Assembly: GCF_002072175.1 (NCBI RefSeq)
Contig: NZ_MVIV01000004.1
Coordinates: forward strand, 186,001-250,000
DNA length: 64,000 nucleotides
Reading direction: 5' to 3'
From: Actinomyces gaoshouyii
Lineage (GTDB): Bacteria > Actinomycetota > Actinomycetes > Actinomycetales > Actinomycetaceae
A model generated the notes under the pieces. That model did no database searches and was not told the DNA's origin. It was given only the letters and a program-made list of their open reading frames with translations. Below are positions 1-64,000 of the stretch, piece by piece; the stretch's first letter is position 1; every line of letters begins with the position of its first letter. The position numbers were made by a program, and so were the translations under genes.

Positions 1-46
1 GATTTCGGCTGAGGAGTGGGGGATCCGGTCCGCCTCAGTCCTCCTG

Positions 47-499
47 TCAGCCCGCCGCGACGACGCTGCCCCGGCGGGCGCGGAGCGCCGCGACGATGCC
101 CTCCTGGAGGGCCAGTGGCTCCAGGGGCCGGGGAACGACGGCCTCCGCCTTGGACCAGGCGGCCAGCCAATCATCCTGGGGGCGGGCGGTCAGGAGCAGC
201 ACCGGTGGGCGGCGGTCCATCTCGGTGAAGAGCTCGTGGGCCAGGCCCATGCCACCGTACTTCTTGACCTCGCCGTCGAGCACGAGCGCGTCGAAGGGCC
301 TCCGGCCGGCCTCGGCCCGGTCCTTCATTGCCAGGCGCACGCCCTCGGCGGTAGCCGCCTCGAACCAGGTCACGAGCGGCATTCCCTTGGCGGGGCGGCG
401 GCCGATGCCCTCGATGACCTCGCGGCGGACGTTGGCGTCGTCGGAGAAGACGAGGAGCTCGAGGCGGTCGGCGGCGCCAGGGGAGTCGATGGCGGTCAT
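47..499 (-). CDS. Receiver-like (CheY-fold) protein
   Basis: A 150-residue single-domain protein resembling a response-regulator receiver. It starts at ATG 499 behind GGAGGACCTC. The early strand LLVFSDD and the strand LVLDGE, with a central Asp where the phospho-acceptor sits, fit the CheY fold, as does the later VLLLTARP strand. No DNA-binding output domain follows, and no histidine kinase is adjacent, so its partner is unknown. It could be a degenerate receiver that works by protein contact. The fold is inferred from strand pattern only. Confidence 0.6.
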   Translation of the reverse strand: MTAIDSPGAADRLELLVFSDDANVRREVIEGIGRRPAKGMPLVTWFEAATAEGVRLAMKDRAEAGRRPFDALVLDGEVKKYGGMGLAHELFTEMDRRPPVLLLTARPQDDWLAAWSKAEAVVPRPLEPLALQEGIVAALRARRGSVVAAG

Positions 500-684
500 G
501 AGGTCCTCCGAAGGACGGTCTGGGCGGCAAGGCGTTCAGCGGTCAGTGTAATCACAGCCGGGCAGGGGTGCTCGACTACCCGCGCCCGGCTCGGCGACCT
601 ACGATGGGAGCACATCCGGGACTTCAGTCCTAGCGCTTCGTCGCGCCGGGCTGGGTCCGCCCACCGACCTGAAAGGCACGCCGC

Positions 685-1311
685 ATGGCCGTCTACACCC
701 TGCCCGAGCTCCCCTACGACTACGCCGCCCTCGAGCCCCACATCTCCGGGCGCATCATGGAGCTCCACCACGACAAGCACCACGCCGCCTACGTCTCGGG
801 CGCGAACGCCGCGCTCGATGCCCTGGCCGCCGCCCGGGACGCGGACAACTTCGCCGCCATCAACCAGTGGGAGAAGGATCTCGCCTTCAACCTGGCCGGC
901 CACACCAACCACACGCTCTTCTGGAAGAACCTCGCCCCGAACGCCGGCGGCGAGCCCGAGGGCGAGCTGGCCGAGGCCATCAAGGACTCCTTCGGCTCCT
1001 TCAAGCAGTTCCAGGCCCATTTCACCGCCGCCGCCCTGGGCATCCAGGGCTCGGGCTGGGCGATGCTGGCCTTCGACGTGCTGTCCGGCAAGCTGGTCAT
1101 CTTCCAGCTCTTCGACCACCAGTCGAACCTGCCCGCGGGCACCCTCCCCCTCTTCCTGGTGGACATGTGGGAGCACGCCTTCTACCTCGACTACCTCAAC
1201 GTCAAGGCCGACTACGTCAAGGCCATCTGGAACATCGCCAACTGGCAGAACGTCTCCGAGAGCCTGGCCCTGGCCACCGCCACGCGCTCCGAGATCCTCA
1301 AGGCATCCTGA
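685..1311 (+). CDS. sodA: Superoxide dismutase (Mn/Fe family)
   Basis: Cytoplasmic superoxide dismutase that converts superoxide to peroxide and oxygen. The 208 residues span the usual full length. The N-terminal hairpin carries the first metal ligand in MELHHDKHH (His28), then HTNHTLFW (His76). The last Asp and His ligands are in [12 protein letters not shown]. The start ATG has GAAAGG eight bases upstream. It is transcribed alone and ends before a near-ideal hairpin at 1351-1396. Metal choice (Mn, Fe or either) cannot be decided by eye. Confidence 0.95.
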
Positions 1312-1350
1312 GCCGCGCTGCGGGGCCCGACTGCGGACCCGGGCCCGGGA

Positions 1351-1396
1351 TGAGAAGGGCCCCGCGACCGATCGTCCGGTCGCGGGGCCCTTCTCA
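1351..1396. terminator. Bidirectional hairpin between sodA and FKBP gene
   Basis: A perfect 20-bp stem with a 6-base loop. The left arm is 1351-1370 and the right arm 1377-1396, with outer ends TGAGAA and TTCTCA. It lies between two convergent genes, so it can terminate both. Confidence 0.9.
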
Positions 1397-1443
1397 CCCT
1401 CCCCTGAGCGGCGCTGCCACTCCCGGGTGAGTGGTGAAGCCGG

Positions 1444-2466
1444 TCAGAGGGCCTCGCCCAGGTCCATCACGTAGGCGAGCGATGGCGCCGAGCCGTCCGG
1501 GGCGGGCGGGGTCAGCACGATGACGCGTGATCCGGTGGGCACCCCTTCCAGGCCCTTGAGCTGGGCCGTCTGCACAGTCTGGAGGACGCCCTCCTTCCAG
1601 GTGGAGCCGGTCCGGGAGCCGTCCCATGTGGAGAAGGCGACGTTCGCCGCAGCGGTGGCACCCGCGGGCAGGGGCTGCCCCGTACCTCGGGCCAGCACGA
1701 TGACCTCGGGCGCGGTGGGCTCCGCCGTACCCGGGGCCACGCTGATCGTCGCCTCGGAGCCGAGCGCTCCGGTCACCGTGATCCCGCGGGCGGTCGCCGT
1801 CTCCTCGCCCTCCATGGTGGCCGTGGAGACGGCGGATTCGACATCTTGGGATGAGGCCTTCGAGACGATCTCGACGACGAACACCAGCGGGCCCTGGGGA
1901 GGCTTCCGCGCGGCGGCCTGCGTCTGGCCGCCGGTCATGCCCTGCCCGTAACCGAGCTCCGGCGGGATCGACATGAGCACGCGCTCGCCAACCCTGTGGC
2001 CGGCCAGCCCGCAGGTCCAGCCCGGGACCACCTGCTGGAGGCTGAAGGGGGTCGGGGCCCCGCGATCGTAGGAGGCATCGAAAGTAGCGTCGCTGCCCCA
2101 CTCCCAGCCGGCGTACGAGGCATTGACGATGTCGGAGCCCGAGACCGCCTCTCCCGTCCCCTCGTCGAGGGTCTTGACGGTCAGATTCGCCGGCGCGGCC
2201 TGGCCGCTCCAGGCAAGGGTCGGCTTGGCGCCCGCATCGCCGCTGACGGTCGGCAGTGCGGCCGAGTCGGAGTCGATGGTCAGCGTCGAGCAGTCGACCC
2301 TGGCCAGGGGCGAGACCGTGGCCGCCGGCGCATCTGCCGCGTCTGCCTGCTTGGAACTACCGCCGCAACCGGCGAGGGTCAGGCCCGCGGTCAGCGCGAT
2401 CGCGCCGAGGGCGAGGCCGCGGCGCTTCGCGCGGCCGACGGTGGGAAGGGAGGGGAAGGAAGGCAC
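1444..2466 (-). CDS. FKBP-type peptidyl-prolyl isomerase lipoprotein
   Basis: Secreted lipoprotein of 340 residues with a GTG start at 2466 behind GAGAGGCGAG. The N-terminus has basic residues, a hydrophobic stretch and a lipobox LAGC followed by GGSS, so the mature protein should be lipid-anchored at the outer face of the membrane. An FKBP domain covers roughly residues 95-205, with FSLQQVVPGW and IPPELGYG matching the conserved core. A further 130-residue C-terminal region is not clearly a second active FKBP domain. Likely a folding helper for exported proteins. It is downstream of erpA but separated by a terminator. Confidence 0.85.
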   Translation of the reverse strand: MPSFPSLPTVGRAKRRGLALGAIALTAGLTLAGCGGSSKQADAADAPAATVSPLARVDCSTLTIDSDSAALPTVSGDAGAKPTLAWSGQAAPANLTVKTLDEGTGEAVSGSDIVNASYAGWEWGSDATFDASYDRGAPTPFSLQQVVPGWTCGLAGHRVGERVLMSIPPELGYGQGMTGGQTQAAARKPPQGPLVFVVEIVSKASSQDVESAVSTATMEGEETATARGITVTGALGSEATISVAPGTAEPTAPEVIVLARGTGQPLPAGATAAANVAFSTWDGSRTGSTWKEGVLQTVQTAQLKGLEGVPTGSRVIVLTPPAPDGSAPSLAYVMDLGEAL

Positions 2467-2493
2467 TACTCGCCTCTCGGGTCGGTGAGAAGT

Positions 2494-2519
2494 CCTGCCG
2501 CCGCTGATGCGGCGGCAGG
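2494..2519 (-). terminator. Terminator downstream of erpA
   Basis: Perfect 11-bp stem (2494-2504 with 2509-2519) and a TGAT loop. On the minus strand it is followed by ACTTCTC. It sits between the erpA stop and the FKBP start. Confidence 0.8.
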
Positions 2520-2535
2520 GTCCTCTCAGTGAGGA

Positions 2536-2943
2536 TCAGTGGAAGGACTCGCCGCAGGCGCAGGTGCCGACCGCGTTCGGGTTCTCGATGGTGAAGCCCT
2601 GCTTCTCGATCGTGTCCGCGAAGTCGATCGTGGCACCGGACAGGTAGGGAACGCTCATGCGGTCCACGACCACCTCGACTCTCTCCATGGCGCCGCCACC
2701 GGTCGGGAAGGCGCGCACGGCGTCGCCGTCGAGGGCACGCTCGTCGAAGTAGAGCTGGTAGACGAGGCCGGAGCAGCCGCCTGGCTGCACGGCCACGCGC
2801 AGCCGCAGGTCGTCCCGGCCCTCCTGCTCCAGGAGGGAGGCGACCTTGGCGGCGGCCGCCTGGGTGAGGAGGACCTCGTGCTCGGGCGACTCGGTGGTCC
2901 CCATGGCCGTCTCGGTGCTCGTGGTCTCAAGAGTCTGGGTCAT
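2536..2943 (-). CDS. erpA: A-type Fe-S carrier protein (ErpA/IscA)
   Basis: Carrier that hands Fe-S clusters to apo-proteins. The three cluster-binding cysteines are visible: one in PGGCSGL and two in the C-terminal GTCACGESFH. An in-frame start exists further upstream, but ATG 2943 has a GGAG site six bases before it, giving 135 residues. About 25 acidic and Thr-rich residues precede the conserved domain. It stands alone between the ABC-F gene and the FKBP gene; no suf genes are nearby. Confidence 0.9.
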   Translation of the reverse strand: MTQTLETTSTETAMGTTESPEHEVLLTQAAAAKVASLLEQEGRDDLRLRVAVQPGGCSGLVYQLYFDERALDGDAVRAFPTGGGAMERVEVVVDRMSVPYLSGATIDFADTIEKQGFTIENPNAVGTCACGESFH

Positions 2944-3086
2944 GACTGTCTCCGTACTGTCTGCGAATCGTCCCCGTCGATCGACGTGGTTATTCACGAC
3001 TACCTTACGTCCGCGCCCCTCGGATCACCGAGTGACGGCACTCACCGGAGCGCACGAGCCTCTCTCGGCCTCCTGCCAAGCTCCGA

Positions 3087-4754
3087 TCAGGCCATGTCCA
3101 CGAGATCGAGGTAGTCGTCGCCCCACAGGTCCTCGTCTCCGTCGGGCAGCAGGAGCACCCGGTCGGGATTGAGAGCGCTCACCGCGCCCTCGTCGTGGGT
3201 GACGAGCACGACGGCTCCGGTGAAGGTGGACAGCGCCCGCAGGATCTCCTGGCGGCTGGCCGGGTCGAGGTTGTTCGTGGGCTCATCGAGCAGCAGGACA
3301 TTGGCGCTGGAGACCACGAGGATCGCCAGGGCCAGGCGCGTCTTCTCCCCGCCGGACAGGACTCGGGCGGGCTTATCCGCGTCCGCTCCCGAGAACAGGA
3401 AGGAGCCGAGCACGCCGCGCACCTGGGTGTCATCCATCTCCGGGGCGGCTGAGCGCAGGTTCTCCACCACGGTGCGGTCGTTGTCGATGGTCTCGTGCTC
3501 CTGGGCGTAGTAGCCGATCTTGAGGCCGTACCCGGGCAGGATCTCACCGGAATCCGGGGTCTCAACACCGGCCAGGAGGCGCAGGAGTGTCGTCTTGCCG
3601 GCGCCGTTGAGGCCGAGGACCACCACGCGAGAGCCCCGGTCGATCGCCAGGTCCACCCCGGCGAAGACCTCCAGAGAGCCGTAGGCCTTGGACAGCCCGG
3701 TGGCCTTGAGCGGCGTCTTGCCGCAGGGGGCTGGGTCCGGGAAGCGCAGGCGGGCGACCTTGTCCGCCTGCTGCTCGGCCTCAAGGCCGGCCATGAGCCT
3801 CTCGGCGCGCTTGAGCATCTGCTGGGCGGCGACGGCCTTGGTGGCCTTGGCGCGCATCTTCTCGCCCTGGGCGCGCAGGGTGGCCGCCTTCTTCTCCGCA
3901 TTGGCGCGCTCGCGGCGGCGCCGGTGCTCGTCGTCGGCCCGTTGCTTGAGGTAGGCGTCCCAGCCGAGATGGTAGACGTCGAGCGCGCCGCGGTTGGCGT
4001 CCAGGTGCATGACCTGGTTGACGGTGTCGCGCAGGAGCTCGACGTCGTGGCTGATAACGATGAAGCCGCCGGAGTAGGCGCGCAGGTGGTCGCGCAACCA
4101 GACGATGGAATCGTGGTCGAGGTGGTTCGTGGGCTCGTCGAGGAGCAGCGTGTCGGGGTGGGCGAACAGGACGCGGGCGAGCTCGACGCGGCGCCGCTGG
4201 CCACCGGAGAGCGTGCCGATGGGCTGATCGAGGATGCGGTCGGGCAGGGAGAGCGCCGCGGCGATGCGGGCGGCCTCGGAGGCCGCGGCGTAGCCGCCGG
4301 CCATGGTGAACTCGTGGTCGAGGCGGGTGTAGCGGTCCAGGGCTTTGGCCATGGCGTCGCCCTCGGTGGTGGCGATGCGCTCCTCCGCCTTGCGGATGCG
4401 GGCCAGGAGGGAGTCGATGCCGCGGGCCGACAGGATGCGGTCGCGGGCGATCTCGCCCAGGTCCCCGACCTTCGTGTCCTGCGGCAGGTAGCCGACGGTC
4501 CCGTTGCAGGAGATCGTGCCCTCGTGCTCGACGGCGTCCAGGCCGTGGCGCTCATCGCCGTCGGCCACGGCCTGGCCGGTGCCCTGGGCCACCGAGGCGG
4601 CGGCGAGGAGCTTGGTCATCGTCGTCTTCCCGGCGCCGTTGCGGCCGACGAGGCCGATGCGCATGCCCTTGTCGACGCGGAAACTGGCACCGGCCACGAG
4701 CCGGCGGGCGCCGATGCGCAGGGTGAGGTCCTGGACGTTGATCACGGCGGACAT
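3087..4754 (-). CDS. ABC-F family ATPase (ribosome-associated)
   Basis: Soluble tandem ATPase of 555 residues with two nucleotide-binding domains and no membrane segments. The first domain shows GRNGAGKTT, LSGGQRRR and LLLDEPTNHLD; the second shows GLNGAGKTT, LSGGEKTR and LLLDEPTNNLD. The charged Arg/Lys/Ala-rich stretch between them is the P-site linker typical of ABC-F translation factors. ATG 4754 begins MSAVINVQDLTLRIG, a normal family start; the longer in-frame extension is Arg-rich and unlikely. The C-terminus is acidic. Whether it acts as a general translation factor like EttA or protects against an antibiotic is not visible. Confidence 0.9.
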   Translation of the reverse strand: MSAVINVQDLTLRIGARRLVAGASFRVDKGMRIGLVGRNGAGKTTMTKLLAAASVAQGTGQAVADGDERHGLDAVEHEGTISCNGTVGYLPQDTKVGDLGEIARDRILSARGIDSLLARIRKAEERIATTEGDAMAKALDRYTRLDHEFTMAGGYAAASEAARIAAALSLPDRILDQPIGTLSGGQRRRVELARVLFAHPDTLLLDEPTNHLDHDSIVWLRDHLRAYSGGFIVISHDVELLRDTVNQVMHLDANRGALDVYHLGWDAYLKQRADDEHRRRRERANAEKKAATLRAQGEKMRAKATKAVAAQQMLKRAERLMAGLEAEQQADKVARLRFPDPAPCGKTPLKATGLSKAYGSLEVFAGVDLAIDRGSRVVVLGLNGAGKTTLLRLLAGVETPDSGEILPGYGLKIGYYAQEHETIDNDRTVVENLRSAAPEMDDTQVRGVLGSFLFSGADADKPARVLSGGEKTRLALAILVVSSANVLLLDEPTNNLDPASRQEILRALSTFTGAVVLVTHDEGAVSALNPDRVLLLPDGDEDLWGDDYLDLVDMA

Positions 4755-4812
4755 GCTACGGGGCGCGGCGGCGCGCTCCCGACGGAGCCGCGCGGACGAG
4801 GGCCGGGTTCCC

Positions 4813-4847
4813 GCTCCGGTACGACGGGTCACGCTCCCGGTACGACG
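4813..4847. promoter_or_regulatory. Tandem direct repeat upstream of the PTS promoter
   Basis: Two copies of GCTCC(C)GGTACGACG at 4813-4826 and 4833-4847, about two helical turns apart. They lie between the divergent ABC-F and PTS genes and just upstream of the PTS -35 box. This is the place expected for an activator or repressor site; the binding protein is unknown. Confidence 0.4.
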
Positions 4848-4864
4848 CCGAGACCCGCGCAGGA

Positions 4865-4893
4865 TTGAGGCAGCCCTCACAGGGCTGTAACAT
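4865..4893 (+). promoter_or_regulatory. PTS gene promoter with palindromic operator in the spacer
   Basis: TTGAGG (4865-4870), a 17-bp spacer, then TAACAT (4888-4893). The whole spacer is a perfect palindrome, CAGCCCTCACAGGGCTG, with 7-bp arms around CAC. A repressor bound there would block RNA polymerase. Confidence 0.65.
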
Positions 4894-5014
4894 CTCAGCA
4901 ATGCGGCATCCCCGTGCCCGTCCGCCCGCGCGGCCGATCCCTGGGCCCGGAGAATCGCTATGCCGACGGCACTGCCCGCCGTCGGGCCATACGTCAGAAA
5001 GGCACCCCCACGCC

Positions 5015-7111
5015 ATGACCACCACCACGAGCACGCCCGAGGCTATCCTCGACGCGGTCGGCGGGGCGGACAACATCGTCCACCTCACGCACTGCGCCAC
5101 CCGCCTCCGGTTCGAACTCCACGACGCCTCGGTCATCGACAAGGCCGCCGTCGAGGCCATCCCCGGAGTCCTCGGCGCGGTTCCCCAGTCCGGCGACCGC
5201 TACCAGATCGTCATCGGCGGCGCCGTCCAGGGCGTGTACACCGAGATCATGAACCTGCCAGCGATGAAGAAGAGCGCCGGGGCTGTGTCCGACGCCGACG
5301 TCAAAGCGGCCGCCCGCTCCAAGGCCCGCGGGAAGAACGCGATCATCGACGCCTTCTTCGAGTACCTCTCCGACTCCTTCCGCCCGCTGCTTCCCGTGCT
5401 GCTCGGCGCCTCGCTCATCATCGCCTTCGAGGCGATGCTCGACGCGCTGGGCGTCGTCGACTTCCGGGACGACGCGGCCAAGGGCGCCACCTGGGTCTTC
5501 GTGGACTCCATGTGGCGCTCGGTGTTCTACTTCCTGCCGATCATGGTGGCCTACAACGCCGCCAAGAAGCTCAACATCGACCCCTGGGTCGGCACGGCCA
5601 TCATGGCCGCGCTGCTGACCCCGAACTTCATGAGCCTGAGCTCCAAGGCCTACACCGAGACCGCCGAGGGCTCGGGCATGTTCGCCGAGGCCCTGAAATT
5701 CTCCGACCAGGTCACCTGCACGATGAACCCCACGCTGGGCACCGAGTCCTGCGTCGCGCACATCTTCGGCCTGCCCATGCAGCTCAATGACTACGGCGGC
5801 CAGGTGTTCGTCCCCCTCATCATGGTCGCGGTTCTCGCGCCGCTGTACAAGGGTCTGCAGAAGCTCATCCCGGTCAATCTCCAGATGGTCTTCGTCCCCT
5901 TCCTCTCCTTCGTCATCATGATGCCGGTCACCGCCTTCCTCCTGGGCCCCATCGGAGTGTGGGCCGGTAGCGCCATCGGCGCCGGCCTGGCATGGCTCAA
6001 CAGCAGCGCTCCGATCGTCTTCGCGATCGTCATCCCGCTGCTCTACCCCTTCCTGGTGCCGCTGGGCCTGCACTGGCCGCTCAACGCGCTCATGCTCATC
6101 AACATCGACACCCTGGGCTACGACTTCATCCAGGGCCCCATGGGAGCCTGGAACTTCGCCTGCTTCGGCGCCACCGCCGGTGTGCTCGTCCTGGCCATCC
6201 GCGACAAGGACCGCGTCATGCGCCAGACCGCCTCGGGCGCTCTCGCCGCAGGCCTCCTCGGTGGTATCTCCGAGCCCTCTCTCTACGGTATCCACCTGCG
6301 TTTCAAGCGGATCTACCCGCGCATGCTCGTCGGCTGCGCCGTCGGCGGTCTCATCGTCGGCATCGGCGGTGGCCTGAAGGCCTCGACCTTCGTGTTCACC
6401 TCCCTGCTGACCATCCCGGTCTTCTCCCCGATGTTCCTCTACGTCGTGGGCATCGCGGCGGCCTTCACCACCGCGATGGTGCTCATCATCCTCACCGACT
6501 ACCGCACGAAGGAGGAGCGCGCCGCCATGGCCACTGCCGCCGGCGGCACCGCCGAGGCCTCCGCCGAGGACACCGCTGCGGATCTGGCGCTCGAGGCCGG
6601 AGCCGCCAGCACTGCCGGTGCCACTGCTGAGGCGCTCAAGCCCGGCACGGTGACCGAGATCGCCTCTCCGCTCGTCGGTGATGTCACGGCCCTGGCCGAT
6701 GTGCCGGACCCGGTGTTCTCCACCGGGGCCGTCGGTGCCGGCGCCGGCGTGACGCCCTCGGGCGAGATCGTCGTGACGGCCCCCGCTGCCGGGACGGTCG
6801 TCGCCGCCCCCGCCTCTGGCCACGCCTACGGCATCAACCTGGACAACGGCGTCGAACTGCTCATCCACGTGGGCATCGACACCGTCAACCTGGAGGGCAA
6901 GGGCTTCGACGTCAAGGTCAAGCAGGGCGATCGGGTCGAGGCCGGCCAGGAGCTCGTGCGCGTCGACCGCGCCGTCGTCGAGGAGGCCGGCTACTCGCTG
7001 ACCACCCCGGTGCTCGTCACCAACACCGCGAAGTTCGCCTCCGTCGAGCTGGTGGCCTCCGGCAGCATCGAGCGGGGCGCCACGCTCCTGCGCATCACCG
7101 CCAAGGATTGA
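5015..7111 (+). CDS. PTS permease EIIBCA, glucose/beta-glucoside superfamily
   Basis: Sugar-phosphorylating membrane permease of 698 residues with domains in the order EIIB, EIIC, EIIA. The EIIB phospho-cysteine is Cys27 in HLTHCATRL. A ten-segment EIIC region follows, with the family motif GISEPSLYG. The C-terminal EIIA carries its phospho-histidine at His618 in LLIHVGIDT. An Ala/Glu-rich linker joins C and A. The B-C-A order is that of BglF- and sucrose/trehalose-type permeases, so the substrate is probably a beta-glucoside or disaccharide, but no hydrolase or antiterminator gene is adjacent to settle it. ATG 5015 is used; upstream in-frame codons do not look like a permease start. Confidence 0.85.
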   Translation: MTTTTSTPEAILDAVGGADNIVHLTHCATRLRFELHDASVIDKAAVEAIPGVLGAVPQSGDRYQIVIGGAVQGVYTEIMNLPAMKKSAGAVSDADVKAAARSKARGKNAIIDAFFEYLSDSFRPLLPVLLGASLIIAFEAMLDALGVVDFRDDAAKGATWVFVDSMWRSVFYFLPIMVAYNAAKKLNIDPWVGTAIMAALLTPNFMSLSSKAYTETAEGSGMFAEALKFSDQVTCTMNPTLGTESCVAHIFGLPMQLNDYGGQVFVPLIMVAVLAPLYKGLQKLIPVNLQMVFVPFLSFVIMMPVTAFLLGPIGVWAGSAIGAGLAWLNSSAPIVFAIVIPLLYPFLVPLGLHWPLNALMLINIDTLGYDFIQGPMGAWNFACFGATAGVLVLAIRDKDRVMRQTASGALAAGLLGGISEPSLYGIHLRFKRIYPRMLVGCAVGGLIVGIGGGLKASTFVFTSLLTIPVFSPMFLYVVGIAAAFTTAMVLIILTDYRTKEERAAMATAAGGTAEASAEDTAADLALEAGAASTAGATAEALKPGTVTEIASPLVGDVTALADVPDPVFSTGAVGAGAGVTPSGEIVVTAPAAGTVVAAPASGHAYGINLDNGVELLIHVGIDTVNLEGKGFDVKVKQGDRVEAGQELVRVDRAVVEEAGYSLTTPVLVTNTAKFASVELVASGSIERGATLLRITAKD

Positions 7112-7158
7112 TCCTGGACTGATCCTCTGGCGAGGACTGACCGGACGGTTCCGGTTCT

Positions 7159-7190
7159 GAGGGTCGGCGCCCGCTGGGGCGTCGGCCCTC
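7159..7190 (+). terminator. Terminator after the PTS gene
   Basis: Stem GAGGGTCGGCGCC against GGCGTCGGCCCTC (with wobble pairs), 6-base loop, followed by AGTTT. It lies 47 bp past the PTS stop, ahead of a convergent gene. Confidence 0.75.
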
Positions 7191-7248
7191 AGTTTCACCG
7201 CCGCGCTGGGAAGAGCGGGCAGGAGCCCGGGATCGAGAGCCGGGCCCC

Positions 7249-8118
7249 TCAGTCCTCCCCCGGGACTCGCAGCGCCCAGAAGGCGACGGCGGCCGCGGCG
7301 GCCACGTTGAGGGAGTCCACTCCTCCGGCCATGGGAATGCGCACGACGGCGTCGCAGGCGCTCACGGTGCGCCGTCGCAGCCCGTCGCCCTCGGTGCCCA
7401 GTACAAGGGCGACTCGGGATCGCGGGGAGGCGCAGGCGGGTGAGGCGGCGAAGGCGTCGAGGCTCATCGAGTCCTCGGACAGGGCCATGGCCGCCACGGT
7501 GAAGCCCGCTGCGTGGAGGTCATCGAGGGCCGGCCAGGGATCGATGCGCGTCCACGGCACCTGGAAGACGGTACCCATGGAGACGCGCACGCTGCGCCGG
7601 TAGAGCGGGTCGGCGCAGCGCGGTGTGACGAGCACGGCGTCCATCCCCAGGGCGGCCGCGGAGCGGAAGGCCGCGCCCACGTTCGTGTGGTCGACGAGGT
7701 CCTCGAGAACCACCACCCGGCGGGCGCCCGTTCCCCCGCGGGCCGCCGCGAGCAACTGGGGGACCGGGGCGAGAACAGGGCGGTTCATGGCTGCCAGCGC
7801 TCCCCGATGGAGGTGGAATCCGGTGATGGACTCCAGCACAGCCTCCTCGGCGACGTAGACGGGCACGGGGCCGCCCTCGGGATCGCCCTGGCAGCCGAAG
7901 GCCGCTGCGATGAGCGGCGCCATCTCGTCCAGGTAGCGGGGGGCCATGAGGAAGGAGCGGGGCGCGTGCCCCGCCTCCACGGCCCTGGCGATCACCTTGG
8001 TGGATTCGGCCATGTACAGTCCGCGCACGGTCTCGAGGCGGCGGCGCAAGGCGACGTCGGTCAGGCGCGTGTAGTCGGCGAGGCGGTCGTCATTGCCGTG
8101 CTCGACGGGGACGATCAT
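7249..8118 (-). CDS. SpoU/TrmH-family RNA 2'-O-methyltransferase
   Basis: Predicted S-adenosylmethionine-dependent RNA ribose methyltransferase of 289 residues. The C-terminal half is a trefoil-knot SPOUT domain with its three motifs: HTNVGAAFRSAA, LVLGTEGDGL and IPMAGGVDSLNVA. The N-terminal half (about residues 10-110) is the substrate-binding domain of rRNA-type members. The target nucleotide cannot be told from sequence. It ends beyond the PTS terminator and is the last minus-strand gene of this stretch. Confidence 0.88.
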   Translation of the reverse strand: MIVPVEHGNDDRLADYTRLTDVALRRRLETVRGLYMAESTKVIARAVEAGHAPRSFLMAPRYLDEMAPLIAAAFGCQGDPEGGPVPVYVAEEAVLESITGFHLHRGALAAMNRPVLAPVPQLLAAARGGTGARRVVVLEDLVDHTNVGAAFRSAAALGMDAVLVTPRCADPLYRRSVRVSMGTVFQVPWTRIDPWPALDDLHAAGFTVAAMALSEDSMSLDAFAASPACASPRSRVALVLGTEGDGLRRRTVSACDAVVRIPMAGGVDSLNVAAAAAVAFWALRVPGED

Positions 8119-8262
8119 CGCACGGCTCCCTGGTGGAGGGGACGACAGGGGATGGGAACGAGCGGGGAGCGTGAGGGGACGGGCAGCACAACGGGGAGAC
8201 TAGGACGGCCGGTCGGCCGATTCCATGTCTCCCCGTTGCGCCATCGGGTTTTGGGACGCGCC

Positions 8263-9423
8263 TCACCCCTGCTGCGGGGGCTCGGGCTCCTGGCGGTGCG
8301 CGCCGCCCCGCGACGGCGGGAGGGAGGAGGTCACCGGGTTGGCCCCACCGGCGGACTGCGGCGCCTCGGCCGCCTCCTGCGAGGCGGAGGCCGCCTCGCC
8401 GCGGGCCTGCGCCAGGGCCTCCTCGGGGGTCTGCAGGTTCGTGGCGGCCAGGTCGGAGGCGATGTCGAGACCCGTCTCCATGCCGGCCAGATTCACCTGG
8501 GCCTCACCGGAGTCACCAGCGTCGGCGAAGGCGGCCGACGGGCCGTCGACGCCCTTTCCGCCCAGCGCACCGGCGATGCCGTTGAGAGCCGCGGTGAACT
8601 CCGTAGGCACCACCCACATCTTGGAGGACTGCCCGTCGGCGATCTTGGGCAGCGTTTGCAGGTACTGGTAGGCCAGCAGCTTGGGGTCGGGATTGCCGCG
8701 GTGGATGGCGTCGAAGACCTGGAGGATGGCGCGGGACTCGCCCTGGGCCTTGAGGATCGCGGACTGGGCCTGGCCCTCGGCCCGCAGAATCGCGGACTGC
8801 TTATCGCCCTCGGCCGTGAGGATCTGGGACTGCTTGACGCCCTCGGCCGTGAGGATGGCGGCACGGCGGTCGCGCTCAGCGCGCATCTGCTGCTCCATGG
8901 CGCCCTGGATGGAGGCGGGCGGGTCGATGGACTTCAGCTCCACATTGCCCACGCGGATGCCCCAGCGGCCGGTGGCCTGGTCGAGGACGCCGCGCAGTTG
9001 ACCGTTGATCTGGTCGCGGCTGGTCAGCGTCTGCTCCAGGTCCATGGCACCGATGACGTTGCGCAGCGTGGTGACGGTGAGCTGCTCGATCGCCTGAAGG
9101 TAGTTGGAAATCTCGTAGGTGGCGCGCTTGGGGTCGTTGATCTGGTAGTAGATGACCGAGTCGATGGACACCACGAGGTTGTCGGAGGTGATGACCGGCT
9201 GCGGCGGGAAGGACACAACCTGCTCGCGCAGGTCCACGGTGGTGCGCACGCGGTCCAAGAAGGGCACCAGGAGGTGCATGCCCGCACCGTACTCGGCCTG
9301 GAACTTGCCCAGGCGCTCAACGATGATCGCGTATGACTGGGGCACGATCCTCACGGCGCGCACGATCGCCACGAGGACGAGCAGGAGGAATAGGCCGAGG
9401 ATGACGAGGATGGCGTTCTCCAT
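8263..9423 (-). CDS. SPFH/Band 7 (slipin-type) membrane protein
   Basis: Membrane scaffold protein of the stomatin/slipin group, 386 residues, with one N-terminal membrane segment (residues 4-25) and then a Band 7 domain (about 25-200). A heptad-like stretch with repeats of ILTAEG and AILRAEG forms the usual coiled coil at about 180-230. The tail is Ala/Pro/Ser-rich and disordered. ATG 9423 follows AAGGAG. The NfeD-like gene lies 68 bp upstream on the same strand, the standard slipin/NfeD pairing in membrane-domain organisation. Confidence 0.88.
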   Translation of the reverse strand: MENAILVILGLFLLLVLVAIVRAVRIVPQSYAIIVERLGKFQAEYGAGMHLLVPFLDRVRTTVDLREQVVSFPPQPVITSDNLVVSIDSVIYYQINDPKRATYEISNYLQAIEQLTVTTLRNVIGAMDLEQTLTSRDQINGQLRGVLDQATGRWGIRVGNVELKSIDPPASIQGAMEQQMRAERDRRAAILTAEGVKQSQILTAEGDKQSAILRAEGQAQSAILKAQGESRAILQVFDAIHRGNPDPKLLAYQYLQTLPKIADGQSSKMWVVPTEFTAALNGIAGALGGKGVDGPSAAFADAGDSGEAQVNLAGMETGLDIASDLAATNLQTPEEALAQARGEAASASQEAAEAPQSAGGANPVTSSLPPSRGGAHRQEPEPPQQG

Positions 9424-9491
9424 ATCAGCTCCTTGATCCGTAGATATGGGGCCGCCGCGCGAGGGCGGGCAGGCCCCGGGTCAGATTCTGG

Positions 9492-9932
9492 TCAGTCGGT
9501 GGGGGCGACGACGGCGGTGGCGCCGTCGATCGACAGGACGGTGATGGGGGTGCCGGGCTCGAGGCGCACGCCGCTCCCCTGGCCCTCGGTCAGGCGGGCG
9601 CTCCACTCCGCGCCGCCCAGGCGGACGCGCCCGCCCAGAGTGTCCACGGCGGTCAGGGTGCGCCCGGCTGAGCCGATGATGGCGTCGGCGTTGGTGCGCA
9701 TCCCCGGCGCCGAGGAGGATATGCGGCGCTTGAGGACCGGGCGGACGGCGAGGAGCAGCAGGCCGGCGATCCCGGCGGCCACGATGACCTGCAGCCACAG
9801 CGGCGCCCCCAGGAGGGAGGCGCTCATGCCGCCGAGCGCGCCCCCTGCGAGCATCAGGAAGGTGAGATCGGCCGAGAGGGTCTCGACGATGGCCAGGATG
9901 AGGGCGGCGCCAAGCCACCAGGCCCATTCCAT
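9492..9932 (-). CDS. NfeD-like membrane protein with C-terminal OB fold
   Basis: Short NfeD homologue of 146 residues: two or three membrane segments in residues 1-70, then a soluble beta-barrel of about 75 residues containing GRTLTAVD and GGAEWSARL, typical of the NfeD OB fold. It lacks the ClpP-like protease domain of long NfeD proteins. Located directly upstream of the Band 7 gene, with which it probably forms one transcript and one membrane complex. Confidence 0.85.
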   Translation of the reverse strand: MEWAWWLGAALILAIVETLSADLTFLMLAGGALGGMSASLLGAPLWLQVIVAAGIAGLLLLAVRPVLKRRISSSAPGMRTNADAIIGSAGRTLTAVDTLGGRVRLGGAEWSARLTEGQGSGVRLEPGTPITVLSIDGATAVVAPTD

Positions 9933-10031
9933 AGGGCTCTCGCTTTCTGCCCGATGACTGGGCTGTGGTTGACGAGTGGGACGGGGATGGGGCCTGCAGG
10001 GCCGATCGCCCAGACCGGATCCGGGCCCGGC

Positions 10032-10850
10032 TCAGGACTGGTGATCACCGGAACGAACGGCGGGGCCGCTGAGTCCGCGGGCGGTGAAGCGCCCGCGATC
10101 CCTCGCGATCTCCAGGGGCAGGCCGAAGGCGGCCGACATGGTCGAGCTGGTGAGAACCTCGTCGAGCGCTCCAGCGCCCACGGCCCGCCCGTCGCGCAGG
10201 GCGAGGGCGTGGGTGAAGCCCACCGGGATCTCCTCCAAGTGGTGGGTGACCATGATCATCGTCGGGGAGGAGGGCGTGGCCACGATCTGGCTGAGCGCTC
10301 CCAGCAGCTGCTCGCGCCCGGCGACGTCGAGCCCCGAGGCGGGCTCGTCGAGGATGAGGAGCTCGGGGTCGGGCATGAGGGCGCGGGCGATCTCCACGCG
10401 CTTGCGCTCGCCGGAGGACAGGCTCGCCCAGGGGCGCTCGATGAGCGCGCCCGAGCCGAGCGCCGTGAGCAGCGCGGTAGCGCGCTCGGTGTCCTTGTCC
10501 TCATACTCCTCCCGCCAGACGCCGATGCGGCCGTAGGAGGCCGACAGGACGATGTCGAGGACGCGGTCGCCCGCCTGGAAAGTGGAGGCCATGGCCGATG
10601 AGCTCAGCCCGATGCGGGGGTGGAGCTCGGAGATGTCCACCCTGCCCAGCCGCCGCCCCAGGACCTCCACGGCCCCGGAGGAGGGGAAGAGCCGGGCCCC
10701 CGCGATGCGGGCGGCCGTGGTCTTGCCAGCGCCGTTGGGCCCGAGGACCACCCAGTGCTGCCCCTCGTCGACCCTCCAGGAGAGGTGGTCGAGGATCTGC
10801 GTGCTCCCGCGGTGGAGGGAGACGTCGTCGAGGAGAAGAACACGGGTCAC
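10032..10850 (-). CDS. ABC transporter ATP-binding protein (orphan)
   Basis: Single ATPase domain of 272 residues with GPNGAGKTT (Walker A), LSSGERKR (signature; Ser replaces the first Gly of LSGGQ), LLILDEPASGLD (Walker B) and the switch His in VTHHLEEIP. No membrane-subunit gene is on either side, so its permease is encoded elsewhere or it has a non-transport role. It resembles YlmA-like ATPases of Gram-positive bacteria. The substrate is unknown. Confidence 0.8.
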   Translation of the reverse strand: MTRVLLLDDVSLHRGSTQILDHLSWRVDEGQHWVVLGPNGAGKTTAARIAGARLFPSSGAVEVLGRRLGRVDISELHPRIGLSSSAMASTFQAGDRVLDIVLSASYGRIGVWREEYEDKDTERATALLTALGSGALIERPWASLSSGERKRVEIARALMPDPELLILDEPASGLDVAGREQLLGALSQIVATPSSPTMIMVTHHLEEIPVGFTHALALRDGRAVGAGALDEVLTSSTMSAAFGLPLEIARDRGRFTARGLSGPAVRSGDHQS

Positions 10851-11018
10851 GGGATCACCCTATCCCACCCGCGTGACCTGAGCCGCAAGCACTCGCGAGG
10901 AACTCTCCCCTCCTCGATCGAGACGGGTCCAGCGGGGACGGGGTACCGGCATTTTACGTCCCCGCAGCGCGGTGCGGCCTCGCAATCGCAGCGCTCCCAA
11001 CGGTTTAGGGTGCGCAGC

Positions 11019-11768
11019 GTGACTGACCTCGACCTGCGCCCCTCGATCCTGCTCGCCCTGTGGCTGCCCGTGCCCTCCTCGCGTGGCGCCGCCGCCGTCG
11101 AGGGCGCCGACGGCGCCCACACGGTCGCCGCTCCGGAGCTCGGCGGCGAGGTGCCCCTGCTGGAGTGGATGACCCTGGTGGGACGGCCCGAGCGGGTGGC
11201 GGCGGTTTTCCCCAGCCCCTCCGATCCCCTGCCGGGACTGGGCTCGGCGCTCGACGCCGGTGAGGCGGTGCTGCTGCGGACCGCAGCAGCACGAGGCGGC
11301 CCGCATGAGGCCCGGACGCGCCTGCTCATCCCCGAGCCGTCGGGAACGAGCGCGGTGTGGCGCCTCGTCGATCTGGGCACTGGGCCCACGGGCCCCGCTC
11401 CGGCAATCCCTCCCTTCGATGCCGCGCACGCGCGCACCCAGGTTCATGCGGCGACGGAGGAGGCCATCGAGGCGCTCACCGAGCTGGACCTGGCCCGGGA
11501 GCGTCCCGAGCTGGCCGACGATCTGACGGATCTCATCACCGCTGTCGCCGACCCGCGCCTCCTGCCACCGGGGATGGACCAGCGGCGCCGCGAGCTCCTG
11601 GAGCGCTCACTTCGCCTCCTGGGCATCTGCGAGATCGCGCTGGACGACGACGGCGCCGCGGCGACGGCACTCCAGGCCGAGCGGAGGGCGCGGGTGCTGC
11701 GACCTCTGCGGGACACCGCGCGCCGCGGCGTGGCCGCGGCGACGGACTGGTGGGCCGGAGCGCGCTGA
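11019..11768 (+). CDS. Conserved-looking protein of unknown function
   Basis: A 249-residue protein that I do not recognise. The reading frame begins most plausibly at GTG 11019 (VTDLDLRPSILLALWLP); the in-frame sequence further upstream overlaps the divergent ABC gene. There is no signal peptide or membrane segment. The C-terminal third (about 140-249) is strongly helical and charged, including ELLERSLRLLGICEIALDDD, which suggests a soluble helical domain. Codon bias and third-position GC match the real neighbours. No partner is evident from context. Confidence 0.6.
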   Translation: MTDLDLRPSILLALWLPVPSSRGAAAVEGADGAHTVAAPELGGEVPLLEWMTLVGRPERVAAVFPSPSDPLPGLGSALDAGEAVLLRTAAARGGPHEARTRLLIPEPSGTSAVWRLVDLGTGPTGPAPAIPPFDAAHARTQVHAATEEAIEALTELDLARERPELADDLTDLITAVADPRLLPPGMDQRRRELLERSLRLLGICEIALDDDGAAATALQAERRARVLRPLRDTARRGVAAATDWWAGAR

Positions 11769-11777
11769 GGACGCCCC

Positions 11778-11821
11778 GGTCCCGGCCCGCCCCGGAGCCT
11801 GTGCGAGACCGAGGCGGGACC
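11778..11821. terminator. Possible terminator between convergent genes
   Basis: GGTCCCG (11778-11784) pairs with CGGGACC (11815-11821) across a 30-base loop that itself is GC-rich. It is placed between the convergent ends of the unknown gene and glgA. Confidence 0.4.
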
Positions 11822-11833
11822 GCGATCGAGGGA

Positions 11834-13072
11834 TCAGCCGCGATCGAGCACCCAGCGGTAGACCTCCATCGTGCGCTGGGCGATCGCCTCCCAGGAGAAG
11901 TGCTGCTCAACGCGAGTGCGAGCCGCCCTGCCCATGCGCCGGGCCAGGGCCTCATCCATGACGAGCGAGGTGAGGCGCTCGGCGAGGTCCTGGATGAAGG
12001 TCTCGGGCTCCACGGGGGTCCCGGTGCCGTCGGTGACCTGCTCGATGGGCACGAGGAGGCCGGTCTCACCGTCGACGATGACATCCGGGATGCCACCCGT
12101 GGCCGAGCCGACGACGGGCAGCCCGCAGGCCATGGCCTCGAGGTTGACGATGCCCAGGGGCTCGTAGACGCTCGGGCACACGAAGACGTCGGAGGCGGAC
12201 AGGACGGCGATGAGCTCGGGCCGCGGCAGCATCTCCTCGATCCACACCACGCCGGTGCGCTTCTCACGCAGCCCCGCCACGAGGCCCTCGACCTCCGCTT
12301 TGATCTCTGCGGTGTCCGGTGCGCCGGCGCACAGGATCACCTGGACCTCGGCGGGCAGGAGCTCGCAGGCGCGCAGCAGGTAGGGCAGGCCCTTCTGGCG
12401 GGTGATGCGTCCGACGAACACGATCGTGGGGCGCGAGGGGTCGATGCCCAGTCGTTCCAGGACGGCGGTGGATGCAGCGTCGGCCTCTGGGCCGGTGGGG
12501 CGCTGCCAGGCGTCGAGGTCGATGCCATTGTGGACCACCTTGACCCGCTCGGGGTCGATGGCCGGGTAGGAGCGCAGGATGTCGGCGCGCATGCCGTTGG
12601 AGACGGCGATGACGCCGGCGGCGGCCTCGTATGCGGTACGCTCGGCCCAGGAGGACAGGGCGTAGCCCCCGCCGAGCTGCTCGGCCTTCCACGGGCGCAG
12701 GGGCTCCAGGGAGTGGGCGGAGATGATGTGCGGGGCGCCGTGGAGGAGGGAGGCGAGGTGACCGGCGAGGTTGGCGTACCAGGTGTGGGAGTGGACGATG
12801 TCGGCGCCCTCGCAGCCAGCGGCGATCTCCAGGTCGACGCCGAAGGTGCGCAGCGCCGCGTTCGCGCCATCCAGCTCCGCGATCTCCGGGTAGCCTGTGA
12901 CGCCGTCGTCGGCCCCCTCACTGCCCGGGTCGCGGGGCCCCCCGAAGGCGTGGACGCGCACATCGGCCAGGGGCCGCAGCACGCGCGCGAGCTCGTTGAC
13001 GTGGACGCCAGCGCCTCCATAGATGAACGGCGGGTACTCCTTGGTGAGCAGATCGACTCTCAGTGACGCCAT
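11834..13072 (-). CDS. glgA: Glycogen synthase / maltose-1-phosphate synthase (GT4)
   Basis: GT4 glycosyltransferase of 412 residues. The N-terminal Rossmann domain has KEYPPFIYGGAGVHVNELA, the acceptor/donor glycine loop of actinobacterial GlgA. The C-terminal domain has FVGRITRQKGLPYL and CPSVYEPLGIVNLEAMACG, with the catalytic E-x7-E. Proteins of this type, divergent from glgC as here, include the mycobacterial GlgM, which makes alpha-maltose-1-phosphate from ADP-glucose for the GlgE route. Whether this one elongates glycogen or makes maltose-1-phosphate is not decided by sequence. A 210-bp divergent promoter region separates it from glgC. Confidence 0.9.
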   Translation of the reverse strand: MASLRVDLLTKEYPPFIYGGAGVHVNELARVLRPLADVRVHAFGGPRDPGSEGADDGVTGYPEIAELDGANAALRTFGVDLEIAAGCEGADIVHSHTWYANLAGHLASLLHGAPHIISAHSLEPLRPWKAEQLGGGYALSSWAERTAYEAAAGVIAVSNGMRADILRSYPAIDPERVKVVHNGIDLDAWQRPTGPEADAASTAVLERLGIDPSRPTIVFVGRITRQKGLPYLLRACELLPAEVQVILCAGAPDTAEIKAEVEGLVAGLREKRTGVVWIEEMLPRPELIAVLSASDVFVCPSVYEPLGIVNLEAMACGLPVVGSATGGIPDVIVDGETGLLVPIEQVTDGTGTPVEPETFIQDLAERLTSLVMDEALARRMGRAARTRVEQHFSWEAIAQRTMEVYRWVLDRG

Positions 13073-13282
13073 GTGCCTATGCCTCCTCGGCTGCGCGTTC
13101 GGGGCCGCCCTGCGGGCCAGGGCGCCGTCGGCCGTGATGCGGGCCTCAGTGCAACCGTAGCGGGATCGGGCGGTGCGCCGCCGGGGTTTCAGCCCTTCTC
13201 CGACGCCTCGCCATGAGGTCAGATGTCAACCCGCATCCCAAACCGGTCACATGAGTGGCCCCGATCACCGTAAGGTGGCCCC

Positions 13283-14527
13283 ATGGCTTCCCCTCGTGTC
13301 CTCGCAATCATCCTCGCCGGCGGTGAAGGCAAGCGCCTCATGCCCCTGACCGTCGATCGGGCCAAGCCCGCCGTGCCCTTCGGCGGGATCTACCGGCTCA
13401 TCGATTTCTCCCTGTCCAACATGATCAACAGCGGCTTCCTCAAGGTCGTCGTGCTGACCCAGTACAAGTCGCACTCGCTGGACCGCCACATCGCCAAGAC
13501 CTGGCGCCTGTCGAACATGCTGGGCAACTACATCGCGCCCGTGCCCGCGCAGCAGCGCGTGGGCAAGCACTGGTTCCTCGGCTCGGCGGACGCGATCTAC
13601 CAGTCCCTCAACCTGCTCGACGACGAGCGGCCGGACTACGTGGTGATCACCGGCGCGGACAACATCTACCGCATGGACTTCTCCCAGATGCTGGACCACC
13701 ACATCGCCTCCGGACTGCCCTGCACCGTCGCGGGCATCCGCCAGCCGCGGTCCCTGGCGGACCAGTTCGGCGTCATCGAGTCCGACCCGGCCAACCGGGG
13801 CGTCATCAAGGCCTTCGTGGAGAAGCCGAAGAACACCCCCGGGCTGCCCGACTCCCCCGACGAGATCCTCGCCTCGATGGGGAACTACATCATGAACGCC
13901 GACGCCCTCCTGGAGGCCGTGACCGCTGACGCCGCCGACGAGTCCTCCAAGCACGACATGGGCGGCAACATCGTGCCGTGGTTCGTCTCCCGGGGTGAGG
14001 CCGGCGTCTACGACTTCAAGGACAACGACGTCCCCGGGGCAAGCGAGCGCGACCGCAGCTACTGGCGCGACGTCGGGACGGTGGACGCCTTCTACGAGGC
14101 CCACCAGGACCTCATCAGCGTCAGCCCCGTGTTCAACCTGTACAACGACCGCTGGCCGCTGTTCGCCGGATATGACGCCTCGATGCCCCCGGCGAAGTTC
14201 ATCTACGCGCACCACGAGCGCCTGGGGCACGCCGTTGACTCGATCGTCTCGCCCGGCGTCATCGTCTCCGGTGGCGAGGTGATCTCCTCGGTGCTCTCGC
14301 CGTCGGTGCGAGTGAACTCGTGGTCCTCGGTGCGCTCGTCGGTGGTCATGGACGGCGCGCAGATCGGCCGGAACACAGTGGTTAACCGCGCGATCCTCGA
14401 CAAGCACGTGGTGATCGAGGAGGGCGCGATGGTCGGCATTGATCGCGAGCACGACCTCGAGCGCGGCTTTACCGTCACCGAGTCCGGCATCACCGTGGTC
14501 CCCAAGGGCAAGGTTGTCACGCGCTGA
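13283..14527 (+). CDS. glgC: Glucose-1-phosphate adenylyltransferase
   Basis: Makes ADP-glucose from glucose-1-phosphate and ATP, the committed step of glycogen synthesis. The 414 residues match the family length. The nucleotide-binding start is [15 protein letters not shown], then AKPAVPFGG, the sugar-binding [10 protein letters not shown], and VEKPKN. A left-handed beta-helix domain occupies the last 110 residues. It is divergent from glgA, so the two can share regulation, and it ends at a strong hairpin at 14534-14568. Confidence 0.95.
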
Positions 14528-14533
14528 GGCACT

Positions 14534-14568
14534 CCCCGGGGCCGGCCGATCCCAAGCCGGCCCCGGGG
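14534..14568 (+). terminator. glgC terminator
   Basis: Perfect 13-bp stem, 14534-14546 with 14556-14568, and a 9-base loop. It begins 7 bp after the glgC stop and separates glgC from serB. Confidence 0.8.
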
Positions 14569-14618
14569 ACGCGCTCGGCGAGGGGCCGGGCGGCACGGGC
14601 GACGTCGTTGGGAGCAAT

Positions 14619-15251
14619 ATGAGCACGGGACCGGGCCTGCTGGTGATGGACGTGGACTCCACGCTCATCGAGCAGGAGGTCATCGAGCTCATCGCCGAGC
14701 GGGCGGGGACTCGAGAGGAGGTCGCCGCCGTCACTGAGCGGGCGATGCGCGGCGAGTTGGACTTCGCGGCCTCGCTGCGCGAGCGGGTGGCGACGCTGGT
14801 GGGCGTGCCGGAGACAGTATTCGCCGAAGTCCTGGCCGAGATACGCCTGACGCGCGGGGCGGCGGGCCTCATCACGGGTCTGCATGAGCGGGGCTGCGCC
14901 GTGGGCGTGGTCTCAGGGGGCTTCGAGGAGGTCGTCCTGCCCCTGGCCGAGCGCCTGGGGATCGATCATGTGGCCGCCAACCGGCTGGAGGTCGCCGATG
15001 GGCACCTCACCGGGCGGGTCCTGGGGAGGATCGTGGATCGAGGCGTGAAGGAGGCCTGCCTGCGCCAGTGGGCGGCTGAGCGCTCGGTGCCGATGGAGCG
15101 CACGGTGGCGGTGGGCGACGGCGCGAATGATCTCGATATGATCCACGCGGCGGGCCTCGGGATCGCGTTCTGCGCCAAACCGGTGGTCCGCGAGCAGGCC
15201 CCGGCGCGGATCGACGCGCGCGACCTGCGCCTCGTGCTCGACCTCCTCTAG
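14619..15251 (+). CDS. serB: Phosphoserine phosphatase
   Basis: HAD-superfamily phosphatase that releases serine from phosphoserine. The 210 residues start at ATG 14619, with GGGAG five bases upstream. Motif I is VMDVDSTLI (nucleophile and acid Asp), motif II is VVSGGFEE (Ser), and motif III is VGDGANDLDM. It is the short form without the N-terminal ACT domains found in mycobacterial SerB2. It sits about 90 bp after glgC behind a terminator, so it probably has its own promoter. Confidence 0.92.
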   Translation: MSTGPGLLVMDVDSTLIEQEVIELIAERAGTREEVAAVTERAMRGELDFAASLRERVATLVGVPETVFAEVLAEIRLTRGAAGLITGLHERGCAVGVVSGGFEEVVLPLAERLGIDHVAANRLEVADGHLTGRVLGRIVDRGVKEACLRQWAAERSVPMERTVAVGDGANDLDMIHAAGLGIAFCAKPVVREQAPARIDARDLRLVLDLL

Positions 15252-15269
15252 CCGCACCGCCCCCTTTCG

Positions 15270-15301
15270 CGAGACCGGTCGAAAACATGGGCGAGACCGG
15301 T
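15270..15301. repeat. CGAGACCGGT tandem pair, copy 1
   Basis: Decamer CGAGACCGGT at 15270-15279 and again at 15292-15301, exactly 22 bp apart; the first copy continues CGAAA. The same arrangement with the same 22-bp period occurs at 30530-30561. Confidence 0.6.
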
Positions 15302-15624
15302 TGGCCGTCCACAGGACAGTGCTGGTGGTGAGGGTTTTCCACAGGTTGGTGGTGGGGCCTGGCGCTAGGGGTGGGCGGGGCCCTTGCCCTGGCGGCCTGC
15401 CGCGCCCTAGACCCAGCACCGCTGACGGCCCGTGCCAAGGACCCCGCCCCGCCCGAGGCCAGCGGGGCCCCTCCCACCCAACTGGCGGCCGCCGGCCCGA
15501 GCGAGGCCACCGCCCCGGCGCCGACCACCGACGCGCTCGACAGTGGTACCGGAGTGGGCACAGGTGCCAGGCGACACGGTGGGGTTCCCATCGACGCATG
15601 AGCCGCAGGACAGCAATTCGTCGA

Positions 15625-15675
15625 GGCCGGACGACGCCTACCCTCAGGCGTCAGGAGTGCGTTAGCGCGGGCCAT
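15625..15675 (-). pseudogene. IS481-type transposase, N-terminal relic
   Basis: Read on the minus strand from ATG 15675, the first 17 codons give MARANALLTPEGRRRPA. This closely matches the start of the relic at 51290 (MTDANAPLTPEGRRRLA), including the bases just before the ATG. Similarity stops abruptly after that, before the helix-turn-helix. It is the torn 5' end of an IS481-like transposase gene at the edge of the AT-richer island. Confidence 0.65.
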
Positions 15676-15968
15676 GAAGGCCCCTGAAGGGCCGTGAGCG
15701 CGGTGACCCGCGTCCTACCGGAGGCTTCCGCCTGCCCACGAACCCGTTCGCGGCCTTCCGAGGACGCGGGACAGGGCGCGAGAGCACTCCCCCCCCCCAT
15801 CCCTCTGCGAGATCAAATCCTTCACCATATCCGAGATGATCCACCCCCTTCGTTGCGTCCGACAGATTCCATGGGCCTCCCCGTGGCCCTCAAGGACAAT
15901 TCCAAGATGGGCAGCGACATCATAGGCGCCCCCCGGGACGCTGTGTGCGCTGTTTCCGGCAGGACCGA

Positions 15969-17789
15969 TCAACGGCCCTGCAGGGCCTGGGCGTCATACA
16001 TATTGCGATAATGCGCGCAGCCTTCCATTAAGTCCGCGTGCCTGCCAACGCCAACGACCGCACCATCATCGACGACGATGATCCTGTCCGCATGAGCCAC
16101 TGTGGCGAATCTATGCGAGACGAGCACGACTGTCGTCTCGCCCCCAAGCGCGGCCATGGCCTCGAAAAGTATCTTCTCCGAGACCGCGTCCACAGAAGCG
16201 GTCGGCTCGTCAAGGACCAACAGGCGAGGCTTCTTCACCAAGGCCCTCGCAGCCGCGATCCGCTGCCACTGCCCAATAGACGGTTGATGACCTCCCTCAA
16301 AATGCCGCCCCAGCATCGTGTCCAACCGCTCAGGCAGGGACATGGCCCAATCCCTCAGTCCGACCGCTTCAAGAGAATCCCAGAGCCGTTCATCATCAGC
16401 GGTGCCACGATCTCGCGGATAGCCGTATTCAATATTGTCTCGCAACGATCTCTCATATTTAACGAAATCTTGGAAGAGAGCGGAGGACCATGAGCATAAA
16501 TATTCTCGCGACAGCTCCCCGATGGGGCGGCCATCAACGAAAATTTCCCCTTCATCCGGCTCATAGAACCTTAGCAGCAATTTACATATCGTTGATTTGC
16601 CGCAACCGTTGACTCCGACAAAAGCGGTGATGCTGCCACTGTCGATCGAGAAGGAAACATCATTCAACGCGAGAACATCAGTCCCAGGATATCGGAAGCT
16701 CACATTACGGAACTCCACTGAGCCGCCGCGCCCACCGGAAGGCCCTCGGAACGCGCCTTCAGCGATACGGGCGGGTTTCGTATCGACCAGTGCCGCCCAA
16801 TTTGACACATAAAGAAGATGCTGATAAATGCCTGTGAAGCCGATGAACGCCGCGAGCACTAATGGGCCGACCTGAGTAGTGGCCGAAATAAATCCCGCAA
16901 GCTCGCCCACCCTATTATGCGCCCCGGCAACAATTGCCGCGTAAACCACTGCGCCGAAGCTGGCGAGCACAGAGACCATCCCAAGGCCTCCGGCCTGGAG
17001 GAGAGTGAAGCGCGCCAGGCCGATGTCTTGGCGCAAGAAATTTTTCTTGATCAACGAATACGAGTCCGTGAACAGTTCATCCAGGCGGAATAGGCGAGTT
17101 TCCTTCTTGGCGCTATCCGACATGAGCAAGCCGCGGAAGTATCCCGCCAGCCTAGCCTTCGCGGCACGCTCGTACTCTATATCATAAGCCCTCGTTTGAA
17201 CGCGAAAAGTAGCAACGCATCCAGGGATAGGGGCGACAAGGAGTATCGATGCTATAACAGGGCTCCATTGCCAGAGCACTGCGCATATGCTCAGCAGCGA
17301 CAGCAGCGATTGGATCGCAGATCTCAGCGTATCGAACAAACCGTAGACGTGCTCACCCGTCGATTCGTTCACACGTTGGATGATGTCATACGTCTTTGAG
17401 GATTCAAAATTTTGCACCTCCATGTCCCCCAGTCGTTGAGCCACATCGATCTCTATGTCATACGATAGCCTTAAAGTTAAGGTATCTCCAAGGAATTTGA
17501 TCATGTTCTCGAGAATGTATTTCACGAAAACAATCAGTCCGAACACGATGGCCCAAACGAGGTACCCTCTATGACCAGCACTGTCCACGACTGACGATAC
17601 GAGAACTCCGACCGCATATACTTGCGCCCCAGGGAGAATACCGGCCACTATCGACAATATTCCGATCACGGCGAAGCGGCGACGCGCGCTTCTGCCGATT
17701 CGACTCCAAGCAATGCTCGTTGTCCGGGACAGGGGAGCCGCCCCGCGCATCAATTGCCGTGGCTCAAACTCAGTTTCCACAGCAATCAT
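15969..17789 (-). CDS. Peptide/lantibiotic-type ABC exporter (fused TMD-NBD)
   Basis: A 606-residue half-transporter: a six-helix membrane domain (about residues 40-310) followed by one ATPase domain (about 350-600) with GVNGCGKST, RLLVLDEPTASVD and the switch His in VLVSHRF. The signature reads QPSIGQWQRIA, so LSGGQ is replaced by PSIGQ, with the GQWQ seen in lantibiotic exporters. No peptidase domain precedes it, as in NisT-type LanT. It overlaps the upstream LanB-like stump by ATGA. Start choice is uncertain: ATG 17789, ATG 17837, or GTG 17780, nine bases after AGAAAGGGG. Base composition is clearly lower in GC than the neighbours, and many AT-ending codons are used, pointing to transfer. 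Confidence 0.8.
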   Translation of the reverse strand: MIAVETEFEPRQLMRGAAPLSRTTSIAWSRIGRSARRRFAVIGILSIVAGILPGAQVYAVGVLVSSVVDSAGHRGYLVWAIVFGLIVFVKYILENMIKFLGDTLTLRLSYDIEIDVAQRLGDMEVQNFESSKTYDIIQRVNESTGEHVYGLFDTLRSAIQSLLSLLSICAVLWQWSPVIASILLVAPIPGCVATFRVQTRAYDIEYERAAKARLAGYFRGLLMSDSAKKETRLFRLDELFTDSYSLIKKNFLRQDIGLARFTLLQAGGLGMVSVLASFGAVVYAAIVAGAHNRVGELAGFISATTQVGPLVLAAFIGFTGIYQHLLYVSNWAALVDTKPARIAEGAFRGPSGGRGGSVEFRNVSFRYPGTDVLALNDVSFSIDSGSITAFVGVNGCGKSTICKLLLRFYEPDEGEIFVDGRPIGELSREYLCSWSSALFQDFVKYERSLRDNIEYGYPRDRGTADDERLWDSLEAVGLRDWAMSLPERLDTMLGRHFEGGHQPSIGQWQRIAAARALVKKPRLLVLDEPTASVDAVSEKILFEAMAALGGETTVVLVSHRFATVAHADRIIVVDDGAVVGVGRHADLMEGCAHYRNMYDAQALQGR

Positions 17790-18235
17790 CCCCTTTCTAG
17801 ATAGGTGTATCGATGGATTATCTTCCTCAACATCCATAGAATATCGGTTTCAAATTCCCTGTTCGCTGAATTCAGTCGGTTGCAATGCACGTGCATAAGA
17901 GAGTCGATAATCGAATTATACTGACCAGAACCGAGGTCGCGATGATTAGCAATCGTTGTCACCGGATCAGAATTGAGCATCGCCATACTATCTCTTTTTT
18001 GTGGATCATTAAATATATCTCGAAAGAACGCTAGTAAGGGATCTCTCTGCTTTGAATGCGCATTCATAGAAATTTTAGTAGCATGGATATCCCTCGGAAT
18101 GCGATCAAGTAGGTTATGAGGCTCGATACCTAGCACATCAATATATTCAATCAACGACTTGACGCCATCAATTGGTAAAATTGGATCACTCCGCCTGTCG
18201 GTCTTGTACCTCTTGACCAAGACCTGGAGCGCCAC
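17786..18235 (-). pseudogene. C-terminal remnant of a LanB-type lantibiotic dehydratase
   Basis: An AT-rich reading frame of 149 codons with no proper start: the first usable codon is GTG 18235 and an in-frame stop lies just upstream. The last 45 residues, including IIDSLMHVHCNRL and then REFETDIL, resemble the closing helices of the SpaB_C/thiopeptide domain of LanB proteins. That domain normally follows an RYGG motif and the HxRxR region; neither is present, so the catalytic part is missing. It overlaps the exporter by ATGA, the normal lanB-lanT order. The junction near 18240 coincides with a return to high GC. It could instead be an unrelated small protein. Confidence 0.55.
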
Positions 18236-18377
18236 AGACTAAGCATCCAACTCATCACCACACCTTCTTGATCACGCCCTTGGAACGAGCAAGCTCCCAT
18301 CGCGCTTCCACAGGCGCGCTGCCGGTCCCCTCCACGCCTCTTTGCGGGCCACTTCCGCAGAGCGCTCATGACGGCGA

Positions 18378-18920
18378 CTAATGGGCGGGGGTGAGAAGAT
18401 CGATGACCTCGGCGGTGCCGCCGGTGAGGGCGTTCCACGGCGAGCCCACCCGCAGGACGGCGGCGTTGGCGGTCGACATGCCGTAGGAGACCCGCCGCCC
18501 GAGGTCGCTCACTCCCCCATCGAGATAGGCGGCGAGCTCGGAGGTCGTCGGCTCGTGCCCCACCACGATCACCGTGCGCGCGCCCGGCCCCGCCTGACGC
18601 ACCAGCTCGAGGACGGCCCGGCCTCCCCCGAAGTACACGTCCTCCTCCACGAGGGCTCGCCCCGGGGACAGCCTCTCGGCGATCGGCTGGGAGGTCTGCC
18701 GCGCGCGCTCCGCGGGCGAGACGATGAGCAGGTCGGCGCTCCCCACCCGGGTGGCGAGGACCGCCGCCAGGGCCCGGGCCTGCGCCGCGCCGGCGTCGGA
18801 CAGTGGGCGCTCGATATCCGTGGGCGCCGCGGCGGCACGGGCGTGGCGGATGAGGACGAGCGTGCGGGCCTCAGCGGCATCGGCGGCGCCAACAGCGGCG
18901 TCGGGGGCGGTCTCAGTCAT
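18378..18920 (-). CDS. SixA-like phosphohistidine phosphatase (histidine phosphatase family)
   Basis: Histidine-phosphatase superfamily protein of 180 residues. The catalytic RHA motif is in LVLIRHARA near residue 24, the second catalytic His is in VVGHEPT, and the paired arginines are in SPAERARQT. The short length without a cap fits the SixA branch, which removes phosphate from phosphohistidine, but sugar-phosphate substrates are possible. ATG 18920 is preceded by GAGGAGG. The fabI-like gene ends 66 bp upstream on the same strand. Confidence 0.82.
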   Translation of the reverse strand: MTETAPDAAVGAADAAEARTLVLIRHARAAAAPTDIERPLSDAGAAQARALAAVLATRVGSADLLIVSPAERARQTSQPIAERLSPGRALVEEDVYFGGGRAVLELVRQAGPGARTVIVVGHEPTTSELAAYLDGGVSDLGRRVSYGMSTANAAVLRVGSPWNALTGGTAEVIDLLTPAH

Positions 18921-18986
18921 GGGTCCTCCTCGCGGGTTGGGGGCGTGCGGATCGGTGGCCGGGGCGGTGCCGGACGACGCCCGCGA

Positions 18987-19841
18987 TCACAGGGTCGCCC
19001 CACCGTCGGCGTGGATGACGGCCCCGGTGGTCGCGGGCATCCAGTCGGACAGGAGGGCGACGGCGGTGCGCGCCACCGGCGAGGCGTCGTTGGGGTCCCA
19101 GCCGAGCGGGGCGACCGCCCCCCAGCCGCCCACGAGATCATCGAAACCGGGGATCGCGGAGGCCGCCGTCGTGCGCAGCGGCCCGGCGGACAGGGCGTTG
19201 ACCCGCACTCCCCTGGGCCCGAGCTCGACGGCGAGGGCCCGCACCGAGGCCTCGAGGGCGGCCTTGAGCGGTCCCATCCAGCCATAGCCGGGGTAAACGC
19301 GGGAGGTGTCGAAGGTGAGGGCGAGCACAGAGCTCCCCCGCCCCAGCAGCGGCGCCGTCGCCTCGGCGAGCGCGGCCAGGGACGCGGCGGAGACGATGAA
19401 GGCGTCGCGGAGCGCCGCCATGCGCGCCTCCCCCGCCTCCTCCAGGCGCGCCCTCGCCCGCTCGCCGTCGTCATCCTCCCCCGAGCCGGCGGGCAGCACC
19501 GTCCCGAGGAGGTCGCGGCTGGCACGGGCGATCGAGTGGACGAGGCCGTCGAGCCGCACCACGCCAAGGCGCTCCAACTCGGCCGGCAGCGCGGCCAGGG
19601 ACGCGGGATCGGCCGCATCGAGCCCCACCACGGGCTCGGCCAGGCCCTGCAGCGCGGCGACGGACTCCGTCAGGGCCCGGGCGCGCGGGTGCGCGGTGAG
19701 GATGACGCGGGCGCCCTGCTCAGCGGCGGCGCGGGCCACGGAGGCGGCGATCGAGGAGGGGCGCATGACCCCGGTGATGAGGATTGTGCGCCCCCGCAGC
19801 AGCCCGGGGGATGCGCCCGGGCTCGGATCCCTCGGATTCAT
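18987..19841 (-). CDS. fabI: Enoyl-ACP reductase (NADH), FabI/InhA-like SDR
   Basis: Predicted NADH-dependent reductase for the last step of fatty-acid elongation. The start is ILITGVMRPSSIA, where FabI proteins have a split glycine motif rather than TGxxxGxG. The active-site Tyr and Lys are in YGWMGPLKAALEA, followed by VRVNALSAGPLRT, a hallmark of FabI/InhA. The C-terminus is GAVIHADGGATL. ATG 19841 with GGGAGG just upstream gives 284 residues; a GTG 12 codons earlier is less likely. A 30-residue acidic insert with GSGEDDDG follows the third strand and is unusual for the family. Confidence 0.78.
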   Translation of the reverse strand: MNPRDPSPGASPGLLRGRTILITGVMRPSSIAASVARAAAEQGARVILTAHPRARALTESVAALQGLAEPVVGLDAADPASLAALPAELERLGVVRLDGLVHSIARASRDLLGTVLPAGSGEDDDGERARARLEEAGEARMAALRDAFIVSAASLAALAEATAPLLGRGSSVLALTFDTSRVYPGYGWMGPLKAALEASVRALAVELGPRGVRVNALSAGPLRTTAASAIPGFDDLVGGWGAVAPLGWDPNDASPVARTAVALLSDWMPATTGAVIHADGGATL

Positions 19842-19931
19842 GGCCCCTCCCGGGTCCGTCGCAGCCGTCACAGGCACAGCCTACGGGGTGGCGCCGTCCC
19901 CGGGGAGGCGACTCCGTGCCAGCATGAGCGC

Positions 19932-21200
19932 GTGATCGCCCCTTCGCACTCCCCCGCCCCGCTGCGCCTGGGCCCCATCGAGGTGCCCATGCCCGTGGTC
20001 CTCGCTCCGATGGCGGGCGTCACGAACGCCTCCTTCCGCCGGCTGTGCCGCCAGGCCGCCGAATCCGCGCTCCCCGACGCCCTGCGCCCCTCCTCCCCGG
20101 GCCCGGTCCCCACCGACGGCGGCGGCCTGCGGGCGCCCGCAGGCCTGTACGTCACGGAGATGGTCACCACCCGGGCCCTCGTGGAGCGCAATGAGAAGAC
20201 CCTCGCCATGGTACGCACCGACCCCGCCGAGCGGGTCCGCTCAATCCAGCTCTACGGCGTCGACCCCGTCATCGCGGGCAGAGCCGTGCGCATCCTCGTC
20301 GAGGAGGACCTCGCCGACCACATCGACCTCAACTTCGGCTGCCCCGTGCCCAAGGTGACCCGCAAGGGCGGGGGCGCGGCCCTGCCGTGGAAGCGGGACC
20401 TGCTCGCCGCGATCCTGCGCGAGTGCGTGGGCGCCGCGGAGAACGCCGTCCGGGCCGCCCGCCGCTCACGGGAGGTACCGGTGACGATGAAGATGCGTGT
20501 GGGGATCGACGAGTCCCACGAGACCTTCCTCGATGCCGCCCGGGCGGCGGAGAATGCCGGCATCGCCGCCGTCGCGCTGCATGCGCGCACCGCCCGGCAG
20601 CACTACTCGGGCCAGGCCGACTGGGCCCGCATCGCCGAGCTCAAGGAGTCCACGCGCCTGCCGGTGCTGGGCAACGGGGACATCTGGGTGGGGGATGACG
20701 CCGTACGCATGATGGCCGCCACCGGCTGCGACGGCGTGGTCGTGGGGCGCGGCTGCCAAGGGCGCCCATGGCTCTTCGCCGACATCGTCGCCGCCATGCG
20801 CGGCGAGGCCTCCCGCACCCGCCCGGATCTCGACGCCGTCATCGCCGTCATCCGCGAGCACGCCCGGCTGCTGGCCGATGAGATGGGTGAGGACCGGGGC
20901 GTGCGCGACCTGCGCAAGCACGTGGGCTGGTACCTCAAGGGCTACCCGGTGGGCGGGGCTGCCCGCAACGCGCTCATGCGGGTGGGCTCGTTGGCCGAGC
21001 TCGACGCCGCCCTGGGGACCATGCGCTCGCACCTGCCCGCCCAGGTGCCCTACCCCGGCGAGACCGTCGAGGGGCCCCGTGGCCGCGCGGGCCATCCGAA
21101 GCGCCCTCACCTGCCCGATGGCTGGCTGGACTCCCCCGTGCTCGACGCCGATCAGGCCGAACTGCTGGGCGAGGCGGAGTCGGACGTCTCGGGGGGCTGA
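19932..21200 (+). CDS. dus: tRNA-dihydrouridine synthase (DusB-like)
   Basis: FMN enzyme that reduces uridines in tRNA. The TIM-barrel motifs are in place: VLAPMAGVTNASFRRL, LYGVDP, HIDLNFGCPVPKV (active-site Cys), LHARTARQHYSG, LGNGDIW and GRGCQGRPWLF. GTG 19932 gives 422 residues, longer than usual because of a Ser/Pro-rich insert (about residues 40-65) and a C-terminal tail. The open frame continues over 1.5 kb upstream, but that part is antisense to fabI and sixA and is not coding. The last 49 bases overlap the 3' end of the convergent yibE/F gene. Confidence 0.9.
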   Translation: MIAPSHSPAPLRLGPIEVPMPVVLAPMAGVTNASFRRLCRQAAESALPDALRPSSPGPVPTDGGGLRAPAGLYVTEMVTTRALVERNEKTLAMVRTDPAERVRSIQLYGVDPVIAGRAVRILVEEDLADHIDLNFGCPVPKVTRKGGGAALPWKRDLLAAILRECVGAAENAVRAARRSREVPVTMKMRVGIDESHETFLDAARAAENAGIAAVALHARTARQHYSGQADWARIAELKESTRLPVLGNGDIWVGDDAVRMMAATGCDGVVVGRGCQGRPWLFADIVAAMRGEASRTRPDLDAVIAVIREHARLLADEMGEDRGVRDLRKHVGWYLKGYPVGGAARNALMRVGSLAELDAALGTMRSHLPAQVPYPGETVEGPRGRAGHPKRPHLPDGWLDSPVLDADQAELLGEAESDVSGG

Positions 21201-22477
21201 GCCGGGCCCTCAGGGGCGGCCGCCCCCGGGCCGGCCAAGCCCTTCGTGCCATCGGCGCTCTGCCCCGCCCCACCGGTGCGGCACAGGATGGTGGCGATGG
21301 CCGTGGTCGCGGGGATCGCCAGGACGAGCCCGATCGAGGACACGAGCGTGCGCACGATCTCCTCCCCGATCTCCCCGCTGAGCAGGGTGTCGATCACGGA
21401 GCGGTCGATGAGCGCGGCGGAGAGGATGAGCGGGAGCGCGGTGCCCGCGTAGGCGAAGGCGAGGGTGTAGACGGTGGATGCGATGTGGTCGCGCCCGATC
21501 CTCATGCCACCGGTAAACAGGCGGCCCCGGGGCATGGCGGGGTTGGCGGCGTGCAGCTCCCAGACGGCCGAGGCCTGCGTGATGGTGACGTCGTTGAGGA
21601 CGCCGAGCCCCGCCACCACCATCCCGCAGGTGAGCAGGGCCCGCAGGTCGAGCTGAACGCCGGCCTCGCCCACGAGCCCGTTGAGGGTGAGGGCGGTGTC
21701 CTCGACGGCGCCGGTCAGGTTGGATGAGCTCGTCCCCCACAGCGCGAGCAGCACGGTGATGATGACGCCGGCGAAGGTGCCCAGCAGCGCGGTGGTGGTG
21801 CGCACGGATACCCCGTGCGCCACGTAGACCGCCATGAGCATCATCGCCAGCGAGCCGGTGAGGGTGACGGCCAGCGCGTTCTCCCCGGCGAGCAGCGCGG
21901 GGATCATGAAGCCCATGAGCACGGCGGTGGCCATGAGCAGGCCCAGGACGCTGAGCGCGCCGCGCTTGCCGGCCACCGCGAGCACGAGCACGAGGTAGAC
22001 GGCCGCCAACAGCCCGATCGGCAGGCTCCGCTGGTAGTCGACGAAGACGTAGGGGGTGCCGCCGGCGAGCGCCTGGGGCGTGTAGAGCACCTTCATGGAG
22101 TCACCGGGATGGGCGACGCGCGCCGACTCGGGCGGGATATGGACCGGGACGACGAGGCCCTTGCCCTCACCACTGGTGATCTCGGCGCACAGGGCGTCGG
22201 TGAGCAGTGAGCCGTTGGAGATCCCGCTGAGGACCTTGGCGGAGTCCTCGCAGTCGGATACGGAGGTGGAGGTGACCGTGGCGGTCTCCATGGAGGACCC
22301 CCCGACGGCGAAGGGCCGCGAGCCCACGAGGGAGCTCTTCCCCGGCCACAGCAGCGCCAGCCCCACGAGGGTGGCCAGGACGATCGGCACGATGATCGCC
22401 GCCAGCACGATCCTCACGCGGCGCGCCTCGCCCACCGTGACGGGCGAGGCGCCGTGGTGGTGGGAGTGCCCCGACAT
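21152..22477 (-). CDS. YibE/F family membrane protein
   Basis: Polytopic membrane protein of 441 residues of the YibE/F family. One segment lies near residues 25-45, an extracytoplasmic domain of about 110 residues follows, and then come seven or eight segments. GVLNDVTITQASAVWEL and the GRDHIAS loop are characteristic. The N-terminus MSGHSHHHGAS is His-rich, which may bind metal. Function is unknown in the family; export is often suggested. It starts 11 bp after glyS and is probably co-transcribed. The Ser/Pro-rich tail overlaps the dus gene. Confidence 0.85.
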   Translation of the reverse strand: MSGHSHHHGASPVTVGEARRVRIVLAAIIVPIVLATLVGLALLWPGKSSLVGSRPFAVGGSSMETATVTSTSVSDCEDSAKVLSGISNGSLLTDALCAEITSGEGKGLVVPVHIPPESARVAHPGDSMKVLYTPQALAGGTPYVFVDYQRSLPIGLLAAVYLVLVLAVAGKRGALSVLGLLMATAVLMGFMIPALLAGENALAVTLTGSLAMMLMAVYVAHGVSVRTTTALLGTFAGVIITVLLALWGTSSSNLTGAVEDTALTLNGLVGEAGVQLDLRALLTCGMVVAGLGVLNDVTITQASAVWELHAANPAMPRGRLFTGGMRIGRDHIASTVYTLAFAYAGTALPLILSAALIDRSVIDTLLSGEIGEEIVRTLVSSIGLVLAIPATTAIATILCRTGGAGQSADGTKGLAGPGAAAPEGPAQPPETSDSASPSSSA

Positions 22478-22488
22478 GCCGGGCGCCG

Positions 22489-23880
22489 TCAGCAGCCGGC
22501 GAGCCGCTCGGCCAGGTAGCGCTCGATGCCCTCCAAGGGCACGCGCTCCTGGACCATGGTGTCGCGCTCGCGCACCGTGACGGCCCCGTCCTCCGGGGAG
22601 TCGAAGTCGTAGGTGAGGCACAGCGGCGTGCCGATCTCGTCCTGGCGGCGGTAGCGGCGGCCCACCGCCCCCGCGTCGTCGTACTCGACGTTCCACAGGC
22701 GGCGCAGGCGCGAGGCGACGGCCTTGGCGGGGCCGGTGAGCTCCTCCTTGCGGCTCAGCGGCAGGACGGCGGCCTTGACCGGGGCCAGGCGCGCGTCGAG
22801 CTTGAGGACCACGCGGGTGTCGAGCCCGCCCTTGGTGTTGGGGGCCTGGTCCTCGTGGTAGGCCTCGACGAGGAAGGCCATCATGGAGCGGGTCAGGCCG
22901 GCGGCGGGCTCGATGACGTAGGGAACCCAGCGCTCGTTGGTGGTCTGGTCGAAGTAGGACAGGTCCTTGCCGGAGTGCTCGGCGTGGGTGGACAGGTCGA
23001 AGTCCGTGCGGTTGGCGATGCCCTCGAGCTCGCCCCACTCCGAGCCGGCGAAGCCGAAGCGGTACTCCAGGTCGACCGTGCGCTTGGAGTAATGGGAGAG
23101 CTTCTCCTTGGGGTGCTCGTAGAGACGCAGGTTGTCGGGGTCGATGCCCAGGTCGATGTACCAGTCGCGCCGGTAGTCGATCCAGTACTGGTGCCACTCC
23201 TCGTCGGTTCCCGGCTTGCAGAAGAACTCCATCTCCATCTGCTCGAACTCGCGGGTGCGGAAGATGAAGTTGCCCGGGGTGATCTCGTTGCGGAAGGACT
23301 TGCCGACCTGGCCGATGCCGAAGGGAGGCTTCTTGCGGGCGGCGCTCATGACGTTGGCGAAGTTGACGAAGATCCCCTGGGCGGTCTCGGGGCGCAGGTA
23401 GTGCAGGCCCGCCTCGTCATCGACGGGCCCGAGGTAGGTCTTGAGCAGACCGGAGAATTCGCGGGGCTCGGTCCAGCTCCCGCTCTGGCCGGTCTCGGGG
23501 TCGGGGACCTGGTCGAGCGTGACGGCGTCGGGGTCGAGGCCCTTGCGCTCGGCGTACTCCTCGATGAGCTGGTCGGCGCGGTAGCGCTTGTGGGTGTGCA
23601 GGGACTCAACGAGCGGGTCGGTGAAAGCACCCACGTGGCCGGAGGCGACCCAGGTCTCGCGGGGCAGGATGACCGAGGAGTCCAGGCCCACAACGTCGTC
23701 GCGGGAGCGGACCATCGCCAGCCACCACTGCTTCTTGATGTTCTCCTTGAGCTCGACGCCGAGCGGGCCGTAATCCCAGGCGGAACGCGTGCCGCCGTAG
23801 ATCTCGCCGCAGGGGAACACGAAGCCGCGGCGCTTGGCCAGGTTGATGACGCGATCGAGTGTGGAGGAGTTCTGTGCCAC
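22489..23880 (-). CDS. glyS: Glycyl-tRNA synthetase (dimeric class II)
   Basis: Charges tRNA-Gly. The 463-residue single-chain class II enzyme is the eukaryote/Gram-positive type. Motif 1 region is [13 protein letters not shown], motif 2 is [19 protein letters not shown], and motif 3 is in [14 protein letters not shown]. The GTG start at 23880 is preceded by CAGGAG. A 270-bp divergent intergenic region separates it from zur, an arrangement known from mycobacteria, where glyS and furB/zur are near neighbours. Confidence 0.96.
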
Positions 23881-24150
23881 CGGGTGTCTCCTGAATCATT
23901 CCGTCGTTGTCCGCACCTGGATGGTGGGAACGAGTGCCGACAGTCTAAGTGCAGCACCGCGCCTCCCCGACGACACCCCGCCCGGCCTGCCGAGAGGCGG
24001 TCCTCGCCTGTGACGAGCATTGCCACACCGAGGCACCCGTCGGTGAGATGATGAGGGCGGGCCGACGCTGGGCGCGCTCTCGTGCCGGGCTCCCCAGTAC
24101 CCCTTGAGCACTGGCGCGATCGCGCCGACGATGAGAATCGAGGCCATATT

Positions 24151-24612
24151 GTGAGCAGGACGGCGGGCGACACCCCCTCCAAGTCCACCGCGGGCTCGAC
24201 GGCGGCCAGGCCCCGCGCCACGCGCCAGCGCGCCGCCGTGGCGGGGATCCTTCAGCGCACCGCAGAGTTCCGCTCCGCCCAGCAGATCTACGCCGCCCTG
24301 GAGGCGGAGGGCACGAAGGTGGGGCTGGCCACGGTCTACCGCAATCTCACGGCCCTGGCGGACAGCGGGCAGGTGGACCAGGTCCGCAGCGCCGACGGCG
24401 AGATCCTCTACCGCTCCTGCGAGCGGGTGGGTCATCACCACCACATCGTGTGCCGCAACTGCGGACGCACCGAGGAGGTCGCCGGAGAGGAGCTCGAGGC
24501 CTGGATCGAGAGGGTGGGCACGGCCGCCGGGTTCACCCAGATGGAGCACGTGGCGGAGTTCTTCGGGCTGTGCCGGGACTGCTCGGCGCGCGCCGAGGGC
24601 GACGACGCCTGA
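24151..24612 (+). CDS. zur: Fur-family zinc uptake regulator (Zur/FurB)
   Basis: Fur-family repressor of 153 residues from GTG 24151. The DNA-binding half contains RSAQQIYAALEAEG and GLATVYRNLTAL. The metal-binding half has the His-rich ERVGHHHHIVCRNCG and a C-terminal FFGLCRDCS, two CxxC pairs that form the structural zinc site. Zur rather than Fur is inferred from the neighbouring glyS, as in mycobacteria, and from the close match to FurB-type motifs. A half-site TGAGAAT lies just upstream, but no full palindromic Zur box is visible. Confidence 0.85.
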   Translation: MSRTAGDTPSKSTAGSTAARPRATRQRAAVAGILQRTAEFRSAQQIYAALEAEGTKVGLATVYRNLTALADSGQVDQVRSADGEILYRSCERVGHHHHIVCRNCGRTEEVAGEELEAWIERVGTAAGFTQMEHVAEFFGLCRDCSARAEGDDA

Positions 24613-24816
24613 CAGACGCGGCGCCGCGGCGGGGCGACATCGCCCCGTCCATTCTCTTCCACCGCATCATCGCCGGAGTCGTCATCACCCGCATCATCCC
24701 GGTCTCGCCAGGAGCGATGATCGTCATCCTCCTCGTGGGCGGATACGCCCCCGCGGCGCTCATCGATGCGATGATCTCTGCTGTTCGCTCCGCACCCCGC
24801 CGTCAGGAGGCAGTTG

Positions 24817-25659
24817 ATGATCGACGAGCGCCCGGGCCGATCCCCCCGCGCTGACAGCCCCGTCCCCGCGCGCCCCCTGCTCGTGGCCGTGTGCCGCGAG
24901 CCCGGGCCCATCGCCGACGACGAGCTCGCCACCCTCATCGAGTGGGGCGGTCTCGACCCCGAGCACGGCATCGAGACCATCCACCTCCTGGAGGCAGGCG
25001 CCCCCGAGCCCGAGGAGATCGACCTGGATCGCTACTGGGCGGTGACGATCACGGGTTCCCCCTTCGGCATCCGCCCCGATCCGGCCCACGATGCCGCCCA
25101 CCCTCCCGCCGGGGGGCTGGCGGCGCTGGAGCGGATGCGCCGCCGCGCAGTGGCGCTGGCCGGGAGGCTCGTGGCCGAGGACCGGCCCACCCTGGCCCTG
25201 TGCTTCGGCCTCCAGGCGATCGCGCTCGCCCTGGGCGGAGGCCTCACGAGCGCTCAAAGCGAGGACTTGAGCGCGCCGCACCTGGCGCCCACCGAGGCCG
25301 GGCTCGCCGACCCGGTCACGGGCAGGCTCCCCGCAGCGCTACGGGGCTATGTGGGGCACGCCGACTCCCTCGCCGTCGGACCCGATGGCGCTCTTCCCGG
25401 CGGCGGGACGATCCTGCTGACCGGCGCCACCTGCCAGGTGCAGATGGCCCGCTGGGGCGAGCACGTGTACGGCACCCAGTTCCACCCGGAGATCACCACC
25501 GAGGGCATGCGCATCCGCATCGCCCAGTACGGGGGCGCCTACTACCCGCCCGAGGAGCGAGCCGCCGTCATCGAGCGCTGCGACAGCGCCGACGTCACCG
25601 GCGCCAACGCGCTCATCACCGCCTTCGCCAGCCGCTACGCGCACAGCCCTACCACGTAG
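24817..25659 (+). CDS. Class I glutamine amidotransferase-like protein
   Basis: GATase1-fold protein of 280 residues, similar to the glutaminase part of GMP synthase but stand-alone. The nucleophile elbow is ALCFGLQAIALALGG, and the His and Glu of the triad are in GTQFHPEITTEGM. The early TITGSPFG matches the oxyanion strand. ATG 24817 is preceded by AGGAGG six bases upstream. The GCS2-family gene starts 12 bp after its stop, so the two form an operon. A role in gamma-glutamyl transfer or hydrolysis is inferred from that pairing. About 200 bp upstream, back to zur, hold no gene. Confidence 0.8.
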   Translation: MIDERPGRSPRADSPVPARPLLVAVCREPGPIADDELATLIEWGGLDPEHGIETIHLLEAGAPEPEEIDLDRYWAVTITGSPFGIRPDPAHDAAHPPAGGLAALERMRRRAVALAGRLVAEDRPTLALCFGLQAIALALGGGLTSAQSEDLSAPHLAPTEAGLADPVTGRLPAALRGYVGHADSLAVGPDGALPGGGTILLTGATCQVQMARWGEHVYGTQFHPEITTEGMRIRIAQYGGAYYPPEERAAVIERCDSADVTGANALITAFASRYAHSPTT

Positions 25660-25671
25660 GAGGGACCCGCC

Positions 25672-26802
25672 ATGTCCCTGAGATTCGCCGCCTCGGCCCG
25701 CTCCACCATCGGGGTGGAGTGGGAGTTGCAGATCATCGATCCCGCGACACTGCGCCCCGTGCCCTGCGCCCCGGAGATCCTCGCCGAGTTCGCGCACGCC
25801 CACCCCGCCCATGGGCGGATCCATGCCGAGATGCTGCGTAACACCCTCGAGCTGGTGAGCAGGCCCCGGAGGACGGTCGCCGGATGCGCCGAGGATATGG
25901 GCATCGCCCTGGACATGCTCGCGCCCTTCGTCGAGGCGCATGAGGCCGTGCTGGTGGGATCGGGCACGCATCCCTTCGTCTCACCGGCCAGTCAGGGCGT
26001 GTCCGAGTCCGAGCGCTACGGCGCACTGGTGGACCGCACCCGGTACTGGGGCCGTCAGATGCTCATCTTCGGCACCCATGTGCATGTGGGGGTGGAGGAT
26101 CGGGCCAAGGTCCTTCCCATCGGCGAGCACCTGCTCGCCCACCTGCCCCACTTGCAATCGCTGGCGGCGGCCTCGCCGTTCTGGGATGGGGAGGACACCG
26201 GCTACGCGGACAACCGCGCCTGGATCTTCCGCCAGCTGCCCCACGCGGGCCTGCCGGAGTGGCCGGGGGATTGGGCCGGGCTGGAGGCTCTCACGGAGTC
26301 GATGTTGCGGGCGGGAGCGATCAAGAGCTTCAACGAGCTGCGCTGGGACGTGCGCCCCTCCCCTGGCTTCGGAACGATCGAGGCGAGGATCTGCGACGCC
26401 TCCTCCAACCTCCTGGAGGTGCGGGCGATCGCAGCGCTCACGCAGTGTCTCGTGGAGTCCGCCTCGCAACGGCTCGATGAGGGGCTCCCCCTGGCCCGTC
26501 TGCCCCGCTGGTTCCTGGCGGAGAACAAGTGGCGCTCGGCCCGTTACGGGCTGGACGCGACCATCGTGACGAGTCCCGACGGCGAGCAGGCGCCCCTGCG
26601 CCAGTCCCTGAGCGCCCTCGCAACCGAACTTGAGCCGGTGGCGCAACGACTAGGCTGCGCGGATGACCTGGCGCTCGTTCAGGGGATCCTCACCAGCGGC
26701 GCCGGGTACGAGCGCCAGCGTTGGGCCCACGACGACTCCGGTCTGGAAGGCGTCGTCGAGCAGCTCATCGGTGAGATGAGGGCGGGGCGCCCGCTGCCCT
26801 GA
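25672..26802 (+). CDS. Carboxylate-amine ligase, GCS2/YbdK family
   Basis: ATP-dependent carboxylate-amine ligase of 376 residues, related to glutamate-cysteine ligase type 2. The N-terminal TIGVEWELQIID is the family's GxExE-type Mg/ATP motif. MLRNTLELVS and FGTHVHVGVED follow, with ELRWDVRPSPGFGTIEARICD in the C-terminal half. The weak ligase YbdK of E. coli is the best-known relative; the true substrate pair is unknown. It is directly behind the GATase-like gene and convergent with uppS, with only 20 bp between stops. Confidence 0.85.
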   Translation: MSLRFAASARSTIGVEWELQIIDPATLRPVPCAPEILAEFAHAHPAHGRIHAEMLRNTLELVSRPRRTVAGCAEDMGIALDMLAPFVEAHEAVLVGSGTHPFVSPASQGVSESERYGALVDRTRYWGRQMLIFGTHVHVGVEDRAKVLPIGEHLLAHLPHLQSLAAASPFWDGEDTGYADNRAWIFRQLPHAGLPEWPGDWAGLEALTESMLRAGAIKSFNELRWDVRPSPGFGTIEARICDASSNLLEVRAIAALTQCLVESASQRLDEGLPLARLPRWFLAENKWRSARYGLDATIVTSPDGEQAPLRQSLSALATELEPVAQRLGCADDLALVQGILTSGAGYERQRWAHDDSGLEGVVEQLIGEMRAGRPLP

Positions 26803-26822
26803 GTCGGCGGGCGGCGCGGGCG

Positions 26823-27641
26823 CTACTGCCCGTCCTCCGCCTTCCCCGCGACGGCGTCGATCGCTCCCCCGAAACGGCGGTTCCTGGAAGCGTAGGCGAC
26901 GCAGGCCCGCCACAGCTCGGCCCGATTGAACTCGGGCCAGGGCAGATCGGTGAAGTAGAGCTCGGCGTAGGCCGAGGACCACATGAGGAAGTTGGAGGTG
27001 CGCTGCTCGCCGGATGTGCGGATGAAGAGGTCGACGTCGCGCATGGCCGGGGAGTAGAGGTAGCGCTGGATCGTCTTCTCCGTGATGGAAGCTGGCTTGA
27101 GGCGGCCGGCGGCAATCTCCTGCCCGATGGCCCGGGCGGCGTCGGCGATCTCAGCGCGGCCCCCGTAGTTGAGGCACATGTTGAGCACCATGGTGGAGTT
27201 GCCCGCGGTGATGCGCTCGGCGCGGCGCACCTCCTTGAGGACGGACTTCCACAGCTTGGGCTCGCGTCCGACCCACCGGACCTGCACGCCCCAGTCATTG
27301 AGATCGTCAGTCTGAGCGCGCAGGGCAGTGCGGGCGAAGCCCATGAGGAAGCGGACCTCTGCCGGGCTGCGGCGCCAGTTCTCCGTGGAGAAGGCATAGA
27401 CGCTCATCTCCTTGATGCCGAGCTCGACGCCACCGGCGATGACATCCATCATGGTGGCCTCACCGATTCGATGCCCCTCGGTGCGGGCCAGGCCCCGGCT
27501 GTTGGCCCAACGCCCATTGCCGTCCATGACGAGGGCGACGTGCTCGGGGAGCGCAGTCGCGGCGATGAGCGGAGGAGTGAGCCCATCGCGGTGCAGCGGA
27601 ACGGATTCGGGCGCGGTAGTGGGATCGGGGGCGGTAGGCAT
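26823..27641 (-). CDS. uppS: Isoprenyl (undecaprenyl/decaprenyl) diphosphate synthase
   Basis: Cis-prenyltransferase that makes the lipid carrier for cell-wall synthesis. The 272 residues contain HVALVMDGNGRWAN with the Mg-binding Asp, TEGHRIGEATM, VYAFSTENW, LNYGGRAEI and DLFIRTSGEQRTSNF. Chain length (C50 or C55) cannot be read from sequence. Its ATG is one base after the recO stop, so the two are translationally linked, as in many actinobacteria. Confidence 0.95.
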   Translation of the reverse strand: MPTAPDPTTAPESVPLHRDGLTPPLIAATALPEHVALVMDGNGRWANSRGLARTEGHRIGEATMMDVIAGGVELGIKEMSVYAFSTENWRRSPAEVRFLMGFARTALRAQTDDLNDWGVQVRWVGREPKLWKSVLKEVRRAERITAGNSTMVLNMCLNYGGRAEIADAARAIGQEIAAGRLKPASITEKTIQRYLYSPAMRDVDLFIRTSGEQRTSNFLMWSSAYAELYFTDLPWPEFNRAELWRACVAYASRNRRFGGAIDAVAGKAEDGQ

Positions 27642-27642
27642 A

Positions 27643-28389
27643 TCAGGCTCTTTCGACGAGGGCGAGGGACCGCAGGCGGCGCTCCAGGTGCCAGGTGGTG
27701 TAGGCGGAGACGAGCCCGGAGGCCTGGGCCCGGTCCCGGGTGGTCGAGGCGTCGGCGAGCCGCCAGTCGCCGGATAGGAGGGCCCCCATGAGCGCCATGG
27801 CTCCGGGGTCGACGGTGACACTCCCGGCGGGTCGGCAGCTCTCGCAGACAGCACCGCCGGCCTGGACGTGGAAGGCCGTGTGAGGTCCGGGGGCACCGCA
27901 GATGGCGCAATCGAAGCACGATGGAGCCCAGCCGGCCAGGGCGAGAGCGCGCAGGAGGTAGGAGTCGAGGACAAGGCCAGGGGCATGGCGCCTGCGGGCG
28001 AGGGCGGCGAGGGCCCCGTAGAGGAGGAGGAACTGCTGGGGGGAGTCGCCGGTGCCGAGGTCGCCGTCGTCCTCGGTGAGGCGCTCGGCGGTCTCGGCCA
28101 TGGTCTGCGCGCAGGTGAACATGGCGTAGTCGGTGGCGATGGGATGGCTGAAAGGGTCGATGGTCTCGACCTGGGTGACGACGTCGAGGCTGCGCCCGGC
28201 ATGGAGCTGGACGTCGATCATGGAGAAGGGCTCGAGGCGCGCGCCGAAACGAGAGGTGGTGCGCCGCACGCCCTTGGCGACGGCCCGGGCCTGCCCGTGG
28301 TGCCGGGTGAGCATGACGATGATGCGGTCGGCCTCACCCAGCTTGTGGGTGCGCAGGACGAGGGCCTCGTCGCGGTAGAGCCTCTGCAC
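27643..28389 (-). CDS. recO: DNA repair protein RecO
   Basis: Recombination mediator that helps load RecA with RecF and RecR. An N-terminal OB fold ([18 protein letters not shown]) leads to a helical domain with a four-cysteine zinc site, CAICGAPG and [12 protein letters not shown] 28389 is chosen because AGAGGA lies eight bases upstream and residue 1 then aligns with the usual family start; an ATG 19 codons earlier adds a Pro/Arg-rich tail. The gene sits between leuA and uppS. Confidence 0.9.
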
Positions 28390-28462
28390 GGGCCAGATCC
28401 TCTCACGCGCCGCGCCCTCCGGGGGCGAGGCGGGGCGCCGCGCCATGCCCCGCCCCCGGGGA

Positions 28463-28477
28463 CCGCCCGGTGGGCGG
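28463..28477 (-). terminator. Short hairpin after leuA
   Basis: CCGCCC-GGT-GGGCGG, directly after the leuA stop on the minus strand. The stem is short with no T-run; it may only attenuate read-through into recO. Confidence 0.35.
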
Positions 28478-28479
28478 CC

Positions 28480-30270
28480 TCAGCGCAGAGCGCGGTTGAC
28501 GGCGGAGATGATCGCCTTGAAGGAGGCGGTCGTGATGGAGGGGTCGAGGCCGACGCCCCACAGGACCTGGCCGTCCACCTCGCATTCGACGTAGGAGGCA
28601 GCGGTGGCATCGCGCCCCTCGGACAGGGCGTGCTCGGCGTAGTCGAGGATGCGGATGGACACGCCGGTCTGCTCCAGGGCAGAGGTGAAGGCGTCCACGG
28701 GTCCGTTGCCGGAGGCGGTGAGCAGGCGCTTCTCCCCCTCGTCGGTGAGCGTGACGGTGAGGATCGAGTCCTCATCATGGGTGGAGGTGAGCGTGGCGCC
28801 CTTGAACTCGAAGCGCCCCCAGGCCGCCAGGTCCTCCAGTCCGTCGCGGTGGATGACGGCATCGATGGGCAGGTACTCGTCGGCGAAGATGCGCCAGAGC
28901 AACGTCGCGTCGACCTCGCCGCCGTAGGTGTCGGTATGGCGCTGGATGATGCGGGAGAACTCGATCTGGAGACGGCGCGGCAGGTCCAGGTTGTGGCTGT
29001 TCTTGAGCAGGTAGGCGACCCCGCCCTTGCCCGACTGGGAGTTGACGCGCACGACGGCCTCGTAAGAGCGGCCCACGTCGTGGGGGTCGATCGGCAGGTA
29101 GGGCATGGACCAGGGCACGGCGATCTCGGCGGCGTCATCCTCGAGTCCCTCGGCGCGCCTGGCCTCGACGGCCTTGGCGCGCGCGGCGAAGCCCTTCTTG
29201 ATGGCGTCCTGGTGGGAACCGGAGAAGGAGGTGTAGACGAGGTCCCCGGAATAGGGCGTGCGCGGGGGGACGTCCATCTGGGTGGAGCGCTCGACGACGC
29301 GGCGCACCTCATCGATGTCGGACAGGTCGAGCATGGGGTCGATGCCCTGGCTGAAGAGGTTGAGGGCCAGGGTGACGAGGTCCACGTTGCCGGTGCGCTC
29401 GCCGTGCCCGAAGAGGCAGCCCTCGACCCGCTGACCGCCCGCGAGCAGGCCGAGCTCGGCGGCGGCCACGCCCGAACCGCGGTCATTGTGGTTGTGCAGG
29501 GAGAGGCACACATGCTCGCGATGCGACAGGTGGCGGCTCACCCACTCGATCTGGTCGGCGTAAACGTTGGGGGTGGCGCGCTCGACGGTGGCGGGCAGGT
29601 TGAGGATGATCTCGCGGTCCTCGCCCGGCTCCCAGGCACCCATGACGGCCTCACAGACCTCCAGGGTGTAGTCGCGCTCGGTGTCGACGAAGATCTCCGG
29701 GGAGTACTCGTAGCCGAAGATCGTGTCCTCGCTGAGGATCTTCTCGGCGCGGGCCATGACCATGCGGGTGCCGTCGACGGCGAGCTCGCGGATGTCGTCC
29801 TTGCCCATGCGGAAGACGACATCCCGGAAGAGGGGGGAAAGAGCGTTGTAGAGATGGACGGTGGCGCGCGGGATGCCGACGCAGGCGTCCAGGGTGCGGT
29901 CGATGAGATCCTCGCGGGACTGGGTGAGCACGGAGATGGTGACGTCCTCGGGGATGGCGCCGTCGTCGACGAGACTGCGCACGAAGTCGAAGTCGGTCTG
30001 GGAGGCGGCGGGGAAGCCGACTTCGATCTCCTTGAAGCCGATGCGCACGAGGAGGTCGAAGATGGCGCGCTTGGCCTCGGGCCCCATGGGCTCGATGAGG
30101 CTCTGGTTGCCATCGCGCAGGTCGGTGGACAGCCAGCGGGGGGCGGCGGTGAGGCGCTTGGCGGGCCAGGTCCGGTCCGGCAGGTCGGTGACGACGGTGT
30201 CCTGGAAGGGGCGGTACTTGGCGAAGGGCATGCCGGAGGGCTGCTGGGGGGCGGGCAGTGCGGTGCGCAT
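28480..30270 (-). CDS. leuA: 2-Isopropylmalate synthase
   Basis: Committed enzyme of leucine synthesis, condensing acetyl-CoA with 2-oxoisovalerate. The 596 residues are the long actinobacterial form. The catalytic TIM barrel opens with WLSTDLRDGNQSL and contains LSLHNHNDRGSG (metal His pair) and VEGCLFGHGERTGNVDL. The C-terminal regulatory domain (about 470-596), which binds leucine, ends in VECEVDGQVLWGVGLD. ATG 30270 has AGGAG seven bases upstream. A leucine leader peptide and hairpins precede it, so both enzyme and transcript are likely leucine-controlled. Confidence 0.95.
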   Translation of the reverse strand: MRTALPAPQQPSGMPFAKYRPFQDTVVTDLPDRTWPAKRLTAAPRWLSTDLRDGNQSLIEPMGPEAKRAIFDLLVRIGFKEIEVGFPAASQTDFDFVRSLVDDGAIPEDVTISVLTQSREDLIDRTLDACVGIPRATVHLYNALSPLFRDVVFRMGKDDIRELAVDGTRMVMARAEKILSEDTIFGYEYSPEIFVDTERDYTLEVCEAVMGAWEPGEDREIILNLPATVERATPNVYADQIEWVSRHLSHREHVCLSLHNHNDRGSGVAAAELGLLAGGQRVEGCLFGHGERTGNVDLVTLALNLFSQGIDPMLDLSDIDEVRRVVERSTQMDVPPRTPYSGDLVYTSFSGSHQDAIKKGFAARAKAVEARRAEGLEDDAAEIAVPWSMPYLPIDPHDVGRSYEAVVRVNSQSGKGGVAYLLKNSHNLDLPRRLQIEFSRIIQRHTDTYGGEVDATLLWRIFADEYLPIDAVIHRDGLEDLAAWGRFEFKGATLTSTHDEDSILTVTLTDEGEKRLLTASGNGPVDAFTSALEQTGVSIRILDYAEHALSEGRDATAASYVECEVDGQVLWGVGLDPSITTASFKAIISAVNRALR

Positions 30271-30298
30271 GGTGGGGCTCCTGAGGTCAGTGGCGGCG

Positions 30299-30378
30299 GT
30301 CGGGCGCGCTGGGCGCCCGGCGGCCGGCAACGCGGATCGCCGCGGTCGGGGTGCCGGCCTGTCAGGCCCCGCCGCGGC
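30299..30378 (-). promoter_or_regulatory. Leucine attenuator hairpins upstream of leuA
   Basis: Two stems lie between the leader peptide and leuA. The first (30339-30345 with 30372-30378, plus GGGG/CCCC inside) begins within the last leader codons, just past the three Leu codons. The second (30299-30307 with 30313-30321) is compact and 28 bp before the leuA ATG, where a terminator would sit. A ribosome stalled at the Leu codons would disturb the first stem and change folding of the second. The switching itself is inferred. Confidence 0.55.
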
Positions 30379-30460
30379 GGCTAAGCAGGAGGTCGCCGCC
30401 CGGGCGCAGGGCCCGGCTCCGCGCTGGGATCACCGCTGGCATCGCTCGCTTCACTGGCAT
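30362..30460 (-). CDS. leuL: leuA leader peptide
   Basis: A 32-codon frame upstream of leuA from ATG 30460 to TGA 30362, ending DLLLSRRGGA. Codons 24-26 are CTC, CTG, CTT, three consecutive leucines at 30383-30391, directly before hairpin-forming sequence. This is the layout of an amino-acid leader peptide that senses charged tRNA-Leu. An internal ATG at codon 7 could be the true start. Attenuation of leuA has been proposed in other actinobacteria; that this peptide is translated is inference. Confidence 0.6.
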   Translation of the reverse strand: MPVKRAMPAVIPARSRALRPGGDLLLSRRGGA

Positions 30461-30529
30461 GGCCCCGACCGTACTCCAAAGGCGACGCCCCGTCAGGACG
30501 AACCACACTCCGGACCCGCATCCCCTTGC

Positions 30530-30561
30530 CGAGACCGGTCGAAAGCGGCACCGAAACCGGT
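30530..30561. repeat. CGAGACCGGT tandem pair, copy 2
   Basis: CGAGACCGGT at 30530-30539, followed by CGAAA, and CGAAACCGGT at 30552-30561, again 22 bp apart, as at 15270-15301. It lies between putA and leuA, upstream of the leuL leader. Confidence 0.6.
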
Positions 30562-30615
30562 CGACATGAGGGTCGGGAGCGGTTCGCCGCGCCTGCGCGC
30601 CCAGGAACCGCCCCG

Positions 30616-30662
30616 ACCCGGCCTTGCGCCCTCGATCGGCGAGGATGAGGGCGCAGGGCCGG
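30616..30662 (-). terminator. putA terminator
   Basis: 17-bp stem with a single wobble pair: 30616-30632 pairs with 30646-30662 around a 13-base loop. It lies 11 bp beyond the putA stop on the minus strand. Confidence 0.8.
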
Positions 30663-30673
30663 GCCGGGGGCGC

Positions 30674-33600
30674 TCAGACGAGGCCGGCGGCGAGGTCAAG
30701 GGGCGTGCCGAAGCGGTGGTTGGTGATCGCGACGGACTGCTCGCGCAGGAAGGGGAGCAACTCGGTATGCGGGCAGGGGGTGACCGCCCCCGTGTAGAGG
30801 GCGACGTCGGGACTGCCGATGGTCAACGACGTCGCCTCCTCCCAGACGGAGGCCTCAGGGAGGCCGCGCGGGGCGAGGATGCGCACGCGCGCGCCCAGAG
30901 CATTGGAAGTGCCCAGATCCGCCAGGCGGGCGGACCACACGCCCCCGGGCTCCAGCTCCACGCGCACGCCCGCCGCCTGAGCTGCGGCGATCAGGCTCGC
31001 CTGCAGCGGCGCCTCCACGGAGAGCTCCACGTCGGCACCCGCGAGCACGCCCGCGGCAAGGACGCGCACGAGGTCCGCCGTCTCGACGCCGAGCACGGAG
31101 CGCACGATGACGGGGGTGGGCCGGTAGCGCAGGATGTTGCGCTCGCAGACCAGCCCCGTGACATCGAGCGCCCGGCCGTAGCGCTCCTGCCAGGCGGCGG
31201 CATCGGCCGCGAGGGCGCGGCGCAGCCAGGCGGCGTCGGCGCGGACGAGCTCGTGGCGCACAGCCTCGAAGAGCCCCGCGACGCGCTCATCGACGTCGGA
31301 CAGTGAACCGCTCTCAACCTCGACCTCGGCGCCCTCCTCCGGGGAGACCTCCCCCAGGCCGAGCAGGTAGGAGGGACCGCCGGCCTTCGTGGTGGCGCCG
31401 ATGGCGGAGCGCTTCCAGCCGCCGAAGGGCTGGCGCCGCACGATGGCGCCGGTGATGCCACGGTTGACGTAGAGATTGCCGGCCTCGATCCCGTCGAGCC
31501 ACTGGGCGAGCTCGGCGGGGTCGAGGGTCTGCAGCCCGGAGGTCAGCCCGTAGTCGACGGCGTTGACCGCCTCGATCGCCTCGGCGAGCGTATCCACCCG
31601 CATGATGCCGATAACCGGCGCGAAGTACTCGGTGAGGTGGTACTCGCTGCCGGGGGCCACACCGGCGCGGACGCCGGGACGCCACAGGCCCCCACCCAGA
31701 TGCTTGGGGGCGAGCACCCAGTGCTCCCCGCGCCCCAGGGCCGTCAGCCCCCGATGCGCCTTGGGGTCATCCGGGACTGCGACGGGCCCCACCTGGGAGT
31801 CCAAGTGCTCCGGCCCCTTGACCCGCAGGGAGGCGGTGGCGTCCACGAGCTGGCGGGCGATGCGCTCGGACCGGCCCGCCGAGCCGACGAGCACGAGGAG
31901 GGAGGCGGCCGAGCACTTCTGGCCGGCGTGTCCGAAGGCCGAGGCGACGGCGTCGCGCACGGCGAGGTCGGGATCGGCCGAGGGGGTGATGATGATGGCG
32001 TTCTTGCCGCTGGTCTCCCCCAGGAGGCGCATGGAGGGCCTCCAGGAGCGGAAGAGGCGGGCGGTGTCGTAGGAACCGGTGAGGATGACGCGCTCGACGC
32101 CCTCATGGGTGACGAGGCGCTGGGAGACATCACCATCCTCGACGGGGGCGAGCATGAGGACCTCCCGCGGCACCCCGGCGGCGTGGAGGGCGCGCACGAT
32201 CTCGGCGCCGCAGCGGCGGGCGGGCGGGGCGGGCTTGAGGACGACGGCGCTGCCCACGGCCAGGGCGGCCACGACTCCCCCGGTGGGGATGGCCAGTGGG
32301 AAGTTCCAGGGCGAGGCGACGACGGTCACCCGAGCGGGGGTGAAGCGGGCGCCGGTGAGGTAGTCGGGATCGGCCAGCTCCAGGGCCATCCGCGCGTAGT
32401 GGCGGCAGAAGTCGATGGCCTCGCCGACCTCCGGGTCGGACTGGTCGATGGTCTTGCCGGTCTCGGCGGCGGCCACTTCGATGAGTTCGGCCCGGCGGGA
32501 GGCGAGGACGTCCCCGGCATGGTCGATGATGGCGGCGCGCTCTGCGACGGGTCGGGCCGCCCACGCCTTCTGCGCGCTCGTGAGCCCGGCGATGGCGCTG
32601 TCCACATCCTCGATGGTGGCCAGGAAGGCCTCGCCGGAGCGCACGTCGTCGATGCCGCGCTTCGAGCCGGGGATGGCGGCCGCGATGCGGCGCGCCCATT
32701 CGCGGTTGGCGGGCAGGGCGGGGTCGGAGTCGGGGGTGGGGGCGTACTCGGGCAGGGGGCCCGGGGCGGGCGGCCCGGGAACGGGGGCTCCTTGCTCGGC
32801 GAGGCGGTCCTGGGTGCGGCGAGGCGCGGGCACGGGGGCGCCGGGGTCGAGGTCGGCAAGGGCGTCGAGGAAGCGCTGCTGCTCACGAGCGAAGACTGCG
32901 GGGTCGGAGGCGAGGTCGAAGACGCCCGACATGAAGTTCTCGGGGGCGGCGTTCTCCTCGAGGCGGCGCACGAGGTAGGAGATGGCGACGTCGAACTCGC
33001 CGGGGTCCACCACGGGCACGTACAGGAGGAGCTGGCCGACGTCGCGGCGCACGACCTCGGCGATGCCGGTGGCCATGCCGGAGAGCATCTCGAACTCGAC
33101 GTCGTCCTGGGCGCCGCGGGCCTCGCGCAGTTCGTAGGCGAAGGCGATGTCGAAGAGGTTCTGGCCGGCCACGCCCAGGCGGATGTTGGCCAGGCGCTCA
33201 GGGGTCATGGCCCACTGAAGCATCCGCTTGTAGTGGGTGTCGGTGGCCTGCTTGCTGGGCCAGGTCACCAGCTCCCAGCCGTGGATCTCGGCATCGACGC
33301 GCTCCATGGACAGGTTGGCGCCCTTGACGATGCGGACCTTGACCCGGCTTCCGCCGGAGGCGACGCGGGCGGCGGCCCAGTCCTGGAGGCGCTCCATGGC
33401 GGCCAGGGAGTCGGGCAGGTAGGCCTGCAGGACGATGCCCGCCTCGTAGTCGCGCAGGTCGGGTTGACCGAGGATGGCGGTGAAGACCTCGATGGTCAGA
33501 TCGAGGTCCTTGTAGTCCTCCATGTCGAGGTTGAGGAAGGTACCGTGGTCGCGGGCGACGCGGTACAGGGGCGTGAGGGCCTTGACGCCGTGGGCGACGG

Positions 33601-34225
33601 TCTCCTCGTGCCCCCAGGGGTTGTGGGGGCCGGTGACGGCGGAGACCTTGATGGAGACGTAGTCGACGTCGTCGCGCATGACGAGGCCCATGACCGCGGC
33701 GAGGCGGCGCTCGGCCTCCTTCTCCCCCAGGACGGCCTCGCCCAGGAGGTTGACGTTGAGGCGGTTGCCGCCCTCGCGCAGGCGGGCGAGCGCGGGTCCG
33801 AGATTGGCCTCGGTGGCGTCGACGACGAGGTCGCCGACGAGCTCGCGGAAGGTGCGGCGGGCGATCTTGGCGGCGGTGCGCGGGGCGAGGCGCGCGACGC
33901 GCCCACCGACGCCTGTGGCTGCGCCGAGCAGCTTCGGCAGGAAGCTCGTGCGCTTGGCGGCCAGGCGGGCGAGCGCGGCCCCGGCGACGTCGAGGTCGGT
34001 GGGGCGCACGACGTCGTCGGTGAAGCGGGTGGTGAACTCGAGGCCATCGGGGTCGGCGAGGATGCCGGCCAGGAGGGAGGCGCTGCGCGGGACGGGCTCG
34101 TGGGCGGAGGCGTCGGCCCAGCGGCGGGCTCGGGCGGTGGCGCGCTGCCCAACGGCCCACAGGTCGTCGGGGCAGGCGCGGTTGCGGGCGGGGCCCGTAG
34201 GGGCTGGGCTGTCCTGGGTCGCCAT
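30674..34225 (-). CDS. putA: Bifunctional proline dehydrogenase / P5C dehydrogenase (PutA)
   Basis: Oxidises proline to glutamate in two steps on one 1183-residue chain. The FAD-dependent proline dehydrogenase barrel (about 60-480) shows VSIKVSAVTGPHNPWG, FLNLDMEDYKDLDLT and VRIVKGANLSMERV. The aldehyde dehydrogenase domain (about 520-990) has VVASPWNFPLAIPTGG, LGETSGKNA, GQKCSAASLL (catalytic Cys) and FGGWKRSAIG. A further C-terminal domain of about 190 residues continues to the end. There is no N-terminal DNA-binding domain, so it is not a PutA repressor. The gene sits between era and leuA and is the largest in the window. Confidence 0.95.
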   Translation of the reverse strand: MATQDSPAPTGPARNRACPDDLWAVGQRATARARRWADASAHEPVPRSASLLAGILADPDGLEFTTRFTDDVVRPTDLDVAGAALARLAAKRTSFLPKLLGAATGVGGRVARLAPRTAAKIARRTFRELVGDLVVDATEANLGPALARLREGGNRLNVNLLGEAVLGEKEAERRLAAVMGLVMRDDVDYVSIKVSAVTGPHNPWGHEETVAHGVKALTPLYRVARDHGTFLNLDMEDYKDLDLTIEVFTAILGQPDLRDYEAGIVLQAYLPDSLAAMERLQDWAAARVASGGSRVKVRIVKGANLSMERVDAEIHGWELVTWPSKQATDTHYKRMLQWAMTPERLANIRLGVAGQNLFDIAFAYELREARGAQDDVEFEMLSGMATGIAEVVRRDVGQLLLYVPVVDPGEFDVAISYLVRRLEENAAPENFMSGVFDLASDPAVFAREQQRFLDALADLDPGAPVPAPRRTQDRLAEQGAPVPGPPAPGPLPEYAPTPDSDPALPANREWARRIAAAIPGSKRGIDDVRSGEAFLATIEDVDSAIAGLTSAQKAWAARPVAERAAIIDHAGDVLASRRAELIEVAAAETGKTIDQSDPEVGEAIDFCRHYARMALELADPDYLTGARFTPARVTVVASPWNFPLAIPTGGVVAALAVGSAVVLKPAPPARRCGAEIVRALHAAGVPREVLMLAPVEDGDVSQRLVTHEGVERVILTGSYDTARLFRSWRPSMRLLGETSGKNAIIITPSADPDLAVRDAVASAFGHAGQKCSAASLLVLVGSAGRSERIARQLVDATASLRVKGPEHLDSQVGPVAVPDDPKAHRGLTALGRGEHWVLAPKHLGGGLWRPGVRAGVAPGSEYHLTEYFAPVIGIMRVDTLAEAIEAVNAVDYGLTSGLQTLDPAELAQWLDGIEAGNLYVNRGITGAIVRRQPFGGWKRSAIGATTKAGGPSYLLGLGEVSPEEGAEVEVESGSLSDVDERVAGLFEAVRHELVRADAAWLRRALAADAAAWQERYGRALDVTGLVCERNILRYRPTPVIVRSVLGVETADLVRVLAAGVLAGADVELSVEAPLQASLIAAAQAAGVRVELEPGGVWSARLADLGTSNALGARVRILAPRGLPEASVWEEATSLTIGSPDVALYTGAVTPCPHTELLPFLREQSVAITNHRFGTPLDLAAGLV

Positions 34226-34247
34226 ATGCGGCTCGCTCTCACTCGAT

Positions 34248-34262
34248 GATCAGGGACTGATC
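34248..34262. promoter_or_regulatory. Palindrome upstream of putA
   Basis: GATCAG-GGA-CTGATC, a perfect 6-3-6 palindrome ending 22 bp before the putA ATG. The position suits an operator; no -10 box is obvious and no regulator gene is adjacent. Confidence 0.4.
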
Positions 34263-34386
34263 CAAGTGTGCGACACGGCGCCGAGACGTGCAGGACTTTC
34301 GGCCCTGAGCGTCGCGGGTGCTTGCCCGAGCAGCCCGCGGACGCCCCCTCGGCGGCCCGCTGGCGCCAGCGCTCCTGGGCGCGCGG

Positions 34387-35535
34387 CTAGAAGCCGAGCT
34401 TGGCCAGGGCCTTGGGATCGGACTGCCAGTCCTTGGCGGTGCGCACGTGGAGGTCGAGATAGACCTTGCGGCGCAGGTAGTCCTCGATGCCGCGGCGGGC
34501 GCGCACGCCGATCTCCTTGAGGCGGGCCCCGCCCTTGCCGATGACGATGGCTTTCTGGGAGTCGCGCTCGACGACGAGGCTGACGCGCACCTGCATGCGG
34601 TTGCCCGCGCCCTTGACGGGCCCCAGGCTGCCGGGCGTGGTGCCGCGCGGGTCCATGACCTCGTCGACGATCACGGCGAGGGAATGCGGGAGCTCGTCGC
34701 GCACGCCCTCCAGGGCGGCCTCGCGGACGAGCTCGGCGATCATGATGTCGCGGGGCTCGTCGGTGATCTCACCGGTGGGGTAGAGCGGCGGCGAGGGGGG
34801 CAGGTGACCGGCGAGGACGTCGGCGAGGACGTCGATCTGTTCGCCGCGCGCGGCGGAGACGGGCACGATGTCCGCCCAGTCGCCGAGTTGGTCGACGGCG
34901 AGGAGCTGGGAGGCCAGGGCCTCCCTGCCCACGGTATCCGCCTTCGTGACGACGGCGACGACGGGGGCGCGCAACTCGGCGATGTCGCGGGCGATGAAGC
35001 GGTCGCCGGGCCCGATCCTCTCGTTGGCGGGGATGCAGAAGGCGATGACGTCGACGTCGGTGAGGGTCTCGCGGACGAGGTCGTTGAGGCGCTTGCCCAG
35101 GAGGGTCCTGGGGCGGTGCATGCCGGGGGTGTCGACGAGGACGATCTGGGCGTCCCCACGATGGACGACGCCGCGCACGTTGTGGCGGGTGGTCTGGGGG
35201 CGGTCGGACATGATGGCGACCTTCGTGCCGACCAGCGCGTTGGTGAGTGTGGACTTGCCGGCGTTGGGGCGCCCGATGAGGCAGGCGAAGCCGGCGCGGA
35301 AGCTCTCGGGGCAGGCGGGCAGGGAAAGCCCTGCGGCGTCGCCAGTGGTCTCGGGAGCCGGGCCCTCCCCGTCGGTCCCCTCGGCTCCGACGTCGGTGGG
35401 GCGGATGCCCGTCAAGGCGTTCTCACCGGCCATGAGCTCGGCATCGGAGGGGAAGCGGATGGGCTCAGCGGGCCCAGTGGACTCAGTGGAGTCAGCGGGC
35501 TCGGCGTTGTCGTTCTCGGTGCTCTGGCCGGTCAT
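34387..35535 (-). CDS. era: GTPase Era
   Basis: Ribosome-assembly GTPase that binds the 3' end of 16S rRNA. The G domain (about 80-245) shows GRPNAGKST (G1), VDTPGMHRP (G3) and VTKAD (G4). The C-terminal KH domain has IVIGKGGARLKEIG. The 382 residues are longer than the usual 300 because of an acidic, disordered 75-residue N-terminal extension that is Ser/Thr/Glu/Pro-rich. Its ATG overlaps the stop of corC by ATGA, so it is last in a tightly coupled operon phoH-ybeY-corC-era. Confidence 0.95.
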   Translation of the reverse strand: MTGQSTENDNAEPADSTESTGPAEPIRFPSDAELMAGENALTGIRPTDVGAEGTDGEGPAPETTGDAAGLSLPACPESFRAGFACLIGRPNAGKSTLTNALVGTKVAIMSDRPQTTRHNVRGVVHRGDAQIVLVDTPGMHRPRTLLGKRLNDLVRETLTDVDVIAFCIPANERIGPGDRFIARDIAELRAPVVAVVTKADTVGREALASQLLAVDQLGDWADIVPVSAARGEQIDVLADVLAGHLPPSPPLYPTGEITDEPRDIMIAELVREAALEGVRDELPHSLAVIVDEVMDPRGTTPGSLGPVKGAGNRMQVRVSLVVERDSQKAIVIGKGGARLKEIGVRARRGIEDYLRRKVYLDLHVRTAKDWQSDPKALAKLGF

Positions 35536-36824
35536 GGGCGGTGATCGCTCTCATCGTCGTGGGTGTCGGGGGTGCGGGTGGCCAGGAGGGTGGCGACCTG
35601 GCGGCGCCTGCCGGAGGCCTCTCCGGCGGTGAGGCGGATGCCCTGCCAGTCGCCGACGGCACCGGGCAGGGGCACTCGGCCGATGGCTTTGGTCAGCAGG
35701 CCGATGGCGGTGTCGACATCATCGTCGTCGATCTCGAGGCCGAAGAGCTCCCCGAGTTCGTCGAGGCCGAGGCGCGCGGGGACGCGGTAGGCGCCGTCGC
35801 CGAGGCCCTCGACCTCGGGCTCGGCGTGGTCGTGCTCGTCGGTGAGCTCCCCGACGACCTCCTCCAGCAGGTCCTCCATGGTGACCAGGCCGGCGATGCC
35901 GCCGTACTCATCGACGGCGAGGGCCATGTGGAAGCGGCCGGACTGCATGTCGCGCAGGAGGTCGTCGGCGGCCTTGGTCTCTGGAACGTAGACGGCCTCA
36001 CGGGTGAAGTCGACGACGGCACGGGTCTCGTGCTCGGGATGCTCTCCGAGGCGGCGCAGGACATCCTTGAGGTAGAGGATGCCGCGCACGTCGTCGGCAT
36101 CGTCGCCGATGATGGGGACGCGGGAGTACCCCGAACGGATGAACAGGCGCATGGCGGCGGCCATGGGCTCGTCCTCCTCCATGGTGATCATGTCGGGGCG
36201 GGGCACCATGACTTCGCGCACGAGGGTCTGGCCCAGCTCGACGACGCTGCGCATCATCTCGCGATCCTCGTCCTCGATGGACTCCGATTCGCCGATCTCG
36301 TCGATCATTTCGCGAAGGTCCTGGGTGACGGCTTCACGGGCCTCGGCCTCGGTGAGGGTGGAGGCGCGCCCGAAGCGGGACTCCAGCCAGCGCCAGGGGG
36401 CGCCGAGGGCATCGACGCGGCGCAGGAGGCCGGCGAGAATGAGGAGGGTCCCCTCGGGGTTGCGGCGCCCGAGACGGCGCGGGGAGATGCCCACGACGAG
36501 ACCGAGGAGGACGGCGTTGACCCCGGCGGCGGCGAGGAGGACCTGCCACCAGGAGGTGAGCAGGCCGGCAACGGCGAGGGTGACGAGGACGGCGGCGAGC
36601 ATGTCGACGCCGATGCGCGCGGCGCCGATGGTGCCCAGGACCTCGCCGCGGCGCTCGGCGAGGGCCAGGACTCCGGCGGCGCCCCGACGCCCGTCCTCGA
36701 GAAGGTCCTCGGCGGCGGCGCGAGTGATACGGACCAGGGCGGCCTCCCCGGCGGAGAGGGTGGCGCCAAGGGCGAGGATGAGGACCGAGGCGGTGATGAG
36801 CAGGGCGACGGGGGTGCCGGTCAT
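35532..36824 (-). CDS. CNNM/CorC-type membrane protein with CBS domains
   Basis: Hemolysin-C/CorC family protein of 430 residues: an N-terminal DUF21 membrane domain with about four segments (1-150), two CBS domains (about 195-325) including [13 protein letters not shown] and [21 protein letters not shown], and a C-terminal CorC_HlyC domain ending near residue 410. Relatives handle Mg or Co efflux. It overlaps ybeY upstream and era downstream by 4 nt each. Confidence 0.92.
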
Positions 36825-37275
36825 GCGCCCCTGCTCGCGAGGAAGGTGAGGAGGAGGGTGCGCTGGAGATCGAACATCTCCTTCTTCTCCTCGGGCTCGG
36901 CGTGGTCGTAGCCGAGCAGGTGGAGGATGCCGTGGGTGGCCAGCAGCAGCATCTCCTCCACGGCGGAGTGCCCTGCGGCGATGGCCTGCTTGGCGGCGAC
37001 CTGGGGGCAGATGACGATGTCGCCGAGAGTCCCGGCGGGGGCGGGGTCGTCCTCGTCACCGGGGCGCAGCTCGTCCATGGGGAAGCTCATGACGTCTGTG
37101 GGGCCGGGCAGATCGAGCCAGCGGACGTGGAGCTCCTCCATGGGCCCGGGGTCGATGAAGAGGATGTTGAGCTCGGCCAGCGGGTTGACGTGCATGGCAG
37201 TGAGCACGTGGTCGGCCAGCGCGGCGAATTCGGCGCCGTCGATGGCTACCTCTGTCTCGTTGTTGATCTCGGTGG

Positions 37276-37279
<4 letters not shown>
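36821..37279 (-). CDS. ybeY: Endoribonuclease YbeY
   Basis: Metal-dependent endoribonuclease for 16S rRNA 3' maturation and ribosome quality control. The 152 residues contain [19 protein letters not shown], the H-x3-H-x5-H zinc motif that defines the family, and [10 protein letters not shown]. Its ATG overlaps the phoH stop and its own stop overlaps the corC start, both by ATGA. Confidence 0.96.
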
Positions 37280-38487
<1,208 letters not shown>

Positions 38488-38703
38488 CGCGGCCGATCCT
38501 ACCGGGGCGGGCAAGGCCGAGAGGACGGGGCGGATAGGGAGGTCTGGACGGGCTGGTCCGCGCGGAGATCTGCGCCGAGAAGCAGAACCGGCTGGTCAGC
38601 AATGATCCAACTCCGCCGACGGCAGTCGGCTGACTCCCCGCTGCTGCGCCCCGGTCACGAGAGGTACGTCCACAGCGGATCAGCAACCTGGGATCGCTGC
38701 GGT

Positions 38704-39573
38704 CTACAGAGCCATCGCGAGCGTGCCGATCGTCAGCAGGACCAGGCCGGCCAGGTAGCGCCCGCTCAGGCGCTCGCGCAGGATGAGGATGGAGAAGACG
38801 ACGGTCACGAGGATGCTCAGCTTGTCGATCGGCACGATGACACTCGCAGGGCCGTCCTGCAGCGCCCGGTAGAAGCAGAGCCATGATGCCCCGGTCGTCA
38901 GCCCTGAGACCAGCACCAGCGCCAGCTCCTGCCGGGGCAGGGAGCGCAGGGGGCGGCGTCGCCCGCTCACGGCGACCATCGCCCATGCCATCACTAGGAC
39001 CACGGCCGTGCGGATCGCCGTGCCCAGGTTCGACTCCACGCCGACGATCCCGAGCTTGCCCAGGATCGCCGTCAGCGCGGCGAACACCGCCGAGCCCAGC
39101 GCGTAGACCAACCACCCCCGGGAGCCGGGTCGCCCGGCGCAGAGAGTCAGGGCATCGGCGCGCTCCAGCATGAGCAGCGTGCCCACGACCATGAGGACCA
39201 CGCCCGCTCCCCCGAGCGCCGTCAACGGCTCGCCCAGGAGGACGACGGCGAGCAGCACCGTGAGCACGGTGCTCAGCTTGTCGATCGGGGCGACCCTCGA
39301 GGCCTCCCCGAGCTGGAGGGCCTTGAAGTAGCACAGCCACGAGGCTCCTGTGGCCAGCCCGGAGGCGACGAGCCAACCGAGGGCGGCGGCGTCGATGCTC
39401 GCGATCTGGGCCTGCGAGCCCCGGAGGAGCACCATGGCGACGGCGGCGGCCAGTACCGCGGGCGTGCGCAGGGCGGTGGCCAGGGTGGAGTCGATCTGCC
39501 GGGTGCCCGCCTTGGCGAGCACCGCCGTCAGCCCGGCGAACAGGGCCGAACCACAGGCGAAAACGATCCACAT
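38704..39573 (-). CDS. EamA/DMT-family transporter
   Basis: Ten-segment membrane protein of 289 residues with two internally repeated EamA halves. GASWLCYFKALQLG in the first half matches GASWLCFYRALQDG in the second, and both are followed by a P-I-D-K-L-S motif. Members export metabolites such as amino acids; the substrate is unknown. It stands alone: about 215 bp without a gene separate it from phoH and an inverted repeat lies upstream. Confidence 0.88.
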   Translation of the reverse strand: MWIVFACGSALFAGLTAVLAKAGTRQIDSTLATALRTPAVLAAAVAMVLLRGSQAQIASIDAAALGWLVASGLATGASWLCYFKALQLGEASRVAPIDKLSTVLTVLLAVVLLGEPLTALGGAGVVLMVVGTLLMLERADALTLCAGRPGSRGWLVYALGSAVFAALTAILGKLGIVGVESNLGTAIRTAVVLVMAWAMVAVSGRRRPLRSLPRQELALVLVSGLTTGASWLCFYRALQDGPASVIVPIDKLSILVTVVFSILILRERLSGRYLAGLVLLTIGTLAMAL

Positions 39574-39607
39574 AAGCCCAGGCTAGCCTCCCCGCCCCCC
39601 CAGCGGC

Positions 39608-39666
39608 CTCGTCGAGTTCGTACTTTCGGTGACGAGTTCGGTGGGTGGAGGGACTAACTCGACGAG
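39608..39666. repeat. Inverted repeat with internal CGAGTTCG repeats
   Basis: Perfect 11-bp arms, CTCGTCGAGTT (39608-39618) and AACTCGACGAG (39656-39666), with a 37-base centre that contains a second CGAGTTCG 20 bp after the first. It lies between the ABC-2 permease stop and the EamA start. Could be a terminator, an operator pair or a repeat-family member. Confidence 0.5.
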
Positions 39667-39697
39667 ACGCACGCGTGCCGGCAGCGCCACCCAGCCT

Positions 39698-40444
39698 TCA
39701 GCGAGTCCTGCGGGGCATCGTCAGCGGGGCGGCGGTGAGCAGCACGAGGCCGATCATCACCAGGACCGCGGCATCCATGACGAGGCCCTGCGTCACCTCC
39801 GGCCCCGCCTGGACCTCGCCGACGGCGTTGACCGCCCAGCTCATCGGCATCACCAGGCTGACCGGCTCCAGGGCCGACGGCAGCTGGCCGCGGGGGACGA
39901 GCATCCCGCACAGGAAGACCTGCACGCCGATGAGCAGTGGCATGAACTGCACCGCCTGGAACTCCGTGCGTGACAACGCCGACACCAGCAGCCCCATCGC
40001 CACACCGACGAAGGCGTCCAGCAGCGCGGTCAGGATGATCCACGCCCAGTTCCCGGCGATCGTCACCCCCAGCGCCCAGGCGCACACGGCGGAGAGCACG
40101 AGGGCCTGCCCCATCGCAATCACCATGAACGCCGTGGCGTAGCCCATGAGGAGGTCGGCGCGTCTCATCGGCGTGGTCCACAGGCGCTCCAGGGTCCCAC
40201 TCACGCGCTCCTTGAGCATGGAGATGCTCGTGACCAGGAACATGACGGACATCGGCAGGATCGCGATCATCTGCACGGCCACCCGGTCGAACAGCGCATC
40301 CCCGCCCGGGTAGTCCCTGTAGATGAAGTACAGGAGCGTCACCAGCAGCGCCGGGACCGCCAGGATGAGGGCGATCGTGCGCCTGTCATTGAGCAGTTGG
40401 AGCAGGACTCGTCTGACAGTGGCGGCGTAGGTTCGCATTCTCAT
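39698..40444 (-). CDS. ABC-2 type permease
   Basis: Membrane subunit of an ABC exporter, 248 residues, six segments. The loop SMLKERVSGTLERLWTTPMRR is the characteristic coupling region of ABC-2 permeases in drug and antibiotic export. It overlaps the ATPase gene by ATGA and is controlled with it by the upstream TetR protein, which suggests efflux of a toxic compound. The substrate is unknown. Confidence 0.9.
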   Translation of the reverse strand: MRMRTYAATVRRVLLQLLNDRRTIALILAVPALLVTLLYFIYRDYPGGDALFDRVAVQMIAILPMSVMFLVTSISMLKERVSGTLERLWTTPMRRADLLMGYATAFMVIAMGQALVLSAVCAWALGVTIAGNWAWIILTALLDAFVGVAMGLLVSALSRTEFQAVQFMPLLIGVQVFLCGMLVPRGQLPSALEPVSLVMPMSWAVNAVGEVQAGPEVTQGLVMDAAVLVMIGLVLLTAAPLTMPRRTR

Positions 40445-41241
40445 CGGCTCATCTCCTCACTCGTGGCGCTGGGGCCGCCGGATCGCCCGGCGCTCTCGGC
40501 CGACTCGGCCTGATGGATGATGGCGAGGAAGGCGTCGTCGAGCGTCTCGGCACCGGTGCCGGCCAAGAGCGCCGGCGCGGTCGTCTCTGCCAGGATGCGG
40601 CCCTCTCGCATGAGCAGGACGCCGTCGCACCGGAAGGCCTCGTCCATGACATGGCTGGAGACGAGGATCGTGGTACCGCCCTCGGCGATGCGGCGGAAGG
40701 CCGTCCACAGATCTTCCCTGGTCACCGGGTCCAGGCCGACCGTCGGCTCGTCGAGCACCAGCAGCTCCGGGGCCGCGACGAGCGCGCAGGCCAGCGAGAC
40801 CCGGTTGCGCTGCCCGCCGGAGAAGGTGCCCACCCGCCTTTCGGCGATGCCCGAGAGGCCCACCTCCGCCAGGACCTCGTCGACGCCCCTGGCGCGCGGC
40901 CCGGCCAAGCGGGCGAAGTAAGCCACGTTCTGGCGGGCGCTCAGGTCCGGGTAGATCGAGGCCTCCTGGGTGAGGTAGCCGATGCGGCCGCGCAGTGGCG
41001 CGCTGCCCGGCACGGCCCCCAGGACCTCCAGTTCCCCCGAGTAGCGCTGCACGCCGACGATCGAGCGCATGAGCGTCGTCTTCCCACAGCCCGACGGCCC
41101 CAGCAGGCCGGTCATGGAGCCCGGGGCCAGAGCCAGGTCGAGTCCGTGGAGGATCTCGTTGCCGCCGCGGCTCACCACGAGGCCGGTGGCGCGCACGGCG
41201 GGTGCGAGCGCCTCCGATGGGGCATTCTCATTTTTCATCAT
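40441..41241 (-). CDS. ABC-2 exporter ATP-binding protein
   Basis: ATPase partner of the adjacent permease, 266 residues. It has GPSGCGKTTLM, TFSGGQRNR, LLVLDEPTVGLD and the switch His in VSSHVMDE. The start is ATG 41241 or the next codon ATG 41238. There is no Shine-Dalgarno, and the -10 box lies only 6-7 bases before the first ATG, so translation is probably leaderless. The C-terminus beyond the ATPase core is short and Ser-rich. Confidence 0.9.
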   Translation of the reverse strand: MMKNENAPSEALAPAVRATGLVVSRGGNEILHGLDLALAPGSMTGLLGPSGCGKTTLMRSIVGVQRYSGELEVLGAVPGSAPLRGRIGYLTQEASIYPDLSARQNVAYFARLAGPRARGVDEVLAEVGLSGIAERRVGTFSGGQRNRVSLACALVAAPELLVLDEPTVGLDPVTREDLWTAFRRIAEGGTTILVSSHVMDEAFRCDGVLLMREGRILAETTAPALLAGTGAETLDDAFLAIIHQAESAESAGRSGGPSATSEEMSR

Positions 41242-41276
41242 GTGATGAATATATGGGCGCGGGCCCGCATCGTCAA
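41234..41276 (-). promoter_or_regulatory. Leaderless promoter with TetR-type operator
   Basis: On the minus strand: TTGACG (41276-41271), 17-bp spacer, TATATT (41253-41248), then the ATG at 41241. A perfect palindrome TTCATCACATGATGAA (41249-41234) overlaps the -10 end, the start point and the first codons. The tetR gene ends 30 bp upstream, so TetR is the expected binder. Confidence 0.7.
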
Positions 41277-41305
41277 GAGTCATCACTGGATCCCGCCGCC
41301 TCCCG

Positions 41306-41920
41306 TCAGGCGGCCGACGAGGGCAGCTCCCCCGTCGCATAGCGCTGAATGGTGGGGGCGATGAGCGCCACCGCCTCCTCGATATCGAGCGAGGCGACCT
41401 CATCGAGACGGGCCAGCCAGCGCACCACGCCGAATCCGATGAGCTGGCCGGCGATGAGCTGGCCGCGCAGCTCGGGCCGGTCAGGGGCGAGCTTGTCCAT
41501 GATGTTGCCCAGGATGCCGGTCACGATGAAGTCGCGGAAGGGCGCCAGGCTCTCGTCATTGCTCATAGCGGCTCGGATGACGGCGGAGAAGCGATCACCG
41601 CCGAGCCCATCCCACAGTCCCACGAAGGAGCGGACGATCCCTTCTCCCAGCTCCTCGGGTGCGAGGCGGGAGATCGCCTGGGCCCGCTCGGAGATATCGA
41701 CGGCGCCGGTCCCGGCCGCCGACGCGACGACGGCCTCGGCGAAGAGCTCGGCGCGATCCCTGAAGTAGTGGTGGACGAGGGCGGGATCAACGCCGGCACC
41801 CCGTGCGACGCCGCGCAGCGAAGTGCGGTAGCCGTCTCTGGCGAACGCCGTGCGGGCGGCGGCGAGGATCGCCTCTCGCGCATCCGGGCTCCCGGCGGGC
41901 CTGCGACCGCGCGGGCTCAT
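41306..41920 (-). CDS. TetR-family repressor
   Basis: Regulator of 204 residues. The N-terminal helix-turn-helix runs from about 12 to 60 and includes FARDGYRTSLRGVARGAGVD and ALVHHYFRDRAELF. The rest is a helical ligand domain. ATG 41920 follows GAGGAGG. It precedes the ABC-2 exporter genes on the same strand and the palindrome at their promoter is the natural target, so it probably senses the exported compound. Confidence 0.9.
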   Translation of the reverse strand: MSPRGRRPAGSPDAREAILAAARTAFARDGYRTSLRGVARGAGVDPALVHHYFRDRAELFAEAVVASAAGTGAVDISERAQAISRLAPEELGEGIVRSFVGLWDGLGGDRFSAVIRAAMSNDESLAPFRDFIVTGILGNIMDKLAPDRPELRGQLIAGQLIGFGVVRWLARLDEVASLDIEEAVALIAPTIQRYATGELPSSAA

Positions 41921-42006
41921 CGCCGCCTCCTCACAGGTGATACCAGCATCGACAGCATGGCCGCAGTATGCCCCATGGGCGCCGGTCGACGCCGCGGCCC
42001 CGCGGC

Positions 42007-42795
42007 TCACCCCCAGAGACCGGCCCGTTGGGCGAGGATGGCCAGGGCGACGGGGCCGGCGGAGGCCGTGCGCATGACATGCGGGCCGAGCCGCACCGTC
42101 ACCGCGCCGGCGCCCTCCAGGGCGGCCAGCTCCGCAGCGCTGATCCCGCCCTCAGGACCGACGACGACGCCCACTGCACCGGCGCTGGGGAGCTCCACAC
42201 CGCTGATGGGCGCCACCGCCTCCTCATGAAGGACGAGCACTGCTCCCCCGTCGGCGACGACACCTCTCACCCAAGCGGCGAGATCCGCGGTTCTCCTGGG
42301 CTCGGCCACCTCTGGCACACGGGCGCGGCGCGCCTGCTTCGCCGCCTCACGGGCGGTGACCTCCCAGCGCGCCCGCCCTTTGGCGACCTTCGGCCCCAAC
42401 CACACGGAGATCGAGCGCTCCGCCTGCCAGGGCAGCACGAGGTCCACGCCGACCTCGGTGGCGGTCTCCACGGCCTGCTCATCGCGGCCGCCCTTGGCCA
42501 GGGCCTGGACGAGGGCGAGCCGCACAGGCGGCGCCTCCTCCGCTGCGCGCTCGATCACCCTCACGGCCAAGCGGTCCTTCGCGCCGCCCTCACCGGCGGC
42601 GGTCACCTCGCAGACCAGGCGCAGGCCCGTTCCATCCACGAGATCAACGCGCTCACCGGCGCGCAGCCGCCGCACCGCGACGGCATGACGGGCCTCCGGG
42701 CCAGTGAGGACGAGGGCGTCCCCCGGCCCGGCCGCAGCGGCTGCACCATCGGGCTCAAGGGTCTCGGGGCTCATGAGGAACACGGGCGCGGTCAC
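42007..42795 (-). CDS. rsmE: 16S rRNA (uracil1498-N3)-methyltransferase
   Basis: SPOUT methyltransferase of 262 residues. A PUA-like N-terminal part (GPEARHAVAVRRLRAGERVD) is followed by a knot domain with VGVVVGPEGGISAAELAALE and VRLGPHVMRTASAGPVAL, the RsmE signature. It is divergent from the YggS gene with 50 bp between starts. In many actinobacteria rsmE directly follows hrcA-dnaJ; here the YggS gene is inserted in the opposite direction. Confidence 0.94.
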   Translation of the reverse strand: MTAPVFLMSPETLEPDGAAAAAGPGDALVLTGPEARHAVAVRRLRAGERVDLVDGTGLRLVCEVTAAGEGGAKDRLAVRVIERAAEEAPPVRLALVQALAKGGRDEQAVETATEVGVDLVLPWQAERSISVWLGPKVAKGRARWEVTAREAAKQARRARVPEVAEPRRTADLAAWVRGVVADGGAVLVLHEEAVAPISGVELPSAGAVGVVVGPEGGISAAELAALEGAGAVTVRLGPHVMRTASAGPVALAILAQRAGLWG

Positions 42796-42845
42796 CCCCC
42801 AAGCCTACGGCCCGCTCCGGCAGCTCCGGTGCTAGCGTCCGGGCC

Positions 42846-43613
42846 ATGATCCCCAGCCCGCACGACGCCCCGGCCGCTCCGATCACGCCGGAGGACTTCG
42901 CCCGCAACCTCGCCGCGGTCCGCTCCCGCCTGGAGGCCGCCGCCGAGCGCGCGGGTCGGGAGGCCCGTGAGATCAGGCTCCTGCCGGTCTCGAAGACCGT
43001 CCCAGAGGACCGGCTGCGCGCCGCCGTCGCCGCGGGCATCACCCAGATGGGCGAGAACAAGGTCCAGGAGGCCAGGCGCAAGAGCGAGAATCTGGCGGAT
43101 CTTCCCATCCACTGGGCGCTCATCGGCCATCTCCAGACCAACAAGGCCAGGGATGCGGCGGCCTTCGCCCACGAGTTCCAGGCACTGGACTCCCTGCGCG
43201 TGGCCGAGGCCCTCGACCGCCGTCTCCAGGCGCTCGGTCGGCCCCTGGACGTCTACGTGCAGGTCAACTCCTCGGGCGAGGCCAGCAAGTTCGGCCTGGA
43301 GCCCGCGGATGTTCCCGCGTTCCTTGCGGCACTGCCCGTCTATTCCTCCCTGCGGGTGCGCGGGCTCATGACCCTGGCCGCCCGCACCGACGACGCCGCC
43401 CGCATCCGCGCCTGCTTCACCACCATGCGCGAGCTGCGCGACGCCGGGCTCCAGGCGGGCGCTGTGGGCGACGGCCAGCTGTCCATGGGCATGAGCGGCG
43501 ACTTCGAGATCGCCATCGAGGAGGGATCCACCTGCGTGCGGGTGGGTCAGGCGATCTTCGGGGCGCGCCCCGCTACCGGCGCCCAGTACTGGCCGGAGCC
43601 GCGCCGGGCCTGA
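42846..43613 (+). CDS. YggS-family PLP homeostasis protein
   Basis: Pyridoxal-phosphate-binding TIM-barrel protein of 255 residues (YggS/ProSC/YlmE). The PLP lysine is in [11 protein letters not shown], near residue 46; [22 protein letters not shown] and [18 protein letters not shown], with the phosphate-binding loop, follow. It has no known enzymatic reaction and buffers PLP. It ends at a hairpin shared with dnaJ. Confidence 0.93.
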
Positions 43614-43619
43614 GGGCAC

Positions 43620-43645
43620 GGGCGGCCAGGGCCCTGACGCCGCCC
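43620..43645. terminator. Bidirectional hairpin between YggS gene and dnaJ
   Basis: GGGCGGC (43620-43626) pairs perfectly with GCCGCCC (43639-43645); the 12-base loop is itself partly self-complementary. It lies in the 39-bp gap between convergent stops. Confidence 0.7.
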
Positions 43646-43652
43646 GCTCAGC

Positions 43653-44789
<1,137 letters not shown>

Positions 44790-44836
44790 TCAGTCGATGG
44801 TGGTCAGTGGTGCGGTGCAGCTGGCGCGGCGGCCGC

Positions 44837-45901
44837 TCAGTCCTGCGGTCCGGCGAGGAACCGGGACAGGTAGCGGGCAACGGCGCGCACAGCAGCCATG
44901 GTGGCCGGGTAGTCCATTCGGGTGGGGCCGATGATCCCCAGGTGGGCGACGGCGTCGCCGACGCCCGGGCCGTACCCGGCGGTGACGACGCTGGCCTCGG
45001 CCAGGGCATCCTCGTGGTTCTCCGAACCGATGCTCACGCGCATCCCGGAGGCGTCGGCAGGGTCCCCTGAGAGCAGGCGCAGCAGGACGACCTGCTCCTC
45101 GATGGCGTCCAGGAGCGGTCCCATGGTGGTGAAATCTGGGGTGGCGCGGGCCAGGTTCGCGGTGCCGGCCACGGCGATGCGCTCCTCGGCGTCGGGGCGC
45201 AGGGCGGCGATGAGCTCGCCGGTGACGGCGGCCAGCAGCGCGCGCTCGTCGGAGGGGGCCTGCTCCGCCAGACCTGCCAGTGCGGGGGCGACGTCGTCGG
45301 CCCGCCGCCCCACGAGTGAGGCGTTGAGGCGGATCTTGAGGCGCTCCAGGGCGACGGGGTCGATGACGCCGTGCGCGCCGTCGTCCCCCGGGTCGGGACG
45401 GTCGCCCATGAGGGTGATGGTGCGCTGCTCGACGCGCCCGGTGTCCGTGATGATGACCATGAGCAGGCGCGCGGGCGCCAGGGCCACGAGTTCGAGGTGT
45501 CGCAGCGAGGTCAGCCGCAGGCTCGGGTATTCGACGACCGCCAGCTGCCCGGTGAGCTGGGCCAGGACCCGCACGGTGCGGAGCACCACCTGCTCCAGGT
45601 CCACCGCGCCGGTCAGCAGCGCGGATATCGCCGCGCGCTCGGGGGCGGACAGAGGCCTGATGCGGGCGACCTCGTCGACGAAGAGGCGGTAGCCCTTCTC
45701 GGTGGGGACGCGGCCCGCGCTCGTGTGGGGCTGATGGATGTAGCCCTCGTCCTCCAGGGCGGCCATGTCGTTGCGGATGGTGGCCGGGGACACGCCGAGG
45801 CGGTAGCGCTCAACGAGGGCGCGCGAGCCGACGGGCTCACGAGTGCGCACATAGTCCGTGACGATGGCGGACAGGACTTCGAGACGGCGGTCATCAGCCA
45901 T
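44837..45901 (-). CDS. hrcA: Heat-inducible transcription repressor HrcA
   Basis: Represses heat-shock genes by binding CIRCE. The 354 residues start at ATG 45901 behind GGGAGGAGG. The N-terminal winged helix includes [20 protein letters not shown] and [20 protein letters not shown]-like core and dimerisation region follow, ending in [17 protein letters not shown] box 30 bp upstream of the start indicates self-repression. Confidence 0.96.
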
Positions 45902-45930
45902 GGCGCTGTCCTCCTCCCGGCTCCCATGCG

Positions 45931-45957
45931 TTAGCACTCTCGGTCGACGAGTGCCAT
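45931..45957. promoter_or_regulatory. CIRCE operator
   Basis: TTAGCACTC-N9-GAGTGCCAT, matching the CIRCE consensus TTAGCACTC-N9-GAGTGCTAA in 16 of 18 arm positions. It lies 30 bp before the hrcA ATG and also upstream of the divergent DUF3097 gene. Confidence 0.92.
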
Positions 45958-46018
45958 CCTACGCCCGGCCCGGCGGGTCTCCCGTTCGCCCAGCGTGAGC
46001 CTCGCTACCGTGCCCGGC

Positions 46019-47065
46019 GTGACTCCAGTCCCCCTTCACCGCCCCCAGGCCGTCCCCGGCGCGACGGCGGCCCGCCGCAAGGCCCTGCGCGAGCAGGGCG
46101 CCACCCGCGCGCAGCAGCACGCGGCGGGGCCGACGAGGACCGCCGCGCCCGGATCGGCCCGCGCGCCCTCGCTGTCCGACCGCTACGGGGGCGACGTGCT
46201 CGCCGCCGACCCGCATCGAGTGGGCCCGCGCGCCATCCGCCTGGAGTCGGTCCATGTGGCCGTTGAGCGAGGCATGGTGCTGGAGGACCGCGAGACCGGC
46301 TTCGTAGGGGCGGCGGTTGCCGTGGAGAAGTCCGGGGGGCGACAGATCGTCGTCCTGGAGGACCGCCACGGCGCACGGCGCGGCTTCACGCTGGGCCCGG
46401 GCTTCTGGCTGGAGGGCCGTCCTGTCATCCTCGATCCCCCGGCGCCGGCGCGCCGCTCCCCGAGCGGCCCGGTGAGCGCCGGCGGCAGGCGCCTGACAGC
46501 GTCGGGCTCCTACGCGGTGGAGGGCGGGCGCGCCCGCACGGCCCGCGCCTCGAGGATCTGGGTGGAGGGCAGGCACGACGCCGAGCTCGTGGAGAAGGTC
46601 TGGGGCGATGACCTGCGCCATGAGGGCGTCGTCATCCTCATGCTCGACGGCGTGGACAACCTGGAGGAGGTTATGGCCGAGTTCGCCCCGGGGCCGACCA
46701 GGCGGGCGGGCGTCCTCGTGGATCACCTCGTCACCGGCTCGAAGGAATCGCGCATCGCCGAGCGCGTCCGCTCCATGCCGGGCGGGGACGACGTGCTCGT
46801 GCTGGGCCACCCGTATGTGGATGTGTGGCAGGCAGTGCGCCCCGAGAGGCTGGGTCTGCGCGCCTGGCCGGATATCCCGCGCGGCACGGATATCAAGCGC
46901 GGGACGCTCGAGGCGCTCGGCTGGCCGCACGCCACCCAGGCGGATGTTGCCCGGGGCTGGAAGCGGATCCTGGCGAGGGTGCGCTCTTACAAGGATCTGG
47001 AGCCGAGCCTGCTGGGCCGCATGGAGGAGCTCATCGACTTCGTCACTGCCCCCGGCACTGCCTGA
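46019..47065 (+). CDS. DUF3097 family protein
   Basis: Actinobacterial conserved protein of 348 residues (DUF3097), usually found near hrcA and hemW. The middle contains SRIWVEGRHDAELVEKVWGD and VVILMLDGVDNLEEVM, which look like a Toprim-type fold with acidic residues, followed by HPYVDVWQAV. An N-terminal 60-residue Ala/Arg-rich tail precedes the domain. The start is GTG 46019 or GTG 45995; neither has a clear ribosome site. Nucleic-acid processing is suggested by the Toprim-like pattern, but no function is established. Confidence 0.8.
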   Translation: MTPVPLHRPQAVPGATAARRKALREQGATRAQQHAAGPTRTAAPGSARAPSLSDRYGGDVLAADPHRVGPRAIRLESVHVAVERGMVLEDRETGFVGAAVAVEKSGGRQIVVLEDRHGARRGFTLGPGFWLEGRPVILDPPAPARRSPSGPVSAGGRRLTASGSYAVEGGRARTARASRIWVEGRHDAELVEKVWGDDLRHEGVVILMLDGVDNLEEVMAEFAPGPTRRAGVLVDHLVTGSKESRIAERVRSMPGGDDVLVLGHPYVDVWQAVRPERLGLRAWPDIPRGTDIKRGTLEALGWPHATQADVARGWKRILARVRSYKDLEPSLLGRMEELIDFVTAPGTA

Positions 47066-47195
47066 GGGGCCCGCCGGCCGGCTCGCCAAGGCGGGCCGCG
47101 TCCCATCGCAGCGCGCCACCATCGCCACGGGGGCTATCGGAGGGGCAGAATTGATGGGTCGTCTATCCGGATGGCACCGATGAAGGAGCACAACG

Positions 47196-48590
47196 ATGTC
47201 CTCTGCCGATCAGCGCCCCCTGGGTCTCCTCTCCGCGCCCCCCGCGCTCCCCCGCCTGCCCGATCATGAGATCGCGCCCACGTACAGGAGGTGGAGGGCC
47301 AGCGCCTTCATGGGGATCTTCATCGGCTACGCCGGGTTCTACCTGATCCGCAACAACGTGTCGCTCGTAGCCTCGATCCTCAAGGATCACGGAATCATGA
47401 GCGCCTCGGATATCGGCCTGGTGGCCAATGCGGTGCTCTTCGCCTACGGGCTGTCGAAGTTCTTCATGGCGATGCTCTCCGACCGCGCCAATGCCCGCTA
47501 CTTCATGCCCCTGGGACTGGCGCTGTCCGCCATCATGAATCTGTTCATCGCCCTCGTGCCGGCCCTGACGGCATCGGTGGGCCTGTTCGCGGTCCTCATG
47601 TTCATCAATGGCTGGTTCCAGGGCATGGGATGGCCCCCATCCGGGCGCGTCCTCGTCCACTGGTTCTCCACGCGCGAGCGCGGCTGGAGAACCTCGATCT
47701 GGAACTGCGCTCACAACGTCGGAGGCGCCGGAATCGGCCTCATCTCCGCCTGGGCGCTGGACTCCTTCGCCTCCGACGACGCCGACTGGACCCCCGCGTT
47801 CTGGGCGCCCGCGCTCGTCGCGCTCGTGGTCGCCGCCGTCGCCCTCCTGCTCATCCGCGACCGCCCCGAGGCCATGGGCCTGCCACCGATCGAGGAGTAC
47901 GCCGACGATCCCGCCAAGGTCGAGGCCGACAACGACGAGGAGGACTGGCGCTCCCTGCTTTTCGACCATGTGCTGAGGAGTCGCGTCATCCTGCTCCTCG
48001 CGGTGACCAACGTGTTCGTCTACACGCTGCGCTACGGGGTGCTCAACTGGATCCCGGTCTACCTGACCGACTACATCCATGGCGCGAACGTGAAGGACGG
48101 CATCCTCGGATTCGCGATCTACGAGGGCGCTGGCATCGCCGGCACGCTCCTGTGCGGGTGGGTGTCCGACCGCGTCTTCCACGGCTGGCGCTCGGGCGCC
48201 GGCATCCTGTTCCTCGGCGGCGTGGGCGTGGCCCTCGTCATCTACTGGCAACTGCCGCCGACAGCCCCCATGGGCCTGTTCTACCTGCTCATCGCGATCA
48301 TCGGCGGGCTCATCTACGGGCCGGTGATGCTCATCGGGCTGCAGGCGATCGACCTGTCCCCGCGCAATGTGGCCGGCACGGCCGCGGGCTTCACCGGCCT
48401 GTTCGGCTACCTGCTGGGCGCGACGCTCGCCTCCAGCGGCGTCGGCCACCTCATCGACCAGGCGGGCTGGAATATCACCTACATGTGCCTCGTGGGAGTG
48501 GTTGTGGTCGCCGTCATCCTCATGACTGTCGTCGGCCGCGATGAGCGCCGCCTCCTGCGGGAGGGCTCCGCGCACGTGAGCGAGGGCTGA
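47196..48590 (+). CDS. glpT: Glycerol-3-phosphate:phosphate antiporter (GlpT, OPA family)
   Basis: Twelve-segment MFS transporter of 464 residues. Many stretches match E. coli GlpT: NGWFQGMGWPPSGRVLVHW, WNCAHNVGG, GLPPIEEYADD and LLCGWVSDRVF. The two substrate-binding arginines are kept (YLIRNN and TLRYGVLNW), as is the His in NCAHN. It therefore probably imports glycerol-3-phosphate in exchange for phosphate, although other organophosphates are possible. There is no glpQ or glpK nearby. The gene ends at a strong hairpin shared with the convergent antiporter gene. Confidence 0.88.
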   Translation: MSSADQRPLGLLSAPPALPRLPDHEIAPTYRRWRASAFMGIFIGYAGFYLIRNNVSLVASILKDHGIMSASDIGLVANAVLFAYGLSKFFMAMLSDRANARYFMPLGLALSAIMNLFIALVPALTASVGLFAVLMFINGWFQGMGWPPSGRVLVHWFSTRERGWRTSIWNCAHNVGGAGIGLISAWALDSFASDDADWTPAFWAPALVALVVAAVALLLIRDRPEAMGLPPIEEYADDPAKVEADNDEEDWRSLLFDHVLRSRVILLLAVTNVFVYTLRYGVLNWIPVYLTDYIHGANVKDGILGFAIYEGAGIAGTLLCGWVSDRVFHGWRSGAGILFLGGVGVALVIYWQLPPTAPMGLFYLLIAIIGGLIYGPVMLIGLQAIDLSPRNVAGTAAGFTGLFGYLLGATLASSGVGHLIDQAGWNITYMCLVGVVVVAVILMTVVGRDERRLLREGSAHVSEG

Positions 48591-48599
48591 GGAGAGCGA

Positions 48600-48644
48600 G
48601 GAGGCGCGGCGGCCAGCCCATCGAGGGCCGGTGGCCGCGCCTCC
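48600..48644. terminator. Bidirectional terminator after glpT
   Basis: GGAGGCGCGGC (48600-48610) pairs perfectly with GCCGCGCCTCC (48634-48644), with further pairing inside the loop. It lies in the 71-bp gap between convergent stops. Confidence 0.8.
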
Positions 48645-48661
48645 TCCCGCTCGCCTCCCTC

Positions 48662-50065
48662 TCAGGCGTCCTGGATGGCCAGGCGGCGGCCTCGCCGGAT
48701 GAGGACGGCATCCCAGGCGAGCAGGGCCGCCGTGAGCAGGCCGCCCAGGAGCTTGGCCCACAGGGACTGGGCGATGAAGAGCATGACCATGGCGGCCAGG
48801 ATCGGGACGAGTCGGGTGGCGGTCTGCACGACGTAGCCGCCGAAGGAGGGCATGGCGACGCCGTCGGCCTCGGCCACGGACTTGACCATGAGATTCGGGC
48901 CGTTGCCGATGTAGGTGATGGCGCCGCAGAACACAGAGCCGAGTGCGATGGGCACGAGGTAGCGCTCGGGAGCGCCCGCGACGAGCACTTCGCCCGGGGA
49001 TTCCACGACCGAGACGACCTCGAAGAAGGTGACGTAGGTGGGGGCGTTGTCGAGCACGGAGGACAGGCCTCCTGTGAAGATGAAGAAGGCGATCTCGTTC
49101 ATCGGCAGGCTCGGGACGATCTCGTCCAAGTACTCCAGGGCCGGGATCATGGTCAGGAAGATACCGACGAACAGGGCGGCGACCTCCGCGATGGGCCCCC
49201 AGGTGAACTGGTTGTCCTCGTAGCGCACGCGCTTGTCCCCCAGGAAGTAGGAGGCGGCCGCGGCGCCGATCATGATGGCCTCGCGGATCGGCAGCCAGTC
49301 GCTGAGGGTCGCGTGGCCCGCCTCGATGGCGTGGACGTCGATGGAGGGGGCGAGTGCGACGGCGGCGATGATGACGGCGAACCAGATGAAGTTCACAGTG
49401 CCGCGCAGCCCCAGGGGCTCGAGCTCGGCCTTGTCGCGCGCGATGTTGGCGCTGGGCTCCTGGGAGTGGAAATAGGTGTCCAGGGCGAAGTAGGACACCA
49501 GCAGCATCCCGTTGACGAACAGCCACTCGGGCAGGAGGTGGAAGGTCCATGTGAAGGGGACGCCGCGCAGGAAGCCGAGGAAGAGCGGCGGATCACCCAG
49601 GGGTGTGAGCAGGCCGCCGCAATTGGCGACGATGAAGATCGTGTACAGAACGGTGTGGACGCGGTAGCGCCGCTCCCGGTTGGTGGCCAGCAGGGGGCGG
49701 ATGAGCAGCATGGCGGCACCGGTGGTGCCCACGAAGGAGGCCAGGACACCGCCAATGGCCAGGAAGGTCGTGTTATTGCGGGGCGTGGCCTCGATATCGC
49801 CCTTGAGGTAGATGCCGCCGGCGACGACGAAGAGCGAGAGCAGCAGGGCGATGAACTGCCCGTACTCGACGACGGCGGCGAAGACCCGCTGCCAGCCCAG
49901 GGCGTGCCACATCCAGGCGGCCACCGGCAGGCCGAGGGCCGAGGCCAGGATGAGCTGGTTGCGGTTCTTCTCCCACCAGTGCGCGGTGGCGGGAATGAGG
50001 GGAAGGGTGGCGATGCTCACGAGCATCGCCACGAACGGAAGGGTGGACCACCAGGGCAGGTGCAC
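48662..50065 (-). CDS. NhaD-like sodium:proton antiporter
   Basis: Ion-transporter superfamily protein of 467 residues with about 12 membrane segments. IVANCGGLLTPLGDPPLFLG and FIFTGGLSSVLDNAPTYVTFFE are the paired re-entrant motifs of NhaD-type antiporters, and ITYIGNGPNLMVKSVAE ends the second repeat. Start chosen at GTG 50065 (VHLPWWSTLPF), with AGAGGAG five bases upstream; an earlier GTG at 50098 has none. It likely exports Na or Li against protons. Confidence 0.85.
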   Translation of the reverse strand: MHLPWWSTLPFVAMLVSIATLPLIPATAHWWEKNRNQLILASALGLPVAAWMWHALGWQRVFAAVVEYGQFIALLLSLFVVAGGIYLKGDIEATPRNNTTFLAIGGVLASFVGTTGAAMLLIRPLLATNRERRYRVHTVLYTIFIVANCGGLLTPLGDPPLFLGFLRGVPFTWTFHLLPEWLFVNGMLLVSYFALDTYFHSQEPSANIARDKAELEPLGLRGTVNFIWFAVIIAAVALAPSIDVHAIEAGHATLSDWLPIREAIMIGAAAASYFLGDKRVRYEDNQFTWGPIAEVAALFVGIFLTMIPALEYLDEIVPSLPMNEIAFFIFTGGLSSVLDNAPTYVTFFEVVSVVESPGEVLVAGAPERYLVPIALGSVFCGAITYIGNGPNLMVKSVAEADGVAMPSFGGYVVQTATRLVPILAAMVMLFIAQSLWAKLLGGLLTAALLAWDAVLIRRGRRLAIQDA

Positions 50066-50131
50066 AAGGTCTCCTCTGATTCTCGGTTTGTCCGCCACCC
50101 ACCATAGCCGACAGCGCGAAACCGCCCCGTT

Positions 50132-51196
50132 TCAATCCACCCATCCGGACAGCGCGCTGCGGGCCTGCTCGGCCAGCGCGGCCACGCAGCCGGGCGCGTC
50201 ATTGCCCCAGGGGATGTAGTGGAAGTCCCCTCCCCCGGCGGCGGTGAAGGCCTGCCTGTTGAGCTGGTCGATCTCCTCCAGGGTCTCCAGGCAGTCGGCC
50301 ATGAAGCCGGGGCAGATGACGTCGAGGCGCGGGCAGCCGGCCGCACCCAGCCCAGCAACGGTGTCGATGGTGGCCGGCCCAATCCACTTCGCAGGCCCGA
50401 ACACGGACTGGAAGGTGGTGCGGATGAGGCCCTCGGGGGCGGCAAGCCGCGCGGTGAGGAGGTCGGCGGTGCGCTCGCACTCGGAGCGATAGGGGTCCCC
50501 GGCGTCGTGCATGGCCCGGGGGATGGAGTGGAAGGACAGCAGGAGGCGCCCGCCGGCGGCGGGGTCGGGGCGGCCGTAGTGCTCCCAGTGGCCCTCGATG
50601 GCGGTTGCCAGGGCCTCGATGTAGGCAGGGGCATCGGGGAAGGAGCGGATGGTGCGCAGCTCGGGCTGATCGCGGCCGGCGAGGATGAAACGGGCCGCCT
50701 CGTCGATGACGGTGCCCTGACTGGAGGCGGAGTACTGGGGGTAGGCGGGCAGGACGGCGATGCGGCGGCAGCCCGCCTCCATGAGCTCGCCCATGACGCG
50801 CCTGAGGGCCGGCTTTCCGTAGCGCATGGCGATGCGGACCTGGACGGCGTCGCCGAGGGCACTCGCGAGGAGCTCGCCCTGCCGCTCGGTGTGGTGCATG
50901 AGGGGAGAGCCGGAGTGGCTGGTCTCGTGGCCGGCGCGCCAGATGGTGGCGTACTTGCGGGCTGAGCGCGCTGGTCGGATGGTGAGGACGACGCTCTCGA
51001 GGATGGGGCGCCACAGGGCGGGATGGGTCTCGATGACGCGCCTGTCGGTGAGGAACTCGCGCAGGAAAGGGCGCACGTGCTTGGCAGTGGGCGCCTCGGG
51101 CGTACCGAGGTTGGCCAGAATGAGCGCTGGACGGGAATCAGGGCCAGGATGTGCGGGGGTCACGGGGTCCTCGACGGCGTGGGCGGGTGGCTTCAT
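50132..51196 (-). CDS. hemH: Ferrochelatase
   Basis: Inserts iron into a porphyrin. The 354 residues contain LANLGTPEAPTAKHVRPFL, the active-site His in LLSFHSIPRAMHDAGDPY, and VICPGFMADCLETLEEI near the C-terminus. The Y-C-E-T pattern CLETLEEIDQLNR and the AGG..YIP ending look like the protoporphyrin-type enzyme of proteobacteria rather than the coproporphyrin-type CpfC of most actinobacteria. There are no other haem genes besides hemW nearby, so the pathway variant cannot be confirmed here. Confidence 0.93.
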   Translation of the reverse strand: MKPPAHAVEDPVTPAHPGPDSRPALILANLGTPEAPTAKHVRPFLREFLTDRRVIETHPALWRPILESVVLTIRPARSARKYATIWRAGHETSHSGSPLMHHTERQGELLASALGDAVQVRIAMRYGKPALRRVMGELMEAGCRRIAVLPAYPQYSASSQGTVIDEAARFILAGRDQPELRTIRSFPDAPAYIEALATAIEGHWEHYGRPDPAAGGRLLLSFHSIPRAMHDAGDPYRSECERTADLLTARLAAPEGLIRTTFQSVFGPAKWIGPATIDTVAGLGAAGCPRLDVICPGFMADCLETLEEIDQLNRQAFTAAGGGDFHYIPWGNDAPGCVAALAEQARSALSGWVD

Positions 51197-51289
51197 GACG
51201 ACGCGACTCGATTCGTCACCTCCGCGAGATTACCCGATCCCGGCCGGGCTAAGTTGCACTTCCCTGGCGTCCGATCCGAGGAGGCCTTC

Positions 51290-51523
51290 ATGACTGACGC
51301 TAACGCACCTTTGACGCCTGAGGGGCGTCGTCGTCTGGCCCGTGTGGTGATGGAGGAGGGCTGGTCGATGCGTCGGGCGGCTGAGCGCTTCCAGGTATCA
51401 CCGGCCACGTCCAGCCGGTGGGTGGGGCGCTGCCGGGCCTGCCGGGCGATGGACAACCGCTCCTGCCGTCGCCACCGCACTCCCATCAGCCGCGCCCACA
51501 ACCTCACAGGGAACTACACCTAA
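51290..51523 (+). pseudogene. IS481-family transposase, N-terminal fragment
   Basis: Seventy-seven codons beginning MTDANAPLTPEGRRRLARVV, then EEGWSMRRAAERFQVSPATS with SRWVGRC, the helix-turn-helix of IS481-type transposases. After about residue 60 the frame keeps only RSCRRHRTP, and a stop follows; the whole DDE catalytic core is gone. AAGTTGCACTTCCC upstream may be what is left of the terminal inverted repeat. It sits between hemH and hemW. Confidence 0.8.
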
Positions 51524-51539
51524 CCGGCACGGGTGCCGG
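51524..51539. terminator. Hairpin after the IS relic
   Basis: CCGGCAC-GG-GTGCCGG, a perfect palindrome directly behind the relic's stop. It could serve as a terminator for hemW, which ends 57 bp to the right on the minus strand. Confidence 0.4.
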
Positions 51540-51544
51540 CGCGC

Positions 51545-51569
51545 GAAATGGCGAGGTTCGAGGTTCGCT
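51545..51569 (+). repeat. GAAATGGCGAGGTTCGAGG element, solo copy
   Basis: 25 bp that match the left arm of the 58169-58298 element in 24 positions (only T for A at the twentieth). No inverted partner is visible within the following 150 bp. Confidence 0.6.
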
Positions 51570-51595
51570 TTCCGCGCGCGCCGCCGGAGCAGGCC

Positions 51596-52912
51596 TCAGG
51601 CGGTCAGGGCACGGGTGACGGTGTCGGCCATGAGGCGGCCGCGCAGAGTGAGGATGGCGCGCCCGCGCAGGGCGGCCGCGCCATCGAGCAGGCCATCGGC
51701 GACGAGTCGGCCCACCACGGGCACGAGCCTCCTCGGCGCGCGCCCGGCGCCGGAGCCCGGCTCATCGCCGCCCACCTCACCCGGCTCCCCCAGTTGCGCC
51801 AGTGCGATGCCCTCGCGCAGGCGGATGCCCAGCATGACCCGCTCCAGGAGCCGGGAGTCGGCGTCGATCACCTCGTGCCCGGCCACCGGGAGCCTTCCGC
51901 TGAGCGCCTGCGCCGCCCAGACCAGGGGGTGCTTGGCGTTCCACAGGCGCACGTCGCCCAGGTGGCTGTGCGCCCCGGGGCCGGCGCCCCACCAGTCCCA
52001 GTCCTGCCAGTAGGCGCGGTTGTGCCGGCACTCGTGGCCGGGCAGCGCCCAGTTGGAGATCTCGTACCACTCGTAGCCGGCGCTCGCCAGGAGGCGGTCG
52101 GCCAGCTCGTACTTGGCGGCCTCATCGTCGTCGCTGGGCATGGGCAGCTCGCCGCGCCGCACCTGGGCCCACATGCGCGTGCCCTCCTCGATGACGAGGC
52201 CGTAGGCGCTCAGGTGATCCGGGCCGATCTCCACAGCGGCCTCGAGGGAGCGCTCCCAGTCCTCCAGGGACTCCCCCGGCGCGCCGTAGATGAGGTCGAG
52301 GCTCGTGCCCAGTCCCGCTCGCCGCGCCCAATCGACCACCAGTGGCACGCGGGACGGCTCGTGCGTGCGGTCCAGGGCCCTCAGCACATGGGGCACCGCC
52401 GACTGCATCCCGAAGGACACCCGGGTGAAGCCGGCCTCCGCCAGCGCTGCCAGGCCCGCCTCGTCCACGGAGTCCGGGTTCGCCTCGGTGGTCACCTCGG
52501 CGCCCTCATCCAGCCCGAAGGCCTCCCTCACGAGTCCGATCATCGCGGCCAGGTCCGAGGGCGGGAGCATTGTCGGGGTGCCGCCGCCCACGAAGACCGT
52601 GGCGGCCCGGCGCGCGGGAAGGCCCGCGTCATCCATCGCGGCGCGGGCGGTGCGCAGTTCGGCGGCCAGAGTGCTCACGTAGTCGACCGCGGAGGCGCCC
52701 TGCCCCATGTGGAGGTTCGTGTAGGTGTTGAAGTCGCAGTAGCCGCAGCGCACCCGGCAGTAGGGCACGTGCAGGTAGACGGAGAACGGACGCGCAGCTC
52801 CATCGGCGCGCCCGGGCCCCGCTGCCCCGCACCGGGCTCCCGGCGCCGGCGCGGCCACCTCGGGTGGCAGGCCATCGACAAGGGGCGCCCCCACGGGCTG
52901 GGCCGGGCTCAC
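51596..52912 (-). CDS. hemW: Radical SAM haem chaperone HemW
   Basis: Radical SAM protein of 438 residues related to HemN; family members bind and deliver haem rather than oxidise coproporphyrinogen. The cluster motif C-x3-C-x2-C is in VPYCRVRCGYCDFNTY, followed by FVGGGTPTML, TTEANPDSV and SLDLIYGAPGES. A 60-residue Pro/Ala-rich N-terminus precedes the core. GTG 52912 overlaps the stop of the MFS gene (GTGA) and has GGAGGCGGAG upstream. Confidence 0.92.
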   Translation of the reverse strand: MSPAQPVGAPLVDGLPPEVAAPAPGARCGAAGPGRADGAARPFSVYLHVPYCRVRCGYCDFNTYTNLHMGQGASAVDYVSTLAAELRTARAAMDDAGLPARRAATVFVGGGTPTMLPPSDLAAMIGLVREAFGLDEGAEVTTEANPDSVDEAGLAALAEAGFTRVSFGMQSAVPHVLRALDRTHEPSRVPLVVDWARRAGLGTSLDLIYGAPGESLEDWERSLEAAVEIGPDHLSAYGLVIEEGTRMWAQVRRGELPMPSDDDEAAKYELADRLLASAGYEWYEISNWALPGHECRHNRAYWQDWDWWGAGPGAHSHLGDVRLWNAKHPLVWAAQALSGRLPVAGHEVIDADSRLLERVMLGIRLREGIALAQLGEPGEVGGDEPGSGAGRAPRRLVPVVGRLVADGLLDGAAALRGRAILTLRGRLMADTVTRALTA

Positions 52913-54246
52913 GCCTCCGCCTCCCCCATGAGGCCGGCGGGGCCAGTGGCCCGGGAGGCGTCGCCCGCGGGCCATCGGGCCGCGATCTGCCCGCAGACCG
53001 TCATGAGCACGAGCGCCGCCACCACGACGGCGAACGGCGCCGCCCAGCCCCCGGTCGCCTCGCGCATCCAGCCCAGGACGATCGGTCCCACCGCGGCGGC
53101 GCAGTACCCCACCGTCTGGATCAGCGCGGTGGTGCGCCGGTTGTCATCCAATGATTCAGCGCGCTGGATGACCAGGGAGAACAGGGCGGCGAAGAACGCG
53201 CCCTGCGCGATCCCGGACAAGAGGCACGGCACCAGCCAGGCGGTCGGCGCCACGATCATCGCCACCGGTAGCGCCAGCCAGCAGGCGCTCAGCACTCCCA
53301 GCATGCGCGCGCCGGACCAGCCCAGGGCCTCGAGCATGAGGGGCACGAGCATCGGGCCCACGATCCCCGTCATCGCGAACACCGAGGAGGCCAGGCCCGC
53401 GGCGGACTCGCTCATCCCGGCGGTCTGCGCGAGCGCCGTCGGCAGCCAGCCGGAGATCGCGTAGAAGGCGAGGACGTGCCCGGTGAAGGCCAGCGCCATC
53501 ACCCAGGCCAGCGGACGGCGCCACACGGGCCCGCCCGTCGGCGTCCGCCCCGTGGCGCCGATCGCCCCACGATCGCCCCCGGCATCCTCGTGGCCCCCGC
53601 CGATCAGGGAGCGCTCCCCCACCCAGGCGCTCATGCCCGAGCGGCGCCGCAGGCTCTCACGCGGCGCAGTCGAGCCCGGCGGGTAGACCCACCACCAGGC
53701 AGCCGCTGCCAAGGCCACGGGGATCACGGTCCACGCCAGGGCCGAGCCGCGCCAGCCGACCGCTGCGGCGAGGGGGACGGCCAGTGCCGTCGCGGCCGTG
53801 ACAAGGACATTGCAGGTGGCCGAGTACAGGCCGGTCATGAGGGAGGCCCGGTGCCAGAAGTCCCGGCCGATGACCATCGGCGCCACGAGGTTGCCGATCG
53901 TCAGCCCCGCGCCGATGAGCACGGTCCCCGCGAAGGCCGCCGCCGCGCCCCCGGCGGAGCGGAGCACGGCCCCGACGACCACCGCGCCCATCATCACCAG
54001 GCCCGAGGCATTGACCCCCATCCGCCTCACCGCGATGGAGGCCGCCGGGGTGAGCAGGCCGAAGCAGAGCACCGGCACGCTGGTGAGCGCCCCGCGCACC
54101 GCCCCTGACAGGCCCAGATCATCGCCCAGGCGCGGCAGGAGCGGCGGGATGACGCCCACCGGCACCCGCACGACAGCGCAGAGCCCCAGGAAGCCGAGCG
54201 CGATGATGGCGAGCCACGCCCGCCTGGGCAATCGGATCCCGCTCAT
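52909..54246 (-). CDS. MFS transporter (CynX/NimT-like)
   Basis: Twelve-segment transporter of 445 residues resembling the cyanate-permease (CynX) branch: VRVPVGVIPPLLPRLGDDLGL in the first segment region, and GIVGPMLVPLMLEALG in the second half. The central loop is Gly/Arg-rich. The substrate is unknown; branch members move small anions or nitroimidazoles. It is in the run MOSC-trmB-MFS-hemW, 7 bp after trmB. Confidence 0.82.
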   Translation of the reverse strand: MSGIRLPRRAWLAIIALGFLGLCAVVRVPVGVIPPLLPRLGDDLGLSGAVRGALTSVPVLCFGLLTPAASIAVRRMGVNASGLVMMGAVVVGAVLRSAGGAAAAFAGTVLIGAGLTIGNLVAPMVIGRDFWHRASLMTGLYSATCNVLVTAATALAVPLAAAVGWRGSALAWTVIPVALAAAAWWWVYPPGSTAPRESLRRRSGMSAWVGERSLIGGGHEDAGGDRGAIGATGRTPTGGPVWRRPLAWVMALAFTGHVLAFYAISGWLPTALAQTAGMSESAAGLASSVFAMTGIVGPMLVPLMLEALGWSGARMLGVLSACWLALPVAMIVAPTAWLVPCLLSGIAQGAFFAALFSLVIQRAESLDDNRRTTALIQTVGYCAAAVGPIVLGWMREATGGWAAPFAVVVAALVLMTVCGQIAARWPAGDASRATGPAGLMGEAEA

Positions 54247-54253
54247 CGGGCCG

Positions 54254-55210
54254 TCAATCCGTCAGCCCCTCGGGCGCGAAGAGCCCGGGGGCGCCGTTGT
54301 CCAGGCGCTCCAGCGCGGTGGGGCGGGCGGCCGGGATCCACTGCTCCTCGGTGCGAACCGCCGTCAGGTCGCGGATCGTGCGCCCCTCGTCGATGCCGCG
54401 CTGCTCGAAGCGGGTCATGGCGCGCCCGGCGAAGCGCTCCGACCATCCACCGCGCGCACCCGATGGAGAGCCGGGGTCCACCCCGTTGCCCGCGTCCCCG
54501 GCGACGGCGCTCCCAGCGCCCAGGTCGGGGCGCGCACCGGCGTCGTCGTAGCGGAAGTAGGGGCCGGTCGAATCGGCCTCGATGCCCTCGGGAAGGGCGG
54601 AGGCGCCCTCCAGGACGTCGCGCATCTGCCAGGCGTAGTCCGCCCAATCCGTGGCCAGGCGCCACACGCCGCCGGGGCGCAGCACCCGGGCCACGGAATC
54701 CGCGAAGGCGGCGTTCACCAGACGGCGCTTGCGGTGCCGGGCCTTGCGCCACGGATCGGGGAAGAACACCCACACCTCGCTCGCGCAGCCCACGGGCAGG
54801 GCGGTGGCCAGCAGCTCGGCGCCGTCGGCGGGCACGACGCGCGCATTGCGCAGGCCCTGGCGGTGGATCGAGGCGACGAGCCGGGCGATCGCTGTCTCCC
54901 ATACCTCGACGGCCAGGTGGTCGACGCCCGGATGGGCGGCGGCGTGGGCCAGGACGGCCTCCCCCGAGCCCGAGCCGATCTCGACGACGAGGGGGCGGCC
55001 CCAGCCCTGGTGGCCGAACAGCGCCTCGGGATCGAGGCGGAAGCCGGGGGCGACGGTGCGCACGGCGTCGCGCCGGGGCACGTCCACCACGTAGCGGGGG
55101 GCGAGAGCGGCCAGGGCCTCGGCCTGCGCCTCGCTCAGGCGCCCGCCGGCGCGGGAGTAGGAGCGCACTCGCGAGTGGATCGCGTGGGAGCGCGGTGGGT
55201 GCTGCTGCAT
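54254..55210 (-). CDS. trmB: tRNA (guanine-N7-)-methyltransferase
   Basis: Methylates G46 in tRNA. SAM-binding starts at LVVEIGSGSGEAVLAHA, followed by the TrmB motif VWVFFPDPWRKARHRKRRLV and the C-terminal TRFEQRGIDEGRTIRDL. The 318 residues exceed the usual 230-250 because of an N-terminal Arg-rich stretch and a Gly/Ala-rich insert near residues 225-255. It lies 12 bp after the MOSC gene. Confidence 0.93.
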   Translation of the reverse strand: MQQHPPRSHAIHSRVRSYSRAGGRLSEAQAEALAALAPRYVVDVPRRDAVRTVAPGFRLDPEALFGHQGWGRPLVVEIGSGSGEAVLAHAAAHPGVDHLAVEVWETAIARLVASIHRQGLRNARVVPADGAELLATALPVGCASEVWVFFPDPWRKARHRKRRLVNAAFADSVARVLRPGGVWRLATDWADYAWQMRDVLEGASALPEGIEADSTGPYFRYDDAGARPDLGAGSAVAGDAGNGVDPGSPSGARGGWSERFAGRAMTRFEQRGIDEGRTIRDLTAVRTEEQWIPAARPTALERLDNGAPGLFAPEGLTD

Positions 55211-55222
55211 CGGTCCGTCCCC

Positions 55223-56101
55223 TCAGCCGACCTGTTCATCAGCGGCGGCAACCACGTACTTGCGCGTGAAATCGGCCAGGCGGAGGTTGCCGAAGGCCTC
55301 GGAAGCGAGCATCGCCCGGGCATCGCGCGGGTCGTGGTGGGCGAACCAGCGGTGGCAGGTGACGCGGTGCCCGGGGGTGGACACCACCCGGACCTCGTCG
55401 CCGGCGGACACGCTCCCGTCGCGCAGCACGGAGAGGTAGACGCCCACGCGGGCTCGCTCGGAGAAGACCTCCGCCCAGTCGCCACGGCCCATGCCGCGGG
55501 CGAAGGTGGAGCAGGGGTTGCGCACGCCGGTGACCGTGACGAGGATGCCGCGCCGCGGACTGTCCTCACCAGGCTCGCCGGGCGGGATGGGCCCCTCGGC
55601 CTCGCCGATGGACCGCTCGCTCCCCCTCCCCTGAGCGGAGCCCGGACCGATGGACAGGATCGCACCGATCTCGACGTCGTCGATACCGCCGATGGCGCCC
55701 GGCTCGATGAGCATGTTCTCGCCCATGTTCCCGGCGGCCAGGCCGTGCTCGGGGCCGAGCACCCCGGCCCAGTGGCGGGCCTCGGCGGCATCCATGACGT
55801 AGAGGGCCTTGTCGAGGCCGCCGTGATGCTCGCGATCCGCCTGCTGGTCCCCCAACAGGCCCAGGGCATTGACCGCCACGGGGCCGTCGACGGGGGCCTT
55901 GTGGATCGCGGAGACGCCGGGGGCGCCGCAGTCGGGGCGCAGGCGCGCCACGACGCACACGGCGCCGACGGCGCCCACGAGGTCTCCGTCGACGAAGGGC
56001 GAGGGCTCGTCGCGGTGGCGCCCATCGGTGCCCGCGTGCGGCTCGCCCAGCACCCGGGCGAGCCCGCGGGTGAGAACCAGATCAGCGCCGTCGTCCCTCA
56101 T
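55223..56101 (-). CDS. MOSC domain protein
   Basis: A 292-residue protein with an MOSC fold, the sulfur-carrier domain related to molybdenum-cofactor sulfurases. Support comes from QADREHHGGLDKALYVMD, GNMGENMLIEPG and the conserved cysteine in VTGVRNPCSTFARGMG. The YiiM-type arrangement suggests metal-sulfur chemistry in the cytoplasm, perhaps with N-hydroxylated substrates. ATG 56101 follows GGGAGGATG. It starts the run to trmB, MFS and hemW, 63 bp after lepA. Confidence 0.85.
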   Translation of the reverse strand: MRDDGADLVLTRGLARVLGEPHAGTDGRHRDEPSPFVDGDLVGAVGAVCVVARLRPDCGAPGVSAIHKAPVDGPVAVNALGLLGDQQADREHHGGLDKALYVMDAAEARHWAGVLGPEHGLAAGNMGENMLIEPGAIGGIDDVEIGAILSIGPGSAQGRGSERSIGEAEGPIPPGEPGEDSPRRGILVTVTGVRNPCSTFARGMGRGDWAEVFSERARVGVYLSVLRDGSVSAGDEVRVVSTPGHRVTCHRWFAHHDPRDARAMLASEAFGNLRLADFTRKYVVAAADEQVG

Positions 56102-56164
56102 GACATCCTCCCGCTCCCCGCGGCCCGGCGAATCGGAGCGCCGAGCCGCTGTCCGCGATTCTTC

Positions 56165-58045
56165 CTACTTGCCGTCCTTGCCGGTGGGGTTGTCCGCGCC
56201 GAGCGCCGCGATGAAGGCCTCTTGCGGGACATCGACGCTTCCGATCGCCTTCATCCGCTTCTTGCCCTCCTTCTGCTTCTCCAGCAGTTTGCGCTTGCGG
56301 GAGATATCTCCCCCGTAGCACTTGGCGAGCATGTCCTTGCGCAGGGCGCGGATGGTCTCACGGGCGATGATCCGCGAGCCGATGGCCGCCTGCACGGGCA
56401 CCTCGAACTGCTGGCGCGGGATGAGCTCCTTGAGGCGCTTGGTGAGTTTGAGGCCGTAGGAGTAGGCGGCGTCCTTGTGGACGATGGCGCTGAAGGCGTC
56501 CACCTTCTCCCCGTTGAGCAGGATGTCCACCTTGACCAGGTCCGCGGACTGCTCGCCGTCCATCTCATAGTCGAGGGAGGCGTAGCCGCGGGTGCGGGAC
56601 TTCAGGGCGTCGAAGAAGTCGAAGACGATCTCCGCCAGGGGCAGCACGTAGTGCATCTCCACGCGGGTCTCGGAGAGGTAGTCCATGCCCTGCATGGTGC
56701 CGCGCCGCGACTGGCACAGCTCCATGACGGTGCCCACGAACTCACTGGGGGTCAGAATGGTCGCGCGGACCACGGGCTCCTGGACGTCGAGGATCTTGCC
56801 CTCGGGGTACTCCGAGGGGTTGGTGACGGTGTGGACGGCGCGGTCCTCGGTGGTGACCCGGTAGACCACGGAGGGGGCGGTGGAGATGATGTCGAGGTTG
56901 AACTCGCGCTCGAGGCGCTCCCGAATGATCTCCAGGTGCAGCAGGCCGAGGTAGCCGCAGCGGAAGCCGAAGCCGAGGGCCACGGAGGTCTCGGGCTCAT
57001 AGGTGAGGGCGGCGTCGTTGAGCTTGAGCTTGTCCAGGGCGTCGCGCAGGACGGGGAAGTCCGAGCCGTCCACGGGGAAGAGGCCGGAGAACACCATGGG
57101 CTTGGGCTCCTGGTATCCGGCCAGCGGCTCGGCGGCCGGCGCGGCGGCGGAGGTGACGGTGTCGCCGACCTTGGACTGGCGCACGTCCTTGACCCCGGTG
57201 ATGAGGTAGCCGACCTCCCCGGCGCCCAGGCCCCCCGTGGGGCTGGGCTCGGGGCTGATGACGCCGATCTCGAGCAGGTCGTGGACAGCGGTGGTGGAGA
57301 GCATCTCGATGCGCTCGCGGGGCTTGAGGGCGCCGTCGACGACGCGCACGTAGGTGACGACGCCGCGGTAGGTGTCGTACACGGAGTCGAAGATCATGGC
57401 GCGCGTGGGTCCGGCGGGGTCGCCCACCGGCGCGGGGACGGCCTCGACGATGCGGTCGAGCAGTTCGGGCACGCCGGCACCGGTCTTGCCGGAGACCTTC
57501 AGGATGTCTGCGGGCCCGCAGCCGATGAGCGCGGCGATCTCGTCGGCGTGGCGCTCGGGCTCGGCGGCGGGCAGGTCGATCTTGTTGAGCACCGGGATGA
57601 TCGCAAGATCGCCCTCGATGGCCATGTAGAGATTGGCGAGGGTCTGGGCCTGGATGCCCTGGGCGGCGTCGACGAGCAGGACGGCCCCCTCGCAGGCCGC
57701 CAGGGAGCGGTTGACCTCGTAGGAGAAGTCGACGTGCCCGGGGGTGTCGATCATGTTGAGGGCGTAGGGGCGGATGGCGCCGTCGGGGCCGGGCGCGCCC
57801 CAGGGCATGCGCACGGCCTGGGATTTGATGGTGATGCCGCGCTCGCGCTCGATGTCCATGCGGTCGAGGTACTGGGCGCGCATGTCGCGGGGGGCGACGA
57901 CGCCGGTGGCCTGAAGCATGCGGTCGGCCAGGGTGGACTTGCCGTGGTCGATATGGGCGATGATGGAGAAGTTCCTGATCAGCGCGGGATCGGTCGCGGC
58001 CGGGGTGACGGCGGCGGCCTGCTCGGGCGTGAGGATCGGTGACAC
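56165..58045 (-). CDS. lepA: Elongation factor 4 (LepA)
   Basis: Ribosome-binding translational GTPase of 626 residues. The G domain has [39 protein letters not shown] and VLNKIDLP. The elongation-factor-like domains follow, then the LepA-specific C-terminal domain with [22 protein letters not shown] 58045 is chosen for the GGAAGG five bases upstream; the long in-frame extension beyond is Arg-rich. The hemW gene, usually next to lepA, is four genes away here. Confidence 0.97.
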
Positions 58046-58168
58046 GGATACCTTCCGGACGGGCGCGGCGGGGCGCGCGGAACATACTGGGATCAGTCTC
58101 CCACGCCGTCGCCCGGGGCTGCGCGACCGCAGCCGGATGCGGGCCCGTGGCCTCAGAGATGATCGGCT

Positions 58169-58298
58169 GAAATGGCGAGGTTCGAGGATCGCTCGGCCGA
58201 ACCGAGGTGGTTGGCCGATCAATGACCGCGTGATCCTGCGGATCTGGCCCCTGCTGGCTGGACGCGTGGGAGAAGCAATCCTCAAACCTCGCCATTCC
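58169..58298. repeat. 130-bp inverted-repeat element
   Basis: The 25-bp ends 58169-58193 and 58274-58298 are inverted copies with 22 matches; the shared core is AATGGCGAGGTT. An 80-bp centre contains a further small stem (TCGGCCG and TGGCCGA). It lies between lepA and the DedA-like gene, both of which point away from it. There is no coding capacity. A solo copy of the end is at 51545-51569. Confidence 0.65.
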
Positions 58299-58354
58299 CG
58301 TCGGCTGCGGATGGCGCTTCGCGCCTCAGGTGAGGCTCGACTAAGGTGCATGGC

Positions 58355-58828
58355 GTGATCGAGCGGATCCACGAGCTCCCCTTCGCCTGGGTGCTCTTCT
58401 TCTTCTGGTGCGGCGCCATGGCGCGCTCGAACGCCATGTACTGGACGGGGCGGTGCCTGGGCGCGGGGGCCTCGCGGAGCCGCTGGGCCCGGATCCTGCG
58501 AACCCCGGCGTACGCGAACGCCCAGGAGTGGGCAGCGCGCTGGGGCATCTGGGCAGTCCCCCTCTCCTTCCTCACGATCGGCGCGCAGTCACTCGTTCAG
58601 GTCTCGGCCGGGGTCGCGCGCGTGCCCGTGCCGCGCTACCTGCTGGCCACGGCGATCGGCGCACTTCTGTGGGCCGGGATCTACACGACCATCGGCATCG
58701 CGGTGCTGGCCGGATGGATGGCCAGCCCCGCGGGACGCTTGATGACGATCGTGGCGCTGGCGGCCGTGGCCGCCGCCCTCCTGCTGCGCAGGAGGGCGGC
58801 GGGGAGGAGGGCCCCCGCACCGCAATGA
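58355..58828 (+). CDS. DedA/VTT-like small membrane protein
   Basis: Membrane protein of 157 residues with about four segments. The central [20 protein letters not shown] and [17 protein letters not shown] resemble the VTT domain of DedA proteins, with the conserved Arg/Gly replaced in part. It is shorter than typical DedA proteins (about 200), so it may be a reduced member. The start is GTG 58355 (AAGG seven bases upstream) or GTG 58346. It ends Arg/Ala-rich. Confidence 0.7.
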
Positions 58829-58951
58829 GCCGGGGCCCACGGCTCAGGGAGGGCGGCGGCCACGGCGCGTCGGGGGCGCCGAGGGTAACTCGACGCCTGC
58901 ACCCGGCCGCCCCTCGCTCCATCCCATGATATGAGCGCCGCCACATCGGAT

Positions 58952-58981
58952 TTGCCGCCCGCTTCCCGGCTCCCCTAGCCT
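58952..58981 (+). promoter_or_regulatory. trp operon promoter (leaderless leader peptide)
   Basis: TTGCCG (58952-58957), 18-bp spacer, TAGCCT (58976-58981). The expected start point is at or next to the trpL ATG at 58989, so the leader peptide would be translated from a leaderless mRNA. Confidence 0.5.
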
Positions 58982-58988
58982 TCCTCCC

Positions 58989-59030
58989 ATGACGACGACG
59001 CGCACCCGCTGCTGGTGGTGGCTCCCCTGA
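58989..59030 (+). CDS. trpL: trp operon leader peptide
   Basis: Thirteen residues, [13 protein letters not shown], then TGA. Three consecutive TGG codons (59013-59021) are the tryptophan sensor of a ribosome-mediated attenuator. Hairpin-forming sequence follows at once, and trpB begins 122 bp later. Such a run of Trp codons just before a trp operon is diagnostic. Confidence 0.92.
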
Positions 59031-59031
59031 G

Positions 59032-59115
59032 GGCGAGCCACTGACACGTCGTACCCGACGCCCCGCTCGCCACGAAGGCGGGCGCGAGAGCGCAAGGAGT
59101 CCCCGGGCCCGCCTT
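59032..59115 (+). promoter_or_regulatory. trp attenuator stems
   Basis: GGCGAGC (59032-59038) can pair with GCTCGCC (59065-59071). The later stem AAGGCGGGC (59075-59083) pairs perfectly with GCCCGCCTT (59107-59115) and is the probable terminator; no T-run follows. The first stem begins just past the Trp codons, so a ribosome stalled there would cover it. The exact switching partners are inferred. Confidence 0.7.
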
Positions 59116-59151
59116 GAGAGCATGACCACCCCTCCAAGGAAAGAGCCCCGC

Positions 59152-60489
59152 ATGAGCACCGCGAACGCCGCCCAGTCGGCTCCTACTGCCCACGACGCCG
59201 AGTCCCTTCCCGGCGCCGCCCCCACCGCCGGCCGCGTCCCGACCGGCCCGCTCGGCCCCGACGCCCCGGGATACACGGCCCCGGCCCCCGGCACGGACAT
59301 CCCCCGCCGCACGCTGCTGCCGGCCTTCTTCGGGCGCTTCGGCGGCCAGGAGGTCCCCGATTTCCTCCTACCCGCGCTCGATGAGCTCGAGGCCGCCTAT
59401 ACCGAGGCCGTCGACGACCCGGACTTCCTGGCCGCGCTCGAGGACCTGCGCGAGGGATACCTCGGCCGCCCCACGCCCCTGTACGAGTGCCGTGGCCTCT
59501 CGCGCCCCGACACCCGCATCATCCTCAAGCGCGAGGACCTCGTCCACGGCGGCGCCCACAAGGGCAACAACGCTCTCGGGCAGGCCCTCCTGGCCAAGCG
59601 CATGGGCAAGACCCGCCTCATCGCGGAGACCGGCGCGGGCCAGCACGGCACCGCCACCGCGATGGTCGCCGCCCTGCTGGGCCTGGAGTGCACGATCTAC
59701 ATGGGCGCCCACGATGTCGAGCGCCAGCGCCCCAATGTGGAGCGCATGGAGCTCATGGGCGCCAGGGTCGTCCCCGTGACCACCGGCTCGCAGGGCCTCA
59801 AGGACGCCGTCGACACCGCCCTGACGCAGTGGTGCGAGCGCCTGGAGTCCACCGCCTACATCCTGGGCTCGGCCACCGGTCCCCATCCCTTCCCCACGAT
59901 CGTCCGCTACTTCCAGTCGGTGATCTCCATCGAGTCCCGCGCCCAGATGCTCGCCCGCTACGGACGCCTGCCGGACGCCGTCATCGCCTGCGTGGGCGGG
60001 GGATCCAACGCCATCGGCGCCTTCAGCGACTACCTGGACGACGACGTCGAGCTCATCGGCGTCGAGCCCGCGGGCAGGGGCCTGAGCACCGGCCTCCATG
60101 GCGCCCCCATCTGCGCCGGCCGCACCGGCGTGCTCCACGGCACGCGTTCCTACGTCATGCTCGACGACGACGGCGCCGTCCTGCCCTCCCACTCCATCTC
60201 CGCCGGCCTCGACTACCCCTCCGTGGGCCCCGAGCACGCGCACCTGGCCGACACCGGTCGCGCCAGGTACGTCGGCATCACCGACGACGACGCCCTGGCC
60301 GCCTTCCGGGAGCTCTCCCGCGGCGAGGGGATCATCCCCGCCATGGAGTCCTCCCACGCCCTCGCCGAGGCGCTGCGGATCGCCCGCGAGCGCGAGGTGG
60401 GCGGACAGACCGAGGATATGCTGCTCCTGGTCAACCTGTCCGGGCGCGGGGACAAGGACATGCACGAGGTCCGCGAGCACCTGTCCTGA
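59152..60489 (+). CDS. trpB: Tryptophan synthase beta chain
   Basis: PLP enzyme that joins indole and serine to form tryptophan. The start region [18 protein letters not shown], then [19 protein letters not shown] (PLP Lys in HKGNN), [12 protein letters not shown] and [12 protein letters not shown] for phosphate binding. ATG 59152 has AAGGAAAG upstream and gives 445 residues; ATG 59122 is less likely. An N-terminal Ala/Pro-rich tail of about 45 residues precedes the core. It is the first structural gene after the attenuator, an unusual position for trpB. Confidence 0.95.
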
Positions 60490-60548
60490 CCCGCCCTGGA
60501 GATGAGCGGAGACGATGAGGAGCGATCAGACGCGATGAGGAGCGCAGC

Positions 60549-62255
60549 ATGACCATCACAGGAACTGCGGGATCGGCGGAGCCCGCGGATCCCATCCGGC
60601 CCGCTGAGCCCACTGTGCTGACCCGCAGGGTCCGCTACCCCCACGACTCCGGGGCGCTCGTGAGGCGCCTGGCGGAGGCCGGCGCGATCGCCACCACCGC
60701 AGACGCCGCGGGCAGTGCCCGCAGGCCGGTGGATGTTGTCCTGCTGGAGAGCGCGGATATCACCACGGGCTCCTCGCGCACGACGGTCCTCATGCTCGAG
60801 GCGAGCGCACGACTGACCTGTGAGGGGAACCAGGTGGTCATCGAGGCCCTGGACCGGGCCCGGCCCGACGGAGAGGCCGCCGTGGCGCGCATGCGCGCAT
60901 CCCTGGCGGATCGCGTCGTCGAGGAGGCGCCCGGCCGTCTGGCGGTGCGGATCCCCTCACCGGCCGACAGTGCCGGGATGGAGGAGCGGGAGCGGCTGAC
61001 GGCCCCCTCCACCTTGGAGCCGCTGCGGGTGCTGGCCTCCCAGGAGGTCGACCATCCCCACCTGCCGCTCGTGGCGGGAGTGTTCGCCTTCGACTACCTG
61101 GCGGGCTTCGAACAGCTGCCGCAGGTGTCCGCAGGGCCCAACACCTGCCCGGACTACCTGTTCTACACCGCGCGCATCCTCCTGGTCATCGACCACCCCA
61201 CCGGTGAGGCGACACTGGTGGGGGCGAGCGTGGACGCCGATGATCTCGCGCGCAGGATCGACGAGCTGGCCACCGTCATCGACACCGCGAGGCCCGCGCC
61301 GGCCCCGGATGCGGGCGGGCCCGCGCCGGTGGCGGGAGGCGCCGGCCCAGTGGCCGTCCCAGCCGCCCGACCGATCGCCCGCGCCGTGCCGAGCGTCTCG
61401 GACAGCGATTTCGCGGGGCTCGTGGCCGGGCTCCAGGAGTCGATCGCCGCCGGGGACGTCTACCAGGTGGTTCCGTCGCGGGCGTTCACGATCGACTGCC
61501 CGGACGCGCTGAAGGCCTACCGCGCGCTGCGCGAGTCGAATCCGAGTCCCTACATGTTCTACGTGGCCGCTCCCGGCTTCGAGCTCCTGGGCGCCTCCCC
61601 CGAGTCCGCCCTGCTGCACAGCGCGGCCACGGGCGAGGTGGCCATCCGGCCCATCGCCGGCACTCGGCCGCGCGGGCTGGCCCCGGACGGCTCCGTGGAC
61701 CATGAGCGGGATACGCGCCTGGAGCTGGAGCTGCGCACGGACGCCAAGGAGATCGCCGAGCACGTCATGCTCGTGGACCTGGCGCGCAACGACGTCGCCC
61801 GAGTCAGCGCGCCGGGCACCCGGAAAGTGCGCGAGCTGCTGCGCGTGGACCGCTACAGCCGCGTCATGCACCTGGTCTCGGAAGTATCCGGACAGCTGGA
61901 CCCGGGCCTGGACGCCCTGGACGCCTTCCGCGCCTCGATGACGATGGGCACGCTCACCGGCGCGCCGAAGCTTCGGGCCGCCGAGCTCATCCGCGCCACC
62001 GAGGGCATGCGGCGCGGCTCCTACGGGGGCTCGGTGGGCTACTTGCGCGGCGATGGCGAGCTCGACACCTGCATCGTCATCCGCTCGGCCTTCGTGGCTG
62101 GCGGGCGGGCCCTGGTGCAGGCCGGCGCGGGCGTCGTCGGCGCCTCCGATCCGGCCGCCGAGGCGGCCGAGACCGTCCACAAGGCCAGCGCGGTGCTGGC
62201 GGCCGTGGCGGCCGCGCGGAGCGCTGAGCTCGTCATCGAGACCGGGGAGGCCTGA
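60549..62255 (+). CDS. trpE: Anthranilate synthase component I
   Basis: Converts chorismate to anthranilate using ammonia from TrpG. The 568 residues include the feedback motif LLES (VVLLESADI, about residue 62), where tryptophan binds in the family, and the catalytic SDSDFAGLVAGLQESIAAGD, LLGASPESALL, IAGTRPRG and MTMGTLTGAPKLRAAEL. A Pro/Ala/Gly-rich linker lies near 250-275. ATG 60549 follows GAGGAG. Stop and trpG start are one base apart. Confidence 0.95.
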   Translation: MTITGTAGSAEPADPIRPAEPTVLTRRVRYPHDSGALVRRLAEAGAIATTADAAGSARRPVDVVLLESADITTGSSRTTVLMLEASARLTCEGNQVVIEALDRARPDGEAAVARMRASLADRVVEEAPGRLAVRIPSPADSAGMEERERLTAPSTLEPLRVLASQEVDHPHLPLVAGVFAFDYLAGFEQLPQVSAGPNTCPDYLFYTARILLVIDHPTGEATLVGASVDADDLARRIDELATVIDTARPAPAPDAGGPAPVAGGAGPVAVPAARPIARAVPSVSDSDFAGLVAGLQESIAAGDVYQVVPSRAFTIDCPDALKAYRALRESNPSPYMFYVAAPGFELLGASPESALLHSAATGEVAIRPIAGTRPRGLAPDGSVDHERDTRLELELRTDAKEIAEHVMLVDLARNDVARVSAPGTRKVRELLRVDRYSRVMHLVSEVSGQLDPGLDALDAFRASMTMGTLTGAPKLRAAELIRATEGMRRGSYGGSVGYLRGDGELDTCIVIRSAFVAGGRALVQAGAGVVGASDPAAEAAETVHKASAVLAAVAAARSAELVIETGEA

Positions 62256-62256
62256 G

Positions 62257-62898
62257 ATGCGCATCATCCTGCTGGACAACCGCGATTCCTTCGTCTACAA
62301 CCTCGTCGACCAACTCGCCGTGCTGGGCATGGACACCGAGGTCTACCGCAACACGGTGCCGGCTTCCGCGGTCCTGGCCGCCTTGGGGCCGACGGCGCAG
62401 GAGGCGGCCGCGGGCCAGCGCCCCGCCCTGGTCCTCTCCCCCGGCCCCGGGCACCCCCTCCAGGCGGGCTGCATGATGGAGGTCCTGGGCGCCGCCCTGG
62501 AGCGCGGCCTGCCGACGCTGGGCATCTGCCTGGGCTTCCAGGCCATCGTCGAGGCCTGCGGTGGGAGCGTGGGCAGAGTCGAGCCGGTCCACGGCCGCTC
62601 CACCCGCGCGGAGGTCACGTCCGCCGGGCGCGCCGATGCCGCCTTCGCCGTGCTCGGCGGCGGGCCCCTGGACGTCGCCCGCTACCACTCGCTCGGCACG
62701 CGCGAACTGCCCGCCGATCTGGAGTGCCTGGCCCGCACCAGCGACGGGATCGTCATGGCCGCGCGCCACCGACGGCGCCCCGCCGTCGGCCTCCAGTTCC
62801 ACCCCGAGTCCATCCTCACCCCGGCCGGCCCCGCGATCCTGCGGGCCCTCATCGCCGGATTGACCACCGCGACCGCAAGCGCAGGAGAGAGCCGATGA
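62257..62898 (+). CDS. trpG: Anthranilate synthase glutamine amidotransferase
   Basis: Glutaminase subunit of 213 residues that supplies ammonia to TrpE. It shows LLDNRDSFVYNLVDQL, VLSPGPGHP, the nucleophile cysteine in LGICLGFQAI, and LQFHPESILTPAG with the His-Glu pair. Its ATG is one base after the trpE stop, and its TGA overlaps the trpD ATG, indicating coupled translation. Confidence 0.95.
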   Translation: MRIILLDNRDSFVYNLVDQLAVLGMDTEVYRNTVPASAVLAALGPTAQEAAAGQRPALVLSPGPGHPLQAGCMMEVLGAALERGLPTLGICLGFQAIVEACGGSVGRVEPVHGRSTRAEVTSAGRADAAFAVLGGGPLDVARYHSLGTRELPADLECLARTSDGIVMAARHRRRPAVGLQFHPESILTPAGPAILRALIAGLTTATASAGESR

Positions 62899-64000
62899 CA
62901 GAGCCGACAACCGTGCCAGAGCCCACCACTGCCCCGGTCCCCTCGGCATCGACCGCCGCCGGGGCCGAGGACGCCCACCGACTCCTGCGCGAGGTCATCC
63001 AGGGCCGCCGGCTCAGCCGCGAGGAGACCGGCATCGTCTTCGCCGCCCTGGGCGCCGGGGACCTCTCCGAGGCCGAGACCGCCGCCCTGCTTGCCGCCCT
63101 GCACTCGCGCGGGGAGACCGCCGACGAGGTGGCGGGGGCCGCGAGCGCCTTCCGCCGGGCCGCGCGCCCCTTCCCCGCCGTCGCCTTCCCCCTCGTGGAT
63201 GTCGTGGGCACGGGCGGTGACGGCGTGGGCACGATCAATATCTCGACGGCCGCCGGCCTCGTCGCGGCATCGATGGGCATCTCGGTGGCCAAGCACGGCA
63301 ACCGGGCGGTGTCCTCCAAGACGGGGGCGGCCGACGTCGTCGCGGCCCTGGGCCTGCCCCTGGACGTGACGGCAGAGCAGGCCGTCGAGCTGCTGGCGCG
63401 CGATCACTTCACGTTCCTGTTCGCCCAGGCCTACCACCCGGCAATGAGGCACGTGGCGCCGATCCGCCGGGCCCTGGCCACGCCCACGATCTTCAACGTG
63501 CTCGGCCCCCTGCTCAACCCCGCGCACCTGACCTACCAGCTCATGGGCGTGTGGGATCCCTCCATGCTCGACATGATCGCCGAGTCCATGGTCAAGCTGG
63601 GCCGCAAGCGCGCCCTCATCGTGCACGGGGCGGGCACCGATGAGATCGCCATCCACGGCGCCACGCAGGTGCGGGAGGCCACCCCCCGCGGGATCAAGGC
63701 CTATGAGGTCACCCCCGCTGATCTCGGAGTGAGGCGCTGGGAGCTATCGGATATCCTGGGCGGGCAGGCGGCGGAGAACGCCGCCGCCCTGCGCGAGGCG
63801 CTCGCGGGCAGGGGAGAGCCGGCCCACCGCGATGCCATTGCCGTCAACGCCGGCGCCCTGCTCTACCTCGCGGGGCCCGCGGACAACCTGGCCGATGGCA
63901 CCCGCATGGCCCTGGAGCAGATCGCCTCGGGCGCGGCCGGCAGGCACCTGGAGACCATGACCACCGCGGAGCAGTTGGCGGCCCGCTCCGGACGGGCCGA
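62895..64000 (+). CDS. trpD: Anthranilate phosphoribosyltransferase (3' end outside window)
   Basis: Adds phosphoribosyl to anthranilate. The frame starts at ATG 62895, overlapping trpG by ATGA, and is open to the window edge (368 codons). VVGTGGDGVGTINIST is the PRPP-binding GTGGD loop; VAKHGNRAVSSKTGAADV and HPAMRHVAPIRRAL complete the anthranilate site. About 20 Thr/Pro/Ala residues precede the helical N-terminal domain. The family is about 340-350 residues, so only the extreme C-terminus is missing. Confidence 0.95.
   Translation, partial: MTEPTTVPEPTTAPVPSASTAAGAEDAHRLLREVIQGRRLSREETGIVFAALGAGDLSEAETAALLAALHSRGETADEVAGAASAFRRAARPFPAVAFPLVDVVGTGGDGVGTINISTAAGLVAASMGISVAKHGNRAVSSKTGAADVVAALGLPLDVTAEQAVELLARDHFTFLFAQAYHPAMRHVAPIRRALATPTIFNVLGPLLNPAHLTYQLMGVWDPSMLDMIAESMVKLGRKRALIVHGAGTDEIAIHGATQVREATPRGIKAYEVTPADLGVRRWELSDILGGQAAENAAALREALAGRGEPAHRDAIAVNAGALLYLAGPADNLADGTRMALEQIASGAAGRHLETMTTAEQLAARSGRA

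Follow-up and report, generated by a model that had tools for sequence, protein, structure and literature searches.

The 64,000-nucleotide stretch of Actinomyces gaoshouyii DNA analysed here (the window) contains, between serB (14439..15251, plus strand; HAD/hydrolase Pfam matches) and a sixA-like phosphohistidine phosphatase gene (18378..18920, minus strand; PF00300, 41 bits), an inserted island that harbors an intact ABC exporter gene and the stump of a lanB gene. SixA is present in 49 of 49 congeners and serB is its genus-wide neighbour; the true start of serB probably lies inside the open reading frame 14439..15251. The GC content is about 0.72-0.77 in the flanks versus 0.42-0.60 between the two genes. 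On the serB side it steps down near 15.8 kb, from 0.74 to 0.60, has its minimum of 0.415 at 17.8-18.2 kb and is back at 0.68-0.77 beyond 18.3 kb. The drop in base composition had been described in the original prediction and is real; its edge, which had been placed near 18240, is the stop codon of sixA at 18378, where the composition changes sharply.

Next to serB, at 15345..15600 (plus strand), lies the start remnant of a DUF6318-type lipoprotein gene with an in-frame lipobox (LAAC), of which positions 15380-15481 show 77% DNA identity with the upstream/start region of an intact DUF6318 gene that the congener G067 carries at this site. It is followed by a frameshifted insertion-sequence relic (15625..15764, minus strand), which matches, at 71-77%, multi-copy elements and the ends of contigs in the congeners G021, G020, G024, G035, G023 and G003. 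That the relic stems from a multi-copy element is thus borne out, and its earlier assignment to IS481, as the N-terminus of a transposase of this type, is plausible, but the one annotated protein match, to an IS481 transposase, is weak (E = 8). Overlapping the end of the relic is a segment of 222 bp (15718..15939, no strand assigned), delimited by a blastn gap versus the sister species G033 between 15717 and 15940, and at the other end of the island 142 bp (18236..18377, no strand assigned), with stop codons in the frame of the stump, separate the latter from sixA; neither segment has a Pfam, plasmid or genus match. Between serB and the lipoprotein remnant, window positions 15270-15315 belong to a dispersed intergenic repeat based on CGAGACCGGT, of which there are many copies in the own genome, in G033, in G004 and in G067.

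The exporter gene (15969..17789, minus strand) is an open frame of 606 codons and was rightly called intact. It encodes a fused membrane and ATPase half-transporter (PF00664, 32 bits; PF00005, 98 bits), in which a Pfam search found no C39 peptidase domain, and has thus the architecture of a class I LanT. A scan of bacterial genomes yielded 55 relatives of the exporter, about two dozen of which have a homologue of lanB, of lanC or of both in the neighbourhood, among them those of Geobacillus thermodenitrificans DSM 465 and of Clostridium, Enterococcus and Streptococcus species. The order lanB-exporter-lanC, seen in about two dozen related loci, agrees with the lanB-lanT order that had been called canonical; beside the exporter described here and beside that of G034, no more than a stump of lanB remains.

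In a tree of 70 exporters, the deep branching order of which is unsettled, the exporter falls outside the LanB-adjacent LanT clade of the Bacillota and groups (100/97) with two congeneric exporters, those of G030 and G003, its nearest well-placed relatives, the neighbours of which are a radical-SAM and a methyltransferase-like protein. This placement speaks against a lanthipeptide-type origin of the locus. A more distant actinobacterial relative, that of Jidongwangia, has a stand-alone SpaB_C protein and a LanC encoded within a few kb. Since the relatives lie beside lanB/lanC, radical-SAM or SpaB_C and LanC genes, the assignment as a RiPP exporter, predicted from neighbourhood and domains, is safe. 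The earlier label "LanT-like" holds in this wider sense; a place inside the Bacillota LanT clade is contradicted by the tree, which groups the protein with actinobacterial RiPP exporters, and strict LanT membership, though not proven by the tree, is likely. The cassettes of G003 (L026:9114-14004) and G030 (L182:12507-17343), in which the radical-SAM and methyltransferase-like proteins stand beside the exporter relative, are AT-rich and IS-flanked and encode a protein of about 220 amino acids that may be a precursor; they possibly represent an unstudied RiPP family.

Upstream of the exporter lies a frame of 149 codons (17786..18235, minus strand), the stop codon of which overlaps the exporter's ATG at 17789 as ATGA, as had been noted before. 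The frame matches Pfam Lant_dehydr_C with E = 1.1e-4 (22.9 bits, just under the cut-off of 24.4) at positions 201-253 of the 255 of PF14028, that is, with the domain end only and not with a complete elimination domain, and NCBIfam TIGR03891 (thiopep_ocin) with E = 3e-6 (27 bits; cut-off 48.45). With a profile of 17 LanB tails, taken from loci in which a relative of the exporter is encoded as well, the frame reaches 41.5 bits, and none of 1000 shuffles exceeds 5.9. The proposal that the frame is the end of a LanB/SpaB_C protein was therefore correct. Homology to LanB is secure for residues 91-147 (the last ~57) and likely for residues 24-90: residues 1-90 alone score 1.1 bits versus 6.5 for the best shuffle, which is not significant, and residues 24-147 align over their whole length with the profile when 24-90 are taken together with the tail. 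The first ~20 residues have no assignment. An extension of the homology further upstream, through the in-frame stops, was tried and rejected, the score never being raised by 5-45 added codons.

In NisB, Arg786, Arg826 and His961 are the glutamate elimination residues (PMC4979651; PMC4341554). The tail of the stump aligns to NisB 951-991 and hence retains only the equivalent of His961; those of Arg786 and Arg826, after which the frame begins, as well as the glutamylation domain are missing, in line with the claim that the frame lacks the catalytic part. The stump cannot be a working dehydratase.

The rest of the pathway is missing too. The island's frames contain no candidate for a precursor LanA, and cyclase and immunity genes were not found locally, as first reported. 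Moreover, in the whole genome, which is 99.99% complete, there is no match to the LanB glutamylation/N-domain (PF04738), none to the LanC cyclase (PF05147) and no second Lant_dehydr_C, so that no class I lanthipeptide machinery is left for the exporter. Within the genus, the best match to the LanB N-domain is in G012 (L181:6574-9818), in which a near full-length LanB is followed by LanC; the C-terminus of this LanB is split over two frames by a frameshift or an assembly error.

In most congeners examined sixA and serB are adjacent with a short gap (in G004, for example, the site is empty), the exceptions being G033 and G067. In G067 (L173:2432-4474) the site is occupied by genes for a DUF6318 lipoprotein and a PKD-domain protein, which are unrelated to the exporter cargo. 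This pair and the DUF6318 start remnant in the window together indicate that the gap carried cargo before, which suggests that insertions recur there. The sister species G033, which is 93% identical, also carries the exporter between sixA and serB, but not the LanB stump. It retains the counterpart of window positions 15940-17794, which hardly differs in extent from the exporter gene, and lacks 15718-15939 and 17795-18377; the trimming stops only a few bases short of the exporter start, so that there the exporter directly follows sixA.

Comparison of the two exporter genes revealed 125 nucleotide differences, distributed 32/17/76 over the three codon positions (p = 1.6e-10), and neither an indel nor a stop over 606 codons. 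The differences lead to 42 amino-acid changes (10 in the ATPase half, 32 in the membrane half), whereas 2000 neutral simulations gave a mean of 81 and a minimum of 63; dN/dS is 0.034/0.203, about 0.17. By this pattern of substitutions the exporter has been under purifying selection since the split from G033, which supports the earlier suggestion that it was kept although the dehydratase is broken. That LanB was lost before the species split is the parsimonious reading, not a proven one; had each species lost it independently and not long ago, the constraint on the exporter could mostly predate the loss.

The origin and status of the stump can be read in two other ways. Instead of a fused LanB, its source could be a SpaB_C protein of the split, stand-alone kind (thiopeptide or split-LanB type): split systems occur in the genus, a stand-alone SpaB_C and a LanC are encoded within a few kb of the Jidongwangia exporter, and the E-value of TIGR03891 is somewhat better than that of Pfam. 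We regard this origin as unlikely, since the stump reaches just 1.8 bits with a profile made from split SpaB_C tails of the genus, versus 41.5 bits with that of fused LanB tails, and since tail followed by exporter is the order expected of lanBT operons. Very improbable is that the 149-codon frame encodes a small protein that is functional, as a tail domain standing alone and partnering the exporter. Its openness over 149 codons, the ATGA, which would allow translational coupling, and the intact HxHxNR-type motif speak in its favor; yet G033 lacks the frame despite having kept the exporter, the tail in G034, the one close relative, is just ~60 codons long and again directly precedes an exporter, known stand-alone SpaB_C proteins have about 300-390 amino acids, and among 396 genomes of the order not one contains a stand-alone orthologue of the same length, as had been anticipated.

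A further reading concerns the exporter itself, which could also be decaying and be intact only because the decay is recent, without having a present function. The C-loop of its ATPase reads PSIGQ here and in G033, as compared with LSGGQ, LSIGQ or similar in the relatives, nearly all of which, where the motif is readable, are hydrophobic at the position of the proline. The Leu to Pro exchange, common to both species, may weaken the ATPase activity, which leaves room for a slow decay; also, the homologue in G034 already contains a stop and the partner genes are all gone. Against this stand the amino-acid changes at half the neutral expectation, the strong codon-position bias and the 606 codons without an indel, as well as the finding that in G033 the gene survives although the remnants flanking it are gone up to a few bases from it; a decaying exporter without present function is thus unlikely.

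We therefore consider it highly probable that the island is a decayed class I lanthipeptide-type locus between sixA and serB of which the exporter has been retained, and the original prediction was essentially right. The common ancestor of A. gaoshouyii and G033 would have received, between sixA and serB, a cluster for a class I lanthipeptide or a closely related RiPP, with lanB followed by the exporter. Subsequently, the genes for precursor, cyclase and immunity would have been lost together with five sixths or more of lanB, from its start onwards, leaving behind a non-functional LanB stump; the exporter, under purifying selection since the species split, would have gone on working as a membrane pump. 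The data show the insertion, the LanB tail, the loss of the catalytic parts and the constraint on the exporter, whereas the product class of the ancestral cluster, the sequence of the losses and the present substrate are inferred. Its present substrate is most likely some other small peptide or amphipathic compound; immunity, the other putative reason that had been offered for its retention, appears to be the less likely use. It is possible, but we hold it only tentatively, that the exporter was co-opted after loss of the lantibiotic machinery and now either exports an unrelated endogenous substrate or protects against the peptides of neighbours; co-option would place the retained exporter behind sixA, directly so in G033.

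Decay of a cluster is of a known, ordinary kind, and what is added here is the evidence from a sister species for retention of the exporter. The locus is a clean case of a biosynthetic cluster being reduced to its exporter, with stump and pump in A. gaoshouyii, the pump alone in G033 and an empty site in most congeners. It also cautions genome mining that a Lant_dehydr_C match beside a LanT may be no more than a relic, and provides an orphan peptide exporter under selection, the substrate of which is testable.

Among known systems, the lanBTC operons of the geobacillin/nisin type (L085-L091, L123) likewise have the LanB tail immediately before an ABC exporter that lacks a peptidase domain, in the same gene order, and NisB shares with the stump the tail motif SIIDSxxHVHxNR. 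Unlike these operons, the island is without lanA, lanC and immunity genes, its LanB is cut to the last ~130-150 residues, and its exporter is only about 28-30% identical to theirs. The cassettes of G003 and G030 contain an exporter of the same small clade; their maturation, however, would involve a radical-SAM and a methyltransferase-like protein and no LanB. The locus in G034 (L024 10512-12541) is, as here, a decayed pair in which a LanB tail of ~60 codons (46% identical over 41 amino acids) immediately precedes an exporter (52% identical), and differs in lying away from sixA/serB at another chromosomal site, in being flanked by ISL3 transposases and in having an in-frame TAG in its exporter gene.
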